The position numbers and the translations under genes are program-made. A stretch of DNA of 64,000 nt. Origin: Gordonibacter sp. An230 (GTDB lineage Bacteria; Actinomycetota; Coriobacteriia; Coriobacteriales; Eggerthellaceae). The notes under the pieces are model-generated. The model saw only the letters and a list, made by a program, of their open reading frames with translations. It was not told where the DNA came from and searched no databases. Below are positions 1-64,000 of this stretch, piece by piece. Every line of letters starts with the position of its first letter. Position 1 is the first letter of the stretch. The stretch spans positions 268,632 through 332,631 of the forward strand of contig NZ_NFJP01000001.1 in the NCBI RefSeq assembly GCF_002159915.1, read 5' to 3'.

Positions 1-1278
1 GGCTACGTGGCCGTACGCGGTGGCGGAAAAGCCATCGAGGAGAGCCTCAAGCTGCTCGAGCGAGAGCGTGTGCGTGCGTCGGCGGCGTGGAGCACCGATG
101 AGATCGAGGGCACGTTCCCCGAATTGGTTGACCAGGTGATGGGCGAAGCCTCGCTATACGCGCCGCGTTTGGCCGCGCTTGCGCTCAAGCAGGCCCAGGG
201 TTCGCCTGACGAGGCGGTGTTCCTGCTGCGGGCGTTCCGTTCCACGCTCGAGCGTCCCTACGTATCTCGTCCGGTGGACACGGCCCGGATGCGCGTCGCG
301 CGCCGCGTATCGGCTGCTTTCAAGGACGTCCCCGGCGGTCAGGTGCTCGGAGCTACGCGCGACTACAGTCACCGGCTGCTCGCGTTCGATTTGGAAACCG
401 AAGGCACCGAGGAGCTGGCTGAAAAGCGCGCCGATCTGGAGGCTCATTTCGACGAGGCCGTCGAGGTGTCCGGGCGTGATGGCGTTCCTGCGGTCATGCC
501 GCGCGTGCTGGACCATCTGCGTGCGCAGGGGCTCATCGCCCAGGTTGAGAACGACGATGCCGAGCCGGTGGACGCCACGATGGCGCCGCTGTCGTTTCCC
601 GCTCCGCGCTCGGTGCGCTTGCAAACGCTTGCGCGCGGCATGACGCAAGCGGTCGAAGCGCTGGGTTACGCCGCCATCCGCGGTTTCGGCCCCGCGCACC
701 CCACGGTGGGCGAACTGCGGCAAGGTCGCGTGCCCGTGGCGGTGGACCATCCGCTGCAGACGGGAGGCCCGGAGGACGCCTACTACCTGGGATCTGTTCC
801 GGTGACCGAGGTGGAGAGCGTGTTCGAGGGGGAAGACGGCGCGGAAGCGGGCGTCGGCGGCGGCTCTGTCGGGGGCGGTGCGGGCCTTGCGCTGACCATT
901 GGCTATGGTCTCGTGTTCGGCCGCGCCGAGACGAAGGCTATCGCCATGAGCGTGCTCGATCATTGCCTCGAGCACGGAGACGCGCGGTTCCCTACCGAAG
1001 ACGAGGAGTTCGTGCTCTATCACGTGGACGGCGTGGAGGCTGCGGGCTTCATCTCGCACCTCAAGCTTCCGCACTACGTGACGTTCCAATCGAAGCTGTC
1101 CAGCGTTCGCGAGACGCGTCGGGTGGCCGCTTGCGGTGATGGGCTCGATGGCGCTTGCAAGGACGCTTCCGATGGCGATGGCGAAAGCGTTCGCCTCGAT
1201 GGCGATTCCGCCCATCTCGCCCCTTCTGCCTGCGATGCAGCCGATCCGAAGGAGGCCTCCCATGCAGCAACGTTATAA
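1..1278 (+). CDS. phnI: C-P lyase complex subunit PhnI (5' end cut by window edge)
   Basis: PhnI is the nucleosidase core subunit of carbon-phosphorus lyase. With PhnG, H and L it joins a phosphonate to the ribose of ATP and releases adenine. The first readable codons give GYVAVRGGGKAI, which matches the conserved PhnI N-terminus (MYVAVKGG in E. coli), so the start codon probably lies at or just before base 1 and the GTG at 7 is not the start. Conserved core text such as QTGGPEDAYYLGSVP and the GFISHLKLPHYVTFQSKL region is present. The protein runs about 70 residues past the usual ~354: the last ~50 residues (from about base 1130) are acidic, Asp/Ser/Gly-rich and look unstructured. The end overlaps phnJ by 17 bases, which indicates a tightly coupled operon. 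PhnG and PhnH would be expected upstream of the window. Confidence 0.95.
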   Translation, partial: GYVAVRGGGKAIEESLKLLERERVRASAAWSTDEIEGTFPELVDQVMGEASLYAPRLAALALKQAQGSPDEAVFLLRAFRSTLERPYVSRPVDTARMRVARRVSAAFKDVPGGQVLGATRDYSHRLLAFDLETEGTEELAEKRADLEAHFDEAVEVSGRDGVPAVMPRVLDHLRAQGLIAQVENDDAEPVDATMAPLSFPAPRSVRLQTLARGMTQAVEALGYAAIRGFGPAHPTVGELRQGRVPVAVDHPLQTGGPEDAYYLGSVPVTEVESVFEGEDGAEAGVGGGSVGGGAGLALTIGYGLVFGRAETKAIAMSVLDHCLEHGDARFPTEDEEFVLYHVDGVEAAGFISHLKLPHYVTFQSKLSSVRETRRVAACGDGLDGACKDASDGDGESVRLDGDSAHLAPSACDAADPKEASHAATL

Positions 1279-2281
1279 CTATGCGTTCTTCGACGAGGCG
1301 TCGAAACGCGAGATTCGACGCGCCATCATCAAGGGCGTATCTATTCCAGGCTACCAGGTTCCGTTCGCTTCGCGCGAGATGCCCATCGGACGCGGCTGGG
1401 GCACGGGCGGCTTGCAGATCACGCTCAGTCTCATCGGCAGAAGCGACGTGCTGAAGGTGATCGACCAGGGAAGCGACGATAGCGTGAACGCGGTCAACAT
1501 CAAAAGGCTCGTGGCCGACACCACCGACGTGGAGGTGACCGAGGCCACAGAGGAGGCCACGCTCATTCAGTCGCGCCATCGTATTCCTGAGTGCCCGTTG
1601 CGCGACGACCAGATTCTGGTGCTGCAAGTTCCCACGCCCGAGCCGTTGCGCAGTTTCGAGCCTCGGGAGGCCGTCACGAGGCGCCTGCACGCCGAGGCCG
1701 ACTACACCGGCGCGTGGCTGGAATTGTTCGACCAGATCGTGCGTCACGGCACGACGACCACCGGGGCGGATCATCCCGTGCTTGTGAACGGCCGCTACGT
1801 GATGGCTCCCTCGCCCATTCCGCGCTTTGACAACCTGAAGCTGAACCAGGCCGATCACCTCACGCTTCTGGGTGCGGGGCGCGAGAAGAAAATATACGCC
1901 GTACCCCCTTACACTGACGTGGTGCCGCTCGATTTCGAGGACCATCCGTTCGCGGTGGAGCGCTTCGACGGAAAGCGCTGCCGCCTGTGCGGAGCCGAGG
2001 GGGTTTATTTGGACGAGCTGGTGGACGAGTCCACCGGCGAGACGTACTACCAGTGCAACGACACCAGCTATTGTGCTTCGTCGGCTTGTCAGCCGACGAA
2101 GCCAGCCGACGCTGCGGTGGCTTCTGGCGCCGAATCTAGCGGCTCCAAGGCCTCCTCACGTGCGGAAGCACGCTTCGTCGGCCTTTCACCGCAATCTTCG
2201 GCACCAGAAGCCCCCTCGCTGACTCTACGAACGACCGGCGACCCATCTTCTGACCGGGAAGGAGCCTCCCATGCTCGATGA
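1262..2281 (+). CDS. phnJ: C-P lyase radical-SAM subunit PhnJ
   Basis: PhnJ is the S-adenosylmethionine-dependent iron-sulfur enzyme that cleaves the carbon-phosphorus bond of 5-phosphoribosyl 1-phosphonates, giving the alkane and the 1,2-cyclic phosphate. The ATG at 1262 follows an AAGGAGG ribosome site and gives MQQRYNYAFFDE, the normal PhnJ N-terminus; the frame stays open upstream but that part is inside phnI. The family cysteines are visible late in the protein as CRLC followed about 20 residues later by CNDTSYC, the unusual PhnJ cluster spacing. The 339-residue product exceeds the ~281 of E. coli by a Ser/Ala/Pro-rich C-terminal tail of about 60 residues after the last conserved cysteines. 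The end overlaps phnK by 11 bases. Confidence 0.96.
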   Translation: MQQRYNYAFFDEASKREIRRAIIKGVSIPGYQVPFASREMPIGRGWGTGGLQITLSLIGRSDVLKVIDQGSDDSVNAVNIKRLVADTTDVEVTEATEEATLIQSRHRIPECPLRDDQILVLQVPTPEPLRSFEPREAVTRRLHAEADYTGAWLELFDQIVRHGTTTTGADHPVLVNGRYVMAPSPIPRFDNLKLNQADHLTLLGAGREKKIYAVPPYTDVVPLDFEDHPFAVERFDGKRCRLCGAEGVYLDELVDESTGETYYQCNDTSYCASSACQPTKPADAAVASGAESSGSKASSRAEARFVGLSPQSSAPEAPSLTLRTTGDPSSDREGASHAR

Positions 2282-3131
2282 CCAGCGGTTCGGTGCTGAC
2301 GAGGCGCCGTGCCTGTCCGTTCGCCACTTGTCGAAGCGCTTCGGAACCGCCTGTCCGCAATGCGCGGAGCCGGGCGCGTCGCTGAACCGCAACGTGTGCC
2401 CGCGCTGCGGCACCGTGCATGCGGTGCGCGACGTGAGCCTCGAGGTGTTCCCGGGTGAGATCGTCGGCATCGTCGGCGAATCGGGCAGCGGCAAGTCCAC
2501 GTTCATGAAGTGCCTGTTCTTCGACGAGGAGGCCACCGAAGGCGAGGTGCGGGCCCTTCCTTACGATGGCGGTGCGGCAAACCTCTTGGAGCTGTCCTCG
2601 CAGCAGCGGCGCGCCGTGCGCAACACGGTGTTCGGTATGGTGTACCAGAATCCCTACCTGGGACTGCGCATGGATTTCTCCAGCCTGTCGAACATCGCCG
2701 AGCAGATGATCGCCTCCGGCAGCCGCAGCGTGGGCGCCATGCGCGCCCGCGGCGAGCAGCTGCTCGAACGCGTGAACATCCCGCTCTCGCGCGCCGCCGA
2801 GCCGCCGCGCAACTTCTCCGGCGGCATGCAGCAGCGCGTCCAGATTGCCAAGGCGTTGTCGAACAATCCGCCCATCCTGCTGCTCGACGAGGTGACCACG
2901 GGGCTCGACCTGTCCGTGCAGGCCGCCGTGCTCGACCTCATCCAGCAGATTCGTCGCGACTTCAACGTGAGCATGCTCGTGGTGAGCCACGACCTTGGTG
3001 TCATCCGCATGCTGGCCGACCGCACGCTCGTCATGCTGGACGGCCGCGTCATTGAAAGCGGTCTGACCGACCAGATTCTGGAGGATCCCCAGCATGCCTA
3101 CACCCAGCAGCTGGTGTATTCGCTGCTCTGA
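2271..3131 (+). CDS. phnK: C-P lyase ABC-type ATPase PhnK
   Basis: PhnK is the ABC-family ATPase that binds the C-P lyase core through PhnJ; it is not a transporter despite the fold. Seen in the 286-residue product: Walker A GESGSGKST, Q-loop region VYQNPYLGLRMD, signature FSGGMQQRVQIAKAL, Walker B ILLLDEVTTGLD and the switch histidine in VVSHDLGV. Between the first strand and the Walker A there is an insertion with two CPxC pairs (CPQC and CPRC, around residues 28-46) that looks like a small zinc ribbon and is absent from E. coli PhnK. The start ATG lies inside the 3' end of phnJ after GGAGCC. A 228-base gap to phnM follows, with no obvious promoter but a perfect 7-bp hairpin at 3293-3309. 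Confidence 0.95.
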   Translation: MLDDQRFGADEAPCLSVRHLSKRFGTACPQCAEPGASLNRNVCPRCGTVHAVRDVSLEVFPGEIVGIVGESGSGKSTFMKCLFFDEEATEGEVRALPYDGGAANLLELSSQQRRAVRNTVFGMVYQNPYLGLRMDFSSLSNIAEQMIASGSRSVGAMRARGEQLLERVNIPLSRAAEPPRNFSGGMQQRVQIAKALSNNPPILLLDEVTTGLDLSVQAAVLDLIQQIRRDFNVSMLVVSHDLGVIRMLADRTLVMLDGRVIESGLTDQILEDPQHAYTQQLVYSLL

Positions 3132-3292
3132 CGATCAGCGAATGACGTCGACGCAACGGCACGTTGGGGCAGCGCGCTTTCATGCGATGCCGAAGGCTTG
3201 CGTGCCGAAGCGTGCGGCGCCTTCGTCATCCCGCGAATTCGGGACGTCCCAACGCCCCTTGTCGACTTGCTGTGCCAGCCGGTACGCCCCTT

Positions 3293-3309
3293 ATGCCGCC
3301 TAGCGGCAT
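3293..3309 (+). other. Small perfect hairpin between phnK and phnM
   Basis: ATGCCGC and GCGGCAT form a 7-bp stem with a 3-base loop, 50 bases before the phnM start. There is no T-run after it, so it is more likely a processing or stability element of the operon mRNA than a terminator. Its function is unknown. Confidence 0.4.
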
Positions 3310-3359
3310 GGACAGGCCGTTTCGCTCCTATCCGATCAACCCGAGAAAGGAACCGCCTC

Positions 3360-4754
3360 ATGAACGACAACTCTTGCATCATCCGCGGCGGCACGGTGGT
3401 GTGCGCCGACCGCGTGCTGCCCGATCACGACGTCGTGGTCGTCGACGGGCGCATCGCCGCCATCGAGCCTGTCGGCGCATGCGATTTCGACGTGCAGCCC
3501 GACGCTGCGCTGGGCGCGCTGCCCGTGGTGGACGCGCGCGGCGCCTACGTGACCCCCGGTCTCATCGACATCCATTCCGACTACGTTGAGAACGTGGCCT
3601 CTCCGCGTCCGAGCGTGGTGATGGATCTGAACACGTCGCTGTACAAGGCTGACCGCGAGCTGGTGTCACATGGCATAACCACCATCTTCCACTCGCTTTC
3701 GGTGTACGGTGCGCGCGTTTTCGACCACAAGCCCATTCGCGATTTCGGCAACGTGAGCGCCCTCATCGACCGCGTGGCGGCCATGCGAGGCGGCGAGGAA
3801 CGCGACCATCTCATCCGGCATCGTCTTCACATGCGCGTCGAGCTGGACTCGGTCGACCTGTACGACGACATCGAACGCTATTTGCGCTCCGGCAAGGTGG
3901 ACCTCGTGTCGTTCATGGACCATACGCCGGGGCAGGGACAATATCGCGATCTTCTGGTGTTCGGTGAAACGATCAAGGGATATCGCGACGTGACAGACGA
4001 GGAGGTGCGCGAGATCATTCGCCAGCAGCAGGAGAGCGCGAAGCTTTCCTACGCTCAAATAGCGAAGCTGGCCGATGTCGCATGCGAGCGTGGCGTGTCC
4101 ATCGCCTCGCATGATGACGACAGCGCCGAAAAGCTTGCGTTCATGGATGGTCTCCAAGCTACGATCTCGGAGTTTCCCATCTCGCTTGACATTGCGCGCG
4201 AGGCTCGCGCGCGTGGGATGCACGCTGTCGCGGGCGCGCCGAACGTCATGCTGGGCCGCAGCCACTCGGGCAACCTCTCGGCGCGCGAGGCGGTGGCCGC
4301 CGGTGCGATCGACGTGCTGTGCAGCGATTACTACCCGGCGGCGCTGCTTGACGCCGTGTTCGCGCTGCGCGATGCGTGCGGTTTGGATATCGCCGAGGCC
4401 TTTGCGCTGGTCACCGTAAACCCGGCGAAGGCTGCGGGCATCGCCGACGAGGTGGGGTCGCTCGCGGTGGGCAAGCGAGCCGATGTGCTTTTGGTGCGCG
4501 AGATATCGTGCGGCGTTACCGACGAGGCGCCTGCGGACTCCGTCGGCGCGCGTGGTTCGCAAGGCGCTGCCGGTGCTGTGGGCGAGCGCACGATGCCCAC
4601 GGTGACGCGAGCGTTCGTGGGCGGCCACTCCGTGTTCCGATCGCACTACCCCGACCAACCGTTGGGTTACGGACGAGATGCCGACGAAGCGCGGGCTTTC
4701 GGCGGTGCGCCTGCGACTAGCGCGTTTTATCCAGGCGCTGTGGAGGTGAGGTAG
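3360..4754 (+). CDS. phnM: Ribose 1-methylphosphonate 5-triphosphate diphosphatase PhnM
   Basis: PhnM is an amidohydrolase-fold enzyme that removes pyrophosphate from 5-triphosphoribosyl 1-phosphonate to give the PhnJ substrate. The ATG at 3360 follows GAAAGGAA and gives MNDNSCIIRGGTVV, a normal N-terminus; the frame is open upstream but without a comparable ribosome site. Family motifs seen are GLIDIHSDYVEN (metal ligands), the PhnM hallmark MDHTPGQGQY, SHDDD and VLCSDYYP near the C-terminus. The 464-residue length is longer than E. coli PhnM (~378), through an insertion of about 50 Gly/Ala/Asp-rich residues around 4510-4600 and a C-terminal tail. The stop is one base from phnL, so the two are co-translated. 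Confidence 0.94.
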   Translation: MNDNSCIIRGGTVVCADRVLPDHDVVVVDGRIAAIEPVGACDFDVQPDAALGALPVVDARGAYVTPGLIDIHSDYVENVASPRPSVVMDLNTSLYKADRELVSHGITTIFHSLSVYGARVFDHKPIRDFGNVSALIDRVAAMRGGEERDHLIRHRLHMRVELDSVDLYDDIERYLRSGKVDLVSFMDHTPGQGQYRDLLVFGETIKGYRDVTDEEVREIIRQQQESAKLSYAQIAKLADVACERGVSIASHDDDSAEKLAFMDGLQATISEFPISLDIAREARARGMHAVAGAPNVMLGRSHSGNLSAREAVAAGAIDVLCSDYYPAALLDAVFALRDACGLDIAEAFALVTVNPAKAAGIADEVGSLAVGKRADVLLVREISCGVTDEAPADSVGARGSQGAAGAVGERTMPTVTRAFVGGHSVFRSHYPDQPLGYGRDADEARAFGGAPATSAFYPGAVEVR

Positions 4755-4755
4755 C

Positions 4756-5526
4756 ATGGTCGAGGCGCTCTGCTCCGAGGTTGACGTTCGGCAAAACCGC
4801 AGCGAGGCATGCTCGAAGTCGATGGCGCCCCCGCTTCTCAGGATAGACGGCCTGTCGAAGTCGTTTTTGCTCCATCGTGTGAACCGCCGCGTGCAGGGGT
4901 GCCGCGACATCTCGTTATCCCTCGAGTCGGGCCAGTTCGTAGGCATCACCGGGCGCAGCGGCAGCGGGAAGTCCACCATTTTGCGCTGCATCTGGCGCAC
5001 GAACCTTCCCGAGCGCGGTCGCATCCTCTACGATTCGGCGCGCTTCGGAATGTTGGACTTGGCGCAGGCCACGCAGCGTCAGATGCTGTACCTGCGCACC
5101 TACGAGCTGGGCTATGTATCGCAGTTCCTGAACGCCTTGCCTCGCCAGACGGCCTACGATATCGTGTTGAAAAGCGCGCTCGAGACGCACGGCTGCGCTG
5201 CTCGATCTCGCGCCGAGCGCGAAACAGAGCGCATGCTGCGCCATTTCGATCTCGACGAGAACCTATGGGAGTTGTATCCGCGTACCTTCTCGGGAGGTGA
5301 GAAGCTGCGCCTCAACATCGCTGCGGCGATGATCAAGCATCCGCGCCTTTTGCTCTTGGACGAACCCACCGCTTCGCTCGATAACGCGTCGAAGCTCAAG
5401 GTACGTGCCCTTATCGAACAATTGAAAGCCGAGGGCACCACGATGCTCGGCATCTTCCACGATCTCGAATTCATGGAAGGGTTGTGCGATCATGAGTTCA
5501 ACATGCAGGAAGGGATGATGGCGTGA
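4756..5526 (+). CDS. phnL: C-P lyase ABC-type ATPase PhnL
   Basis: PhnL is the second ABC-family ATPase of the C-P lyase system and takes part with PhnG, H and I in forming the phosphonate-ribose adduct. Seen: Walker A GRSGSGKST, the PhnL-type Q-loop GYVSQFLNALPRQ, signature FSGGEKLRLN, Walker B LLLLDEPTASLD and the switch histidine in IFHDLEFM. The ATG at 4756 lies just behind GGAGGTGAG and one base after the phnM stop. An internal ATG at 4822 (MAPPLLRIDG) matches the usual family start better but has no good ribosome site, so the N-terminal ~22 residues are uncertain. Confidence 0.94.
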   Translation: MVEALCSEVDVRQNRSEACSKSMAPPLLRIDGLSKSFLLHRVNRRVQGCRDISLSLESGQFVGITGRSGSGKSTILRCIWRTNLPERGRILYDSARFGMLDLAQATQRQMLYLRTYELGYVSQFLNALPRQTAYDIVLKSALETHGCAARSRAERETERMLRHFDLDENLWELYPRTFSGGEKLRLNIAAAMIKHPRLLLLDEPTASLDNASKLKVRALIEQLKAEGTTMLGIFHDLEFMEGLCDHEFNMQEGMMA

Positions 5527-5821
5527 CGGATGCGCTTGGAGGCTCGAAGGGGGCTGTTTCGGGGTTGATGGGCGGGCCGACGGGACGCGAAAGGGCTGCG
5601 AATGCGCGGCGTGTTTCGACGGGGAGGTGCCGTCGGCGGCTCCGTAACGCGGCGCATGGGGAAGGGGGGGTCCTCGGTCGGCGCGTGTTTAGCGGCCGTG
5701 ACGAAGTGTTCTTTCGGTTCGTCGGGAGGGCTGCAAAGCGATCACGCGCTTCCGGAAAAGGCCGCTGCGCACGGGCGCTCTGCAGCTGCGCGAAACCAGT
5801 CGGAGAAGGGGTGGGAGCGCG
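5527..5821 (+). other. Spacer between phnL and the PHP gene, no convincing gene
   Basis: A frame remains open across most of this stretch, but its translation is a featureless Arg/Gly/Ala-rich sequence starting on a GTG with no independent ribosome site. I see no conserved motif and no strong terminator, so the downstream phosphodiesterase is probably still in the phn operon. Confidence 0.5.
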
Positions 5822-6655
5822 ATGAATGACATGCATGGGGTGTTTGACGCCGGGGCTGTTGCCCAGCGCGTTGGCAGCGTCGACTTCCATGTGCACACGA
5901 CGATGTCCGACGGATCGGACACGTTCGAGGAGGTGATCGACCGAGCGCGCGAGCGTGGTGTCGCGCTTCTCGCGTTCACGAACCACGACACCACGCGCGG
6001 TTTGGGCGAGGCTGTCGCGCTGGGCGAGCGCTTTGGCGTGCAGGTGGTGGGTGGCATCGAGGTGAGCGCTTTCGATTTCGAGCGCGGTCGCAAAGTGCAC
6101 GTGCTGGGCTTGGGCGTCGAGGAGGGCGCTTCTGCGCTTGCGGCTTTATGCGAGCCGCTGCTCGAACGCCGCAACGCGAACACGCTGTGGCAGCTCGACC
6201 GGTTGGTGGATGCTGGCTACGAGGTGGACGTCGAGCGTGCGCTCGAGCTGGGGCGCGCATCGACGTGCCTTTACAAGCAGCACCTCATGGCGGCTCTCAC
6301 GGACGAGCCGTTCTCGAGCGCACGCTATCGTGCGCTGTATCGCGGCCTGTTCAAGAACGGGGGCATATGCGATCGCGATATCGAGTACGTGGACGCCCGC
6401 GATGCTGTGCGCGCTATCGTGGAGGACGGAGGCGTGGCCGTGCTCGCGCATCCCGGCCAGCTTGATAGCTATGATCTTCTGCCTGACCTCGTGGATTGCG
6501 GGCTTGGCGGTGTGGAGCGATTCCATCCCGATCATACCGCCGACGACCATGCGCGCTGCGCCGATCTGGCCGAGCGGTACGGCCTGATATGCACAGGCGG
6601 CTCTGATTATCATGGTCGATTTGGCGCGGTGGAGGACGTGGGAGCGCAGGCCTGA
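5822..6655 (+). CDS. phnPP: PHP-family phosphoribosyl 1,2-cyclic phosphate phosphodiesterase
   Basis: A PHP-domain metal phosphoesterase of 277 residues. The trinuclear metal site is visible: HVH (residues 23-25), SDGSDT, NHDT (55-56), GIEVSA (Glu80), AHPGQ and GSDYHG near the end. An enzyme of this family from Eggerthella lenta is known to hydrolyse 5-phosphoribosyl 1,2-cyclic phosphate, the product of PhnJ, in two steps to ribose 5-phosphate and phosphate. The position right behind phnL makes that role very likely here; it would replace the PhnP plus PhnN route of E. coli. This is inference from motif and context; a general nucleoside or RNA trimming phosphoesterase is the alternative. The start follows AAGGGGTGGGAG. 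Confidence 0.88.
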   Translation: MNDMHGVFDAGAVAQRVGSVDFHVHTTMSDGSDTFEEVIDRARERGVALLAFTNHDTTRGLGEAVALGERFGVQVVGGIEVSAFDFERGRKVHVLGLGVEEGASALAALCEPLLERRNANTLWQLDRLVDAGYEVDVERALELGRASTCLYKQHLMAALTDEPFSSARYRALYRGLFKNGGICDRDIEYVDARDAVRAIVEDGGVAVLAHPGQLDSYDLLPDLVDCGLGGVERFHPDHTADDHARCADLAERYGLICTGGSDYHGRFGAVEDVGAQA

Positions 6656-6744
6656 TCGCCGAGTGCCGTGGCTGGCCTCGTCCCGCGCCGCTCTTCCGTA
6701 TCGTGCGCCCCTGCGTTTTGAGCTCTTTGCCCTCTGAGCTTTGG

Positions 6745-6775
6745 GAGCCCCTGCCCTGTTGCAGGCCGGGGGCTC
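6745..6775 (+). terminator. GC-rich hairpin after the phn operon
   Basis: GAGCCCC pairs with GGGGCTC, with an inner CCTG-TTG-CAGG stem. It lies 90 bases after the phosphodiesterase stop. There is no T-run, so intrinsic termination is only plausible. The rest of 6656-6930 shows no gene. Confidence 0.4.
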
Positions 6776-6930
6776 TACGGAGGTTGCTGCTTTGAGCGTG
6801 GTCGGCGTCACGGCGCTCTGTTTTCCGCGGTCTTGCCGCACCTTGAGTCGGCGTCGCGTGATGTGCGAAGCGGGCGAGGCGCATCTTCGAACCCCCGTCC
6901 CGCCTCTCTGTGTAATTAACCGACCTCTCT

Positions 6931-7005
6931 CGTCAAAAATCGGTATCGTCAAAATTGGTATCGATTTCATAGCATTTTGTTTTGCAGCGTGCTACAATGC
7001 AAAAC
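6931..7005 (+). promoter_or_regulatory. cydAB promoter region with tandem repeat and inverted repeat
   Basis: Two near-identical 15-16-base units (each CGTCAAAA followed by GGTAT) stand in tandem at 6931-6961. Just downstream GTTTTGCA (6979-6986) and TGCAAAAC (6998-7005) form a perfect 8-bp inverted repeat with an 11-base spacer, and this overlaps a TACAAT -10-like hexamer at 6993-6998. No good -35 is seen at 17 bases, which would fit an activator-dependent promoter. The arrangement suggests control of the oxidase by a dimeric regulator; the motif is not the Fnr or Rex consensus. The region is clearly more AT-rich than its surroundings. Confidence 0.5.
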
Positions 7006-7047
7006 GGTGAGAATTTGTTAGATTAGACGAGAGTAAGGGGGTGTGCG

Positions 7048-8487
7048 ATGGATATTTTCTCCGATCCCGTGCTGTTGGCGCGCATTCAGTTCGCTTGCAC
7101 GGCGGCGTACCACTTCATTTTCGTGCCGCTGACCATCGGGTTGGGACTTATCCTTGCCATCAACGAGACACGGTACTACCGTTCGCGCGATCCCAAGGAC
7201 GCGGCGGCAACCAAGTTCTGGGTGAAGATCTTCACCGCGACGTTCGTGCTGGGTGTGGCCACGGGCATCACGATGGAGTTCTCGTTCGGAACGAACTGGG
7301 CGGACTACTCGAGGTTCGTCGGCGACATCTTTGGTGCGCCGTTGGCCGCCGAGGCGCTGCTCGCATTCTTCCTGGAGTCCACGTTCCTGGGCGTGCTGCT
7401 GTTCGGTCGCAAGCGCGTCTCGCCGAAAGTTTACATGGTGTCGGCGTGGCTCGTGTGGTTTGGCTCGGCTTTGTCGGCCCTGTGGATCCTCATCGCGAAC
7501 TCGTGGATGCAGACGCCGGCCGGCGCCGAGCTTTCCGCCGACGGTTCGAAGGCTGTTATCACTGATTTCTTCGCCGCGGCTCTGAACCCGTCGGTGTGGT
7601 CGCGCTACTCGCACACCGTGGTCGCGCTGCTCATCATGGGCGCGTTCGTGGCGATAGCCGTGTCGGCGTGGTACCTCATCAAGAAGCGCCACACCGACTT
7701 CGCCATGAAGACGATGAAGATCGGCGCTGTGGTGGGTGTCGTGACCACTGTGGTCATGCTCGCCACCGCGCACTCCTCTGCCGTTACCGTGGCCGAGGAG
7801 CAGCCCTCGAAGCTGGCCATGATGGAGGGCATGTACGATTCCGAGGTTCCCCCGTTGTACCTGTTTGGCTGGGTCGACGAGGAGAGCCAAGAGGTCATCA
7901 CGCCGTTTTCCATTCCCGGAGGCACGAGCTTCCTCGCCACGGGCACATGGGATACCGAGTATCAGGGCCTCAACGATCTTGCCCAAACCGAAGAGTACGG
8001 CGCGCTCGATCCCGAGACGGCGCCGGTGAACGCGGTGTTCCAGACGTACCACCTCATGGTGGCCATGTTCGGCCTCATCGCCCTCACGGTGATCCTCGTG
8101 CTCGTGTTCACGCTGCGCGGGGGCAAGATCAAGAACATGAAATGGCTGCAGCGCCTTGCGCTCATCTCGCCGGTCTTCCCGTTGATCGCCATCCAGTGCG
8201 GCTGGTTCACGGCCGAGCTCGGCCGTCAGCCTTGGGTGGTGTATCCCTCGACCACCAGCCCCGAGGGCGTGAACCTGCTTGTGAACGACGGCGTGTCGCA
8301 GTCTGTGAGTGGCCCCGAGCTCATGATCACCATGGTGCTGTTCTTGGTGGTGTACACGTTCCTCATGGTGGCGTGGGCGCGCACGATGGGGCGTTTCATC
8401 AAGGAAGGGCCCGTCGTCGAAGCTGAGAACGCCGCGACGACCGCTGGCGCTGTCGGTGCGGCCGCCGTTGCGAAGGAAGGGAAGTAG
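7048..8487 (+). CDS. cydA: Cytochrome bd ubiquinol oxidase subunit I
   Basis: CydA carries the haem groups and the quinol site of the high-affinity bd oxidase in the cytoplasmic membrane. Seen in the 479 residues: the N-terminal LARIQFACTAAYHFIFVPLTIG helix region with the haem-ligand histidine, EFSFGTNW, the EALLAFFLEST helix with conserved glutamates, the quinol-loop text QPSKLAMMEG, and the GRQPWVVYP motif before the last helices. It has the short Q-loop. The start follows AGTAAGGGGGTGTGCG and an AT-rich operator region. cydB follows after two bases. In an anaerobe this enzyme is usually for oxygen detoxification; cydDC is not nearby. Confidence 0.96.
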   Translation: MDIFSDPVLLARIQFACTAAYHFIFVPLTIGLGLILAINETRYYRSRDPKDAAATKFWVKIFTATFVLGVATGITMEFSFGTNWADYSRFVGDIFGAPLAAEALLAFFLESTFLGVLLFGRKRVSPKVYMVSAWLVWFGSALSALWILIANSWMQTPAGAELSADGSKAVITDFFAAALNPSVWSRYSHTVVALLIMGAFVAIAVSAWYLIKKRHTDFAMKTMKIGAVVGVVTTVVMLATAHSSAVTVAEEQPSKLAMMEGMYDSEVPPLYLFGWVDEESQEVITPFSIPGGTSFLATGTWDTEYQGLNDLAQTEEYGALDPETAPVNAVFQTYHLMVAMFGLIALTVILVLVFTLRGGKIKNMKWLQRLALISPVFPLIAIQCGWFTAELGRQPWVVYPSTTSPEGVNLLVNDGVSQSVSGPELMITMVLFLVVYTFLMVAWARTMGRFIKEGPVVEAENAATTAGAVGAAAVAKEGK

Positions 8488-8489
8488 TC

Positions 8490-9527
8490 ATGGATATCAC
8501 GTTCTTCCAAGGACTTTGGTTCCTTCTGATCTTCGTGCTCATTGCCGGCTACTTCGTGCTCGATGGGTTTGATCTGGGCGCTGGCGTGCTCTATCCCCTC
8601 GTCGCGAAGGACGACAAGGAGAAGGCGATTGTGCGTACGAGCATCGGTCCGGTGTGGGACGGCAACGAGGTGTGGTTGCTCACCGCAGGCGGCGCGCTGT
8701 TCGCGGCATTTCCGGCAGCGTACGCCACCACGTTCTCGGGCTTCTACCTGGCGGTCATGCTGGTGCTGTTCGGCCTGATCGTTCGAGCGGTTTCCGTCGA
8801 ATACCGCGGCCACGACCCCAAGTGGGGCAAGGCGTGGGACGCATGCTTTGTCGTGGGATCGCTGCTGCCGGCGCTTCTGCTGGGCGTTGCGGTGGGCAAC
8901 GTCTATGCGGGCATTCCGATGGATGCCAATGGCGATTACGCGGGCGTTCCGCTTCTGGGCCTCATCACGCCGTTCACGCTGCTGTGTGGCCTGCTTGGCT
9001 TGTCGATGTTCCTGGCACAGGGCGCGACGTGGCTGGCTCTCAAGGCGCCGAAGCCGAGCAAGGTGCAGGAGCGTGCGGCCGGTTTGCGCCTCCCTTTGCA
9101 GGTGGCGTCGCTCGCGCTGTTCGTCGTTGTGAGCGTGTACGCGCTCCTTGGCATTCAGACGCCGATGGATCCCGCGCTTAACATTGCGCGCTGGCTTTTG
9201 GCCATCCTGTTTGTGGTCGCCGTGGTCGCGTCGATGTACTTCGCGAAGGCGAAGGGTAGCGACCTAGCCGCGTTTGTCACGCAGTCCGCGTCGTGCATGA
9301 TGCTCGTTTTGCTGCTCGCAGCCTCGATGTTCCCGAACTTTGTGGTGGCTTCGGCTGACAGCGCGGGTCCTGCCATCACGGCGATGAGCGCCGCGTCGTC
9401 CGACCTCACGCTCATGTGGATGACCATCATCACGTGCGTGGGCCTGCCGCTCGTGCTCGCCTACCATGTGATCATCTATCGCATGTTCCGTGGGCGCGTG
9501 AAGGACGAGGATCTGGCCCACTATTAG
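8490..9527 (+). CDS. cydB: Cytochrome bd ubiquinol oxidase subunit II
   Basis: CydB is the second membrane subunit of cytochrome bd. The 345-residue product opens with the family text GYFVLDGFDLGAGVLYP, followed by PVWDGNEVWLLTAGGALFAAFP and the VRAVSVEYR region, and has eight to nine hydrophobic helices. The start ATG is two bases after the cydA stop and is preceded by GAAGGGAAG inside the cydA end. A strong terminator follows about 70 bases downstream. Confidence 0.96.
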   Translation: MDITFFQGLWFLLIFVLIAGYFVLDGFDLGAGVLYPLVAKDDKEKAIVRTSIGPVWDGNEVWLLTAGGALFAAFPAAYATTFSGFYLAVMLVLFGLIVRAVSVEYRGHDPKWGKAWDACFVVGSLLPALLLGVAVGNVYAGIPMDANGDYAGVPLLGLITPFTLLCGLLGLSMFLAQGATWLALKAPKPSKVQERAAGLRLPLQVASLALFVVVSVYALLGIQTPMDPALNIARWLLAILFVVAVVASMYFAKAKGSDLAAFVTQSASCMMLVLLLAASMFPNFVVASADSAGPAITAMSAASSDLTLMWMTIITCVGLPLVLAYHVIIYRMFRGRVKDEDLAHY

Positions 9528-9598
9528 GCCGGTTTTTGCGCGATGCGCTGATCGTTCGATTGCGAGAGAGCGCGGCTGATCGATGCTGCGTACCGAAA

Positions 9599-9636
9599 GC
9601 GAGAGGGGTCGCCGAGTGATCGGCGGCCCTTCTCGC
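9599..9636 (+). terminator. Strong hairpin terminator after cydAB
   Basis: A 17-bp stem (two G-T pairs, no bulge) with a GTGA loop: left arm 9599-9615, right arm 9620-9636. It lies 71 bases after the cydB stop. A short pyrimidine-rich tail follows instead of a classical T-run. Confidence 0.75.
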
Positions 9637-10429
9637 GTTACCCGCCTTCGCGTTTCGTACGTTGCCGGCGATTCGCATATGTGGATTGTCCGACAAGGGG
9701 CGTTCTGATCGAGCCTTGTTCTTCTGCGTCTCCGGTGTTTTCGCGAATTACATGAATGCGCCGAACGGGGTGTGGCCGATGCGCGCTCTTCCCCAAGCGC
9801 CGAATCTTTTCCTCGTGGTTGTGGCGGACCGTGCGGACATGCTTGTCGTCCGGGGGCGAGGGGGGGGCGGCGGGTCGAATGCGGTATGCAAAACGCAATC
9901 GATTACCAGGTTGTCCTGCGTCGAACGGGTGGGACTGCATGATCGCGGTGCGGTGCAAGGGTCGATCATTGCGTTCGGCAGCTGCACTCTGGGAGCGCCC
10001 GGCCAAGTTGGGGGAAGGGTGATCCGAGTGGGGTGGCTGGTGGGTCGCAGTTTGGCCTGGGGCCCAAATGGACGACGGCCGTGGGGATAGGGCGCAGCCC
10101 GATCTAAGAAAGAGAGGATCGAGGCGGTTGCGGCTCGATCCAGATAGGGGGCGGTTCGGGTGGGATGGGAATGACGGGGTCGGACTCGAATCCGATTCGG
10201 ACGGGGATGGCAACTCGGGTGCGGAGATGGCCCGAACGCCTTAATTTCGCGTCGGACGGATGTCCGTAGGCCTCGGGGTGGCAACTCGGGTGCGGGGATG
10301 GCCTGAACGCGGGATCGAACCTGGCGAACGACCGATCGTCGCCTGAGCCGGACTCGATTCGGTCGGAACGGGAACCGAACTAGCTGCGGACAGGCCTTGG
10401 CGGGAGTCGATGAGAGCGCAGTTCGATTC
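9637..10429. other. Long non-coding stretch with low-complexity GC words
   Basis: About 800 bases with no credible gene: open frames on both strands translate to Arg/Pro-rich text without motifs. The DNA is built from recurring words of the type GATCGAGG, GACTCGAATC and GGATGGC. It contains one 31-base direct repeat (10209-10239 and 10280-10310, two mismatches). It ends in a T-tailed hairpin on the plus strand although no plus-strand gene lies in it. Confidence 0.5.
10209..10310 (+). repeat. 31-base direct repeat, two copies
   Basis: Copies at 10209-10239 and 10280-10310 differ at two positions and are 71 bases apart start to start. Each begins GGCAACTCGGGTGCGG. They sit in non-coding DNA and no protein frame follows their period. 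Confidence 0.75.
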
Positions 10430-10472
10430 GGAAAGGGAGGGGGGAGCGACCTCCCTCCCTTTTCCCTTTTTT
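10430..10472 (+). terminator. Intrinsic terminator with T-run and no upstream plus-strand gene
   Basis: A purine-rich left arm from 10430 (GGAAAGGGAGG) pairs with the pyrimidine-rich right arm ending at 10465. This gives about 15 bp with one bulged T, followed after one C by six T (10467-10472). The nearest plus-strand gene, cydB, ends 900 bases earlier and has its own terminator, so this could mark the end of an unannotated transcript. Confidence 0.6.
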
Positions 10473-10588
10473 CGATCATCCATTCGTTCAGTGTGGGTCG
10501 TGCGTAAACGCCGACACCGGGGGTCCGACGGGGCTTTGCTACGGGCTAACGCACGCATCAGGACGTGCGACAGCTTGCTTTGAGAGCG

Positions 10589-11032
10589 TTATGCCAGCTT
10601 CTGACCGAGCAAAGCCGCAGCTTCTGCCTTATCGAAGTTACCGCCGGTTCTTTGGGCGAGTGCGCCCATGACGCGTCCCATGTCTCGTTTCGTCGACGCA
10701 CCCGTCTCGGCCAGCACTTCGTCCACAAGGGCGGCCAGTTCGTCGCCCGACACCTGCTTGGGCAGGTAGCTTTCCAAAATGGCAACCTGTGCGGTCAGCG
10801 TGTCGGTGCGCTCTTGGTCGTTGCCGGCTTTGATGGAGCCGTCGAGGGTTTCCTTCGTCTGTTTGATAAGGCGCTTGAGCATGGCGTCCACGTCGGCGTC
10901 GGTGATTTCGCGGCGCTCGTTCACCTCGATGTTCTTGATCTCGCCGTGCACTTGACGCAAAATGGACAGCCGCGGTTTGTCCTTCGCCTTCAGAGCGGCT
11001 TTGATCTCGTCTTTCAACTCATCGTATCTCAT
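10589..11032 (-). CDS. YqeY / GatB-like domain protein
   Basis: A 147-residue protein of the YqeY family, which shares the tRNA-binding helical domain of amidotransferase subunit GatB; its exact role is not established. Family text is visible: LKDEIKAALKAKDKPRLSILR near the N-terminus, then SYLPKQVSGDEL and DMGRVMGAL. The start is set at the ATG of MRYDELKDE (complement of 11030-11032), which fits family length; an upstream frame adds 21 residues unlike the family. It is a single-gene unit on the minus strand. Confidence 0.87.
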   Translation of the reverse strand: MRYDELKDEIKAALKAKDKPRLSILRQVHGEIKNIEVNERREITDADVDAMLKRLIKQTKETLDGSIKAGNDQERTDTLTAQVAILESYLPKQVSGDELAALVDEVLAETGASTKRDMGRVMGALAQRTGGNFDKAEAAALLGQKLA

Positions 11033-11929
11033 ATGCGGCCTCGCTTTCGCTTTGAATGCCAACGTGGTGCGAGTATACCGCCATCCGATCTTCACAGCAT
11101 TTGAAAGCGCGGAAACTGCGAACGATTTGATCTTTGCGCGCTCGTCAACGCGCCTCCTTGCTCATTGGCGATGTTTCGCGGCTCTGCGGTAACGCGCGTG
11201 AGAGATTTTCTCGATCTCGCACCGAGATGATCGGTAGGAATCTTTTTCGGAGGGAGCGGAGGCTAAAGATGGGCGAAATCTTACTCGCTCATCGTCGAAG
11301 CGCATCCGAAAGACCGCCCTAAGGATTGTTGGCGATGGTTGCGAAGCGATGCCAAGTAAAACGTATGGGCACATTACTGTAAAGCATGCAGGGCGGTTCA
11401 AGGAGGCCCATCCCATGCTGCGGAAAACTGGCGGGTCGTGCGGGACGCAGGCTGCGGCGCGTTCTCGGATCGCGATTCGGTTTGGGCTGCGGAAAGCTTG
11501 CATCCGCGGCCTGTCCCAACCTGCGGCGAACTGGCAACTTCCAGCTAGGTTCAGGCTAGCGTGCTGGGCCGCGGTTTGGTTCGGGCAACAGGGCTAAACG
11601 ATCACTACCGGGTTCGAGCTGGGGCGATCTGCGGCTTGGTTGGAGCTGCGTGGCATGGACGGACTGCGGCTCGAGCTAAGTTGCAGCGTGCCGGGCGAGT
11701 CCGTCTTGGCACGAGCCGAGGCAAGCGGGAGGTGCGGCTTGCCTCGAGTTGAAGTGCAGGCTCGTTGGGGGCGTGATCGAGGTGTCCGGCGAGTGCCGCG
11801 CGGTTTGGGAATCGCCGTGAAAACAGGGATGCGCAAAAAGCGTACTTGGGAAAGCGCAGGAGAGGGAGGTGCGTTCCTTTGGTATGATGTACGCGCATTG
11901 CCCGAAATCCATCGATGATGAGGTTTGTC
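11033..11929. other. Long intergenic stretch between yqeY and the PH-domain genes
   Basis: Nearly 900 bases with no gene I can support. The middle (11430-11780) has the same GC-rich, word-repeating texture as the region after cydB. A TATGAT hexamer at 11883-11888, just before the PH-domain gene, may be a -10 element, but no matching -35 is clear. Confidence 0.45.
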
Positions 11930-12415
11930 ATGAAAGAACTTCCGGCGCATCAGCTTAATCCCAGAATCAAGATGGTTTGGCGCATCAACGATGCCATCTG
12001 GCTCACCGTTGCGTTCGTGTGCGCGTTCGCTCCTTGCGCGATTCTCGCGGCGGGCGGGAATTCGGCGGCGGTTGTTGGCGCGGCGATCACCTTTGCTGTG
12101 TACGTGCTCGCGTTGGTGCTGTGGCTCGTCGTGCTGCCGGTCATCCGATTTGCTCGGTGGCGATACGAGCTGTCTGATGACTACTTGGACATCGCGAAGG
12201 GCATCGTGTGGCGCAAGCGCTTTGTGATCCCCTTCATTCGCGTGCAGAACACCGATACGCGCCAAGGGCCCATCCTGCGTTTGTTCGGTCTGGCCAGCGT
12301 GACGGTGGCTACGGCTGCAGGAGAGCATGAGATTCCCGGTCTCGCTTTCGACGTGGCCGAGCAGCTGCGCGACCATGCGGCCGAACTGGCCCGTCTCGCT
12401 CGAGAGGATGTGTGA
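11930..12415 (+). CDS. Membrane PH-domain protein (YdbS-like)
   Basis: A 161-residue protein with two membrane helices (about residues 22-42 and 48-75) followed by a bacterial PH-like domain: YELSDDYLDIAKGIVWRKRFVIPFIRVQNTDTRQGPILRLFGLASVTVATAAGEH is the family pattern of strands with the conserved I-x-R-V-Q-N and G-L-x-S-V-x-V-x-T-A. It matches the smaller partner of the B. subtilis YdbS-YdbT pair, membrane proteins of uncertain role linked to tolerance of membrane-active compounds. The ATG at 11930 is preferred over two ATGs at 11915 and 11918 because GATGAGG lies six bases before it. The end overlaps the next gene by one base. Confidence 0.8.
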   Translation: MKELPAHQLNPRIKMVWRINDAIWLTVAFVCAFAPCAILAAGGNSAAVVGAAITFAVYVLALVLWLVVLPVIRFARWRYELSDDYLDIAKGIVWRKRFVIPFIRVQNTDTRQGPILRLFGLASVTVATAAGEHEIPGLAFDVAEQLRDHAAELARLAREDV

Positions 12416-14289
12416 TGACGAACGCTCCGCAGAACTTTGAGCCTCGGCAATCTCAGGTGACGCCCCGGCAAGCCGACGGCCAGTCGCCTCGGCAGCTCGT
12501 GCGCCATCGCGTGCACCATAGCTACATCTGGCTAGGGGGCATTCAGACGGCCTTCACCGCGCTCGTGGTTGTGCTGTTCGCCGGTGGTTCGTCGCTCGCG
12601 GGGGCGCTTGTCGATGGCGACGCTCCGCGGGCTATCGACGGCATGCCCGGCGTCCTGTTGGTGGTCGTCGTGTCGGTGCTTGGTTTTATCGCGCTGGTGG
12701 GTCTCGTGTTCCTCGTGCAGTGGTGGTCGTATCGACATCTGTACTACGAGCTGGGGGACGAGGAGCTCAACTTCTACTCCGGAATCTTCAACAAGAAGCG
12801 CGTGCACGTGCCCTATCAGCGTATTCAATCGGTCGACCAGCGTGCGACGTTGCCGCAGCGCATCTTCGGCGTGTGCACGGTGAGCATCGACACCGCAGGG
12901 GGCGCTTCGAACAAGGCTGTGCAAATTCCTTACATGCAGAAAACGAGGGCCGAAGAGCTGCGTCGTGAGCTGTTTGCCCGAAAACAGCACGCCGTTGCCG
13001 TCGCGGCAGGGGCCTCTGCATCGACTGGCGCGCCGGCGGCTCCTGTCCCCGGTAGCGCGCCCGCGGTCGCTCACGGCGCTCCTTCCGTTTCCGGCGCGCC
13101 GGAAACGGGCAACGTCCTCGACGTGCCGGCTGACATCTGGGATGATGTGCGCGGGGTGTTTGGCGGCGTTTTCATCGACACGGGGCGCGTCGCGTACGAG
13201 TACGGGCTGAGCAACAAAGAGCTCGTGCTCACCGGTCTTTCCAACAACACTGCCTTCCTGGTGGTCATGATCGGTCTTATTGGTGCGTTCTCCCAGTTCG
13301 TTGATGGAATCCTTCCGTTGTTCGTAGGTTCGTCCGACCAGATGATGAACTCGCTTGTGTCAACGGGGGTCGGCCTGTTTGGCGGCAACGCGGTCGTAGC
13401 CGGCATTGTCGTGTTCGTCCTTGCGTCTGTTGTGCTCTGGGCGCTCTCGGCGATTGGCACGTGCGTTGCGTACGGCGGGTTTCGCGCTCGTCGTCGCGAC
13501 AGCCGCATCGAAGTGGAGCGTGGGCTGCTCCAGCACCAGTTCCAAGGCGTCGACATCGATCGCGTGCAGTCGGTGGTGGTGCGTCAGACCCTCATCCGTC
13601 GCCTGTTGGGATACTGCGAGGTGTCGCTTGGCAAGATCGATGCGGCGGCCGAAGGCCAAGAAGGGCAGCAGCAGGGTGTTAAGCACCAGGGCATCGTCGT
13701 CCATCCCTTCGTCAAGCTTAACCGCGTGCCCGAGATCCTCGCAGGTCTCGTGCCGGAGTTCGCCGACGTTCCCGCCGACAACAAACCGGTGGCCCGTGTC
13801 GCCTTGCGTCGCGCTTTCATTCGGCGATGCCTCATTCAGGGATTGGGCCTTTGGCTAGCCGTGTTCGTGGCTGCACTCCAGGTGGTGGTGCATCTGATGT
13901 ACGCGGCGCACGCGTTCGACGATCCGTTCGCTTTCGGCGTGATGAATGCGTGCGCCGTCGTTGGATACGCATTCGCTTTTGTGTTGTTCGTGGCCGATGT
14001 CGTGGGTGCCGTGCTGTGGTATCGGGGCTCTGGATTCTCGTACAATCGTCGCTTCATGCAGGTGAGCAACGGCGGTCTTTCGCGTGAGACGGTGAGCTTT
14101 CCGCGCGGAAAGATACAGTTCGGTTACACGAAGACAAATCCTTTCCAACGCATTGCGGGAACGGCGACTATCAACGTGCGCACTGCAGCGGGCATCGGTG
14201 GCACCACCATCAGGCTCATCGATGCGACGGAGGACGACGCGCGTGCGTGGTTGGAGTGGATGAAGCCTCGCGGAAATGTGATACAGTAG
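12415..14289 (+). CDS. Large membrane protein with three PH-like domains (YdbT-like)
   Basis: A 624-residue protein with six membrane helices in three pairs, each pair followed by a bacterial PH-like domain. The first reads YYELGDEELNFYSGIFNKK with VPYQRIQSVDQ, the second has EVERGLLQHQFQGVD and IDRVQSVVVRQ, the third has MQVSNGGLSRETVSFPRGKIQ and TINVRTAAG. This is the layout of YdbT, the partner of the preceding gene. The ATG overlaps the previous stop as TGATG, so the two are translationally coupled. Function is not established; a membrane-homeostasis or bacteriocin-tolerance role is the family expectation. An Ala/Pro-rich linker of about 50 residues (13000-13110) separates the first and second units. 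Confidence 0.8.
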   Translation: MTNAPQNFEPRQSQVTPRQADGQSPRQLVRHRVHHSYIWLGGIQTAFTALVVVLFAGGSSLAGALVDGDAPRAIDGMPGVLLVVVVSVLGFIALVGLVFLVQWWSYRHLYYELGDEELNFYSGIFNKKRVHVPYQRIQSVDQRATLPQRIFGVCTVSIDTAGGASNKAVQIPYMQKTRAEELRRELFARKQHAVAVAAGASASTGAPAAPVPGSAPAVAHGAPSVSGAPETGNVLDVPADIWDDVRGVFGGVFIDTGRVAYEYGLSNKELVLTGLSNNTAFLVVMIGLIGAFSQFVDGILPLFVGSSDQMMNSLVSTGVGLFGGNAVVAGIVVFVLASVVLWALSAIGTCVAYGGFRARRRDSRIEVERGLLQHQFQGVDIDRVQSVVVRQTLIRRLLGYCEVSLGKIDAAAEGQEGQQQGVKHQGIVVHPFVKLNRVPEILAGLVPEFADVPADNKPVARVALRRAFIRRCLIQGLGLWLAVFVAALQVVVHLMYAAHAFDDPFAFGVMNACAVVGYAFAFVLFVADVVGAVLWYRGSGFSYNRRFMQVSNGGLSRETVSFPRGKIQFGYTKTNPFQRIAGTATINVRTAAGIGGTTIRLIDATEDDARAWLEWMKPRGNVIQ

Positions 14290-14293
14290 CATC

Positions 14294-15250
14294 ATGAAAG
14301 AAGCAGACACATTGCCGGACGCTCCCAGCGCCCATCTCGCCGCAGCATCCTACCGACGCCGGACGGGCGCGCGCCCGTCCGGCGCTCTGCGCTCTGATTC
14401 GGTCGTTTCCGCGGCTTCTTCCCCATCTGAGGTCTTCGCACGTTCCGCGCCTTCGCCCGCATCCGCTGCGACAGTGCAACCTTCTCCCTCCGTGTCGTCT
14501 CCCGCTCTTGCGCATGGCTGGACGCCTTCCCAGTTCAAGCCGCGCGACGGCGCCGGTATGCGCGCGGCGGGCCGCGAGACGGCGAGCGCTTCGGCCAGCG
14601 CTGCGAACAAAAAGCGCAACGTGCGCGAGTACACGTTGGGCGAAGAGGTGGCTAACTCCGTGACGCATGGCCTAGGCGCGCTTTTGGCCATCGCCGCCAT
14701 CCCCGTTCTCGTGGTGCGTTCCTTGGAAAGCGGGGGCGGTGTCTACTTGTTCGCCGCGCTTGTCTACACGCTCACGATGCTGCTCGAGTACACCATGTCC
14801 ACGCTCTATCATGCCATAGCGGCGGACAAGGCGAAGCGCGTGTTCAAGGTGCTCGACCACAGCTGCATTTACTTGTTTATCGCAGGCTCGTATACGCCGT
14901 TCTGCCTCATTTCGCTCGCTCCGTACGGCGGCGGGTGGCTGTGCCTGATCGTGTGGGCGCTTGCGCTGGCAGGGGTGGCGTGCGAGGCGTTCTGGGTGTT
15001 CCGCCCGCGTTGGATATCGGCCGTGCTGTACTTGCTCCTGGGCTGGTGCGTCGTGTGGTTCTTGCCGTCGCTTTTGGAGGCTGTTCCAGCGACGGGGTTG
15101 TGGCTGCTCGTAGTTGGCGGCGTGTGCTACTCCATCGGGTGCGTCTTCTACGTGTTGAAGAGGTTTCCCTACATGCATTCCATATTCCATCTCTGGGTTC
15201 TGGCCGGAAGCATCTTGCAGTTTTTGGCCATCGCGTTGTACGTTATGTGA
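14294..15250 (+). CDS. Hemolysin III / PAQR-family membrane protein
   Basis: A 318-residue protein whose last ~205 residues are a seven-helix HlyIII/PAQR domain. It has the family motifs NSVTHGLG, STLYHA, DHSCIYLFIAGSYTPF and HSIFHLWVLAGS, whose histidines, serine and aspartate form the zinc site. The first ~105 residues are Ser/Ala/Pro-rich, probably disordered, and not part of the family. Bacterial members are linked to membrane lipid homeostasis rather than true haemolysis. It starts four bases after the PH-domain gene and probably belongs to the same transcript. Confidence 0.9.
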   Translation: MKEADTLPDAPSAHLAAASYRRRTGARPSGALRSDSVVSAASSPSEVFARSAPSPASAATVQPSPSVSSPALAHGWTPSQFKPRDGAGMRAAGRETASASASAANKKRNVREYTLGEEVANSVTHGLGALLAIAAIPVLVVRSLESGGGVYLFAALVYTLTMLLEYTMSTLYHAIAADKAKRVFKVLDHSCIYLFIAGSYTPFCLISLAPYGGGWLCLIVWALALAGVACEAFWVFRPRWISAVLYLLLGWCVVWFLPSLLEAVPATGLWLLVVGGVCYSIGCVFYVLKRFPYMHSIFHLWVLAGSILQFLAIALYVM

Positions 15251-15361
15251 GCGGGTGCGTGCGCAAGCGCGCGGGCATGACAGCCCCACGACCGTCGCAG
15301 AGGCAGGGGGCCGCTGCGACGTAAGCGCTCGAAGGGGGCGCTCCGTCCGCTCACGAAGGAG

Positions 15362-16714
15362 ATGAACGAATCGCTCATGGACATTTGGATAAGCATCGTC
15401 GTAACGGTCGTACTCGTCTTGGTTAACGGGTACTTCTCGATGTCGGAAATGGCGCTGGTCAACGCCAAGCAGGTGTTGCTGCAGCACGAGGCTGAGGAGG
15501 GGGACAAGCGGGCAGGGCGCGCGCTTTCGCTCGCAGCCGACTCCGGCCAGTTCCTTGCAACCATTCAAGTGGCCATCACGCTCGTCGGGTTCTTCGCCTC
15601 GGCTGCTGCCGCCACGAACCTCTCCGAACCGTTTTCCGCTTGGCTGTCAGGTTTGGGGGTGCAGTGGCTCGCGGTCATCGCTCCTGGGCTGGCACCTGTT
15701 CTCATCACGCTCGTGGTGTCGTATTTGAGCATCGTCGTGGGAGAGCTCGTGCCCAAGCGCATCGCGCTGGCCGACGCCGAACGCGTGAGCAAAACGGTGG
15801 CCGGCCCGCTCATGGTGTTCCAAAAGATCGCCTCTCCGTTGGTGGCCCTCACCTCGGTTTCGGCGAACGGCCTTGCGCGTGCGCTGGGCATCAAAGATGC
15901 CGACGAGCGCCAGAGCGTGTCCGAAGAGGAGATCAAGTTCATGGTCACCGACAACGACGAGTTGCTCGACGACGAGAAGCGCATGATCCATGACATCATC
16001 GATCTCGGCGACATGTCCGTTCACGAGATCATGCAGCCGCGCGTGGACATGATCCTCGTCGAGGACGTCGAAACGGTGCGCCAAGCCATGGAGCGCATGC
16101 GCGGCACGGGCTATTCGCGCCTTCCCGTGTACCATGAGGATATCGATCGCATCGTGGGCATTGTCACCTACAAAGATCTCATCGCTCCGCTTATGGACGG
16201 ACGGGAGAATGAGCCGGTTGCGGCACATGCTTACGAGGCCATGTTCGTGCCCGAGACAAAGGACATATTCCCGCTTCTGGCGGAGATGCAAACGAATCGG
16301 CAACAGATGGCCATCGTCGTGGACGAGTACGGCGGCACCGATGGTTTAATTACCGTCGAGGATATCCTTGAGGAAATCGTCGGCGAGATCGTGGACGAGA
16401 CGGATCGCGAAAGCCCGTTCGTCAAGCAAGTGAGCGACACGGCGTGGGTGGTGGACGGAAGGTTTGCCGTCGAGGACGCCGAAGAGCTGGGATGGCCCGT
16501 TGCGGAATCGCCCGATTACGAGACGATCGCCGGTTGGTTCATGAGCATGCTCGATTCGGTTCCCCAGATGGGCGACGAGTTTCGTATCGGTGGATACTGC
16601 TTCAAGATCCAGTCCATGCGCCGTCGCCGCATTCTGACGGTGCGCGTGGAACGTTTGAGCTGCCCAGATGCTTCATGCGCTGATGATGACGCGGTTGTTC
16701 GGGGGGATGAGTGA
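15362..16714 (+). CDS. CNNM/CorC-type membrane protein with CBS pair
   Basis: A 450-residue protein of the hemolysin-C/CNNM family. An N-terminal membrane domain (four helices; NGYFSMSEMALVNAK and the VVGELVPKRIAL motif) is followed by a CBS pair (HEIMQPRVDMILVED; YSRLPVYHEDIDRIVGIVTYKDL; then VVDEYGGTDGLITVEDILEEIVGEI) and a C-terminal CorC/HlyC domain. Relatives act in magnesium or cobalt export or its regulation. The ATG at 15362 directly abuts the AAGGAG ribosome site, so the in-frame ATG at 15377 may be the real start. Confidence 0.9.
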   Translation: MNESLMDIWISIVVTVVLVLVNGYFSMSEMALVNAKQVLLQHEAEEGDKRAGRALSLAADSGQFLATIQVAITLVGFFASAAAATNLSEPFSAWLSGLGVQWLAVIAPGLAPVLITLVVSYLSIVVGELVPKRIALADAERVSKTVAGPLMVFQKIASPLVALTSVSANGLARALGIKDADERQSVSEEEIKFMVTDNDELLDDEKRMIHDIIDLGDMSVHEIMQPRVDMILVEDVETVRQAMERMRGTGYSRLPVYHEDIDRIVGIVTYKDLIAPLMDGRENEPVAAHAYEAMFVPETKDIFPLLAEMQTNRQQMAIVVDEYGGTDGLITVEDILEEIVGEIVDETDRESPFVKQVSDTAWVVDGRFAVEDAEELGWPVAESPDYETIAGWFMSMLDSVPQMGDEFRIGGYCFKIQSMRRRRILTVRVERLSCPDASCADDDAVVRGDE

Positions 16715-17745
16715 CTCAGGAGAAACGGCTCTATCGTTCGCGTGACGCGCTTTTGGGAGGCGTGTGCGCTGGCGTGGCCGAGTACTTCGACGTGGACCCG
16801 GTGGTCACCCGCATTCTCGCGGTGGTGTTCGCGATCGCGTCGGCCGGAGTTCTGGGCGTGGCGTATGTGGCGATGTGGGCGGTTTTGCCAAAGGAGCCCG
16901 AGAAGGTTGCTCCGGTTGAGGTGGAACCGCAGTCGGTGCGCTCCGAAACGTACGGAGAGGTTGATGCGTCTGTTGCTCGCGGCCGTGCCGATCAAGGTAC
17001 GGACGCGCAGGAGATGAGTCCGGCTCAGCTGGCCGCATGGCGTTACACGAGCGCCGCGCACGTGTCGCCCCCGCCGCCTCCTGCAGTTATCTCCGCAGGG
17101 GCGATGCCACCTGCGGGTGGTGGCGTTGCGGGCGCGATGCCGTATTCGGTGACGCCCTCGCAGCCGACGGGCGCCCCAACAGCCCCCGTCGGCGCCCCTC
17201 CTCAGCCCGTTGCGGCCCCGACGGGGCCCGTTTCTCCTCCTAAGGAGCCATCGGCGGCAGCTGTGAAGGGGGCGTTGTGGCTGGGGTCGTTCCTGCTGTT
17301 CTTCGGTGTGACATCTTTGGTGGTCACGTTCGTGGAGGGCGTGTCGTGGTGGCAGTATTGGCCGCTCATCTTCGTCATCTTGGGTATCGTGCGCATGGTG
17401 GTGCCGGCCAAGCCGGGGCGTCGGGCGCGGCATTTCGTCGGCGGCTTGGTGTGCTTCTGCGTGGGCGGAACGTTGCTGCCTATGAGTCTCGGCGTGGCAG
17501 GGTGGCAGTCGCTCGGGCTAATGCTAGTGGGCCTATGGCCTGTGCTGCTCATGGTGGCGGGATTGTTCATACTGGGATGCGCGCTTAAGTCTCCCCTGCT
17601 CACGTTGCTTGCGGGTGCGTTTTTCGCGGCGTTTTGCGTGGCCGGTCTCGTCTGGTATGCGGTGCCCGGTGCGACTGAGCAGATCGTGATCTCTGCGCCA
17701 TACGGTCGCAGCTACTACATTGATATTCTCCCGTGGCTTGACTGA
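16711..17745 (+). CDS. PspC-domain membrane protein
   Basis: A 344-residue protein starting on GTG that overlaps the previous stop (GTGA). Residues ~5-65 are a PspC domain (LYRSRDALLGGVCAGVAEYFDVDPVVTRI, then a helix ending VAMWAVLPKEP). A Pro/Ala-rich linker of about 110 residues follows, then four to five hydrophobic helices of the LiaF/DUF5668 type. PspC-domain proteins sense or respond to envelope stress. The overlap with the CNNM gene suggests one operon. Confidence 0.85.
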   Translation: MTQEKRLYRSRDALLGGVCAGVAEYFDVDPVVTRILAVVFAIASAGVLGVAYVAMWAVLPKEPEKVAPVEVEPQSVRSETYGEVDASVARGRADQGTDAQEMSPAQLAAWRYTSAAHVSPPPPPAVISAGAMPPAGGGVAGAMPYSVTPSQPTGAPTAPVGAPPQPVAAPTGPVSPPKEPSAAAVKGALWLGSFLLFFGVTSLVVTFVEGVSWWQYWPLIFVILGIVRMVVPAKPGRRARHFVGGLVCFCVGGTLLPMSLGVAGWQSLGLMLVGLWPVLLMVAGLFILGCALKSPLLTLLAGAFFAAFCVAGLVWYAVPGATEQIVISAPYGRSYYIDILPWLD

Positions 17746-18253
17746 AGTCTCGGTCCCCTGCGCTAAACTTGGACGTCGTGGCGGAAAGGACATCCACCCT
17801 GAATGCGTGCGGATGGGCGGGATGGCATCGTGCGCGGGCTAGACGCGCCTTCGCTCGTCGTATGCACGCTCGATGCGTGAGGGCGGCAAGGCGGCGTCCG
17901 GGTGACGAAGCATCGAGAGCGGTGCGCGAGCGCTCGAGGAGCAGATGATCGGCCTGGTTTTGGCCGCCGGCCGGCTTGGGTCGCCCTCCTTTGTTTCAGG
18001 TGCGTTTGCCGCGAGGCGATCTGCACAATTCGTTCGCTGTTCCGGCTGCTGCATTGAGGGTGTTACGATCTGCGGAAACAAAATGAATTCATCTGTCAAG
18101 CGAACAAACCATGAAGGGCCTCTTCACACTTTTTTGCCCTAAAGGGGCACTCTCCGCTAGAATATCTGCGGTCACAACAGCATAACGCCCTTCCGGCAGC
18201 AATCCCTCTAACAATCAACCACGCTGTCAACCGCTTCGGCGGTATGGAGTCGT
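17746..18253 (+). promoter_or_regulatory. Intergenic region with a candidate promoter
   Basis: No supported gene in 508 bases. TTGCCC (18134-18139) and TAGAAT (18158-18163), 18 bases apart, form a reasonable sigma-70-type promoter about 90 bases before the exported hydrolase gene. A short hairpin (TGCCCT/GGGGCA) overlaps the -35. Confidence 0.45.
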
Positions 18254-19090
18254 GTGCTGCGAAACGAAAGGTACGGTATTTTGGTCGCCAAGCGTCCAGT
18301 AAAATGGAACACGAGCCTTGCCGCGAAAGCGCTAGCGGTTGGATGCGCGTCATGCCTTGTTGTCGGATGCATCGGGATCGGAATCGCCTCCGCAGGCGTC
18401 GCTGCCGATTCCGATGTCGATTCGTTTGGCATCGACATGACGCGCATCGAAAATGACGAGGCTGCTTCCGACCCAGAGCCTTCCGAGGAGGCTTCTCGTG
18501 AGGCGAATGTGCTGGCAAGCGCCTCCGTTCGCGATATCTCCCAGGGCATCGCCGCCATTGAGGAGGAAGAGGAGGCCGCCCGCATCGCCGCCGAGGAGGC
18601 TGCCCGCGCTGAAGAGGAGGCGCGCATTGCTGCTGCTGAGGCTGCGAAAGCCCGGCAGCAGGCTCAAGCGGCGCGAGAGGCTGCCGCGGATGCGCTGGCC
18701 GGATTGCCCGATGTCGATTGGAGCGTAGGCGAGGAAGAATTCGTGTCGGCGTGGACGGCCCGCATCGATGCGTATCTCGCGGGGTCGCCATTGGCGGGGC
18801 AGGGAAAGACGTTTGCGGAGGCCGCTTGGAACAACGGCGTAGATCCGCGATGGTCGCCCGCTATATCCAACACCGAGAGTTCAAAGGGTGCGCATTGCTT
18901 CGCCCCTTACAACGCTTGGGGCTGGGGCGGCTCGGGCTGGAGCAGCTGGGAAGAGGCCATCAACGCGCACGTGGCGGGGCTCGCATCCAGTTACGGCTAC
19001 TCCATCACTTATGCGTCCGCTACGAAGTACTGCCCGCCGAACGCCGATCACTGGTTCAGCGCCACGCTCTCCCAGATGAAGCTGATCTAG
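18254..19090 (+). CDS. Exported glucosaminidase/lysozyme-like protein
   Basis: A 278-residue protein with an N-terminal signal or anchor helix (basic residues, then LAVGCASCLVVGCIGIGIASA). A Glu/Ala-rich predicted coiled coil follows at about residues 100-155 (EEEEEAARIAAEEAARAEEE), then a C-terminal domain of ~120 residues. The C-terminal text VDPRWSPAISNTESSKG, YNAWGWG, WSSWEEAINAH and KYCPPN is typical of lysozyme-fold peptidoglycan glucosaminidases, with the glutamate of NTESS the likely catalytic residue. The coiled coil may anchor or regulate the hydrolase at the cell wall. The GTG at 18254 has GGAG four bases upstream; a TTG at 18281 behind GAAAGG is an alternative. Confidence 0.75.
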   Translation: MLRNERYGILVAKRPVKWNTSLAAKALAVGCASCLVVGCIGIGIASAGVAADSDVDSFGIDMTRIENDEAASDPEPSEEASREANVLASASVRDISQGIAAIEEEEEAARIAAEEAARAEEEARIAAAEAAKARQQAQAAREAAADALAGLPDVDWSVGEEEFVSAWTARIDAYLAGSPLAGQGKTFAEAAWNNGVDPRWSPAISNTESSKGAHCFAPYNAWGWGGSGWSSWEEAINAHVAGLASSYGYSITYASATKYCPPNADHWFSATLSQMKLI

Positions 19091-19218
19091 CGTTTCCGGA
19101 TGAGTCGAACTCTTCTGCCGGTTGCTTTCTGCAGGTGTTGCCGAGGCAGAAGCGGGGTGCGGGCGGGCAAGTGGTCTTTTGCGAGGCGAGCGCGACGCAA
19201 GAACGGACAGCGGGCGAC

Positions 19219-19265
19219 GGAGTCGAGGCGGTGGGGGGCAACCCCCACCGCCTCGACTCCTTTTT
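19219..19265 (+). terminator. Perfect 19-bp intrinsic terminator with GNRA loop
   Basis: The left arm 19219-19237 and right arm 19242-19260 are perfectly complementary over 19 bp, closed by a GCAA tetraloop and followed by TTTTT (19261-19265). It terminates the exported hydrolase gene 129 bases after its stop. Confidence 0.92.
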
Positions 19266-19474
19266 GGGCAAGGCGTTTCGGTTCGCGTTCTCGACCAACT
19301 GGGAGGCGATCTGCGAAGAGGCGCACCTTCGCGGCTTCTCGTGCGGCCGGCGTCGACATGCTCGGTCCTTTCGCCGCGCTTTCTTGGGGCCAACGCTAAG
19401 GGATGGGAGGGCCGTTCGTTTTTGTGTGGGGAGATGCTCCGACCTCCCTCCAATCCCGGCTCCCGAGCTTCTGT

Positions 19475-19665
19475 CCCTCGATCCTGGCCTTCGACCCCGG
19501 TTTCCGGCTCAGATCCCCGGCCCTCGATCTCGGTTTTCGAACTCCGGCTTCCCGGGCTCGACTTTCAAAACCGTGGTCCCTCGATCTCGGCTCCCCATCC
19601 CGATCCCTCGATCTCGGCTCCCAGCTTGTTGATTCCGGCTCCCCATCCCGATCCCTCGATCCCGG
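19475..19665 (+). repeat. Irregular GC-rich tandem repeat cluster
   Basis: The 13-mer CCCTCGATCYYGG occurs five times (19475, 19521, 19578, 19605, 19653), and a 26-base block is repeated exactly at 19588-19613 and 19636-19661. It lies in the 550-base non-coding stretch between the terminator and the trkA-type genes. No protein frame of interest crosses it. Confidence 0.7.
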
Positions 19666-19702
19666 TTCCCTGTCTGCGCTCTTCCGTTGCCCCGTTGACG
19701 GA

Positions 19703-19718
19703 TGTTTCGCGTGAAACA
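19703..19718. other. parS-like ParB binding site (one mismatch)
   Basis: TGTTTCGCGTGAAACA differs from the widely conserved parS consensus TGTTTCACGTGAAACA at one position. The outer arms extend the symmetry to GATG/CATC (19701-19720). It is intergenic. Confidence 0.8.
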
Positions 19719-19816
19719 TCCAGGCTTTTATGCTGTCCGTGCATGCAGGGGCTGATTGCAGTATCCTATGCGCTGGACGAAAACGGCGCGTGCGCGCGCC
19801 CGGCGAAAGGATCGGT

Positions 19817-20482
19817 ATGAGCAATGTGATCGTCGTTGGCTGCGGTCGCGTCGGCTCCCAATTGGCGAGCATGCTGTCCGACAACGGCAGCAACGTATGC
19901 GTGATCGACCGCAACCCCGACGCGTTCGCCAATCTGGGACGGAACTTCAACGGTTCCACGGTGCAAGGCGTCGGCTTCGATGAGGAGACGCTGGTGAAGG
20001 CGGGCGTCGAGGACTGCGACGTCATGGCTGCTGTCACGCAGTTCGACAACACGAATCTCATGTGCGCCGAGGTGGGCAGCAGGCTGTTTGGCGTGCCGCA
20101 CGTCATCGCCCGTCTGTACAATCCCGATCATGAGCGCGCTTACATGCAGCTGGGTATCGACTACGTGTGCGGCACATCGCTTGTGGCCGAAGACGTGTTC
20201 AGCAAGATCGTGTCCGGCCACGGGGCGCACCTCGACACGTTCGGCGAGTTCGAAGTGCTGCGCTTCTCGCTCGACCTCAGTTGGCGCGAGGGGGACAAGC
20301 GCACCATTCGCGTGTCCGAGATAGAGCGCGATCACGATATCCGCATCATCGCGTTCGAGCGCGGCGACGGTTCGGCCAGCTCCATCCCCACGCGCGACTC
20401 CATTCTCTATAACGGCGACTCGGTGCTCGTGTGCGTGCGTCATGAGCTGATAGAGTCGTTTTCAAAGTACGTGCAGGATTGA
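19817..20482 (+). CDS. TrkA-family potassium uptake regulator, first copy
   Basis: A 221-residue cytoplasmic regulator with an N-terminal Rossmann (RCK) domain. It has VIVVGCGRVGSQLASMLS as the dinucleotide-binding loop, VIDRNPDAF with the acidic end of strand two, and AAVTQFDNTNLM, followed by a C-terminal TrkA_C domain (IPTRDSILYNGDSVLVCV). It should gate a TrkH/KtrB potassium channel in response to nucleotides; no channel gene is in the window. The ATG at 19817 follows GAAAGG. A second trkA-type gene follows, as in actinobacterial ceoB-ceoC pairs. Confidence 0.9.
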   Translation: MSNVIVVGCGRVGSQLASMLSDNGSNVCVIDRNPDAFANLGRNFNGSTVQGVGFDEETLVKAGVEDCDVMAAVTQFDNTNLMCAEVGSRLFGVPHVIARLYNPDHERAYMQLGIDYVCGTSLVAEDVFSKIVSGHGAHLDTFGEFEVLRFSLDLSWREGDKRTIRVSEIERDHDIRIIAFERGDGSASSIPTRDSILYNGDSVLVCVRHELIESFSKYVQD

Positions 20483-20737
20483 TGGTTTCGGTGTTCCGGC
20501 GATCGGAGGGCGGTTCTTCGCAGCGAGCGGGCTCGCCCCTTTCGCATCGACTTGTTTTTCCGTACGCGTAGCTCGCGCAAAGCGCTTTTGCGCGAGCGCG
20601 TGGAGAGGGATTGGACGGAGCGCCGACTCGCTTGGCGTGCGAGGCGGCCTCGGCCGTGACGTTCGCCTTTTGAGGTTGCCGACGGAGGCGCTCGACGATT
20701 GCGTCGGACGGGCGGTTCGCAGCAGAAAGGAACGGCT

Positions 20738-21415
20738 ATGTACATTGTGATCGCAGGAGGCGGCAAGATCGGCGAGTACCTTGCGAGCGTGCTGCTTTCG
20801 AGTGGTAACGACGTGGCGGTGATCGAGAAGGACCTCGCTACGGCGGATCGCCTGTCGGTGGTACTGCAAGGTCGCTATCTCGTTATTCGCGGCGACGGAT
20901 GCGATTCGAAGTATCAGGAGGATGCGGGTATTCGTCGCGCCGACGTGTTCGTGGCCACCACTGGCCAGGACGACAACAACCTCGTGTCGTGCGAGATCGC
21001 GCAGCGCGTGTTCAACGTGCCGCGCTGCATTGCGCGCGTGAACAGCCCTAAGAACCTTCGTATCTTCAAGGAGGTGGGCATCGAATGCGTATCGTCAACC
21101 ACGCTCATCGCGAACCTTATCGAAGAGGAGACGCTTCTGGGCAGCATGAGCGTGGCCTCGTCGCTGACGCACGGTAACGTGGTGCTGGCCGAAATCGTTG
21201 TTCCGCGCATGCGCCACCATTCCAACGAGGACGGTATCCTCGCATCGTCCATTCCCATGCCGCCGAACAGCCTCATCGCCGCTGTGTCGCCCAAGGACGA
21301 TGACAACGTGGAAGTGGTGAGTGAGGATTCGGTGCTCTATCCGGGCGACAAGGCGATTGTCGTGGTGGATACCGAGGTGCTCGATCAGGTGCGCGCCCTG
21401 TTCAAGTCGCTATAG
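20738..21415 (+). CDS. TrkA-family potassium uptake regulator, second copy
   Basis: A 225-residue RCK protein: MYIVIAGGGKIGEYLASVL gives the GxGxxG loop, VIEKDLATAD the strand-two acid, and ATTGQDDNNLV the typical loop. A C-terminal TrkA_C domain ends the protein (EDSVLYPGDKAIVVV). The ATG at 20738 follows AGAAAGG. It is separated from the first copy by 255 bases without a gene, and the two differ enough to be a heteromeric pair rather than a recent duplication. Confidence 0.9.
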   Translation: MYIVIAGGGKIGEYLASVLLSSGNDVAVIEKDLATADRLSVVLQGRYLVIRGDGCDSKYQEDAGIRRADVFVATTGQDDNNLVSCEIAQRVFNVPRCIARVNSPKNLRIFKEVGIECVSSTTLIANLIEEETLLGSMSVASSLTHGNVVLAEIVVPRMRHHSNEDGILASSIPMPPNSLIAAVSPKDDDNVEVVSEDSVLYPGDKAIVVVDTEVLDQVRALFKSL

Positions 21416-21466
21416 AGGCTTGCGTCTAGCCATTTTCGAATCTGCGTTGCGCTTCCGTTCAGGAGG

Positions 21467-21979
21467 CTATCGAGCCGCAGCCAGCTCCTCAAGGGCTTCG
21501 GGAGGGGTGTGGGCGCACGTGCCGTCACCCAGCGCGATCACTTGCACGGGATCGCCGGGCTTCACCTCTCCGCCCTCCAACGCCACGAAGAACACGCCCT
21601 CGCGGGGGAAGATGCAGTCGCCGGCCAGGTGGTAGATGGCGCACTTCGTGTGGCACACTTTGCCGATCTGCGAGAGCTCCAAGACCGCCCCGCCTACGCG
21701 CAAACGCGTGCCCAGCGGCAATGACAGCAGGTCGATACCCTCGGTGGTGACGTTCTCCGCGAAATCGCCCTCGGCCACGTCAAGGCCCATGGCTCGCGCC
21801 TTTTCGATGGACTCCCACGCCAAAAGCGAAACCTGTCGGTGCCAGTCGCCGGCGTGCGCATCGCCCGCCATGCCGCGGTTCTCCTCGATGGTGGCACCGT
21901 TCGCGCACGGCGTCTTGCGTCCGCCCTTGCATCGTGACACGTTGACGGATCGGACGCTCCCCGCCGCTAGATTCTCCAT
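21467..21979 (-). CDS. MOSC-domain protein
   Basis: A 170-residue single MOSC domain, the family of molybdenum-cofactor sulfurase C-termini and YiiM/YuaD proteins. Seen: RSVNVSRCKGGRKTPC, AGDAHAGDWHRQVSLL, GDFAENVTTEGIDL, VGGAVLELSQIGKVCHTKC with the conserved cysteine, and GVFFVALEGGEVKPGDPV. It probably handles sulfur or reduces N-hydroxylated compounds with Mo-cofactor, or serves cofactor maturation; a role in supplying the Mo enzymes of this organism is possible but not shown. It converges with the second trkA gene. Confidence 0.87.
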   Translation of the reverse strand: MENLAAGSVRSVNVSRCKGGRKTPCANGATIEENRGMAGDAHAGDWHRQVSLLAWESIEKARAMGLDVAEGDFAENVTTEGIDLLSLPLGTRLRVGGAVLELSQIGKVCHTKCAIYHLAGDCIFPREGVFFVALEGGEVKPGDPVQVIALGDGTCAHTPPEALEELAAAR

Positions 21980-22066
21980 GGCGCCACCCTTCCTTAAAAC
22001 ATAGCAACTCAGTAGGAATAATGATACTCGATTAAGAATAAAGACGTCAAGCGCTACCGCTGTTGC

Positions 22067-22186
22067 TAGCAGAGAAATCGATTTATGAACGATTTTTCGA
22101 GGCGGTTTTAACGCCTGCCGATCATAACACCAGGTTGCGAAAAGTTAGTCGAAGCCCTTTTCGTTCATAAGTCGATTTTTCTGCTA
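22067..22186. repeat. 26-base imperfect inverted repeats between MOSC gene and purB
   Basis: Copies at 22067-22092 and 22161-22186 are inverted relative to each other with two mismatches (core TTATGAACGA / TCGTTCATAA), 68 bases apart. The enclosed 120-base AT-rich unit resembles a miniature inverted-repeat element or a large operator. It lies in the divergent promoter region of the MOSC gene and purB. A palindrome CCGTATACGG follows at 22299-22308, about 40 bases before purB. Confidence 0.6.
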
Positions 22187-22350
22187 AGGTAAAAGTGCGG
22201 GCGGCTACAAGCATTGCGCCACCGTTGCGGAGGTGCTGGCACAGGACGACGAACGCGCCGCCCCTCGGCGCTTTCCGTGAAAATACGCCAGGGGGGTGCC
22301 GTATACGGTAAGCTAAGACCATCAGGCGGAATAGGGTGAAAGGGACCGGC

Positions 22351-23694
22351 GTGATCAACCGTTACACGCGCCCGGCTATGGGCGCCATCTGGGAACTCGA
22401 GAACAAGTTCTCCATCTGGAAGGAAATCGAGGTGCTGGCGTGCGAGGCGCAGGCCGAGCTGGGGAAGTCCGGCATCACGAAGGAGGAGGCCGCGTGGATC
22501 CGCGCGCATGCCGACTTCACCGTGGAGCGCATCGACGAGATCGAGAAGGTGACGAACCATGACGTCATCGCGTTCACCACGAACATGGCCGAGTACATCG
22601 ACGCCGACGTGCCCGAGGGCCAAGAGCCGCCGAGCCGCTGGGTGCACTACGGCATGACGTCGTCCGACCTGGGCGACACAGCGCTGTCCTACCAGATCAC
22701 GCAGGCCATCGACATCATCCTCGAAGACATCAAGCAGCTGGGCGAAACGTGCAAGCGCCGCGCGTTCGAGTTCCAGGAGACGCTCTGCGTGGGCCGCACC
22801 CATGGCATCCACGCCGAGCCCATGACGTTCGGCATGAAGTTCGGCAGCTGGGCCTGGGCCCTCAAGCGCGCCCAGACGCGCATGGAGGAGGCCCGCAAGG
22901 TGGCCGCCACGGGCGCCATCTCGGGCGCGGTAGGCACGTATTCCAGCATCGACCCGTTTGTGGAGCAGTACGTGTGCGAGAAGATGGGGCTCTCTCCCGA
23001 TCCTCTGTCCACGCAGGTGCTCGCGCGCGACCGTCACGCACAGGTCATGTGCGCGCTGGCCGTGACCGCCGCCACGCTGGAGAGCATCGCCATGCAGGTG
23101 CGCCTCTTGCAGCAGTCCGATGTGATAGAGGCCGAGGAGCCGTTCACGAAGGGCCAGAAGGGCTCGAGCGCCATGCCGCACAAGCGCAACCCCATCACGG
23201 CTGAGCGCGTCTGCGGCCTCGCGCGCGTGGTGAAGTCCAACGCGCAGGTGGCGCTCGACGACGTGGCGCTGTGGTACGAGCGCGACATCAGCCACTCCGG
23301 TGCCGAGCGCGTGGCGCTGGCCGACAGCTTCATCGCGCTCGACTATATGTTCGGCAAGATGCAATGGATGCTCGACGGCCTGCAAACCTACCCCGCCAAG
23401 ATGGAGCATAACCTGTGGCGCACGCGCGGCCTCATCTTCAGCTCGAAGGTGCTGCTGGCGCTCGTGCAGACGGGCATCACGCGCGAGGACGCCTACGTGA
23501 TCGTGCAGCGCAACGCCATGAAGGTGTGGGAGGATATCCAGAACGCGGTGGACGGCCCCACCTACCGCGAGCGCTTGGAGGCCGACCCCGAGGCGAACCT
23601 GACGAAGGAAGTGCTCGACGAGATCTTCGACCCGTGGGACTTCCTCACCCGCAAGGACGTGGTGTTCGACCGTCTGAACGGGCTGGAGTTCTAA
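22351..23694 (+). CDS. purB: Adenylosuccinate lyase
   Basis: PurB cleaves adenylosuccinate and SAICAR to fumarate plus AMP or AICAR in purine synthesis. The GTG at 22351 gives V-INRYTRPAMGAIW, the normal N-terminus, and lies five bases after AAAGGGA; the frame extends to a GTG at 22336 with no such support. Family motifs include HYGMTSSDLGDTALSYQ, GRTHGIHAEPMTFG and the signature GSSAMPHKRNP. The length of 447 residues is normal. The stop TAA overlaps the ATG of the following (frame-interrupted) gene as TAATG. Confidence 0.96.
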   Translation: MINRYTRPAMGAIWELENKFSIWKEIEVLACEAQAELGKSGITKEEAAWIRAHADFTVERIDEIEKVTNHDVIAFTTNMAEYIDADVPEGQEPPSRWVHYGMTSSDLGDTALSYQITQAIDIILEDIKQLGETCKRRAFEFQETLCVGRTHGIHAEPMTFGMKFGSWAWALKRAQTRMEEARKVAATGAISGAVGTYSSIDPFVEQYVCEKMGLSPDPLSTQVLARDRHAQVMCALAVTAATLESIAMQVRLLQQSDVIEAEEPFTKGQKGSSAMPHKRNPITAERVCGLARVVKSNAQVALDDVALWYERDISHSGAERVALADSFIALDYMFGKMQWMLDGLQTYPAKMEHNLWRTRGLIFSSKVLLALVQTGITREDAYVIVQRNAMKVWEDIQNAVDGPTYRERLEADPEANLTKEVLDEIFDPWDFLTRKDVVFDRLNGLEF

Positions 23695-23710
23695 TGTTTG
23701 AAGTGACAAT

Positions 23711-23719
23711 GGGGGGGGG
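23711..23719 (+). repeat. Nine-G homopolymer, candidate phase-variation tract
   Basis: Nine consecutive G lie six codons into the reading frame starting at 23694. With nine the frame stops after 11 residues; with eight (or eleven) it joins the 442-residue nuclease frame. Such tracts slip readily during replication. A sequencing error in the run is the main alternative. Confidence 0.7.
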
Positions 23720-23743
23720 TATTCGATAGTGTTCTCCTGATAG

Positions 23744-23782
23744 GGCTAGCGCTACCGCTGATTGCGGCGGCACTAGCCCTTT
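23744..23782 (+). other. Imperfect hairpin overlapping the nuclease 5' end
   Basis: AGGGCTAG and CTAGCCCT pair with an inner CCGC/GCGG segment. It could act as a purB terminator, but it falls within the codons of the presumed N-terminal membrane helix and has no T-run, so this may be coincidental. Confidence 0.35.
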
Positions 23783-23802
23783 GCGCATGCGCTCTATGGT
23801 CG

Positions 23803-25131
23803 ATGAAAGATTATTACCATAGGCGTATGCGTGAAGAGTTCTACAAAGAGTACGGCGTGAAGCCCCAGCCCTTCTTTCGCGTTCATGTGCGGAGGAAGCG
23901 AGAGGGGGCTGGTGTTTTCGCTCTCGACTTTCCACGCTGGACGTTCCCCAACAAGGATGGCTCGAAGGATGGAAGGCGCAACGGCAATCGCGTGCAATGG
24001 GGTTCTTGCCGTTTGCGCATCGGACGGTTTCTTGTTGCGTGCGCAAGCCCATGGCATACGCTTCTGCTCGTTGAAGAGCTGCGGGGAAAGGGAGTTCCGA
24101 TAGCGCGATGTCTCGAAGAGCGAGACGGCTATGAGCGGTTCGTTCGCAAAAGAATCGGGTGGGAGTCGGCTTTTCGCGCGCAATCGATCTACGAATGGTG
24201 CTTTTCCCAGGGGAAGCGCGACAAGAAAGCGGCTGGCGATGCGTTCGAGCGATTCTGTGCGCAGCTGTATGAGCGGATGGGCTGCAAAGTGCATGTCACG
24301 TCAAGCTCGAATGACGAGGGGCGCGACATAGAGCTTGTGACCCCTGAGGGAAAGACGGCGATCGTCGAATGCAAATGCTACGCTCCCGACCAGTCGGTAG
24401 GTCGCGAACTCGTGCAGAAGCTTGCCGGCGCCAATCGAAAGTGCAAAGCTGATCGTATGATTTTTATCACCACTGGCAAGTTTTTGCCGACTGCCAGGCA
24501 ATGGGTTCGCGAGATCGATGACGATTTTGAGCTAGTGGACGGCTTTCGGTTGGCGCGCATGGTTGAGGAGGTGCGCCAAAAGGGACGTGCGCCCTCTCTC
24601 GACGAGTGGAAACTCTCCTTGGAGGGTATCGCGTCTTACTACCCTCCCGATTTTCCTCCCGGCAGGGCATATCCTCCGGTTTCGACGTGGGCTTCCCGCG
24701 ACGTCTTCTGGAGATCATTTTGGCTGGGCATCGGATTGCTCGGAGCTTCTCTTGTTTCGGCGCTGGCTGTGATGCATTTCGCTCCTCTGTCTTCTGCGGC
24801 CATCTCCCTTCGCGGGATAGCTCCGGCATGCTTGGGCGCGCTGGCGCCTTCGTCGGAGTACGTCCTTCCCGACAGCGATAGTCGGTACTACTCGCGGGAG
24901 GAGCTCGAAGCGCTGTCCGATTGGGAGTTGTATGTCGGGCATAACGAGATATACGCACGACACGGAAAAGGCTTTTTGCAGGATGATCTGGCTGAACATT
25001 TCTCCCAATGCAGCTGGTACGTTCGGCTTTACACCCCCGAAGAGTACGATGCCCTGCCTTCTCTGCTCAACGAATACGAGCAGGCAAACTCCGATCTTAT
25101 GTGGGAGGTGAGAGGTGAGCGGGGCGTGTGA
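23803..25131 (+). CDS. Membrane-anchored Mrr-like nuclease with YARHG domain
   Basis: The uninterrupted part is 442 residues. Residues ~140-260 form a restriction-endonuclease-like (Mrr_cat) domain with the PD-(D/E)xK pattern: Glu149 in AFERF, Asp175 in GRDIEL and Glu189-Cys-Lys191 in AIVECK. A membrane helix at ~303-324 leads to a C-terminal YARHG domain (NEIYARHGKGF at 381-391), usually extracytoplasmic. The ATG at 23803 has no ribosome site; the likely true start is 23694, out of frame by one G. Mrr-type nucleases cut foreign or modified DNA; tied to the membrane with an external YARHG domain it could sense envelope damage or incoming DNA. That role is inference. Downstream lie decayed genes. 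Confidence 0.75.
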   Translation: MKDYYHRRMREEFYKEYGVKPQPFFRVHVRRKREGAGVFALDFPRWTFPNKDGSKDGRRNGNRVQWGSCRLRIGRFLVACASPWHTLLLVEELRGKGVPIARCLEERDGYERFVRKRIGWESAFRAQSIYEWCFSQGKRDKKAAGDAFERFCAQLYERMGCKVHVTSSSNDEGRDIELVTPEGKTAIVECKCYAPDQSVGRELVQKLAGANRKCKADRMIFITTGKFLPTARQWVREIDDDFELVDGFRLARMVEEVRQKGRAPSLDEWKLSLEGIASYYPPDFPPGRAYPPVSTWASRDVFWRSFWLGIGLLGASLVSALAVMHFAPLSSAAISLRGIAPACLGALAPSSEYVLPDSDSRYYSREELEALSDWELYVGHNEIYARHGKGFLQDDLAEHFSQCSWYVRLYTPEEYDALPSLLNEYEQANSDLMWEVRGERGV

Positions 25132-25144
25132 CGATTTCGCGCGA

Positions 25145-25465
25145 TCTGACTCCCAGTCAGCGAGGGCGTAGTCGTCGATGTATTGGCGGGTGTAAACAGC
25201 GCGCCAGATGGTGAGGGTTCCTTGTCGAAGGTGTAGAACACGCCAGGTGGGAGCGGTGGCCCCTCCAGTCGAAGGCGTCGTTGAAAAACAGCTTTCCTGA
25301 AGCGGGCGTATCGCTGATCGGGGCGACTGTTTCCTCGATGCTGTGGTAGGTGCGCAGCGCGGCGGCGAGGGACTTTTGCGCTTCGCCAAGGCAAACGACG
25401 ATGGACTTCGGGATGGACTTCGGGTCGAACGTGTCCGCGAGCGGCAGCGTATCTCGTGTATCAGG
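25145..25465 (-). pseudogene. Decayed gene of unknown function
   Basis: On the minus strand about 65 codons read as protein-like text (DTFDPKSIPKSIVVCLGEAQ, LRTYHSIEETVAPISDTPAS, LFFNDAFDWRGHRSHL). The sense then jumps frame to VFYTFDKE and again to LTIWRAVYTRQYIDDYALAD. There is no start codon, and at least two frameshifts. I do not recognise the family. It sits directly downstream of an antitoxin-like remnant and may be its former partner. Confidence 0.45.
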
Positions 25466-25544
25466 GGCCCTGATGGGCGAAGATGCATCGCATTCGCTCG
25501 CCTCGTTCCGCTTGACTGGCGGTTTCCTCGCGGCACTGCGCTTC

Positions 25545-25730
25545 TATCTCGGCATTCCTGCGGCTTTTGCCCAGAGTGTTCGTGATGTCGTTTGTTCTCG
25601 TGCGTTTCGCAGTCGATCGCCATGAGGCCCGATTTCCGCTTTTGGTCATGAGCCAGGCTCTTGGCTTTCGCGTGCCAAGTCGCACGCCTCGTTGAGGTTG
25701 GCGCGCAAGTCGCTGATCGGGCATATGCGA
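25545..25730 (-). pseudogene. Remnant of a Phd/YefM-type antitoxin
   Basis: Minus-strand frames read ISDLRANLNEACDLARESQEP, then after a frameshift LMTKSG, then after another KSGLMAIDCETHE. Joined, these follow the Phd/YefM antitoxin pattern (DLRAN...N-E...EPVFMTKNGK...LMAIDxETHE). Two frameshifts and an early TGA (complement of 25646-25648) show that it is dead. Confidence 0.5.
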
Positions 25731-26083
25731 GGAAGAGGGGGCGGAAAGGCTGTCCGGGGCGGTCGACCAGCTGCCCTCGCAAGGCCGGCTCCAATCGTAT
25801 TTCCAAGGCTGGGTGAACGCATAAGAGTCGGTTCGGAGCTCGGCTCAAACTGTAATGGGGGCAGGAAGCTTCGCTGTTCGTGAAGGCGTTTTTTGTGGGT
25901 AGGGTGGGATTGTCGGCATGCGCGGCGAGCGGCATCGACACGGCGCTTTGGCTATCCGACTTCCCGCAGGAGGGGCCGTCGGGCATGCATGGCGGGTGGC
26001 TGCCGATTGGGCAACGGGGGCTGCGTTCGAACGAGAGGCATTCTTCCTGGCGGCGACGTAGGTCCCTTGCGCCGATGCGCGTC
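25731..26083. other. Gene-free stretch
   Basis: No convincing frame on either strand; the long minus-strand frame through here is a by-product of high GC and has no motif. Confidence 0.5.
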
Positions 26084-26117
26084 GGTGCGGCCCTGGCTGA
26101 CCTGCCAGGGCCGCACC
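26084..26117 (-). terminator. Perfect 14-bp hairpin after the Old-Yellow-Enzyme gene
   Basis: The arms 26084-26097 and 26104-26117 are exactly complementary (GGTGCGGCCCTGGC with its partner) around a six-base loop, 15 bases beyond the stop of the minus-strand reductase gene. There is no T-run on the minus strand. Confidence 0.6.
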
Positions 26118-26131
26118 TTGAGGGGGCTTTC

Positions 26132-28393
26132 TCAGATGGTCCGTGCGGCGGCGTTGGCGGTGCAGATGGCCTCGCCGATGTTGAAGGGGTTCGCGCAGTC
26201 CCCCACGGGATAGACGTCCATGGAGAGCTCTTGCGCGAGGTCGGTGTTGGGCAGCCCGTCCAGCGCTTCGATGAGCGTGCCGCAGGCCAGTTCCGTTTCC
26301 GCGCCGGTGTCCGTCTTGATGGTCACGCTGCCATCGTTCACGCTCACCACCTCGGCTTGGGGCCAGAAGCGCGTGCCGAGCGCCTTGATGAGGGGTTGCG
26401 TGTAGGTTTTGATCCAGTACGAGTGGCCCGCGCCGATGGCGCTTGCGGGGCTGGGCGTGACCACTTGAACGTGCTTGCCCTGCGCCATGAGGTACATCAC
26501 GGTGTCGATGGCCTGGGCGTTCGATCCGACCACCACCACGTCGTCGGCCACGTCGGCGGTCAGGAAGTCGTCGATGGAGACGACGTTCGTGCCGCCGCTG
26601 CCGGAAAGCCCCAGCGTGTCGCGCACCGCTCCCACGGCCAAGACCACCGCATCGGGCGCTTGCTCGTTGATGAAGCTCGCGTCCACCTCCTGGTCGGTGA
26701 CCACGTTCACGCCGACGACTTCCAGCTGTTTGGCCAGGTAAGTCTTGAGCGGGATCAGGTTCTCATGCGGGCCTTTCACGTTGCTCGCGAACTCCAAGAG
26801 CCCGCCGAGCGCGCCTTTTCGCTCGTACAGCGTCACGTTGTGGCCGCGTTCGGCTGCCACGCGCGCGGCCTCCATGCCGGCAGGGCCGCCTCCCACCACC
26901 ATCACGTTCTTCGCGTTGGCGGCCGGTTCCGGCTCGTAGAGCCCGGGTAGCTGGCCGGATACGATGCGGAAGGGGTGCGCTGCGTTCGTGCGGCAGCTGA
27001 ACACTTGGTTGCCCTCCAAGTCGGCATCCCAGTGGCAGTGCATGCAGCGCGTGCAGGGGCGAATCTCGTCCAGGCGTCCTTCCTTGAGCTTGGCCAGGTA
27101 CTCGGGCTCAACGCTCAAGGGGCGGTTCATCAGGATGAAATCGATCTCGCCGTCGGCGATGAGGCGCTCGAAGAACTCGGGGTCGCGCGCGGGGTCCATG
27201 TAGGTGACGGCGCCGACGGGGATGGAGACGGCCTTCTTTATCTCGGCGGCCACCTTCGTCATGACCCCGAGGCCCGATTGATCGGCTTTGAGCATGCCTT
27301 GCCAATGGCGCTGGAAGTCGAACTGGGTTCCGTAGCCCGTGGTGCCCTCGATGCCGTAGCCTGCGAAATACAGATCTCCTGCGAATTCGGCAACGTGCAT
27401 GCCGCAGGGCCCGATGCGGATGTGCAGCGAGTCGGCGCCCGCCTCCTCGATGAGCTTGCACATCTCCTTGTTCTCCTCCACGGTGGTGAACAAGGCGTTG
27501 TCTCCGACGTTCTTGTCGTTTTCCTCCACGCCGTTGATGAGCACCTGCACGGGGAAGTCGTCCCCGCATGTCTCTTTGATGCCGCGTACGATCTCGCAGA
27601 CGAAGCGCGTGCGGTTCTCGAACGATTGCGGGCCGTATTCGTCGTCGCGCTTGTTGCGGTTGCGCGACATGAACGTCTGGCCGATGTTCTCGCCGGCTGC
27701 GTTGATCTCCACGCAGTCGAAGCCGCATGCCTTGAGCGTGGATGCTACTTTCACGGTGTCGGCGATGAGATCTTGGATCTCCTGGGCGGTCATGTCCATG
27801 CAATCCGAGGATTGGAACAGCGCGTTCGGGTCGGGTTCGAATCCGCTGAACATGAGCCCCATGGTGGCCAGCTGATAGCCTGCGAGACTGCCGTTGTCCT
27901 TTATGGCCGAAGCGAACGTGCGCAGTTCGTCCTCGGTCCATTCCGCGAACTTGCCCACGTCCGGGACGGCTTTGAAGTGGTCGTACAGCTCGGCGAAGTC
28001 GTCGCAGTACACGATGCTCGCGCCTCCTTTGGCGAGGGACGCGTAGTGTTGCAGGTGCAGATCGCCCGTGATGCCGCGCGATGTGACGCCGATGAAGCCC
28101 GCAGCCGACTTCACCACGCGGTTGGGCAGCGTGAGGGCGCCCATCTTCCATTCGGTGAACAGCGACGGGCACGTCCCGCTCGCAGGCGAGGACGGGGCGT
28201 TTTGCGGATTGAGCTTCGCCGCATGGGCGCGCACGTCCGTTGCCGCGTCGGCGGTGCCGGATGCGACGCCTTCCTGCTCTCCGGGCGCGGACGAAGCCTG
28301 TTTCGGGGCGCAACCCATGATGCCGAGCGAAGCGATGGCTCCTGCGGTGAGGGCCGATCCGGTCAGGAACGATCGTCTGGACAGGGTTCCCAT
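26132..28393 (-). CDS. Tat-exported Old-Yellow-Enzyme-type flavin/FeS reductase
   Basis: A 753-residue enzyme of the 2,4-dienoyl-CoA reductase / 2-enoate reductase class: an N-terminal FMN barrel (TLPNRVVKSAAGF, the DCVEINAAGENIGQTFMS region), a 4Fe-4S motif CTRCMHCHWDADLEG...C, and C-terminal FAD/NAD-binding folds (VMVVGGGPAGMEAARVAAERG). Unlike cytoplasmic relatives it has a twin-arginine signal (SRRSFLTG at 5-12) and a lipobox-like IMGC (Cys28), so it should be folded inside and exported as a lipoprotein. It probably reduces an enoate-like C=C bond of an external electron acceptor. The start is set at MGTLSRRSF after GAGGAG. The LuxR membrane regulator lies 115 bases upstream on the same strand. 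Confidence 0.88.
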   Translation of the reverse strand: MGTLSRRSFLTGSALTAGAIASLGIMGCAPKQASSAPGEQEGVASGTADAATDVRAHAAKLNPQNAPSSPASGTCPSLFTEWKMGALTLPNRVVKSAAGFIGVTSRGITGDLHLQHYASLAKGGASIVYCDDFAELYDHFKAVPDVGKFAEWTEDELRTFASAIKDNGSLAGYQLATMGLMFSGFEPDPNALFQSSDCMDMTAQEIQDLIADTVKVASTLKACGFDCVEINAAGENIGQTFMSRNRNKRDDEYGPQSFENRTRFVCEIVRGIKETCGDDFPVQVLINGVEENDKNVGDNALFTTVEENKEMCKLIEEAGADSLHIRIGPCGMHVAEFAGDLYFAGYGIEGTTGYGTQFDFQRHWQGMLKADQSGLGVMTKVAAEIKKAVSIPVGAVTYMDPARDPEFFERLIADGEIDFILMNRPLSVEPEYLAKLKEGRLDEIRPCTRCMHCHWDADLEGNQVFSCRTNAAHPFRIVSGQLPGLYEPEPAANAKNVMVVGGGPAGMEAARVAAERGHNVTLYERKGALGGLLEFASNVKGPHENLIPLKTYLAKQLEVVGVNVVTDQEVDASFINEQAPDAVVLAVGAVRDTLGLSGSGGTNVVSIDDFLTADVADDVVVVGSNAQAIDTVMYLMAQGKHVQVVTPSPASAIGAGHSYWIKTYTQPLIKALGTRFWPQAEVVSVNDGSVTIKTDTGAETELACGTLIEALDGLPNTDLAQELSMDVYPVGDCANPFNIGEAICTANAAARTI

Positions 28394-28416
28394 GATGTTC
28401 TCCTCTCCTTGTCGGT

Positions 28417-28495
28417 GCCGCCCCGCTTCCTCGTATGCGGGGCGGCGTACACGATAGGTGAGGATGAAGCGCCTCCCGTGTCTCAAAATAGGTGA
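28417..28495 (-). promoter_or_regulatory. Leader of the reductase gene with hairpin and repeated octamer
   Basis: A perfect 10-bp hairpin (28417-28426 with 28437-28446) lies about 24 bases before the reductase start. Upstream the octamer ATAGGTGA (plus-strand reading) occurs at 28454-28461 and 28488-28495, 34 bases apart. These are candidates for binding of the neighbouring LuxR regulator and for control of the leader RNA. Confidence 0.4.
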
Positions 28496-28508
28496 TTCGT
28501 ATGGAGGG

Positions 28509-29996
28509 CTAGGTGATTTCGCCGTTCTCGCCGATGCGCTCGCAATAGCTGATGAGGTCTTGGCGGGCGTGGATGCCCGTTGCCCGATAGATTCGCTTAA
28601 CGTGGGAGCGGACGGTGTTTTGGCTGATGAAAAGCTCTTCGGCGATGGCAGGAACGTTCTTTCCGCGCAGCAGCATCCCTACGACCTGCGCTTCGCGGTC
28701 GCTCAGTCCGTGTCGGACTTGAAGGGCGCGGACGCATACGGACGGATCGACGGGGGATGTGGTGGAGGGCTCGAGGCCTCTATTCTGCGCGTCGGGGTGG
28801 GATGCCGCCGCAGAGAGGTCGACACGGTCGTCTCTGGCCTCCTGCTTGCGCTTGCGGGTGTGCATGAAGGCCATGCTCAGGACGTAGATGCAGAAGAACA
28901 CGCCGAACACCAACAGCAGCTCCGCCGAATTCGACGAGCGGAGCACCATCGGCATGACGTACTCGAGGGCGACGCAGATGGTCATGAGCACGAAGTATCC
29001 TAAGGAGTAGAACAGCTCGAACGTCAGGCGGTTCTGTCGCGCGAGGGATGCAGCGTCCACGCAGAACAGCACTGACACCACCACGAAATGCAGGCACGAT
29101 CCCGCAAGGAGCACGCCCAGGGAGTAGGGGTGGCCTGCGAACGGAACGGGGAACAAGGCCAAGATGAGCACAGGAGTTGCGAATTTGAAGAGCTGGACGG
29201 AGTGCTGATGGCCCTTTGCGCGGCCGAGCACGAGAAGAACGACGCCGGCGGCTATCGTCTGGGCTACGCACACGACACCAAGCTGGGTGGCTGGGTCGAG
29301 CGTGTTCATGAGGCCCATGTAGTTCATCGTTGGAGCGACCGTCTGCAACGCGATGACGCAGAAGAGGACCTCTGCGAACTGTTTGAGAGCAAGGATGTAC
29401 TCGCTTTTCAGGCGGTATGCCGGAATCGGGTGCAGGGGAGAGCGGCTGTCGGCGCCAAGGGCAAAAAGGACGATGCTGCACGCGGTCGACGTCAGCAGCG
29501 CGACGGCCAGGAAGATGTGGAGCAGGTCGCGGGGCGTTGAGGCATACCACGCGTTGGCGAGCGCGGAGCATGCCAGCACGAGGGGGAAGGCGATTCGGGC
29601 TTTCGAGGGGATCATGGAGATGCGCGTCATCCAGAACACCTGCAGGCAGGCATACGTCCATCCGGTGCACAGTCCGGCGAGGCACAGCGCGAAGAGGTTG
29701 TCGGTCCAAAACCCTCCCAGCAGCAATACGGCAGCGCAGATCGCGGTTCCGCATGTTGTGCGCACATGGAAGCGCCCGTTCGCACCCGTTGCCGCAGAGA
29801 TTGCCGCGCGTGCGAGGATTCCGAGGAGCATGCCGACGGTTGCGAAGAGCACATACCAGTCCGAGAGCGTTTGGGCATCGGGGCCGAACAGAGAGCCGCC
29901 CGTCAGCACGGTGCTGCCGTTCCAGACTCCTATTCCGTATAAGCTGAGGTTCGTTCCGCCCCCCAGCGCTATGAGCAAGAGCTCTCTTGCCGGCAT
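28509..29996 (-). CDS. LuxR-type regulator with a multi-helix membrane domain
   Basis: A 495-residue protein with about twelve hydrophobic helices in the first ~375 residues, a hydrophilic linker, and a C-terminal LuxR helix-turn-helix (LSDREAQVVGMLLRGKNVPAIAEELFISQNTVRSHVKRIYRATGI). This architecture is widespread in Eggerthella next to reductase genes, where such regulators have been linked to induction by the reductase substrate. Here it precedes the exported Old-Yellow-Enzyme-type gene on the same strand, so it likely senses that enzyme's substrate in or through the membrane and activates it (inference). The start follows GAGGGGGCG. Confidence 0.88.
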   Translation of the reverse strand: MPARELLLIALGGGTNLSLYGIGVWNGSTVLTGGSLFGPDAQTLSDWYVLFATVGMLLGILARAAISAATGANGRFHVRTTCGTAICAAVLLLGGFWTDNLFALCLAGLCTGWTYACLQVFWMTRISMIPSKARIAFPLVLACSALANAWYASTPRDLLHIFLAVALLTSTACSIVLFALGADSRSPLHPIPAYRLKSEYILALKQFAEVLFCVIALQTVAPTMNYMGLMNTLDPATQLGVVCVAQTIAAGVVLLVLGRAKGHQHSVQLFKFATPVLILALFPVPFAGHPYSLGVLLAGSCLHFVVVSVLFCVDAASLARQNRLTFELFYSLGYFVLMTICVALEYVMPMVLRSSNSAELLLVFGVFFCIYVLSMAFMHTRKRKQEARDDRVDLSAAASHPDAQNRGLEPSTTSPVDPSVCVRALQVRHGLSDREAQVVGMLLRGKNVPAIAEELFISQNTVRSHVKRIYRATGIHARQDLISYCERIGENGEIT

Positions 29997-30247
29997 CGTC
30001 GCCCCCTCGTCCCGTTGAGCTCATTATAACGAAGGGGGGCGAACTTGGATCTTTTACTGGTCATGCGGGCGCCGCTTGTCGGGGTTGGTCGGGCGCAAAG
30101 CCCCGGATATTGCCCGGTAGCCATCGGGTGGTGCCGTAATGACAAAAACAAGCCCATTAACATAGCATGCATGTTCGGCGCGCATTCGCTGTCGGCAGGT
30201 CTTGGAAGGAGCGCAGGGAGGAGCTGCGCGGGGTGCGAGGCCTCATC

Positions 30248-31906
30248 CTATGCTGTGGGCGTCCAGACGCGTACGAGGCAGCATTTCCGCGGGTCGGCGT
30301 CAACGGGCTTGTCGTCGATGTTGGAGAACGTCACCACAGTGTCGCGGATGCCGGTGGAGGCGAGGTACTCCCCATAGGTGTCCGCGCCGCTTTCCACATC
30401 GAATGCGAACCATTCGCGGGCATCAAGGTCGACGCCGCACACGGCTGAGGTGGACTTCACCATGAAGAACGGCCCGCACCATGCCGGCGCCGCCGAGGGC
30501 GAGCGATCGAAGCGCACCCAAGGTGCGCCGCTGTAGGCGCCGTCGGCCACGGTGATGGCGGGCAGGTACGTGCCGAGATCCGAGATCCCGTCGCCGTATT
30601 GGTAGGCGCCATCGAACGCGAACGAGAATCCCGTCGTGCCGTAGCCCGCTTCAAGCGGTTTCATGGACGAGGGCAGCACGAGGGTGTCGAGCGTCTCGCC
30701 CGAGGTCGCGTCAAGATGGGTGAGCTGGTAGTGGATGGAGTTGGTGTCGGTGCGCGGCGTGATGACGAGAGAGTCCTTCAGGCCGTAAGGGGCCGATGCC
30801 ATGCGTCCGTGAGATGTCCATGCCACTTCGACGTCCGTCGCGCCCATGGTGGCGCGTTTGAGCAGAGAGTCCTCGGCTTGCTTTGCCCCATCGGCTTTCG
30901 GAAGAACCTGCCAGAACGCTCGGTTGCCGACTGCGGCGATGGCGGGGGTCTCCCAGTCGGAGTTTCCCTCGTCGACGAGAGAAGGCGTGCCGAGGCTCGA
31001 TCCGTCTGTTCGGGCGGTGTAAATGCGCCATACGCCATCGAGGATGTCGGCTTCGGTCCAAACGAGGCCCGAGGAGGTGGCGCGCACGTCATAGACCTCG
31101 AAACCCTCGTCCATTCCCACGGCTTGCTCGAGCACGATGACATAGCTGCCCGACGAGATCGAGAGCAGCGCGACCTGCGTGAGCGGCTTCCCGGTTTCCC
31201 CTGGCAGAAGGCATGCGGCGATCTCGTCGTCATTTGCCCACACGAGCGAGCCGTACGGCAGCTCGCAGGTGCTGGTCAGCTGCATACGCTCCGCGAAGTC
31301 CACCTCCGCGAAGGCGTCGGAAGCGATCACGGCGGTCACGGCGTCTTCGGGCACTTCGAGCACGGCGATGTCGTCGTCCGGCTCGCTTTCCAGCTGCTGC
31401 ATGAGCACCGTGCCGCCCGCGCTCGCCGCCGCCAGCGCGCCGATCCCGAGCGCGCCGTACAGGAAGTGGCGCCGTGTGAGGAGCACCTCGCCGCCGCTTG
31501 GGGTGGGAACGCGCACGCCGTTTGCGGACGATGTTTCGCGCGCCGGGCCTTTCGAGGGCGTGCGCATCGAGGGGCGCGAGGACGAGGAGGAGGGCCGGAG
31601 GGTGGGCCGTGCTGCAGAGGAGAAGCGGCCGGCTCCGGAGGCTCGCCGATGCGGTTTGCCAACACCGCTTCCAGATCCCAAGCCCGCTACGTTGCCCACG
31701 CTGGGCGTGCCGCGCCGCCCGCTGTCGGGGTGGGCGGCGCCGCCCAGTCCGGCCACGTTGCCCACGTGTCCGCCTAGACCGCGCGAGCCTTCGCCGCCCG
31801 CGTAGAACGTCCCCTTCTCGTTGGAAGCGTTTCGCCTGTTTGCACGGCGTTTGGACGAGCCGCTTGGACGCGCGTGATTGGCATGTGTCGATCTGCGGGT
31901 TACCAT
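30248..31906 (-). CDS. Exported or membrane-anchored beta-propeller-like protein
   Basis: A 552-residue protein. The first ~140 residues are basic, Ser/Gly/Arg-rich and contain VGNVAGLG twice. A hydrophobic segment preceded by TRRHFLYGALGIGALAAASAG (twin-arginine-like) follows, then ~390 residues of repeated strands with YVIVLEQ, GLVWTEADILDGVWRIYTA and AFWQVLPK, resembling TolB/WD-type propeller blades. I cannot name a function. The start at MVTRRS is chosen over one 24 residues upstream because the latter crosses the divergent promoter region. It is transcribed divergently from the response regulator. Confidence 0.65.
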   Translation of the reverse strand: MVTRRSTHANHARPSGSSKRRANRRNASNEKGTFYAGGEGSRGLGGHVGNVAGLGGAAHPDSGRRGTPSVGNVAGLGSGSGVGKPHRRASGAGRFSSAARPTLRPSSSSSRPSMRTPSKGPARETSSANGVRVPTPSGGEVLLTRRHFLYGALGIGALAAASAGGTVLMQQLESEPDDDIAVLEVPEDAVTAVIASDAFAEVDFAERMQLTSTCELPYGSLVWANDDEIAACLLPGETGKPLTQVALLSISSGSYVIVLEQAVGMDEGFEVYDVRATSSGLVWTEADILDGVWRIYTARTDGSSLGTPSLVDEGNSDWETPAIAAVGNRAFWQVLPKADGAKQAEDSLLKRATMGATDVEVAWTSHGRMASAPYGLKDSLVITPRTDTNSIHYQLTHLDATSGETLDTLVLPSSMKPLEAGYGTTGFSFAFDGAYQYGDGISDLGTYLPAITVADGAYSGAPWVRFDRSPSAAPAWCGPFFMVKSTSAVCGVDLDAREWFAFDVESGADTYGEYLASTGIRDTVVTFSNIDDKPVDADPRKCCLVRVWTPTA

Positions 31907-32056
31907 GGTGTTTATTGTGTCATTTCCCGCACAGGTTACAGCTGCGTCCAGGGGAATTGCTACAATAACTGCAAACACGATCAGCGGGTTCGGGGCTGGT
32001 CCGCGCAGCGTGGTTTGTTCCGCTGCCGAGACGACGACAAGCTTGAGGAGTGATCC
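31907..32056 (+). promoter_or_regulatory. Divergent promoter region of propeller gene and two-component system
   Basis: An AT-richer 150-base spacer. TTACAG (31936-31941) and TACAAT (31961-31966) are 19 bases apart and are the best promoter-like pair for the response regulator; this is a weak call. Confidence 0.35.
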
Positions 32057-32767
32057 ATGAGCAACGAAACGCGACGCATTCTTCTGGTTGAGGACGAAAA
32101 GGCCATTCGCGATGCCGTGACGGCGTATCTCGAACGCGAGAACTACTGGGTGACGGCGGTCGGCGACGGGCAGGAGGCCCTCGAGGAGTTTTCAAAGCAC
32201 CATTTCGATCTGGTCATCCTCGACCTTATGCTGCCCCGCGTGCCAGGTGAGCGCGTCTGCCGCGCCATCCGCGACAATTCCGACGTTCCCATAATCATGC
32301 TCACTGCAAAGGGCGAGGTGGAAGATCGTATCATCGGCTTGGAGCTTGGCGCCGACGACTACCTGGTGAAGCCGTTCAGCCCTCGCGAGCTGGTGGCCCG
32401 CTCCCGCGCGCTTTTGCGTCGCGTCCACGCAGACAGCGAGCCGCAACGCGAGGTGTTGGAGTTCGGCGAGCTCACCATCGACGTGTCGGGCCACAAGGTG
32501 CTTGTCAACGGCGAGGAGATCGACCTCACCGCCAGCGAGTTCAAGCTGCTCACCACGCTGTCTCGCTATCCGGGACGCGTGTACTCGCGCATGGAGCTGG
32601 TGGAAAAGGTGCTCGGCTACGATTTCGAGGGCTACGAGCGCACCATCGATTCGCACGTGAAGAACCTGCGCGCAAAGATCGGCGACAATCCGCGCAACCC
32701 GAAGTGGCTGCACACGGTGCACGGCGTGGGCTACCGTTTCGAGGATCCCACCAAAGCCGCGCAGTAG
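32057..32767 (+). CDS. OmpR/PhoB-type response regulator
   Basis: A 236-residue two-component regulator: receiver domain with VEDE acidic pocket, phospho-acceptor Asp56 in LVILDLMLP, the threonine of MLTAKG and lysine of LVKPFSP. A winged-helix DNA-binding domain follows (LTASEFKLLTTLSRYPGRVYSR, RTIDSHVKNLRAKIGD, HTVHGVGYRF). The histidine kinase follows after 30 bases in the same operon. Targets are unknown. Confidence 0.95.
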   Translation: MSNETRRILLVEDEKAIRDAVTAYLERENYWVTAVGDGQEALEEFSKHHFDLVILDLMLPRVPGERVCRAIRDNSDVPIIMLTAKGEVEDRIIGLELGADDYLVKPFSPRELVARSRALLRRVHADSEPQREVLEFGELTIDVSGHKVLVNGEEIDLTASEFKLLTTLSRYPGRVYSRMELVEKVLGYDFEGYERTIDSHVKNLRAKIGDNPRNPKWLHTVHGVGYRFEDPTKAAQ

Positions 32768-32797
32768 TTCGACGTGCGGCAGGGGGGCGAACAGCGT

Positions 32798-34468
32798 ATG
32801 ACCGTCTCCGGGTGTCCGTCCGATACGGCGGATGCCCCGGGAGCGGCCGAGCGCGCTACGGCCGAGTCCGAGAACGGCGCGGCTAGTTCTGTCGCTCGCG
32901 TTTCCGAAAGCGAGGGGCACAGGAAGCGCCGCCGCAAGCGCTTCGGCTGGGAGAATTTCACATACACGACGCGCGTGACGGCAGCGTTCGCGTTCGTGGC
33001 CATCATGACGGCCCTCGTGGCCATCGGGGTGCTCTCATTCGTATGGGAGCAGCATTTCCAAACCTACACCGAATCGAACATGGAGTCGCTTGCCGAGTCG
33101 ACGGCCCAGCGCATTGCGGCCGTGTACGCCGGAACGGAAGAAAAGCCCGGCACCGGCACGCTGCGCAGCGAGGAGGTTTTTCGCATCGGCCAGTACGCCG
33201 CTGGGTTGAGCGCAGGCGTTGCTGTGGACATCGTCGACAACCGCACTGGCGACCCTGCGGGTACGGTTGTGTGGTCCTCTTCTGAGATCAGCATCGATGA
33301 CGGTATGGACGGTATGGGCGACATGGGCTCCGGGTCGCGTACGCTCACGCCTCCGGCCGCCGACAGCAATCGCTTCGCTTCGGCTGCCATCAAAGTGGAC
33401 GGTGTGGCCGTTGGCTCGGTGCGCGTGTGGGTGTACGGCTCCGAGACGCTGACCACGCAAACCGACGAGGCGTTCCTCGATAACTCGTACCAGGCCATGG
33501 CCTTCGCCACGGTGCTGGCCATCGTGCTGGCCTCATGCATAGGCTTTCTGTTCGCGCGGGCGTTGGTGAGCCCCATCAACCGCATGACCAAAACGGCGAA
33601 AGCCATCAAAGAGGGCGACCTGTCGGCGCGCACCGAGCTGCATGGCGAGGACGAGATCGCGCGCCTCGGCGAGACGTTCGACGCCATGGCCGATTCCATC
33701 GAGCGTGATCGCAAGCTCGAACGGCGCCTCACCACCGATGTGGCGCACGAGCTGCGCACTCCGCTCATGGCCATCCAGTCCACGGTGGAGGCGATGGTGG
33801 ACGGCGTGTTCGAAGCCGACGAGGAGCGCTTGGAGACGGTGAACTCCGAGGTGCAGCGCCTGAGTCGCCTCGTGGACGCCATCTTGAAGCTCTCGCGGCT
33901 CGAGAACCGCTCCACCCCCATGAAAACCGAGGTGGTGGACGTGGGCGAGCTTATCGAGGGCATCGTGGCCACGCACGAGGCCTTTGTGGCCGATTCGGGC
34001 CTCACCCTGTCCTACGAGCGAGAGCGCGGCGTGCGCGTGCTCGGCGACGCCGACATGATACGCCAAGCCACGGCCAATCTCATCTCGAACGCCGTGCGCT
34101 ATACGCCTGAGGGGGGCCATATCGCCGTGCGGGTGAAAGCCGGCGACATCATGGCGTCCATCGCGGTGCAGGACACGGGCATCGGCCTGTCTCCCGACGA
34201 GGCGAAGATGGTGTTCTCGCGCTTCTGGCGCGCCGATGCCGGGCGCACGCGCGAGAGCGGCGGTTTGGGAATCGGTTTGTCGGTGGTGAAGGAGATCGTC
34301 GACCGCCATGACGGCTGGGTGCAGGTGGAGGGTCGCCAAGGGGAGGGCGCCACCTTCACTATCCACATCCCACTGTACTGGGAGGAGGACCAGCAGAAGG
34401 GCCAGAAGCAGCAACGGCAGCAAAAGCAGCAGAAATCGCGCGGGAAGTCGCGCAGAGACCAGAAATAG
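32798..34468 (+). CDS. Sensor histidine kinase
   Basis: A 556-residue kinase partner of the preceding regulator. A first membrane helix (about residues 50-80) and a second (about 235-260) flank an extracytoplasmic sensor region with an acidic, Met/Gly-rich loop (DDGMDGMGDMGSGS). Then come HAMP, the phospho-acceptor box DVAHELRTPLMAIQ, and the ATPase domain with N-box NLISNAVRYTPEGG, DTGIGLSPDE and GGLGIGLSVVKEIV. The C-terminus is a Gln/Lys-rich tail. The ATG at 32798 follows GGGGGGCGA; a GTG at 32774 is an alternative. Confidence 0.94.
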   Translation: MTVSGCPSDTADAPGAAERATAESENGAASSVARVSESEGHRKRRRKRFGWENFTYTTRVTAAFAFVAIMTALVAIGVLSFVWEQHFQTYTESNMESLAESTAQRIAAVYAGTEEKPGTGTLRSEEVFRIGQYAAGLSAGVAVDIVDNRTGDPAGTVVWSSSEISIDDGMDGMGDMGSGSRTLTPPAADSNRFASAAIKVDGVAVGSVRVWVYGSETLTTQTDEAFLDNSYQAMAFATVLAIVLASCIGFLFARALVSPINRMTKTAKAIKEGDLSARTELHGEDEIARLGETFDAMADSIERDRKLERRLTTDVAHELRTPLMAIQSTVEAMVDGVFEADEERLETVNSEVQRLSRLVDAILKLSRLENRSTPMKTEVVDVGELIEGIVATHEAFVADSGLTLSYERERGVRVLGDADMIRQATANLISNAVRYTPEGGHIAVRVKAGDIMASIAVQDTGIGLSPDEAKMVFSRFWRADAGRTRESGGLGIGLSVVKEIVDRHDGWVQVEGRQGEGATFTIHIPLYWEEDQQKGQKQQRQQKQQKSRGKSRRDQK

Positions 34469-34551
34469 ACGATAATGGTACGCGTCGGCAAAGAGGAGGC
34501 GCGTCGACCGCCGCGCCGGGGCGCGACGCCGAGAGCGACGAAAGGACGAGC

Positions 34552-35430
34552 ATGACCGGAATGGACATCAAGCCCGATGCGCAAGGCAAAGTGCGCGATC
34601 TGTACGATTTGGGGGACAAGCTGCTGCTCGTGGCAACGGACCGCATTTCGGCGTTCGACTATGTCTTGGAAGACGAGATCCCGCACAAAGGCGCGGTGCT
34701 CACGCAGCTGTCCTGCTTCTGGTTCGAGCTTCTGGACGGTGTAGTGGAGAACCATCTGATCAGCGCCGACGTGGCCGATCTGCCCGAGCGGTTCAAGCCT
34801 TACGCCGACTACCTGCGCGGCCGTTTCATGCTGGTGAAGAAGGCCGACATGTTCCCCGCCGAGTGCATCGTGCGCGGCTATTTGGCCGGCACCGGCCTCA
34901 AGGAGTACCAGAAGCAGGGCACGGTGTGCGGCATTCAGCTGCCCGCGGGCCTTGTGAACTCCTCGAAGCTGCCCGAGCCCATCTTCACTCCGTCCACGAA
35001 GGCCGAGGTCGGCGGTCACGACGAGAACATCAGCTTCGAGCGTCTGTGCGAGGTGGTGGGCGCGGACGAGGCCGCGCAGCTGCGCGATCTGGCGCTTGCG
35101 GTGTACACGAAGGCGCGCGACCATGCGGCTGATCGCGGTGTGATCATCGCTGACACGAAGTTCGAATTCGGGAGCTTGGGGGGCAAGATCATCCTTGCCG
35201 ACGAGGTTCTCACGCCTGATTCGTCGCGTTTCTGGCCTGGCGATGAGTACGAGGCGGGCAAGGATCAGCCCAGCTTCGACAAGCAGTTCGTACGCGACTG
35301 GCTTTCCGCCAACTGGGACAAACAGGGCACCCCGCCGCGTTTGCCGCAGGACATCATCGAGCGCACGAGCCAGAAGTACATCCAGGCTTACGAGCTGATC
35401 ACCGGCAGGGAGTTTGTTCCATTCGCCTGA
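34552..35430 (+). CDS. purC: Phosphoribosylaminoimidazole-succinocarboxamide synthase
   Basis: PurC joins aspartate to CAIR using ATP in purine synthesis. The 292-residue product shows GKVRDLYDLGDKLLLVATDRISAFDYVL, RFMLVKKADMFPAECIVRGYLAGTG, SSKLPEPIFTPSTKAE and IIADTKFEFG, all standard for the long PurC type. The start follows GAAAGGACGAGC. It lies upstream of purL with one membrane protein gene between. Confidence 0.97.
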   Translation: MTGMDIKPDAQGKVRDLYDLGDKLLLVATDRISAFDYVLEDEIPHKGAVLTQLSCFWFELLDGVVENHLISADVADLPERFKPYADYLRGRFMLVKKADMFPAECIVRGYLAGTGLKEYQKQGTVCGIQLPAGLVNSSKLPEPIFTPSTKAEVGGHDENISFERLCEVVGADEAAQLRDLALAVYTKARDHAADRGVIIADTKFEFGSLGGKIILADEVLTPDSSRFWPGDEYEAGKDQPSFDKQFVRDWLSANWDKQGTPPRLPQDIIERTSQKYIQAYELITGREFVPFA

Positions 35431-35486
35431 CGGCGAACGGAGCACCTCGACGCTGCGCCTTGCGCCGTCTGCCTGACGGCAGCCGG

Positions 35487-35510
35487 AACGCCTCGACGCT
35501 GCGAGGCGTT
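35487..35510 (+). terminator. 9-bp hairpin after purC
   Basis: AACGCCTCG pairs with CGAGGCGTT around ACGCTG, 57 bases after the purC stop. There is no T-run. The rest of 35431-35726 holds no gene but repeats words of the type CCTCGACGCTGCG. Confidence 0.4.
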
Positions 35511-35726
35511 GAGGCGTCCTGGCTTGCCGCTCCAAGCCCTCCTCGCGGCCAAAAAGGCCGCTTCGTTGGGCTTTCACGGCAATTCGGGCACCTCAACGCC
35601 TCTCGCTGACGTCGGCGGACCTGCGAGGTTTTTCTGTTCGGCCTGCGGGTTGCTTTCGGGCTGAGAGTTCGCCTTCGGCTTGCAAGTTTTTGAGTATTGG
35701 ACCTACGAGTTTTTTGAGGGAGCACC

Positions 35727-36449
35727 ATGTCCCAGCGCAATCCTATGAACGATCGCTATCAAACCGACGAGCATCGTGGGCAGACGCGCAAGAGCGCCGC
35801 TTCGGCGAAACCCAAGGCGAAGGCCGCTTCGTCGGTGCGCATACAGCCTACGGTGAAGACGAAGCAGCAGAAGAAGGCCGAGCAGCGCGCTCAACGCGCG
35901 AAGCAAGTCGAGATCGACCGTCAGTACTACAATCCTCCCACCGCCGAATACAAGCGTCTGCGCAAAATATGGTGGGGGCTGCTCATCGGCGCCATCGCGA
36001 TGACGGTGCTGACGTGGTTGGGACGCTCGTTCCTTCCCGAGGCGGGTACGTACGTCACGCTCGGCTTGGCGTACGCATGCATCATCGGCGCGTTGTACGT
36101 TGAATTTTCGAAAATCCGCAAGGTGCGCCGCGCTTATCAGGAAGAGATGATGGGCAAGAAGACAAAGGAGATGCGTGCGGCCGAGAAGCAGCTGAAGGCC
36201 GCCGAGCGTGCCGCCAAGAAAGAGGCCGCCGCGAAGGCCGAGGAAGATGCCGAGGCGGCCGGAGCCGAGTCCGACGCGTCGAAGAAGCGCGGTCTGTTCG
36301 GCAGCGGCTTCAAGCTGCCGAAAGTCGGGAAGGCGGCATCCGAAGGGTCGAAGGGCAAAGACGGCGAGAGTGGCGCGGGCGACGCGGCTTCCGCGTCCGG
36401 CGATGCTCGCGCGGCCGGCAAGGCCAGCGCGAAGGATTCCACCAAATAG
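35727..36449 (+). CDS. Small membrane protein between purC and purL
   Basis: A 240-residue protein: a basic Gln/Lys/Ala-rich N-terminus, two membrane helices (about residues 82-102 and 108-128), then a long charged C-terminal region with Lys/Ala/Glu predicted coiled coil (EKQLKAAERAAKKEAAAKAE) and a low-complexity tail. It resembles actinobacterial conserved membrane proteins of unknown function; I do not recognise a named family with certainty. The start follows GAGGGAGC. The gap to purL is 24 bases, so it is probably co-transcribed with purL. Confidence 0.75.
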   Translation: MSQRNPMNDRYQTDEHRGQTRKSAASAKPKAKAASSVRIQPTVKTKQQKKAEQRAQRAKQVEIDRQYYNPPTAEYKRLRKIWWGLLIGAIAMTVLTWLGRSFLPEAGTYVTLGLAYACIIGALYVEFSKIRKVRRAYQEEMMGKKTKEMRAAEKQLKAAERAAKKEAAAKAEEDAEAAGAESDASKKRGLFGSGFKLPKVGKAASEGSKGKDGESGAGDAASASGDARAAGKASAKDSTK

Positions 36450-36473
36450 CTAAGAAGAGGAAAGGGCGGGATC

Positions 36474-39400
36474 ATGGTTTCTCGTGTCTACGTGGAGAAG
36501 AAGCCCGGTTTCGACGGTGCGGCCCAGGCGCTGGCGCACGAGCTGCGCGACATCGTGGGCGTCGAGCGCTTGGAGGGCGTGCGGCTTTTGAACCGCTACG
36601 ACGTGGAGGGCATCTCGGAAGAGCTGTTCGCGCGCTGCGTGCCCACGGTGTTCAGCGAGCCGCAATCCGACGTGGCCACGTTGGAGATGCCCGATGTGCG
36701 GGGCGGGGTCGTGTTCGCGGTTGAGTACCTGCCCGGCCAGTTCGACCAGCGCGCCGACAGCGCGAGCGAGTGCATCCAGCTGATCAGCCAAGGCGCGCGT
36801 CCCGAGGTGCGCAGCGCCACCGTCTACGTGCTGGAGGGCGCGCTTTCCAACGAGGACGTGGCCGCCGTCAAGCGCTACGTCATCAATCCCATCGAGGCGC
36901 GCGAGGCGTCGCTTGAGCCGCGAACGACGCTGCGGATGGAGCAGCCCGTGCCTTCCGACGTGGAGGTGCTCGAAGGTTTCCTCGATTTGGACGAGGCGGG
37001 GCTGGCGGCGTTTCTGTCCGAGCGCGGGCTGGCGATGGACGGGGCCGACCTCGCGTTCTGCCAGAGCTACTTCGCCGAGGAGGGGCGCAACCCCACCATC
37101 ACCGAGATCAAGATGATCGACACCTACTGGTCCGACCACTGCCGCCACACCACGTTCGGCACGCGGCTTACCGATGTGCGGATCGACGACGACGCCGTGC
37201 GCGCCGCGTACGAGCGCTATCTGGATCTGCGCCGCGAGCTGGGGCGCGAGGAGAAGCCGGTGTGCCTCATGGACATGGGCACCATCGGCGCGCGCTGGCT
37301 GAAGGCGAAGGGCATCTTGACCGGTCTCGACGAGTCCGAGGAGATCAACGCCTGCACCGTGAAGTGCAAGGTTGACGTGGATGGGGAAGAGCGGGATTGG
37401 CTGTACCTGTTCAAGAACGAGACGCACAACCATCCCACCGAGATCGAGCCGTTCGGCGGCGCGGCCACCTGCGTGGGCGGCGCCATCCGCGACCCGTTGA
37501 GCGGGCGCAGCTACGTGTACCAGGCCATTCGCGTGACGGGCGCAGCCGACCCCACGGTGCCGGTGAGCGAGACGCTTGCGGGCAAGCTGCCGCAGCGCAA
37601 GCTGGTGACGACGGCGGCTGCGGGCTACTCGTCGTACGGCAATCAGATCGGTTTGGCAACGGGCCAGGTGAACGAGTTGTACCATCCCGGCTACGCGGCC
37701 AAGCGCATGGAGATCGGCGCGGTGGTGGGTGCCACGCCGGCTGACCATGTGCGGCGCGAGACGCCGGCTCCGGGCGATGTGATCGTGCTTTTGGGCGGGC
37801 GCACGGGCCGCGACGGCATCGGCGGGGCCACGGGCTCGTCGAAGGCGCACACCGCGGGCTCGCTTGAAAGCTGCGGCGCAGAGGTGCAAAAGGGCAACGC
37901 GCCGGTCGAGCGCAAGATTCAGCGCCTGTTCCGCCGCGGCGAGGCGTGCCGCCTCATCAAGCGCTGCAACGACTTCGGTGCGGGTGGCGTGTCGGTGGCT
38001 GTGGGAGAGCTGGCCGACGGCCTGCTCATCGACCTCGATTGCGTACCCAAGAAGTACGACGGTTTGGACGGCACCGAGCTTGCCATCTCCGAAAGCCAGG
38101 AGCGCATGGCCGTGGCGCTGGCCGCCGAGGACGTGGAGGCGTTCTTGGCGCTGGCTCGCGAGGAGAACCTTGAGGCCACGCCTATCGCCGAGGTCACCGA
38201 AGAGGCGCGCGTGCGCATGACGTGGCGCGGGCAGACCATCGTGGACGTGAGCCGCGCGTTCTTGGCGTCCAACGGCGCGCCGAAGCAGCAAGATGTGCGG
38301 GTGCTGCCGGGGAGCGCGTATGAGCGCACGTGGGAGGGCGGTTCGCTGGCAGGGCGCATGGAGGCGCTCGTCTCCGACCTCAACGTGTGCTCGAACAAGG
38401 GGTTGTCGGAGCGCTTCGACTCGACCATCGGCGCAGGTACGGTGCTCATGCCGTTCGGCGGGTCGCGTCAGCTCACCCCGGCGCTTGCCATGGCGGCCAA
38501 GCTGCCGGTGCTCGGCGAGACCACCACGGCAAGCGGCATGGCGTGGGGCTTCAACCCGTATCTGACGGAGGCCGATCCGTTCGCAGGGTCGTACGTCGCC
38601 GTGGTCGAGAGCGTGGCGAGGCTCGTCGCCTCGGGGTTCGTGCGTGCGGACATGTACCTGACGTTCCAGGAGTACTTCGAGAAGCTGCGCGACGTGCCTG
38701 AGCGTTGGGGCAAGCCCGTGGCGGCGGTGCTCGGCGCGCTCATGGCGCAGGTCGATCTGGGCGTTGGGGCCATCGGCGGCAAGGACTCCATGAGCGGGTC
38801 GTTCGAGGACTTGGACGTGCCGCCTACGCTCGTGTCGTTCGCGACGGCGGTGGGACCGGTCGATCGCGTGACGTCGCCCGAGTTCAAAGGCGCAGGGCAT
38901 AGCATCGTGCGCATCGCTCCCGCCTCTTATGAGGGCGTTCGTCCCGAAGCGGCGGGGCTTCTGGAAGCCCTTTCGACGGTGGAGCGCCTTATCGGCGAAG
39001 GAGCGGCCCTTGCGGTGTCCACGCCGGGGTACGGCGGCGCGGCTGAAGCGCTGTTCAAGATGTGCGTGGGCAACGCCATCGGCGTGGCGCTGGCCGACGG
39101 CGTGACGGCTGACGAGTTGTTCGCGCCTGCGTACGGCAGCTTCCTCGTGGAGATGGCCGACGACGCCGCGCTGCCGACGGCCACCGAGCACCTGCGCGTC
39201 GACGAGCTGGGCGCGACGACGGAAGCCTACGTGTTCTCGGCGTGCGGCGAAGCGCTGGACATGGCCGCGTTGCAGGAGGCGTGGGAGCATGCGCTTGAGG
39301 ACGTGTTCCCGTATAGGGGTTCCGCCGAGGATTGCGAGCGTGCGGAGGTCGTTGAGACGGTGTCCTTTACGAGCGCGGCTCCGCTTGTGCGCAGCGGAGG

Positions 39401-40211
39401 TCCCCTTGCTCGCCCGCGCGTGGTCATCCCGGTGTTTCCGGGTACCAACTGCGAATACGACAGCGCTCGTGCGTTCGAGCAGGCGGGGGCTGTGGTGGAC
39501 ACGTTCGTCATCAACAACCTCACGCCCGACAAGGTGGCCGAGAGCACTGCCGAGCTGGCGCGCCTCATCGGGGGCAGCCAGATCGTCATGCTGCCCGGAG
39601 GTTTCTCCGGCGGCGACGAGCCGGACGGCTCGGCGAAGTTCATCACGGCGTTCTTCCGCGCCCCTGCCGTCACCGAGGCGGTGCGCGATCTGCTGCAGAA
39701 TCGCGACGGCCTGATGCTGGGCATCTGCAACGGCTTCCAGGCGCTCGTGAAGCTGGGCCTCGTGCCGTACGGTGACATCCGCCCGATGGACGAGGGCTGC
39801 CCCACGCTCACGTTCAACAACATCGGCCGCCACCAGAGCCGCCTCGTGCGCACGCGCGTGGCTTCGAGCCTGTCGCCGTGGCTCTCGCGTTGCGAGGTGG
39901 GCGACGTGCACACGGTGCCCATCAGCCACGGCGAGGGCCGTTTCGTGGCATCGTCCGAGCTGCTGGCGCAGATGAAGGCGAACGGCCAGATCGCCACGCA
40001 GTATGTGGACGAGTGTGGCGTGCCGTCGATGGACCTCTCGGTGAATCCCAACGGCAGCGTGCTCGCCATCGAGGGCATCACGAGCCCCGATGGGCGCGTG
40101 TTCGGCAAGATGGGCCACTCAGAGCGCCGCGGCGACGGCCTGTACAAGAACGTGCCGGGGGACCGGTTCCAGCGGCTGTTCGAAGGCGGCGTGAGCTACT
40201 TCACGGACTAG
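36474..40211 (+). CDS. purL: Phosphoribosylformylglycinamidine synthase, single-chain type
   Basis: A 1245-residue PurL that converts FGAR, ATP and glutamine to FGAM. The N-terminal and synthase parts (DTYWSDHCRHTTFGT, KNETHNHPTEIEPFGGAATCVGGAIRDPLSGR, FGAGGVSVAVGELADG, GAIGGKDSMSG) are followed by a glutaminase domain from about residue 980. This has VVIPVFPGTNCEYD, MLPGGFSGGD, the nucleophile cysteine in GICNGFQAL and the catalytic histidine in ISHGEGRF. Single-chain PurL of this branch is typical of clostridia-like anaerobes and differs from the PurLQS arrangement of most actinobacteria. The start follows GAAAGGGCGGG. Confidence 0.97.
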   Translation: MVSRVYVEKKPGFDGAAQALAHELRDIVGVERLEGVRLLNRYDVEGISEELFARCVPTVFSEPQSDVATLEMPDVRGGVVFAVEYLPGQFDQRADSASECIQLISQGARPEVRSATVYVLEGALSNEDVAAVKRYVINPIEAREASLEPRTTLRMEQPVPSDVEVLEGFLDLDEAGLAAFLSERGLAMDGADLAFCQSYFAEEGRNPTITEIKMIDTYWSDHCRHTTFGTRLTDVRIDDDAVRAAYERYLDLRRELGREEKPVCLMDMGTIGARWLKAKGILTGLDESEEINACTVKCKVDVDGEERDWLYLFKNETHNHPTEIEPFGGAATCVGGAIRDPLSGRSYVYQAIRVTGAADPTVPVSETLAGKLPQRKLVTTAAAGYSSYGNQIGLATGQVNELYHPGYAAKRMEIGAVVGATPADHVRRETPAPGDVIVLLGGRTGRDGIGGATGSSKAHTAGSLESCGAEVQKGNAPVERKIQRLFRRGEACRLIKRCNDFGAGGVSVAVGELADGLLIDLDCVPKKYDGLDGTELAISESQERMAVALAAEDVEAFLALAREENLEATPIAEVTEEARVRMTWRGQTIVDVSRAFLASNGAPKQQDVRVLPGSAYERTWEGGSLAGRMEALVSDLNVCSNKGLSERFDSTIGAGTVLMPFGGSRQLTPALAMAAKLPVLGETTTASGMAWGFNPYLTEADPFAGSYVAVVESVARLVASGFVRADMYLTFQEYFEKLRDVPERWGKPVAAVLGALMAQVDLGVGAIGGKDSMSGSFEDLDVPPTLVSFATAVGPVDRVTSPEFKGAGHSIVRIAPASYEGVRPEAAGLLEALSTVERLIGEGAALAVSTPGYGGAAEALFKMCVGNAIGVALADGVTADELFAPAYGSFLVEMADDAALPTATEHLRVDELGATTEAYVFSACGEALDMAALQEAWEHALEDVFPYRGSAEDCERAEVVETVSFTSAAPLVRSGGPLARPRVVIPVFPGTNCEYDSARAFEQAGAVVDTFVINNLTPDKVAESTAELARLIGGSQIVMLPGGFSGGDEPDGSAKFITAFFRAPAVTEAVRDLLQNRDGLMLGICNGFQALVKLGLVPYGDIRPMDEGCPTLTFNNIGRHQSRLVRTRVASSLSPWLSRCEVGDVHTVPISHGEGRFVASSELLAQMKANGQIATQYVDECGVPSMDLSVNPNGSVLAIEGITSPDGRVFGKMGHSERRGDGLYKNVPGDRFQRLFEGGVSYFTD

Positions 40212-40219
40212 GGCGTAAG

Positions 40220-40245
40220 CGGCGCATCCTCCCGGGTGCGCCGCG
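40220..40245 (+). terminator. Hairpin after purL
   Basis: GCGGCGCA and TGCGCCGC form an 8-bp stem around a ten-base loop, nine bases after the purL stop. No strong T-run. Confidence 0.5.
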
Positions 40246-40606
40246 TGCGTTTGGGGCCTCGTCGCCAACCTGGCACCTGCATGCCCGCCACCGGTTCGAC
40301 GGGCGCGCTGCTCCCCGTCGCAGGCTGTCGGTATGCGTTTGGCGGCTGGCGACCGACGGCCGATCGAATGGGACGCATGCGTCCGCCGTGCAGGTCCGCC
40401 CGCCGAGGGCGCCAGGTGCGCTGCTCGCGTTCGTCCGCCTGCGCCGGTTGGCGGTCTGCGCCTCTCCCGCCCGCCCGATGCGCTGCTTACGCCTTTCGGT
40501 GCCGCTGCGAAGTGTTTCACGTGAAACACTTGTTGCAATGAATTGCGATTATAGAACATATATACGGTATGAAGGGAATGGAAATCGACGACGAAGGGGG
40601 GTGCTC
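40246..40606. other. Intergenic stretch carrying the parS site
   Basis: No credible gene; frames across it are Arg/Ala/Pro-rich. The notable element is the perfect parS palindrome. The last 70 bases are AT-rich and probably contain the promoter of the zinc-ribbon pseudogene/acetyltransferase group. Confidence 0.5.
40513..40528. other. Perfect parS site for ParB (Spo0J)
   Basis: TGTTTCACGTGAAACA is identical to the consensus parS. The symmetry extends to a perfect 22-base palindrome (40510-40531). ParB loads here and spreads to organise the origin region for segregation. It is intergenic. Confidence 0.93.
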
Positions 40607-40828
40607 ATGAACTTTCTGGATGAGTTCGACGGTGGGGCGCCGGACGATGGCGGGCGCGAGGTCGCAAGCGCATCGGTGGTGTGCTTGCATTGCGGCGGCA
40701 AGGAGCTTGATGAGTGGTCGGCCTAGTTGAACACGGCCGGCGCGTCGTTTCTCGGACTCGATTGGGCCAGCACGCTTTCCCTCGTGCTCGTTGGCCAAGG
40801 CTGCGGCCACCTGGAATGGATTCTATAG
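40607..40828 (+). pseudogene. Zinc-ribbon gene copy broken by an in-frame TAG
   Basis: From ATG 40607 the frame reads MNFLDEFDGGAPDDGG, then VVCLHCGGKELDEWSA and a TAG at 40724-40726. Reading on gives LNTAGASFLGLDWAST and GCGHLEWIL with a stop at 40826. The total is 73 codons, the same as the intact paralogue at 41613, and the TAG replaces its Gln40 codon (CAG). One cysteine of the second CxxC pair is also lost (VGQGC against VCKNC). The ribosome site GAAGGGGGG is intact. It appears to be a decaying duplicate flanking the acetyltransferase gene. Confidence 0.75.
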
Positions 40829-40835
40829 GAGGAAA

Positions 40836-41585
40836 ATGGAACCCGAATTCGTCAACCTCACGCCGGAGAACCTCGCCGAAGAGCACCTCTCCTGCATCAT
40901 CCGCGTCAAAAAGCCCCATCCGGGCGTCGAGGCGAAGCGCCGATGGCTGGCCGACCGCCTGCGCGAGGGCCATGTGTTCCGCAAGCTGCAGGTGAGGGAC
41001 CCGGTGTTCATCGAGTACGCTCCGCTCGAAACGGCATGGGCTCCCATCGTGGGCGACAATTACCTGTACGTGTACTGCCTCTGGGTGTTGGGCGACTCCA
41101 GGGGAAAGGGGTACGGGCGCGCGCTCATGGAGTACTGCCTTGCCGACGCGCGCGATCAGGGTAAATCGGGCGTGTGCATGCTGGGCTCGAAGAAGCAGAA
41201 GTCGTGGCTGTCCGACCAGTCGTTCGCGAAGAAGTTCGGCTTCGAGGCGGTGGACGCCACCGATGACGGCTACGAGCTGCTCGCGCTGTCGTTCGACGGC
41301 ACCGTGCCGGCGTTCACGCCGCGCGCCAAGGCGCAGAGGATCGAGCGCGACGAGCTGACGATCTACTACGATTTCCAGTGCCCCTACGTGCCCGGGCATA
41401 TCGCCGCAGTGCAGCGGTACTGCGAGGAGAATGGGGTTCCGCTGACGTTGATCCAGGTTGATTCCCTGCAGGCGGCGAAGGACCTGCCCTGCGTGTTCAA
41501 CAACTGGGCCGTGTTCTACAAAGGCAAGTTCGAGACCGTGAACCTGCTTGACACCGCTTATTTGAAAAGGATACTCAAGAAGTAG
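40836..41585 (+). CDS. GNAT acetyltransferase with YoaP-like C-terminal domain
   Basis: A 249-residue protein. The first ~150 residues are a GNAT fold with the acetyl-CoA loop RGKGYGRALMEY; the C-terminal ~90 residues (ITIYYDFQCPYVP-type text, here TIYYDFQCPYVPGH, and NNWAVFYKGKF) match the YoaP-type domain found on some GNAT enzymes. The substrate is unknown. The ATG at 40836 follows AGGAGG by three bases, just after the pseudogene. It is flanked on both sides by copies of the zinc-ribbon gene. Confidence 0.85.
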   Translation: MEPEFVNLTPENLAEEHLSCIIRVKKPHPGVEAKRRWLADRLREGHVFRKLQVRDPVFIEYAPLETAWAPIVGDNYLYVYCLWVLGDSRGKGYGRALMEYCLADARDQGKSGVCMLGSKKQKSWLSDQSFAKKFGFEAVDATDDGYELLALSFDGTVPAFTPRAKAQRIERDELTIYYDFQCPYVPGHIAAVQRYCEENGVPLTLIQVDSLQAAKDLPCVFNNWAVFYKGKFETVNLLDTAYLKRILKK

Positions 41586-41612
41586 GCGAAACTCCGGCGA
41601 AGGAGGTGCGGA

Positions 41613-41834
41613 ATGGGTTTTCTCGAAAGCTTCAACCGCGGACTGAGCGGGGATGACGGTTACGAGTTCGCGGGCAGGCAGGTGGCGTGCGCGCACTGCG
41701 GCGGCACCGCGTTCGACGAGCGGTCGGCACAGCTCAACACGATGGGCCTCACGTTCCTCGACCTCGATTGGGCGAACCGGAGCGCCACGGTACTCGTCTG
41801 CAAGAACTGCGGCCACCTCGAGTGGTTCTTGTGA
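41613..41834 (+). CDS. Small zinc-ribbon protein
   Basis: A 73-residue protein with two cysteine pairs, CAHC (residues 27-30) and CKNC (64-67 region), a typical zinc ribbon. A conserved hydrophobic middle (MGLTFLDLDWANRSATVLV) and the end GHLEWFL complete it. Small ribbons of this type occur as single-domain proteins of unknown function. The start follows AAGGAGGTG. It probably forms an operon with the acetyltransferase 27 bases upstream. Confidence 0.8.
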   Translation: MGFLESFNRGLSGDDGYEFAGRQVACAHCGGTAFDERSAQLNTMGLTFLDLDWANRSATVLVCKNCGHLEWFL

Positions 41835-41850
41835 TGCAGGTGTTGAAATG

Positions 41851-41939
41851 TATCAAATAGAAACTGATTCCCTGTCGCTATTTGATAGAAATCGCGATTT
41901 TGATCAAATAGAGTAGTATAATGACGCTTGTATTTGATG
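41851..41939 (+). promoter_or_regulatory. fic promoter with four alternating operator decamers
   Basis: TATCAAATAG (41851-41860), its inverse CTATTTGATA (41878-41887), GATCAAATAG (41902-41911) and GTATTTGATG (41930-41939) alternate in orientation, with centres 27, 24 and 28 bases apart. The middle two plus the central AAATCGCGATTT form a 34-base near-palindrome (41878-41911, 15 of 17 pairs). TATAAT at 41917-41922 is the -10. The AT content is far above the surroundings. This looks like a repressor array for the fic gene, possibly bound by the Fic protein's own winged helix. Confidence 0.7.
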
Positions 41940-41960
41940 ACAATAGGGCAGGATCAGTAT

Positions 41961-43202
41961 ATGAGCGACTACCCAACGCTGGAAAAGCTCTTCTATTCCG
42001 ACTCGTCGTCCGAGCGCGTCGAGCATGTGAGGGCCGAGGCTGAAAAGCGGCTCAACAATCCCGCCTCATTCCGCACGGGCATCGAGCTGTCCTCGGGGGA
42101 GCTCTTCCTGGCAACGCCGCGCGAGCTGTCTCTCCTCAACGAGAAGATGCTTCGGGCGGAGCGCAAGGTGTCCCAGCTCTGGCGCGATCTGCCGGGTATC
42201 GCACGGTGGGCGTATTTGCGCAGCCTCATCATGGACGAGATCATGTTCACCAACGAGATGGAGGGCGTCCACAGCTCCCGTCGGCAGATCGAGGAGGCGC
42301 TCGAAAGCGCAGAGGCGAAGCGGCCGACGAAGGAGGCGAAGCGGTTCAGGGAATTCGCCAGCCTTTACTTGGAACTCACCGATTCGAACCACGTGTACCC
42401 CCAGACGCCTGCCGACATCAGGACGATTTACGACAAGGTGGTCGCCGATGCCATCGACGGCCGGGATCTTCCGGATGGGAACCTGTTCCGGGCCGGGCTC
42501 GTGGACGTGAAGTCGGCGAGCCAGAAGACGCTTCACACGGGAGTGGGCCCGGAGGACAAGATCGTTGAGATGGTCGACCGCATGATCGAGCTGGTCGCCT
42601 CGCCCGACATCCCGCAGACGTACTCGGCCATCCTCTCGCATTTCCTGTTCGAGTACATCCATCCGTTCTACGACGGCAACGGAAGGACAGGGCGGTACCT
42701 GCTGGCGCTCTATTTAAGCGAGCCGCTGTCGAAGACGACGGTGCTCTCCCTTTCACGCGTGATCGCGGAGAACAAGGGTAAGTATTACAAAGCGTTCGAC
42801 GTGACCGAGCGCCCGATGAACCATGCTGAAGCCACCTTCTTTGTGATGCAGATCATAGAGCTGATCAGGTTGGCGCAAGACTCGCTCATCGAGAGCATCG
42901 AGCTGAAGCGGATGCAGCTCGACGCCGCGTGCGCGTGCATGGGGCGGCTAGCATCGGGATGCGAGCTTACCGACATGGCTGTGAACGTGCTGTTCGTTAT
43001 GGCCCATTTCCACCTGTTCGGCGCGTTTTCCGAGGCCTCGCTCAAGGATATCGCTGGGAACCTCGAGGTGAGCACGCAGACGGCGCGCCGGTACTTGCAA
43101 GAGCTGGAAGGGAAGGGCCTCATTGCAACCGTATCGAGGAAGCCGCTCAAGTTCGTGCTGAGCGACAAGACCGTGGAAGCGCTCGAGATGCCTGCGGCGT
43201 AA
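41961..43202 (+). CDS. Fic-domain AMPylator with winged-helix C-terminus
   Basis: A 413-residue class II Fic protein. Fic enzymes transfer AMP or other nucleotide groups to target hydroxyls. The self-inhibitory helix motif TNEMEG lies at 97-102 and the catalytic motif HPFYDGNGRTGR at 234-245, both intact. The C-terminal ~60 residues form a winged helix (SLKDIAGNLEVSTQTARRYLQELEGKGLI), so it may bind DNA and repress its own promoter, which carries four symmetric sites. The ATG at 41961 is chosen; an ATG at 41937 lies inside the last operator copy. Targets are unknown. A solitary Fic such as this could act in stress response or as a toxin-like module. Confidence 0.92.
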   Translation: MSDYPTLEKLFYSDSSSERVEHVRAEAEKRLNNPASFRTGIELSSGELFLATPRELSLLNEKMLRAERKVSQLWRDLPGIARWAYLRSLIMDEIMFTNEMEGVHSSRRQIEEALESAEAKRPTKEAKRFREFASLYLELTDSNHVYPQTPADIRTIYDKVVADAIDGRDLPDGNLFRAGLVDVKSASQKTLHTGVGPEDKIVEMVDRMIELVASPDIPQTYSAILSHFLFEYIHPFYDGNGRTGRYLLALYLSEPLSKTTVLSLSRVIAENKGKYYKAFDVTERPMNHAEATFFVMQIIELIRLAQDSLIESIELKRMQLDAACACMGRLASGCELTDMAVNVLFVMAHFHLFGAFSEASLKDIAGNLEVSTQTARRYLQELEGKGLIATVSRKPLKFVLSDKTVEALEMPAA

Positions 43203-43269
43203 GGGGGCGAACGAGCCGCAGATGGCGGAGCTGGTCGAGCGACGCTCCTCGAACGGCTGCGCCATGACG

Positions 43270-43299
43270 CCCTCGCCGACTTTTTTTCGGTGGCGAGGG
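43270..43299. terminator. Hairpin with T-rich loop between fic and the LuxR gene
   Basis: CCCTCGCC and GGCGAGGG pair around a loop containing seven T. It lies between two converging genes and may serve as a shared terminator, though the T-run is in the loop. Confidence 0.4.
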
Positions 43300-43319
43300 G
43301 TGCGGGTTTCAGAGGGGTC

Positions 43320-44789
43320 CTACGTCTCGCGCCTCGCCAGCCCCCTCAACTCCTCCTCGCTGTGTATTTCGCACTTGAGGAACAAGTTTCGGCGGTGGGT
43401 CTTCACGGTCTCGCGCGCGATGACCAGTTCGGCAGCGATGTCGTCGATGCCCTTGCCCTTCAGCATCAGCTCGAGGATCTCTGATTCGCGCGCCGTCAAG
43501 CCGAAGCGCAGCGCCACGGCGCGCGCAGCGTCCTCGTCATCGGGCTCGGCCGGCGAATCGGCCTCTTCCTCGTACAAAGAGATGGGCGCGAGATCCTGAT
43601 CGTTGGGCAGGATGAAAATGGTCGCGGCGATGGCCAAAGCTGCGATGATGTTGAACCATGCGGAAAGGTCGGCTTCCGAAACTCCCTGGGCCATGAGCAC
43701 GAGGCATGCCTGTCCGCCGAGGAACACAAGCGCGCCGTGGACGGTGTAGGCGAGCCCGAACAGGCGCAGCGCGGAAGCGCCGTTGCGCCAGCACTGGTGC
43801 GTGAGAATGACGATGCACAGGATCTTGACGAGCTCGTCGCAGGCTGATCCGCACGTGTCGGAGATGATCCCCATTAGCGGAAACTGGGCGGGCAACAGCA
43901 GAAACGCCACTGCGGTCAAAGGGAGCAGGATGCGAAAGACGAACGAGATGCGGAACCGAGGGCCCCATATGGCCACGCCGACGAGGATGATCAACGCCAT
44001 GGCGAGCGACCCGACGGCGGTGTAGGAGCCCGATGCGAACATCTGGTTGCCGATCATGGGCTCGCGGAACGCGAGCGCGAAGCCGAAAAGGGATAGCAGC
44101 GTGATCGCGCGGGTGATCAGCCGCGCGTTTGTCAGCGCCCAAGGATCGATGCGACGGGCGGCGACGAATCGCGTGCCAAGCCAGATGACAAGGGGAGTGA
44201 GCACCGCCGCCGCAAAACCGCCTGCCGCCAAGGCTTCGAAGCCGGCTGCGTAAAGCGGCGTGATGAGCGAAAGCGTGATGAGCGCCGAAAGCAGATAGCA
44301 TGCGAGCGCTGCGGGCGGCTTGAGGAGCGTGATCGATTCGAACCAGAGCATCGATGCCAGACCGATGCCGAGTCCTCCGACGCCCGCACCGCCGAATTGC
44401 AGGAAGGCCGCCGCTTCGGGCGCGAAGGCCGAGGTGAGCATGAGCGCCGTGCCCATCGTCAAGAGCGCCGCGCAGGCAAGGTGCGAGCCGCGCCGGTTCG
44501 CGATGGTCGTGAGGCGGTACGACAGCGCGAAGCAGGCAAAGAACCCTAGCGTGCGGAACAAGATGAAAACCTGATGGGAGTTGCACGCCGTCGTGGGAAG
44601 GTCGACGATCTCGCCGATGAAGAAGATGTCGGCCCAGCCATGGAACAGCGCATAGGCAACCATGAGCAGCGCTATCGCACGGCATGCGCCGAACGAGATT
44701 CCCTCTCCCCGCGTCTGTGTCCCCGTCCTGATCTCGGCCTGCATAGGCGCCTGTCTTTCCTGCGAGTCCTCCGAATGCGTTTCTCGCAT
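43320..44789 (-). CDS. LuxR-type regulator with a multi-helix membrane domain, second copy
   Basis: A 489-residue protein: a short hydrophilic N-terminus, about twelve membrane helices to residue ~400, an acidic linker (EEEADSPAEPDDED), and a C-terminal LuxR helix-turn-helix (LTARESEILELMLKGKGIDDIAAELVIARETVKTHRRNLF). It is divergent from the molybdopterin reductase operon across a 268-base region with repeats, so it is the likely activator of that operon, sensing an electron acceptor in the membrane (inference). The start follows GGGGGAG. Confidence 0.88.
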   Translation of the reverse strand: MRETHSEDSQERQAPMQAEIRTGTQTRGEGISFGACRAIALLMVAYALFHGWADIFFIGEIVDLPTTACNSHQVFILFRTLGFFACFALSYRLTTIANRRGSHLACAALLTMGTALMLTSAFAPEAAAFLQFGGAGVGGLGIGLASMLWFESITLLKPPAALACYLLSALITLSLITPLYAAGFEALAAGGFAAAVLTPLVIWLGTRFVAARRIDPWALTNARLITRAITLLSLFGFALAFREPMIGNQMFASGSYTAVGSLAMALIILVGVAIWGPRFRISFVFRILLPLTAVAFLLLPAQFPLMGIISDTCGSACDELVKILCIVILTHQCWRNGASALRLFGLAYTVHGALVFLGGQACLVLMAQGVSEADLSAWFNIIAALAIAATIFILPNDQDLAPISLYEEEADSPAEPDDEDAARAVALRFGLTARESEILELMLKGKGIDDIAAELVIARETVKTHRRNLFLKCEIHSEEELRGLARRET

Positions 44790-44892
44790 TCTCCCCCGGC
44801 TGTTTAACCCACGAAAGCATTATAGGAGTCTGAGGGCCGACGCATCAAATGACCTTCGGGGATAGGATATGATCCGGCGCCGCCTCCTGTTT

Positions 44893-44979
44893 GGTAAGTT
44901 TAGTCCCAAAACCCCAGGTGAATCATGGTTCATGGAGGCGGGTTTAGAGACGCGGTTAGAAGCGGTTAGAAAACTTACC
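44893..44979. promoter_or_regulatory. Divergent control region of LuxR gene and reductase operon
   Basis: GGTAAGTTT (44893-44901) and AAACTTACC (44971-44979) form a perfect 9-bp inverted repeat 69 bases apart. Directly before the second arm the decamer GCGGTTAGAA stands twice in tandem (44952-44971), with a looser third copy before it. Ten-base spacing puts the copies on one face of the helix. These are candidate sites for the adjacent LuxR regulator. Confidence 0.5.
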
Positions 44980-45057
44980 CTTTGATTTAAGCGTCATGCG
45001 GTAGTGCTCACCGCGCGCGTTTTCCATAATGTCGCCCTCGACGAGGGGGTGAAACCA

Positions 45058-45618
45058 ATGGAGGAGAACATCAAACGACGCATTTCCGCCGAGCCGCGCT
45101 ACGAGAAGGCGCTGTACCGCATTCTCGGAGACTGCCTCGATCCCATCGCCTTCAGCGACCTTGAACCAAAGATATGCGCCTATCCCGAGATGCACGTGCA
45201 GCTTTACGAACCGGCCACGCTCGTGTCATGGCTCGTGGAATCGGGCGCATTGAAAGCGTCCGACGCCGCCGAGGCTGCCGATTCTGGGTCGGACGCAACG
45301 GATGACGGGGCGGTCGATGTGGTGTTGGTTGCCACCGAGGCGGGAGAGCGGGTATGGGCCCAGCACGAGGAGGCCGATGAAGTGGCGCGCCTCATCGAGA
45401 CGGCCGGATCTGCGGATCCTGCGTACCGGCGCGTGCTCGAGCTGTGCCGCATCCCGCGATCCAAACGGGAAGTGGAGCAGGCGCTCGTGGCGGAGGGGTT
45501 GCTCGACGTGAGAAAGCGGCAGGTGAGCTGCTATCTCGACAAGCTTGAGAAAGCTGGCGGCCTGGTATGGAACAAGGGTTGGACGACCACCGGGCAAGGG
45601 CTGACGCAGTTGGACTGA
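45058..45618 (+). CDS. Winged-helix-like protein leading the reductase operon
   Basis: A 186-residue cytoplasmic protein with two similar helical segments: RYEKALYRILGDCLDPIAFSDLEPKI near the N-terminus and AYRRVLELCRIPRSKREVEQALVAEGLLDVRKRQVSCYLDKLEKAGGLVW in the C-terminal half. The second has a winged-helix pattern. The ATG at 45058 follows GAGGGGGTGA; the frame is open 54 bases further but in the promoter region. It stands 45 bases before the molybdoenzyme gene and may be a local regulator or an assembly factor. I cannot assign a firm function. Confidence 0.7.
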   Translation: MEENIKRRISAEPRYEKALYRILGDCLDPIAFSDLEPKICAYPEMHVQLYEPATLVSWLVESGALKASDAAEAADSGSDATDDGAVDVVLVATEAGERVWAQHEEADEVARLIETAGSADPAYRRVLELCRIPRSKREVEQALVAEGLLDVRKRQVSCYLDKLEKAGGLVWNKGWTTTGQGLTQLD

Positions 45619-45663
45619 GCAGGTTGGTCGCGAACAATCGGCATCAACGCAAAAGGAGGATTG

Positions 45664-48432
45664 ATGAGTAAAGCTCAAATCACCCGCAGGTCGTTCGTGG
45701 GTGCGACGGCCATTGCGGGTTTGGCTGCCGCCATAGGGGGAACAGGGCTCGTGAGCCTCGTTTCCGCGCCGAAAGAGGCCTTGGCCGCAGAGGAGTCGGA
45801 AACCAAGGTGGTGAAAACCTGCTGCGCCGGCTGCGTGGGCCGCTGCGGCGTGCTCGCGCACGTGCAGAACGGCCGCGTGGTGAAGCTGGAGGGCGATCCC
45901 GACCACGTGTACTCCAAAGGCGCTATCTGCGCGAAGGGCCTGTCGTTCATCCAGGCGCTTTACAATCCCAACCGCATCAAGTACCCGCTCAAGCGCGTGG
46001 GCGAGCGCGGGTCCAATCAGTGGGAGCGTATCAGCTGGGAGCAGGCGATCGACGAGATAGCCGACCAGCTTCTGGAGATCGAGGAAAAGTACGGCGCCGA
46101 GGCCATCCAGGTGGGTTACGGCGGAGGCGGCTCCACGTACTACGACGGCTACGCGAGCCGTTGGTGCCACGTCATGGGCTGCCACAAGTTCGAGCCGGGC
46201 GGCCTGCAGTGCCTGCAGCCGCGTCAGACCATGTCGCAGCTCATGTGGGGCAAGAACAACAACGACTTCGTCAGCTACGAGGGCCTCAACGTCGAGCTCA
46301 TCAAGGGCGACCAGACCAAATGCATGGTGCTTTGGGGTTCGAATCCTTCCAGCTCCTGCGTGGCGAGCGGAGGCCGTCCGGCGGCGCAGATTCGCGCCAT
46401 GGGGGCCAAGACCGTGGTGGTCGATCCGCGCATGACGGCCGACGCTTCCAAGGCCGACGTGTGGCTTCCGGTGCGTCCCGGCTCCGACGTGGCGCTTTTG
46501 ATGTGCTGGATCAACTACATCATGGATCACGAGCTGTACAACAAGGAATCCGTGATGAAGTGGACGAACATGCCCTACCTCGTCAACCTTGAGACCGGCT
46601 ACACTTTGAAGCCCGAAGAGGCCGGGCTCGAGCCCGAAGAGCTGGCCTACATGGTGTGGGATGCTAAGACCGGCTCGGCGCAGAAGATGTCATACCCCTA
46701 CGACGACGCTTTAGAGCCGGCGCTCGAAGGCGGCCCCTACACCGTGAACGGCATTCGGTGCATGCCGGCCTACCAGCTCATCCACGAGCGTTGCAGCGAA
46801 TGGACGCTGGAAAAGGCGGCCGAGGTGTGCTGGCTGGAAGCGGACATGATCGAGGAGGCCATCCGCCTCTACGCCGAGAACACGCCCGGCTTCATGTCCA
46901 TGGGCATGACCGGCGACCACGCCGTCAACTCGCCGCAGGTGGGCATCTGCCAGTTCATCCTGGAGGCCATGATGGGCAACTACTCCAAGCCCGGCACCAT
47001 GATGCAGATGTTCTCCTCCGACGGCCCCTATTGGCCCGAGCCCGGCACGCTGGAGCATTTCATGACCGAAGAGCAGTACAAGAAACGCTTCGGCTGCATC
47101 GAGTACAAGGCTTCCGGCCGCCGCGAGTGGACTCACAACTCGCTCATGCTCGACGCCATCTTCAGCGGCGAGCCCTACCGCGTGCGTGCCATCATCGAGC
47201 GTTCGCTCAACAAGATGACGAACATGCCGAACGCGGCGAAATGGGGCGAGGCGTTCGAGTCCATGGATTTGAACGTGCACCACATCATGTACCCCACCTC
47301 GTTCTCCATGTACTGCGACTACCTGCTGCCCACAACTGAGTGGCTGGAGAACCACTGGGGCTTCGGAGCTGAGAACAAGTTCTACGTGCGCCAGCCTACC
47401 ACGCATTTGTGGGAGGCGGTGGAGGATCCCATGTTCTTCTCCATGCTGGCCAAGAAGATGGCGGACAAGGGTCATCAGCGGTTCATCGACTCCTTCGATC
47501 CCGAGAAGTGCAAACCCACGCCCGAGAACCTTCCGGAGGGTTTCGCCGTCGAGTTGTGGGAAGGCACGGAGATCCCCTGGGAGCCTTCGATGGAGGAGAT
47601 GCTCACGGCCAACTTCAAGTCGCAAGATCCCGATGCGATGAGCTGGCAGGAGCTGTGCGACTACGTGCAGGAGCATGGCTACTTCGAAACGTGCACCGAC
47701 GAGGAGTACCAGCAGTTCCACGTGTACGAGCGCATCGACGAGGAGACGGGCAAGCCCCAAGGATTCAACACCCCCTCCAAGAAGCTCGAATGCTATGGCG
47801 AGCAGATCATCACCTTGGGTCGCACCGGCGCGCCATGGTCGCTCTACGAGCTCGAGCCGGCCAGCTTCGAGTACGATCCGCTGCCCTACTATCGCGAGCC
47901 GAACGAAAGCCCGCTCGACCCCCAGCTGGCGGAGGAGTACCCGCTCGTCATCACCGGTGGCCATGTGAGCATGTACACCCACGGCACGCTGCGCAACGTC
48001 CCGTGGATCCGCGAGCGGTTCCCGGTACCCGAGGTGTGGGTCAACCCGGTGGACGCCGAGAAGTACGGCATCGAGCACAAGGGTTGGGTGTGGCTGGAAA
48101 GCCCCCGCGGCAAGACGCAGGCGCGCGCCAATGTGACGAAGCGCATCGCCCCCGGCGTCACGTGGATGGAGCGCTTCTGGTTCCCCGAAACCGTCGATAC
48201 GCCCACAAAAGGCTTCACCGAGATGAACATCAACATGCTGACGAACGATCAAGGCCCCTTCGCCGACTTCATCGGGTCAGTGACCTACCGCGGGTTCCAG
48301 GTGAGGATATCTCCGGCCGACAGCGCGCCGGCTGGCATCTGGACTGAGCCCGAGCAGTTCGAGGCATGGCTTCCCAACTACGACGAGGTGGAAGCGACCA
48401 ACGATAAGGACCAGTTCAAGGGGGTTTATTGA
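45664..48432 (+). CDS. Tat-exported molybdopterin oxidoreductase, catalytic subunit
   Basis: A 922-residue enzyme of the DMSO-reductase superfamily. A twin-arginine signal (TRRSFVGATAIAG) is followed by the 4Fe-4S site: Cys54, Cys57, Cys61 and Cys89 (spacing 2-3-27). Then come the cofactor-binding regions GSNPSSSCVASGGRP, VVVDPRMTADASKADVWLPVRPGSD and the C-terminal domain (ITGGHVSMYTHGTLRNVPWIRERFP, WVWLESPRGKTQARANVT). The subfamily is that of Eggerthella-type catalytic subunits acting on dimethyl sulfoxide, polysulfide, or catechol-like acceptors; the substrate cannot be read from sequence. ATG 45664 is preferred over TTG 45661, behind AAAGGAGG. The electron path is through the FeS and DmsC-like subunits that follow. 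Confidence 0.92.
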   Translation: MSKAQITRRSFVGATAIAGLAAAIGGTGLVSLVSAPKEALAAEESETKVVKTCCAGCVGRCGVLAHVQNGRVVKLEGDPDHVYSKGAICAKGLSFIQALYNPNRIKYPLKRVGERGSNQWERISWEQAIDEIADQLLEIEEKYGAEAIQVGYGGGGSTYYDGYASRWCHVMGCHKFEPGGLQCLQPRQTMSQLMWGKNNNDFVSYEGLNVELIKGDQTKCMVLWGSNPSSSCVASGGRPAAQIRAMGAKTVVVDPRMTADASKADVWLPVRPGSDVALLMCWINYIMDHELYNKESVMKWTNMPYLVNLETGYTLKPEEAGLEPEELAYMVWDAKTGSAQKMSYPYDDALEPALEGGPYTVNGIRCMPAYQLIHERCSEWTLEKAAEVCWLEADMIEEAIRLYAENTPGFMSMGMTGDHAVNSPQVGICQFILEAMMGNYSKPGTMMQMFSSDGPYWPEPGTLEHFMTEEQYKKRFGCIEYKASGRREWTHNSLMLDAIFSGEPYRVRAIIERSLNKMTNMPNAAKWGEAFESMDLNVHHIMYPTSFSMYCDYLLPTTEWLENHWGFGAENKFYVRQPTTHLWEAVEDPMFFSMLAKKMADKGHQRFIDSFDPEKCKPTPENLPEGFAVELWEGTEIPWEPSMEEMLTANFKSQDPDAMSWQELCDYVQEHGYFETCTDEEYQQFHVYERIDEETGKPQGFNTPSKKLECYGEQIITLGRTGAPWSLYELEPASFEYDPLPYYREPNESPLDPQLAEEYPLVITGGHVSMYTHGTLRNVPWIRERFPVPEVWVNPVDAEKYGIEHKGWVWLESPRGKTQARANVTKRIAPGVTWMERFWFPETVDTPTKGFTEMNINMLTNDQGPFADFIGSVTYRGFQVRISPADSAPAGIWTEPEQFEAWLPNYDEVEATNDKDQFKGVY

Positions 48433-49016
48433 TGAGCAAGATGACCATGGTCATAGACCTTGATAGGTGCATCGGCTGCTATGCGTGCGAGATCGCCTGC
48501 AAGCAGGAAAACGACGTTGCCTTGGGATCCTATTGGAACAAAGTGGAGACCATGGGCCCCTACGGAGACTTCCCCCACGTGGAGATGTACTTCCTGCCCA
48601 CCATGTGCCAGCACTGCGACAGCCCCACGTGCGTGAGCGTGTGCCCCACGCACGCCACGCACCAGCGCGAGGAGGACGGAATCGTGCTGGTGGATCGCGA
48701 CAAGTGCATCGGCTGCCAATACTGCGCCATGGCCTGCCCCTACGGCGCGCGCACCTTCAACAAGAAGCAGAAGGTGGTGGAGAAGTGCACGCTGTGCGCC
48801 CACCTGCAGGCAGTGGGCGACAAGCCCGCATGCGTCAAGTGCTGCTCGGGCGGCGCGCGCATCTTCGGCGATGCGGATGATCCGGCGAGCGATGTGTCGA
48901 AGGCTTTGGCCGAAGCCGACGCCGACGCGATCCACTCGCTTCCCGACGTGGGCAACCAGCCGTCCATCCGCTACATCCTGCATTCGAAGATCGCGACATG
49001 GAAGGATCTGATCTAG
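48432..49016 (+). CDS. Ferredoxin-type electron transfer subunit (DmsB-like)
   Basis: A 194-residue protein with four 4Fe-4S cysteine groups: DRCIGCYACEIACKQEN, CQHCDSPTCVSVCP, DKCIGCQYCAMACPYGA and CTLCAHLQ with CVKCC. It should carry electrons from the membrane anchor to the catalytic subunit. The ATG overlaps the preceding stop as TGATG. The usual length and motif order of DmsB/PhsB-type subunits are met. Confidence 0.95.
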   Translation: MSKMTMVIDLDRCIGCYACEIACKQENDVALGSYWNKVETMGPYGDFPHVEMYFLPTMCQHCDSPTCVSVCPTHATHQREEDGIVLVDRDKCIGCQYCAMACPYGARTFNKKQKVVEKCTLCAHLQAVGDKPACVKCCSGGARIFGDADDPASDVSKALAEADADAIHSLPDVGNQPSIRYILHSKIATWKDLI

Positions 49017-49017
49017 C

Positions 49018-49884
49018 ATGGAAATCCAATGGTCCCTCGTTTTCTTCGCGGCGTTCATCTGCTGGGGCGCCGGAATCTATGCGATGACGGTGGTGTTCCG
49101 CGGGTTATTCAAGGCGCCTGAGCGCATCGTCGCCCCGGCGTTCGTTGTGGCGGCTGTCACGGTGGTCGTCGGAGCCATCGCGTCCATGACGCACCTCGGG
49201 CATATCGACCGGATCTTCGGCGTGCTGTCCAATCCGGGCTCCGGCATCTTCGTCGAAGGGCTTTCCGCGGCGCTGCTCGTGATGATCGTGATCGTGTACC
49301 TGGTCGCCGAAGCTCGCAAGGCTTCGGCCGGCACGCTGCGTGCGTTGGCCATAGTGGGCGTCGTGCCCGCGTTCGTGGTCACGTTCGCGGTGGGATCGAG
49401 CTATCTTATGGTGGCGCGGCCTGCTTGGAACGTTGTCGTGCTGCCGCTCGTCTCCATCACGACGGCGCTTTCGTTGGGAAGCGTGACCGTCCTTGCGATC
49501 GACGCGCTCACAGCGGGCAGGGCGAAGGACGCGGATGTCGAAGCCCCGGCTGCCAAGCGCATGGACGCGTTCGCCCTCGCTTTGGTGGCGGTGCACGCCG
49601 TTGCGGTTGCCGCGTACGCTGTTTCGGTGGCGACCGCTCCCTATCAGGACGCATCGCGCTCTGCAGCCCGCATGCTGACCGGAGATATGGCCCTGTTGTT
49701 CTGGGGCGTCGTAGTGGTTCTCGGCATCGGCGCGCCGCTTGCCGCCTTGCTCGTGCGAAACCGCAAGGGGGCCTCGGTCGCGTTGGCGGCGGCCGCCGTG
49801 TGCATGGTGGCGGCTGCGGTGGCGTTCCGCGTCATCATGTTCTCGCTGGGCAGCAGCATCATCGATTTCGGATTCACCCTGTAG
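49018..49884 (+). CDS. DmsC-like membrane anchor
   Basis: A 288-residue integral membrane protein with eight hydrophobic helices, resembling DmsC-type anchors that oxidise menaquinol and pass electrons to the ferredoxin subunit. It begins EIQWSLVFFAAFICWGAGIYA and contains the SMTHLGHIDRIFGVLSNPGSGIF region, where the His/Arg/Asn-Pro pattern is the DmsC-like core. The start is two bases after the FeS subunit stop. A strong hairpin follows. Confidence 0.85.
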   Translation: MEIQWSLVFFAAFICWGAGIYAMTVVFRGLFKAPERIVAPAFVVAAVTVVVGAIASMTHLGHIDRIFGVLSNPGSGIFVEGLSAALLVMIVIVYLVAEARKASAGTLRALAIVGVVPAFVVTFAVGSSYLMVARPAWNVVVLPLVSITTALSLGSVTVLAIDALTAGRAKDADVEAPAAKRMDAFALALVAVHAVAVAAYAVSVATAPYQDASRSAARMLTGDMALLFWGVVVVLGIGAPLAALLVRNRKGASVALAAAAVCMVAAAVAFRVIMFSLGSSIIDFGFTL

Positions 49885-49892
49885 CCCTTGCC

Positions 49893-49935
49893 GGAGGACG
49901 AGGGCGGGAGGGCGGCCCTCTTGCCCTCGTCCTCC
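49893..49935 (+). terminator. Nested hairpin inside the reductase operon
   Basis: A perfect 13-bp stem (49893-49905 with 49923-49935) encloses a second hairpin (GAGGG/CCCTC). It lies between the anchor and chaperone genes. Without a T-run it probably attenuates or stabilises mRNA so that the structural genes are expressed above the chaperone and ferredoxins. Confidence 0.55.
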
Positions 49936-49968
49936 GCCCCCTCCCTCGCTCGTTAGATTGGAATGATC

Positions 49969-50661
49969 ATGGACGCTTGTGCCGAATACCTTGAAGTGGC
50001 GGAGAACCGTGTTGCCCTGTACGGCTTTTTCGCGCGCGTGTATCGCAGCGAAGTGGACGCCGAGTTGCTCGCTGCCTTGAAGCAGATCGACTTCCGGGTG
50101 GAAGAAGGTGAAGCGCGCTACGTTGAGGGCGCGGCGCGTTTGCAGGCCTGGCTGAGCTGCCCGTCCTTCACGATGCGCAAGGACCTCGCAGTCGATTACG
50201 CCAAAGTGTTTTTGGCGGCGGGCATCTCACAGGGCGGCGCCGCGTTTCCGTACGAGAGCGTGTACACGAGCCCTGAGGGCCTCGTGATGCAGGAGGCTCG
50301 CGATGAGGTGGTTCGCCTCTATCGCACGAAAGGGCTTTCCGTGGGAGGCGTCGTCGAGCCGGAAGACCACGTGGCTTTCGAGCTCGAGTTCATGACGCTT
50401 CTGTGCCGCGAGGGCGAGCGCGCCGCACGCTCGGGAGATGCGGAAGGCGTGTGGGCGAGCATCGACGAACAGCGCGCGTTTTTGGCGAACCACCTGATGA
50501 ACTGGGTGCCGCAATTCTGCGAGGATGTCGCTCGGTATGCGAACACCGATTTCTACCGGGCCGTCGCATCCATGACGGAGGGCTTCATCGCCATGGACGC
50601 CGCCCTGCTGGAGCAGATGGAGTGCAGGCGAGGAGGTGCGTCCGTCCATGTCGCCTCATGA
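49969..50661 (+). CDS. TorD/DmsD-type molybdoenzyme chaperone
   Basis: A ~230-residue all-helical chaperone (VALYGFFARVYRSEVDAELLAAL, DLAVDYAKVFLAAG, FPYESVYTSPEGLVMQEA, EPEDHVAFELEFMTLLCREGE). The PxDH-like EPEDH motif and the F-P-Y-E-S-V-Y text are typical. It binds the Tat signal of the catalytic subunit during cofactor insertion. Two ATGs (49963, 49969) are close; 49969 has GGA at a better distance. The end overlaps the next gene by 14 bases. Confidence 0.88.
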   Translation: MDACAEYLEVAENRVALYGFFARVYRSEVDAELLAALKQIDFRVEEGEARYVEGAARLQAWLSCPSFTMRKDLAVDYAKVFLAAGISQGGAAFPYESVYTSPEGLVMQEARDEVVRLYRTKGLSVGGVVEPEDHVAFELEFMTLLCREGERAARSGDAEGVWASIDEQRAFLANHLMNWVPQFCEDVARYANTDFYRAVASMTEGFIAMDAALLEQMECRRGGASVHVAS

Positions 50662-51331
50662 AGACGAGCGAAGGGGGAGGTTTTCGGCCTCTTCGGGAAA
50701 CGGCGGTTTGCGTGCGTCGATCACACGGAGATCGTTCCTTGCGGCCGCCGGCGTGTCGGCGTCCTTGCTCGCCGTGGGCGGCGTCGGCGCGTTGACGGCG
50801 CACGGCGAGATGCTTCGCCCTCCTGGCGGCCAGGATGAGCGCGCGCTCCTAGCAGGGTGCACCCATTGCGGCCGCTGCGTGAGCGCATGCCGCACCAAGG
50901 CCATAGGCGTCGCTTCCATCTCCGACGGCCTTCTGGAGGCGCGCACGCCGGTCATGCGTTACAGCCTGGGGTTCTGCGACTTTTGCGGCGACTGCGCGGA
51001 GGCATGCCCCACCGGCGCACTTCGCGCCTTCGATGTGGAAGCGGCGCAAGCGGGCGATGTGTCCGCCTGTTGCGTGGGCAAGGCGAAGCTTGATCGCGCA
51101 ACGTGCCTCGCTTGGACGTCGAGCAGCTGCAACCTGTGCCATGAGGAGTGCCCCTACGACGCGATCGCTTTGAACGCCGACGGTATGCCCATAGTCGACG
51201 AGGCGCTTTGCAACGGATGCGGCGTGTGCGAGTACGTGTGCCCCGTGCTTTCCCTGCGAAGCTACATCGGCGGCACCGCGCGCGCCATCGCGGTTGAGCC
51301 GGTGCGGGCGAAGGAAGGGGAGGTGTCGTGA
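50648..51331 (+). CDS. NapG-like Tat-exported ferredoxin
   Basis: A 227-residue protein with a twin-arginine signal (ITRRSFLAAAGVSASLLAVGG). Four 4Fe-4S groups follow (CTHCGRCVSACRTKAIG; CDFCGDCAEACPTGAL; CNLCHEECPYDAI; CNGCGVCEYVCPV), matching NapG/MauM ferredoxins. With the NapH-like protein that follows it may form a second quinol-to-periplasm route. The ATG at 50648 follows AGGAGG by 11 bases; a GTG at 50636 is in frame. Confidence 0.88.
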   Translation: MSPHEDERRGRFSASSGNGGLRASITRRSFLAAAGVSASLLAVGGVGALTAHGEMLRPPGGQDERALLAGCTHCGRCVSACRTKAIGVASISDGLLEARTPVMRYSLGFCDFCGDCAEACPTGALRAFDVEAAQAGDVSACCVGKAKLDRATCLAWTSSSCNLCHEECPYDAIALNADGMPIVDEALCNGCGVCEYVCPVLSLRSYIGGTARAIAVEPVRAKEGEVS

Positions 51332-52269
51332 TGAAAGCCGAAGAAACGGGGGAGAAGACCTCGGTAGCGTCGCGGCCGCGTCGCAGGCGCATCCGCGTGG
51401 CGCGGACGGCTACGGTGCTCGGCGTGCTTGCCGTGTACGTCGTGGGCGTAGTGCTGAGCACGGGGCTGGGATCGCTTTCCGCTTTCGGCATCGGGGACAT
51501 CGCGGCCGTGTGCCCTGTAGGCGCGCTTGAGACCATGATCGCGGGGCGCATCGTGCTGCCGCTGCCTTTGATCGCCATCGTTCTCGCCGTCCTCGCTGCG
51601 GTGTGCTTCGGCCGTGCGTTTTGCTCGTGGGTCTGCCCCGTGCCTTTGACGCGCAAGCTGGTCACCAACAAGCGAGAGCGTGACGCCTTCGCCGCCGACC
51701 GCAAGAAGGGCCGCCTTCTCTCGAAGCGCGGATGGCCGGGGCTTGGCAGGAATGGGACGTCGGCGCTCGGCGTGCTTGGTGTCGCCTTGGCGACCACGCT
51801 CGTCTTCGGGTTCCCGGTGTTCTGCCTGGTGTGCCCTATCGGGCTCGCGTTCGCCACGCTGTTCGCCCTCGTCAGGCTCGCGATGTTCAACGAGCTGGTG
51901 GTCGACCTGGTCGTGTTCCCCGCGTTGATCGTGTTCGAGCTGGTGGTGCTGCGCAAGTGGTGCGCCACGCTCTGCCCCGTGGGAGCGTTCCTCGGCCTGT
52001 TCGCGCGGTTCAACCGCACGCTCGTGCCGACGATCGACGAAGAGAAGTGCTTGGCGACGGCGACGGGGACTGCGTGCGACGCCTGCCATGCGGCGTGCAG
52101 CTCCGACATCGACCTGGTGCGCGATGCGGGTACGGGCGCGCTGCACGATTGCACGAAGTGTCACGAATGCGCCGATCATTGTCCCGCGTCGGCCATCACC
52201 TTCCCGTGGCGTCGGCCGAAGGCGAGCGCTGTTGCGGATGAGCCGGATCGGACTCCGCTGTCATCTTGA
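51331..52269 (+). CDS. NapH-like membrane ferredoxin
   Basis: A 312-residue membrane protein with five to six helices, the NapH-type cytoplasmic motifs CSWVCPVPL and CATLCPVGAFLGLFARF (plus VCPVGALE and LVCPIGLAF), and C-terminal 4Fe-4S groups (CDACHAACSSD; CTKCHECADHCPASAI). It should take electrons from menaquinol for the NapG-like protein. The ATG overlaps the previous stop (TGATG). The gene ends the operon, overlapping by nine bases the end of the converging DUF2974 gene. Confidence 0.88.
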   Translation: MKAEETGEKTSVASRPRRRRIRVARTATVLGVLAVYVVGVVLSTGLGSLSAFGIGDIAAVCPVGALETMIAGRIVLPLPLIAIVLAVLAAVCFGRAFCSWVCPVPLTRKLVTNKRERDAFAADRKKGRLLSKRGWPGLGRNGTSALGVLGVALATTLVFGFPVFCLVCPIGLAFATLFALVRLAMFNELVVDLVVFPALIVFELVVLRKWCATLCPVGAFLGLFARFNRTLVPTIDEEKCLATATGTACDACHAACSSDIDLVRDAGTGALHDCTKCHECADHCPASAITFPWRRPKASAVADEPDRTPLSS

Positions 52270-53481
52270 GGGGGTCTTCGACACTCCGTCCTCGCTCGGG
52301 TTGACGGCCGCCCCCGCCTGCCCCTTCCCCTTGGGGGTGATCCATTGCAGCAGGCCGTGGGTCGCTTCGCGGGCGGCCACCTCGGCGAGGGAGCCCAGCG
52401 CTTCGGCCAGCACGTCGCGCGCTTCGCCGTCGACGTTCTTGGCAGCCTCGCCCAGAAGCGCGATGGACTTCGCGCCGCCCGAGAACACCTCGGTGGCATC
52501 CCGCGCCCCCGACGCCTCCACGGCTTGGAAGAACGCGTCCACCACCACGGCCACCTCCTCGTCGCTGAACTGCGCCAGCCATTCGGTGAGCACGGCGTCG
52601 GCGAGCTGCGCGCCGTCGGTGAGCCCCTCGAGGTAGAGGAAGTCATCGCCGGCCACCTCCCACGAGAACACGCTGTGCTGGTCGATGCCCTTGGCGGTGC
52701 TCCTCACCACGCGCGGCGGCACGTGCGACTCCATGAGCAGGCCCACGACCGAGTCCTGCGGCACGGTGCGGTGGATGCGGCCCTCGAGCGGCGCCCAATC
52801 GGCGGGCGCGAACATGCCTGCCTTGAAGCCGGGCCCGTCGTGCGTGAACACGCGCTCGATGCGGTCCTGCACGGCTGGCTTCGCCCGTAGCGCCGCGTAC
52901 AGTGCGAGGTTGCCGCCTTTCGAGTGCCCGCCCACGAACAGGCGTTTCGGCAGCCGCGGCGCGACGGCCTCCAGGTAGCGCACGGCCTGCTCCTGTGCCG
53001 GCACGGGCGCATCGTACACCATGTTGAAGTTCTCGCGCCAGCCGGTGAACGAGGCATCGGTGCCGCGGAAGCCCACGTAGGCGAACTCCTTCTTGTGCAC
53101 GAACGTCATGGCCGCGAACTGCATCTGACGGTCGGTGTCGAACAGGCTCAGGTAATCGCGAAGGCGCATGTCGCGGAAGCGCGGGCTGGCGGCCAGCGCG
53201 AAGAGGTTTTCCTTGATCTTCCCTGGCACGAGGCCAGTGAACATGTCGTCGAACAGCTCGGCGCGTAGCGCGTCGACGAAGCGTGCCGAGTGTCCGACGG
53301 GGGAGAGGAGGTTCTCGACGATTGTTTTCAGGCCAAGGAACGTCCTGCGTTCGCGCAGGGCGGGCACCACTCCCTCGGCACGCACCATGCAGAATTGCGA
53401 AAGCGCGGCTGAGTCCACCGGATTGAACGGCTTTTCCTCGAAGGCGGCGAATTCGGTTGCCAGGTAGTCGAGGATGTTCAT
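52261..53481 (-). CDS. DUF2974 (Mbeg1-like) alpha/beta hydrolase
   Basis: A 406-residue cytoplasmic protein of the Mbeg1-like family, a lipase-related alpha/beta fold. It has FAYVGFRGTDASFTGWRENFNMVY around the oxyanion region and GGHSKGGNLALYAAL with the nucleophile serine. DGPGF follows the nucleophile region, and VPQDSVVGLLM precedes the likely active-site histidine region. The substrate is unknown. The start at MNILDY follows GAGGAGC; the frame is open 54 bases more without support. It ends face to face with the NapH-like gene. Confidence 0.87.
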   Translation of the reverse strand: MNILDYLATEFAAFEEKPFNPVDSAALSQFCMVRAEGVVPALRERRTFLGLKTIVENLLSPVGHSARFVDALRAELFDDMFTGLVPGKIKENLFALAASPRFRDMRLRDYLSLFDTDRQMQFAAMTFVHKKEFAYVGFRGTDASFTGWRENFNMVYDAPVPAQEQAVRYLEAVAPRLPKRLFVGGHSKGGNLALYAALRAKPAVQDRIERVFTHDGPGFKAGMFAPADWAPLEGRIHRTVPQDSVVGLLMESHVPPRVVRSTAKGIDQHSVFSWEVAGDDFLYLEGLTDGAQLADAVLTEWLAQFSDEEVAVVVDAFFQAVEASGARDATEVFSGGAKSIALLGEAAKNVDGEARDVLAEALGSLAEVAAREATHGLLQWITPKGKGQAGAAVNPSEDGVSKTPSR

Positions 53482-53979
53482 GGGCAATGCTCCTCGCTCT
53501 TCGTCTTGCGCGGTACGGCGCGCGTCGCCTCCCATCGTAGCGCGTCGTTTCCCCGCGCAGCTCGAAAATTCAAGCTTGTGGGCAAAAGGTGACTTGCCGT
53601 CTCGGTGATCGCGCGTTCGCCCTTGCGAAAGGAGGTTTGATTGGGCGAGCGTGGCAGGATCGGCTGCTTTCGTCGTGCTGTTCGCGCGATTGCACGAACA
53701 TTCTCAACGTGTTTGAGGCCAGGATGCATGGCGCGATGCGTTGGATTCTCTGAATTGATGCTGTCCTCCGGCGAGCAGTATTGTGCTTGGAGTGGAAGTT
53801 GTAGCGTGGGTGCGCGTTCGGAGCGGTCGTGGGTGGGATGCTCGGCCTATGGCGCCGTGTGCCGTGTCAGCGTCGTCTTGGAAGCTGCCTTGAACGGTGG
53901 ACGAGGGGAGAGGAACCGACTCCCTCTCCCCAGCTCAGTGTACGTACGCAGAGGGCGTAGCGGAGGCTTTGCCGAAAGC
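53482..53979. other. Intergenic stretch with hairpins, no supported gene
   Basis: An AAAGGAGG sequence at 53627-53634 stands before a TTG, but the frame behind it is Cys/Arg/Ser-rich without motifs and runs antisense into the flavoprotein gene, so I do not call it. A perfect 9-bp hairpin (53905-53913 with 53923-53931) and a 7-bp hairpin (AGGCTTT/AAAGCCT, 53964-53981, touching the flavoprotein stop) are likely 3' elements of the minus-strand flavoprotein transcript. Confidence 0.5.
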
Positions 53980-55683
53980 CTATGCTATACCTGCTTTGTA
54001 TCCGCCGAGCGTCTCTCCCCTTGCGAGCGCAGATCCCACTAGATAGCCGTACGTCATGCCGCGTCCGTGGCTTGTGCCCGGCAGCGTGACAGGGTAGGAG
54101 TTCGCGAAAAAGTCTCCTTGCACATTGCCGATGGCGAACAACCCGCCAATAGGTTGATCTTCGGTGTCGAGCACTTGGGAGTTTTGGTCGACGCGCAAAC
54201 CGTAAGGGAGGGCGAGCAGCCAGGCCGACACGTTGCTTGCGTAGAACGGGCCGTCCTTGACCGAGCTGAGGAATCTCGGTGGAACACCGAAATCGGGATC
54301 CTCTCCCGCATCGCAGAACGAGTTGTAGCGCTCGACGGTTCGTTTGAGCGCGTCACCCGGCACGCCGATTGCCTCGGCCAGTTCGTCGAGCGTCTCGCCC
54401 TTGAAGAAAGCGCCATCGGTTACGGCTTGTTCCACCTTGTCTTCCAGCCCGTCCATGAACGATTTCGACTTCGTCGGCTCCTGTCGCTGCGCGTGCTCGG
54501 GATAGTGCGCATCCCAGATGGCCCATGCCACGTTCCCTGGAGTGTTCATGCGCGCGTTCGTTACGATGGGTTCGAAGCCCACCTCGCAGCAGTAGCGCAT
54601 GCCGTCGCGGTTCACGGTGAGCCAACAGGTGTCGAAGCCGGGTCCCATAACAGATAGGCTCACTGGGTGGATGATGGGGGCGGGATAGCAGGGCGAGAGG
54701 GCCGCGCCCACCCACGAGCCCATGATCAGGCCATCTCCCAGGTTGCCTCCTACAGGAAAGTAGTCTGACTTGTCGGCTCGCAGTGCGATAGGGCAGAAGC
54801 AACGCTTCATCTCCTCGTTGTCGGTGATGCCGCCCGTTGCCAGGATGACGCCTTTGGTGGCGTTGATGCGTTTTGCGCCTTCGTCATCGCGCACGATGAC
54901 GGCGGTTACCGCATTGTTCTCGCGGACAAGCTGTTCGGCAGTGGTGTTGAACGCGAATACGGCCCCCCGCTCCTGTGCATCGTCGGCCACCATGTTGATG
55001 AAGTACCCGACATTCCATGGCTGTTCGGGAAGATCGCTGCCCTCGGGAAGCAGGAACTTGTGTGCTGTGCGGAATTGCTTGAAGCGGTCGTCGAGCGTGT
55101 CCCAGTCAGAACGGGCGGTCATCTCGCTGTTGAGGACAACTTCGTAGCCCGTCTCTTTGGCCATGTCGATGTATCGATCCATTATCTCGCCGCTGCGTTC
55201 GACGAACGTTCTGATGAGATAATAGTTTGCCTCCGATTGACCCCACTGGTAGATGAGGCGCGCGGCGAGAGCGGAATCGATGTTCACGCCCTCCTGTAGT
55301 TGCAGCGACGACCCCACAGCCCCGATGTCGGTGCCGTGGGCGGTGACGCCTTCGAACTTCTCGGCCACGTATACGCTAGCACCGGCTTCGGCTGCCGCTT
55401 GTGCAGCTGTGCAACCTGCTATGCCCGCGCCGACGATGACGACATCATATGTCTCCTCGGCCACTGTCTCTGGTAGCTCAGGCGCGGGGTCGAGCCAGGC
55501 ATGCGATGCGGTTGCCCCAGATCCATTGTTGCCCGCATTCGAGGTGCCGCCGTTAGATGATGGCGCACATCCGCCCAAGCTCGTCAGCGCGGCGGTTGTT
55601 CCCGCTAGCGCGGCGCTCGCGAGGAACGTACGGCGTGACAAGCTTTTCCCTTTGGCCTCATGATGACTGTTCGTGCTTCCCAT
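53980..55683 (-). CDS. Tat-exported FAD-dependent fumarate-reductase-type enzyme
   Basis: A 567-residue flavoprotein: twin-arginine signal (SRRTFLAS), lipobox LGGC (Cys39), the dinucleotide loop VVIVGAGIAGCTAAQAAAEAG, VILATGGI, and the C-terminal FAD motif IGNVQGDFF...GTSHGRGMTYGYLVGSALARGE. This is the flavin domain of fumarate/urocanate reductase-like enzymes without cytochrome or FMN-binding domains. Many such single-domain reductases in Eggerthella use dietary or host compounds as electron acceptors; the substrate here is unknown. The start at MGSTNSHH follows GAGGAGG. Its LuxR membrane regulator is 153 bases upstream on the same strand. Confidence 0.9.
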   Translation of the reverse strand: MGSTNSHHEAKGKSLSRRTFLASAALAGTTAALTSLGGCAPSSNGGTSNAGNNGSGATASHAWLDPAPELPETVAEETYDVVIVGAGIAGCTAAQAAAEAGASVYVAEKFEGVTAHGTDIGAVGSSLQLQEGVNIDSALAARLIYQWGQSEANYYLIRTFVERSGEIMDRYIDMAKETGYEVVLNSEMTARSDWDTLDDRFKQFRTAHKFLLPEGSDLPEQPWNVGYFINMVADDAQERGAVFAFNTTAEQLVRENNAVTAVIVRDDEGAKRINATKGVILATGGITDNEEMKRCFCPIALRADKSDYFPVGGNLGDGLIMGSWVGAALSPCYPAPIIHPVSLSVMGPGFDTCWLTVNRDGMRYCCEVGFEPIVTNARMNTPGNVAWAIWDAHYPEHAQRQEPTKSKSFMDGLEDKVEQAVTDGAFFKGETLDELAEAIGVPGDALKRTVERYNSFCDAGEDPDFGVPPRFLSSVKDGPFYASNVSAWLLALPYGLRVDQNSQVLDTEDQPIGGLFAIGNVQGDFFANSYPVTLPGTSHGRGMTYGYLVGSALARGETLGGYKAGIA

Positions 55684-55836
55684 GATTTCCTCCTCTTTCA
55701 TCCGGTGAAGGAATCCCTTCGCTGCCGAGCATAGGGTTCGGATGGGAATGCCGAAAGCGCCCACAAGGGGTGAAAGACATGGAAGGAAATCGTAACCCGC
55801 CGAGGGTGACGCGATCAGAGGCTTGCGCGGACGTTC

Positions 55837-57285
55837 CTACATGCCTCGCGTTTCGCGATCCATGCACGCTTCGACGAGGGCGCGTGCCTCTTGCTTCGCA
55901 TGGATGCCGAGTTTCGCGTAGATGCGCCGGGTGTGAGTTTTTACGGTGTCGTTGGATATGCAGAGTTGTTCGCGGATGGCGGCACGATCCTTGCCATGCA
56001 CCAACAAGGCGAATATCTCGGTTTCCCGAGCGGTGAGTCCGCCATCCTCGGCCACTAACTGTGTGCAGTGCTCGAATTGCTGCTGATGCTGCTTGTTCAT
56101 CTCGCGCATATCACGCGAGCGATCGGAGCGTGCGCGCCTGAACAGCACTGCGAACGCGAGCACGAAAAGATACACCACTACAAGTGAGAGGATGCTGGCG
56201 GCCTCGCTTCCTTCGAAGCCGGCCTGCGTGAGTGCATCGCTGATGACCGACCCTATGAGCGAGCTTCCCAAAAATGCGAGCAGTCCTGCCGAAAACACGA
56301 TGAAGGGATCGCGTCCTGTTGCGTGGGATTGGTCGACGCAGAACACCCACAATAAGAAGTAGAAGTACCCATGTCCGATCGTGGATACGATGAGTGGTAG
56401 CGGAAGGTGCCCTGTGAACTGGGGAAGCAGCAAAAAACCTGCGGCAAGCAAGGGGAACGACACCTCGCATACCAAATAGAGCTCGCTCTCCTTGCGGTAG
56501 AACACCGTCGTTGCGGTCAACAGCAGGCCCGAAATGGCCACGCCGATGACGGTGGCCGTAGCGGCTTCCTCTGCCGTTCCTTGCCCGAAGTTCAGCGTTG
56601 CGCTGCGCATGACGCCGTAGACGAGCCCTCCTAGTACGGCCAATCCGAGCAGGTCGATGCTGTGGCGCTTGCGACCGTCATGCGCCGAACGCATGTGCGC
56701 AGGTTCGCTGATAGTGCGATCGGCAACATACAGCAAAACGCCTGACGCAAGCGGCATGGTCACGGCAGCTACTCGCGTCGCCATTGGCGGCAAAGGTGCT
56801 ACGAGCCCGAAGAGCACGGCAGTGAGCACTGCGTATGCGGCCATGTCAAACAGTACGCGTCGAGGCTTCAGCTTGGATAGATGATCGCCCCAGCGCAAGA
56901 ATGCCAGCGCGCTGCCTATACCTGTGCCCGCTGCCCCGACGATTCCGATTATCGCCTCGTTCGTCATGGGGTGTATGGAGAGGCAAAGCGTACCGGCGGC
57001 CATGAGCGCAGACGATATCGCAACAGCACTGTGGCGCCGCAACGCTTGTAGCGGTCGGGCGACGAGCGTGACGAAAAACACACAACAGGTGATAAGCAGC
57101 GAGAGCGTCCATACCTGGTGCTGTAAAACGACGGGCGAGTCTGGCGGCGATTGCAGTGACAGTGCAGCCGAAGAAAACACAATTTGCAGCCACGTCCAGA
57201 ACAAAGCCATGCCGAACAGGCGTGCAGGGTGGCGAAGCTCTTCATGAGCCAGGTTCGCGAACCCCTGCACGTCCCTGCTAACCAT
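55837..57285 (-). CDS. LuxR-type regulator with a multi-helix membrane domain, third copy
   Basis: A 482-residue protein with about twelve membrane helices to residue ~385, a Gln/His-rich linker (MNKQHQQQFEHC), and a C-terminal LuxR helix-turn-helix (LTARETEIFALLVHGKDRAAIREQLCISNDTVKTHTRRIYAKLGIHAKQEARALV). It precedes the exported fumarate-reductase-type gene on the same strand, the same order as the pair at 26-30 kb, so it likely activates that gene in response to its substrate. Sequence divergence between the three copies argues for separate signals. Confidence 0.88.
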   Translation of the reverse strand: MVSRDVQGFANLAHEELRHPARLFGMALFWTWLQIVFSSAALSLQSPPDSPVVLQHQVWTLSLLITCCVFFVTLVARPLQALRRHSAVAISSALMAAGTLCLSIHPMTNEAIIGIVGAAGTGIGSALAFLRWGDHLSKLKPRRVLFDMAAYAVLTAVLFGLVAPLPPMATRVAAVTMPLASGVLLYVADRTISEPAHMRSAHDGRKRHSIDLLGLAVLGGLVYGVMRSATLNFGQGTAEEAATATVIGVAISGLLLTATTVFYRKESELYLVCEVSFPLLAAGFLLLPQFTGHLPLPLIVSTIGHGYFYFLLWVFCVDQSHATGRDPFIVFSAGLLAFLGSSLIGSVISDALTQAGFEGSEAASILSLVVVYLFVLAFAVLFRRARSDRSRDMREMNKQHQQQFEHCTQLVAEDGGLTARETEIFALLVHGKDRAAIREQLCISNDTVKTHTRRIYAKLGIHAKQEARALVEACMDRETRGM

Positions 57286-58202
57286 GTTTCCCTTTTCCGC
57301 TTCGGCCGCCTTACTATGCCTCGATTATAAGGCAGCTCGCTCGCTTTGCGCCAGCTGAGGTCAAACGCTTCTGAGGATACTCCATTCGCTTCTTCGCGTT
57401 GGTACCCGAAGCGTTGCCTTGGCTGGGATCGGGTCGATTGTTTCGCGTGAAGCAATTACGTATGTCCAGGAGGGAACGCGCAGATAGGGCGTGCGAAAAT
57501 GCGGGGCGCTCGGATGGCGTGTGCTCGAATGTGCGGTAGTGCGGAAACGGCGCGCATCTGCGGGACGGTCTCGGGGTTACCGGGACAGGGAGTGGGCCAG
57601 AGCGCTCGCGTGCTTAACGCGGCGTCGGGCGCGCCGGGTGGAAGCGATGCGTGTGCGTAGAGCGCCGTTACGGAGGACAATCCTCCTGCGGCAAGCAGGC
57701 TTCCTGCGAATGCGGGGACGTTGCGGACGGGATCTGACGTGGGGCGTCCGGCGCGTTTCTCGCGTGCGACAAGGCCCGCGAGCGTCGCGGAGCATCCAGC
57801 CAGCCCCATCCGACCGACAGGGCGAAGGCGTCCAGAGAGGGCGTGAGGTCCGTTTTGTCACGGGGAAGGAATCGAAGTGCGTTGAGGAATACGGGGAACG
57901 GCAGCCCTGCTCCTCCAATCGGAGCTGCGGTGAGACGGGGGCTCGCCGAGGATCAGAACGGGGCGTCCCCCGATTTTATGTGCATGGGTGGGATAGCGCG
58001 AGGTTGCGCGGTGAAGCACGCCCTGTTCGGCGCTGGTTGTGAAGCGCGCCCCTTGCGATGGCGGGCGTGCGTGACGCAGCTGCGACTCCGCCGCAACGCG
58101 TTCGTCGCGCGTGGCGACAGCTCGTTTCCGCCTTGTGCGTCGAGGCTTTCCTTCCCGCATCCCACCTGCCTTTTTCGGTGTAGCCTCGACCTGCATGCGA
58201 AA
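57286..58202. other. Intergenic stretch with a parS-like site, no supported gene
   Basis: Open frames here are Arg-rich and motif-free on both strands. The main signal is the parS-like site at 57439-57454. Confidence 0.5.
57439..57454. other. parS-like site (two mismatches)
   Basis: TGTTTCGCGTGAAGCA differs from the parS consensus at two positions, with outer T/A symmetry. Weaker than the other two sites. Confidence 0.5.
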
Positions 58203-58229
58203 GCCCGCCGCGCGCGTGGCGTGGCGGGC
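58203..58229 (-). terminator. Hairpin after the asp23-like gene
   Basis: GCCCGCC and GGCGGGC pair over a 13-base loop. On the minus strand the stem is followed by TTT, 65 bases beyond the Asp23-family stop. Confidence 0.5.
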
Positions 58230-58293
58230 GTGGGAGACGGGGCGCGGAGCTCGGACGGGGCGGCTCCGCGGCACGGCGCCGAGGCGGCGTCTT

Positions 58294-58818
58294 TTAGTTG
58301 GACGAGCCGTCCTGCTGCCCGTCGCCGTTGTTGTTGCCGTTCTTCTGGTCGTACTCGTCCTGTGTCATGACGTCGACCACATTCACGGTCATCTCGATCA
58401 CCTCGAGGCCGGTCATGTCCTTGAGGTCCTCGCCGACGACCTTTTTGATCTCGTCGAACACCTGGGGCGCTGATTTTCCGTACTCGAGGATGACGTCGAG
58501 GTCGAGCTTGGCGCCCGCATCGTCGATGATGTCGGCGTCGACGCCCTTGGTCTTGTCGGCGCCGCCGAGGCCCTCTTGGATGCGAGAGAGGACGTTGCCC
58601 TTCATGTCGATGATGCCGTCGATCTTCTGCGCGGCGAGCGAGGAGATCTTCTCCACGACGTTCTCGTTGATGACCAGCTTGTACACCGGCTCGGCGGAGA
58701 CGTCTTCGAGGTCGCGCAGGTCGAAGGAATCGCCCTTGCCCTTGCTCTTCTCGTCTACGGAGGAGTACGGGTCGTAGGTGCTCTTGGTGCTGCTGGGGTT
58801 CAGGGTGCTCTGGGCCAT
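58294..58818 (-). CDS. Asp23/Gls24-family envelope stress protein
   Basis: A 174-residue Asp23-family protein. The core LVINENVVEKISSLAAQKIDGIIDMKGN, LDLDVILEYGKSAPQVFDEIKKVVGEDLKDMTGLEVIEMTVNVVDV is diagnostic. Asn/Gly/Asp-rich tails flank it. Asp23 proteins are abundant, tethered to the membrane by AmaP, and rise under cell-wall stress. The start at MAQSTLNP follows AAAGGAAG. It is the last gene of the amaP-DUF2273-asp23 group. Confidence 0.92.
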   Translation of the reverse strand: MAQSTLNPSSTKSTYDPYSSVDEKSKGKGDSFDLRDLEDVSAEPVYKLVINENVVEKISSLAAQKIDGIIDMKGNVLSRIQEGLGGADKTKGVDADIIDDAGAKLDLDVILEYGKSAPQVFDEIKKVVGEDLKDMTGLEVIEMTVNVVDVMTQDEYDQKNGNNNGDGQQDGSSN

Positions 58819-58946
58819 GGTGCTTCCTTTCTGTTGGGGATGAACGCTGTGTTGCCGGCGGTGCGTGCCAGGCGGCTTGGGCACGGCCGTCGAGCGTCGG
58901 GCCGCGCGCAGTCGCCGGGCGCGCACCGCCGGCTTGTGCAAACTTG

Positions 58947-59576
58947 TTAGGTGAGGCGCTTGAGGACGCTGCTCACACGTTCGCGAGCGGCGCGGTCTCC
59001 GTCGCGGTACATGCCTATGGCAACGCCGACGGCGGCGAACAGCGCCAGCAGCACAGTGGGCCAGAAGCCCACAATGAGGATGAGCGCCGCTGCGACGAAC
59101 CCGATGGTTCCGTAGAGGACCGCGTGCCCGTGATTCTCCATGGCGGAAGTTACCGCGCGCTTGGCTTCGGCGGATACGCTGCGACCGCTTTGCGTTTCGG
59201 TATCGGCTTTCGTCTCGGTGCCAGATGGCTCGGCGTCGCTTTTGCCGGGTTTTGCGTTGCCGTGAGACTCGCTCCCGATGCGACCGGGCGTGCCGGCCGC
59301 GGCCTTGCCACGGGCGCCTTGCGCGCTTTCGGCCTTGCCTTCGCCGCTTGCGCCTCTGGCGGAAGCCATGCTGCTCGTGCCAAGTGCGATGTGGCTCTGC
59401 GGAGAATCCTCGCGACGGGCGCCGTTTTGCCGAATTCCGACGACCTGCTTGGCGTCATGCGTGTCTTCCTTGGCGGTGCTCGAAGGTTCGAGGGCGTCTT
59501 TCGGCGTTGATGGCGAATGCTTCGTAGGCATGTCAATCTCGTTGACAACGTGCCGCTCCATCACTAATTGGGTCAT
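58947..59576 (-). CDS. DUF2273-type small membrane protein with long N-terminal linker
   Basis: The C-terminal ~60 residues are the DUF2273 hairpin of two membrane helices (HAVLYGTIGFVAAALILIVGFWPTVLLALFAAVGVAIGMYRDGD). In gls24 operons this is usually a protein of ~60-80 residues; here it has ~140 extra N-terminal residues rich in Ser, Gly, Ala and Lys with no domain. The start at 59576 follows an excellent AAGGAGGTG. It is 12 bases behind the amaP-like gene. Confidence 0.82.
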   Translation of the reverse strand: MTQLVMERHVVNEIDMPTKHSPSTPKDALEPSSTAKEDTHDAKQVVGIRQNGARREDSPQSHIALGTSSMASARGASGEGKAESAQGARGKAAAGTPGRIGSESHGNAKPGKSDAEPSGTETKADTETQSGRSVSAEAKRAVTSAMENHGHAVLYGTIGFVAAALILIVGFWPTVLLALFAAVGVAIGMYRDGDRAARERVSSVLKRLT

Positions 59577-59588
59577 GCGTGCACCTCC

Positions 59589-60218
59589 TTACGCGCTCTT
59601 GCCCACCGCGTGGGCCGGCACCGGCTGCGTCTGGTGAGGGCGACGCGCGTCGGCGGCTTGGCTGGTGGCTTGGTTGGTGAACGCGGGCGTGACCACGTCG
59701 GCGTCGCCGATGAACGTGATGCGCACGCTGTCCACCGGGTAGCCGGTGAAGGCTTCGAGCGTCGCGGCGATCTCGTCTTGCAGCTTAGCTCCAAGCTGTC
59801 CCAGCTCGGCGTTGCGGCCCGGGTCGATTTTCGCGTGAATGGTCATGCGCGGCTCGCGCTTGTTCGCGATGTCCGCCTTGACGGAGCTGACGGACATGCC
59901 GCGATGCCCCTCCACAACATGCTTGACCGTGGACTGGATGGCGTTTTGCGTGATGGCGATGCTGCCGTTGCCGCGATCGAGCTCAAGCTGCGAGTGCTTG
60001 CCCGGCGCCGAGATCGCGCGGATGAGCACGACCAGCAGCCCTGCTGCGGTGATGCCCAGCAACACGGCCTCCACCACGTAGAACCAGGGCATGCTCATCA
60101 GCCACGCGATTGCGGGGAACAAGGGCTCCCACGCGAACCACAAGGACGCGAGGACGCCGACGCCCAGCACGGCAGCAATGACGAACACGATCATGCAAAA
60201 GCGTTTGAACTTTCCCAT
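59589..60218 (-). CDS. amaP: AmaP-type membrane anchor of alkaline-shock protein
   Basis: A 209-residue protein with two N-terminal membrane helices (residues ~7-30 and ~45-68). A cytoplasmic Asp23-like domain follows (GSIAITQNAIQSTVKHVVEGHRGM, RMTIHAKIDPGRNAELGQLGAKLQDEIAATLEAFTGYPVDSVRITF). It holds Asp23 proteins at the membrane. It is the first gene of the minus-strand stress operon. Confidence 0.88.
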   Translation of the reverse strand: MGKFKRFCMIVFVIAAVLGVGVLASLWFAWEPLFPAIAWLMSMPWFYVVEAVLLGITAAGLLVVLIRAISAPGKHSQLELDRGNGSIAITQNAIQSTVKHVVEGHRGMSVSSVKADIANKREPRMTIHAKIDPGRNAELGQLGAKLQDEIAATLEAFTGYPVDSVRITFIGDADVVTPAFTNQATSQAADARRPHQTQPVPAHAVGKSA

Positions 60219-60270
60219 GGGTTGCCGCCTTTCTTCTCGTGCGCGCCGAGCGTTCGACGCGCTGTCGGAT

Positions 60271-60286
60271 AGAGTGCGATCACTCT
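60271..60286. promoter_or_regulatory. Palindrome upstream of the amaP operon
   Basis: AGAGTG-CGAT-CACTCT is a perfect 6-bp inverted repeat with a four-base loop, 53 bases before the amaP start. A candidate operator. The rest of 60219-60566 shows no gene; a TAAAAT hexamer at about 60505 is the only -10-like element toward the surface protein. Confidence 0.4.
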
Positions 60287-60566
60287 AGGGGAAGCGCGAA
60301 GCGCCGTGACTGCCCGAGCGGAAGTGCCGCCGGACGTTTGCCGTGACGTTGAGGCCCTGTAGCCCTGCAAGAGGCAGGCGGCCCCGGGGTGGGGAAGGCG
60401 CGGAGGGAGGGCGCGAACGCGCCGCACAGGCGGTCAAAACGACCGGGGGGAGGAGTGCCCTGCTCATTTTTGGGAAACGGCTGTACGAGGCTCATTCGAG
60501 CCGGTAAAATCCTGTCAATTTACTAACGTTTGCGCTGCGGCGACGCTTCGAGCAAGGCGGTGGGCC

Positions 60567-63500
60567 ATGGGGAAGAAGGCTTTGAGAAGGTGCGCGGAGG
60601 GCGTCGCTGCCCTGGCGCTCGCGCTTCTCTTGGGCGCGGGCGCGGTTCCCGCGATGGCGGCGGAGGGCTCGGGAGGCGACGGGGCGCTCTCAGTGTCCGT
60701 GCGGACGGATGCGGACTCGTACGCCGAAGGCGACCGCGTGGCGCTGACCGTCGTGCTCGAGAACGCCTCGGACGCGGAGCTGGCCGGCGTGGAGGCGTCG
60801 CTGTCCGTTCCGCAGGGCGTCGTTCTGGACGATCCGGCTGCGTCCCATGCGGTCGTGGGCGCGCTTGCGGCCGGGGAGTCGCGGGAGCTGTCGCTTTCGG
60901 GGACCGCGCGCGCGGCCGCCCCGCAGGGTCCCGGGGAAGGCGGCGCGGCGGCGGGCGGCGACGCCGGGGACGGCGGGCCGGGCGGCGGTCTCCTCGCGAA
61001 GCTGGGCGACCCTGCGTGTGTGGTGGCTGCGGCGTTGGCGATGGCGGCTCTGGTATGTGCCGTCGTGGTTGTCTCGCGCAGACGCGCCCGAGCCGCCCGG
61101 GCCGCGCGGCAGGGGACGCTGTGCCTGCTGGCGGCGGTTTTGGCGGCCTCCCTGGCTCCGCCCGTCCCGGCATCGGCTGCGCAGGGCCAGACGTCCGATG
61201 CGCCGGGGGTGGAGCGGACGGTCGGGGCCTCGTGCCCCGTGACCGCGGCGGGCGCGAACGGGGAGATCTCGGTGACCGCGACCTACCTGGGGCGGCCCGC
61301 GTCGCTTGAGATCGACCGCTCGCTGCTTTTGAAGGCGGGCGATCTGGACATGTACGAGATTCCCTCCGACGCCCTCTTGGAAGGGTCGCTCGACACCGGC
61401 GGGCTCGACGTGGCCTCGCTGTCGTTCTCGGTGCTCGACGGCAAGGGCAACGAGGTCGACTCCGGCGCCGTCAAGGTTGCCGATCATTGGGTCGCGGAGG
61501 GCATGGGCCTGCTCAGGGGCTCGCACACCGTGACGGTGACCTGCGCCTTCACGAACGGGGAGGAGGCCTCCGATACGGTGGAGCTCCTGTATCCCAGCAA
61601 CGACCGCATGGACGACCTGTCCATCGACCGCGCCGATGCCGACGGCGACGGTCTGATTGGCTACCTGGAGACGTACTACGGCACCGATCCGGGCAATCCC
61701 GACACCGACGGCGACGGCCTCTCGGACTTCCTGGAGATCACCCGCCTGAGCTATGATCCCCTCTCGCCCGACACCGACGGCAACGGCACGCCCGACGGCG
61801 ACGAGGATCCCGACGGCGACGGCCTGACGAATGTGGAGGAGGTGCGCCTCGGCACCGACCCGGTGTCGGCCGACACCGACCTCGACTACCTGTCCGACGG
61901 CGACGAGGTGCGCCTCGGCACCGACCCCCTCGTGCCCGACATCGACGGCGACGGCGCGTACGATGGATGGGAGGTGGAGCGCGGCTACGATCCCCTCGTC
62001 GCCCAAGGCTCTTTCGAGGCCGGCGAGAGCCGCTCCTCGGAGAAGGTGTCCGTGACGCTTTCGGTGGAGACGTCCGGCGAGGCGGTCGAGCAAGCGTACA
62101 TCCTGCCCATATCCGGCACGCCCTCGGCCCTCGACCTCCAGAGCACTCCTGGTTTCGTGTGCGGTTGGAACTTCGAGGCCCCCGACGAGCGCGCCGGGGC
62201 GACCGTGACGTTCGACCTCGATCCCGCCCTGTTCGACGACCCCTCCTTCGACCCGCAGGTGTACTGGTACGACGAGGAGTCCCAGCAGCTCGTGGAGCAG
62301 CCCTCGTCGCGCGACGGCGCCCGCATCGTGTTCCAGCCCGAGCATTTCTCGACGTTTCTCGTGGTTGATGCGAGCGAGTTCGAGCCTTTCTGGAACGAGG
62401 ACACGTGCTACGAGGTGGTTGACGAGCAGCTGTCGTGGACTGAGGCCGAGGAGACGGCCAGGCTCAAGGGCGGCCACCTTGCCGTCATCGACAGCGCAGA
62501 GAAGCAGGAGGAGATTCACCGGGTCGTTCAGAGGGGCTCGAAGGGGTTCTACTGGATAGGCATGCGCGACGTGGTCGAAGGGGACGGCCGGAGCTTCGAG
62601 TGGGTGGACGGAACCCCGGTGGGCTACACGAACTGGTCGCCCGGAGAGCCGAACAACATGCAGTGGTCCTATGGCGACGAGGACTACGTCGGCATGTGGC
62701 GCAGAGGGGACGGCGGCTGGAACGACTTCGTCAATGAGGGCTACCGCACCGACGGCTCCTGCGGCTACGTCGTCGAGTACGACTGGGGGACCGACTCCAA
62801 CGGCGATGGCATCTCCGACTACCATTCTCGCCTCATCTTCGACGGCACGCTCACTCTCGCGAACGGCACGGCGCCCTACAAGGGCATCGACTTCAACCTG
62901 AGCGCCGATTACGACGGAGACGGTCTTCTGAACGGCGAGGAGGTGACGGTCGAGACCTTCTTCACGTCGGAAGGCGAGCGGCGTGCGTACCTCAAGATCC
63001 TTTCCGACCCGTGCTCTCCCGGGGCCTACGACGGCCCGGACTCCCGCACGCTGGCCATCCTGGCCGCGCTGTGCTACGAGGACGGCACGGCGGCCAAGGA
63101 GGAGGGGCGGTTCTACCGGATGGACGAGATCAAGGGGGCTCCCGAAGTGCCCGAGGGGCATGATCTGTATGATCAAGAGAGCAGCGAGGGGTACTATTTC
63201 CTCAACGGCGCGAGCGTGGATCCCGTAGACGGCGAGGACAGGGATGTCGCCCTGGAGTGGAAGGTCGCCGAGTTCGAGCGCGAGCCCGTCGGCGTCCTCG
63301 GAGCCCACTACGACGCCACCGTCTACGTCCGAGGCAAGGAGGTGGTGCTGGCCTACCGGGGCACGAGCGAGGGTCCCGAATGGATCAACGACTTCCTGGG
63401 GGGCGTCTGGAACGCCAACGGCGAGGAGCCTCTTGCTCGGGGAACTGCCAGCCGCGTCGCCGCCAAGTACGCCGCCCGGGGCTACGACGTCTACGTGACG

Positions 63501-63974
63501 GGCCACTCCCTCGGGGGCTACCTCGCCCAGGTGGGCGCGGCCGAGATCTTAGGCACGCCCTGGGCCGGCCAGGTGCGGGCCGTGGAGTACTTCAACGGGA
63601 TGGGCCTCGACTACGCGCTGTGGGGCGACTTTTTCCCCATGTACGCCGCCGAGCGGGCCCTCCTCTCGGGCTTCCACTCCCGCACCGGATCCCTTGTTTG
63701 CCACCGCATCTACGGCGACCCCATATCTCTGCTCGGTCGCCACTCGGGCGACGTGCGCGTGTACGATGCTGAGCGGGAGTGCATAGACAACCATTTCCGG
63801 CTGAATTCCCTCGACCCCGGAAACGTCTTTTTGAAGATCGGCGACCTCTGCGCGGTCATCAGGTCGGTCGAACCGGCTTTGGCTTCCATGAAGTATGGGA
63901 TCGCCCTGCCCGTGGTGTACATGTGGTCGGTCCACGAGACGGACAGCTTCTTCTACTCGATAAGGAGGGGGTGA
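60567..63974 (+). CDS. Exported mosaic protein: calcium repeats, C-type lectin and class-3 lipase
   Basis: A 1135-residue secreted protein. Residues 1-32 are a signal peptide ([20 protein letters not shown]). Residues ~40-115 form a CARDB/DUF11-like strand domain, followed by a membrane helix at ~150-170 and a basic stop-transfer ([12 protein letters not shown]). A second signal-like segment with an ASA-A cleavage pattern lies at ~183-205. Residues ~355-475 hold thrombospondin-type-3 calcium repeats (DADGDGL, DTDGDGL, DPDGDGL). A C-type lectin domain at ~605-740 has [24 protein letters not shown], the calcium/mannose motif EPN (694-696) and WND (718-720). A class-3 lipase domain at ~895-1100 has AYRGT, GHSLGG with Ser981, Asp1051 and a histidine in IDNHFRL (1076). 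It probably binds glycans at the cell surface and hydrolyses a lipid ester. The start follows AAGGCGG. Confidence 0.85.
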
Positions 63975-63979
63975 GCGCC

Positions 63980-64000
63980 ATGCCCGACGCCCGCCCCGCC
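63980..64000 (+). CDS. Start of a following gene, cut by window edge
   Basis: An ATG at 63980 follows AAGGAGGGGG at a good distance, six bases after the mosaic protein stop. Only seven codons (MPDARPA) are visible, so no function can be given. Confidence 0.4.

Follow-up and report, generated by a model that had tools for sequence, protein, structure and literature searches.

A nine-G tract behind purB as a candidate phase-variation switch of a membrane nuclease in Rubneribacter

Directly behind purB, the genome of Gordonibacter sp. An230 (G000) carries a membrane nuclease gene whose frame is +1 to that of the start codon overlapping the purB stop. The question raised by this locus is how such a gene is translated, and whether the run of nine G near its 5' end acts as a switch. 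The window is the whole stretch of DNA that was analysed, 64,000 nucleotides, and all unmarked positions refer to it.

The locus and its product

The nine-G tract is read from the sequence of the window at 23711-23719 on the + strand. Upstream of it, the purB stop TAA (23692-23694) and the ATG at 23694-23696 have one A in common, and GGAG lies 5 bases 5' of this ATG, in agreement with the ribosome site proposed in a preliminary description of this DNA. Reading from this ATG gives the leader peptide MFEVTMGGGIR, 11 residues that end at TAG 23727-23729, with a second in-frame ATG at 23709. The nuclease frame opens at 23707, runs for 474 codons without a stop to the stop codon ending at 25131, and contains no ATG, GTG or TTG 5' of 23803. 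The tract, the leader and the out-of-frame nuclease had been described exactly. The internal ATG at 23803 has no Shine-Dalgarno-like sequence, also as described, and the ribosome site of the ATG at 23827, where the public prediction P0001 begins, is weak at best. The features are as follows.

22351..23694, + strand: purB (adenosylsuccinate lyase), stop TAA at 23692-23694, GTG start by similarity to R. badeniensis
23694..23729, + strand: leader frame of 11 codons ending in TAG, its ATG overlapping the stop of purB, from the sequence
23707..25131, + strand: membrane nuclease open frame, +1 to the leader, dN/dS 0.109 from 23719
23711..23719, + strand: nine-G tract, from the sequence, of equal length in R. 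badeniensis
23731..23793, + strand: first membrane helix, predicted from hydropathy, 5' of ATG 23803, dN/dS 0.19 over codons 23719-23802
23803..23805, + strand: internal ATG named in the preliminary description, GTA in R. badeniensis
23827..23829, + strand: ATG of the public gene predictions (434-aa form; P0001, P0002)
24229..24564, + strand: Mrr_cat nuclease domain, Pfam 2.4e-24 and alignment of relatives
24718..24774, + strand: second membrane helix, predicted, hydropathy 2.02, a helix in a low-confidence structure model
24856..25101, + strand: YARHG domain, Pfam 2e-15, probably on the extra-membrane side

The purB frame is open from 22336 and matches Pfam Lyase_1 (1e-57) and ADSL_C (6e-21). 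Taken by itself, the tract is not beyond chance in the window: eight-G matches number 3 against 2.91 expected from dinucleotide shuffles, and Markov models expect 0.24-0.45 runs of at least nine per window. It rises above chance because it is exactly conserved, together with the frame break, in Rubneribacter badeniensis. The sole other run of at least eight identical bases in the window is an eight-G run at 9860-9867.

Judged by domain and motif, the predicted protein is an Mrr-like nuclease. Mrr_cat scores 86.1 bits against a curated Pfam cut-off of 21, and the D, E and K of the GRD...ECK motif, which we take to be the catalytic residues, are intact here and invariant in an alignment of four relatives. 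The preliminary description expected the upstream frame to add a convincing N-terminal membrane helix, and the helix at 23731-23793 is strongly hydrophobic (its best 19 residues average 2.69 on the Kyte-Doolittle scale). The nuclease would lie inside the membrane and the YARHG domain outside; the structure model, built from 5 sequences, is of low confidence (mean pLDDT 51).

Mrr-like nucleases, type IV restriction enzymes and ZorD have the Mrr_cat domain in common with this protein. It differs from them in its two membrane helices and YARHG domain, and in having no full-length match to a defence protein model in PADLOC, where matches cover the nuclease stretch only (best 9.8e-11, to PDC-S02). 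NCBIfam has no match to the protein. By the models searched in these two collections it is not a member of a known defence system, and a defence role is only plausible, as is the control of DNA uptake that the preliminary description named beside it. Searches of plasmids return no match, three phage records show partial similarity only, and two matches among PDB sequences are weak and uninformative.

Conservation and selection in relatives

At the R. badeniensis locus (L064, NZ_PPEL01000122.1, separately published), purB ends in an overlapping TGATG; nine G and TATTCGATAG are also present, and the frame breaks in the same way. The nuclease proteins of the two species are 81% identical, with dS 0.99 and dN 0.107. 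Two species at this dS share the same nine G and the same break, which makes the arrangement old and a read error improbable. Comparison of tract lengths in relatives had been suggested as a check, with uniform eight G pointing to a sequencing error here; nine G in two separately sequenced genomes speaks against this. The other refuting outcome named, uniform nine G with expression from 23803, agrees with the tract length in both species and fails at the start codon, which is GTA in R. badeniensis and is thus not conserved. Expression from 23803 was rejected on this ground and on the selection seen upstream of it.

In G002, the third Rubneribacter species covered, only a remnant of the nuclease gene lies behind purB, and the ATG overlapping the purB stop is present there too. 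A MAG of another Eggerthellaceae genus (L065) has a 60% identical orthologue behind purB that includes the helix and has an in-frame start at an ATG after GGGGGAGGGG. The tract sits about where the L065 gene has its likely ribosome site, and may have grown from such a site.

In R. badeniensis, a paralogue (L026 591-1985, G001:C89) has its Mrr part and YARHG part in separate neighbouring frames; the Mrr part has an N-terminal helix and a GTG start, and no G tract is present. A 37% identical relative from another genus (L078, G100:C181) lies beside purB-like sequence on the opposite strand. P0004, a 350-aa R. badeniensis-like form from a contig of ~1 Mb, has differing reading frames at both ends, from either sequencing indels or a broken allele. 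The short form P0002 represents 49 member sequences in the protein clusters. No cluster representative carries the in-frame nuclease form in a search that scored the 7,993 candidates sharing most words, and the R. badeniensis upstream helix has no match at E<=1 among 91 candidate representatives. Assemblies report majority alleles.

Selection was measured against R. badeniensis. Over the 28 codons 23719-23802, dN/dS is 0.19 in the nuclease frame versus 1.18 and 0.74 in the other two frames. The 19 differences in the helix codons fall 3/5/11 over codon positions 1/2/3 (binomial P 0.024). Under neutral simulation, 0.1% of runs end with amino-acid changes this few and no stop. The six helix replacements (V/A, P/L, A/L, A/V, L/F, S/L) involve no charged residue. 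Conservation is poor over the eight codons that follow, 23803-23826 (pN 0.31). Because the upstream stretch evolves as coding sequence in the nuclease frame, the helix is probably translated in that frame at least some of the time. The dN/dS of 0.109 over the whole gene points to a nuclease that was made during most of the divergence. Selection acts on the longer, membrane-anchored form, the one preferred in the preliminary description, and 23803 is not conserved.

G tracts and mismatch repair in the genus

MutS_V has no match in the three Rubneribacter genomes or in any of the 137 Eggerthellaceae genomes, with 11 of 14 controls positive. NucS matches occur in all three genomes of the genus, at a score about equal to the cut-off and over 38 of 124 positions only.

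This genome has 98 runs of at least ten G and R. badeniensis has 102; in raw counts, uncorrected for size or base composition, these are the top two of 137 family genomes. The next family genome has 50, G002 has 33, and 3-7 per genome would be expected from Markov models of the window. Of the 98 runs, 19 stand no more than 150 bases from a contig end and may be artefacts, which leaves 79. Contigs finish in or near long poly-G, for example at G000:C4:118631-118703 (L061), possibly from a two-colour sequencing artefact or from breaks at variable tracts. Of 93 tracts, 25 have a long frame starting at them when read in the G direction and 20 when read in the C direction; a preference for 5' ends is not evident. 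On these counts the idea that G tracts generally mark 5' ends was dropped. Most tracts are not 5' switches, since the C direction is about as frequent as the G direction, and are perhaps mutational background.

The tract surveys cover runs at least 100-150 bases from the end of a stretch. The 98 places in this genome comprise 30 loci, 60 places in 53 stretches and 8 at contig ends that were omitted. In R. badeniensis, 67 stretches and 10 loci cover most, not all, of the 102 places. These stretches were picked for runs of at least ten, a choice that misses shrunken tracts except the nuclease tract, which entered through the protein search. In G002, 10 loci of the 33 places are covered.

Among 94 tracts of at least nine G in the surveyed stretches of this genome, 8 are alignable across the tract with the surveyed stretches of R. 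badeniensis; 1 has no tract there and 1 is ambiguous. The six clean pairs have lengths of 10/11, 10/11, 10/12, 12/12, 9/9 and 10/11, so that four of six differ, although draft assemblies may miscount tracts of ten or more by one base, so that any single 10/11 pair counts for less. The nuclease supplies the 9/9 pair, one of the two equal ones; the 12/12 pair lies just 5' of a regulator start. One of the 10/11 pairs (L158 run 1732-1741, L257 run 1576-1586) stands in DNA that is 99.9% identical over 1,011 columns, has no gene assigned and looks recently shared between the species.

Regulators are among the genes broken at such tracts. A PucR-type regulator (HTH_30 1.1e-11, PucR 3e-9) has its frame broken at G10 in this genome (L159 run 2603-2612, G000:C19:22501) and is open at G12 in R. 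badeniensis (L250, G001:C45:22900). Two membrane LuxR-type regulators have G10 here and G11 in R. badeniensis, one at L202 run 1806-1815 (G000:C73:90704) and L116 (G001:C6:24833), the other at L141 (G000:C12:40326) and L270 (G001:C77:1570). Both have 8-10 hydrophobic stretches 5' of the tract and, in both species, the DNA-binding domain downstream of it in a different frame. That LuxR domain, GerE, is matched in all four stretches tested (E 1.8e-16 to 3e-15).

Large secreted proteins form the other group, with the tract directly behind the signal peptide as judged by eye. One (L037 run 1500-1509) is out of frame at G10 and its paralogue (L215 run 366-374) in frame at G9. Another (L042 run 1501-1509) is out of frame at G9 with a passenger frame of 1,764 codons, and a further one (L035 run 1500-1509) is in frame at G10. 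Second G10 tracts lie upstream of the L042 and L035 genes (L040 run 1501-1510 and L032 run 1501-1510) and possibly act on transcription.

Readings of the tract and their significance

The reading preferred here, at a probability of about 60%, is that the nine-G tract is a phase-variation switch of the membrane nuclease that works by slippage. Translation would start at ATG 23694 (or 23709), coupled to purB. Slippage during replication would change the length of the tract, and eight or eleven G would restore the frame and give the membrane-anchored enzyme. Tract length would accordingly change in living populations. Among the possible routes, DNA slippage is favoured by the missing MutS match and by the other genes broken at tracts of differing length. 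As in contingency genes, the leader holds a homopolymer of about eight or more, the body is out of frame at the present length, and selection has kept the body despite the break. Length variation at the nuclease locus itself is absent, as the two species that retain the gene both have nine G; this lowers the claim to membership and, coming from two genomes only, does not decide it. The earlier claim of a phase-variable gene is supported in part: it has a good context, namely no MutS match, genes broken at G tracts and lengths that differ between species, and is held back by the nuclease tract itself, which has nine G and breaks the frame in each of the two.

A fixed site would also show equal lengths in the two species, and recoding is for this reason kept as the main rival, though an unlikely one. 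The tract would then be invariable, and RNA polymerase or the ribosome would slip on it so that a small, constant share of product enters the nuclease frame. The early stop of the leader frame after the tract, kept in both species, fits this explanation. So does the G run of herpesvirus thymidine kinase, where the available text of PMC5009743 describes low-rate reading in another frame, and one reference cited there names a net +1 shift in its title; that case is a viral drug-escape change, this one a conserved bacterial arrangement. Other G tracts of the genus, however, differ in length and state between species. A 23-base block around the tract is identical in both species and was considered as proof of a recoding signal; this was dropped, as the block is not exceptional beside identical stretches of 35 and 23 bases elsewhere in the gene. 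Readthrough of the purB stop, which is in the same frame as the nuclease, was also rejected: a second in-frame stop, TGA 23704, is present in this genome and absent in R. badeniensis, so readthrough is not a conserved route.

A start that works at nine G is rather improbable. It would lie at ATG 23827, where public predictions begin and which is kept in R. badeniensis and L065, or at the near-cognate CTG 23737 or ATA 23740, reached by re-initiation past the leader stop and likewise kept in R. badeniensis. ATG 23827 leaves the selection on the upstream helix unexplained and has the poor ribosome site noted above; the near-cognate codons have no close ribosome site, and such starts are rare. The lack of a standard start in either species, with the bare remnant in G002, would also suit a decaying pseudogene that lost its start before the species split and whose frame persists by chance. 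This is very improbable given a dN/dS of 0.109 over a dS of 0.99, motif residues that are intact and the absence of internal stops in both species. An error of sequencing or assembly in the tract length is largely refuted and the least probable of all: the assembly is a draft with artefact-like poly-G at contig ends such as that of C4, but the tract lies ~40 kb inside a 332-kb contig and the separately published R. badeniensis contig has the same nine G.

Host-adapted Proteobacteria and Campylobacterota are the textbook bearers of poly-G contingency genes, and the poly-G/C genes of Campylobacter, Helicobacter and Neisseria are a near parallel. The likeness to these genes lies in the 5' G tract, the in-frame and out-of-frame relatives and the differences in length, as far as the available text of PMC8355987 and PMC2823697 goes. 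Rubneribacter differs in being a gut actinomycete without a MutS match, in the membrane nuclease product and in a nuclease tract of nine G in both genomes. Mycobacterial homopolymer-tract phase variation shares the setting of an Actinomycetota lineage without MutS; in the accessible parts of PMC11551767, NucS of M. smegmatis does not repair indels of 1-2 bases, and the authors tie this to phase variation. Rubneribacter belongs to a different class, and its NucS matches are partial. Within the family, Eggerthella lenta shows reversible or targeted variation by different mechanisms, either megabase inversions at capsule clusters or prophage recombinases and diversity-generating retroelements, and slipped-strand mispairing appears only as a general alternative in the available portions of these papers (PMC13174815, PMC8778435). 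Among the matches listed from open-access titles and abstract openings, which include few subscription papers, no report of poly-G phase variation in Coriobacteriia was found.

The wider proposal stands at about even odds: that Rubneribacter runs a genome-wide poly-G switchboard without MutS, in which membrane LuxR and PucR regulators are severed from their DNA-binding domains, giant secreted proteins are parted from their signal peptides and the purB-coupled nuclease is gated, in combinations of surface, regulation and nuclease that differ cell by cell, the first such repertoire in Coriobacteriia. The finding that G tracts cut several regulators and secreted proteins in a genus without detectable MutS is a more valuable result than the nuclease. 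If true, the poly-G device would extend to a gut actinomycete family known for drug metabolism, again without detectable MutS, and a membrane nuclease that can be switched would stand out among contingency products as unusual. Annotators would be placing the starts of such proteins too late, and single isolates would be unreliable guides to phenotype.
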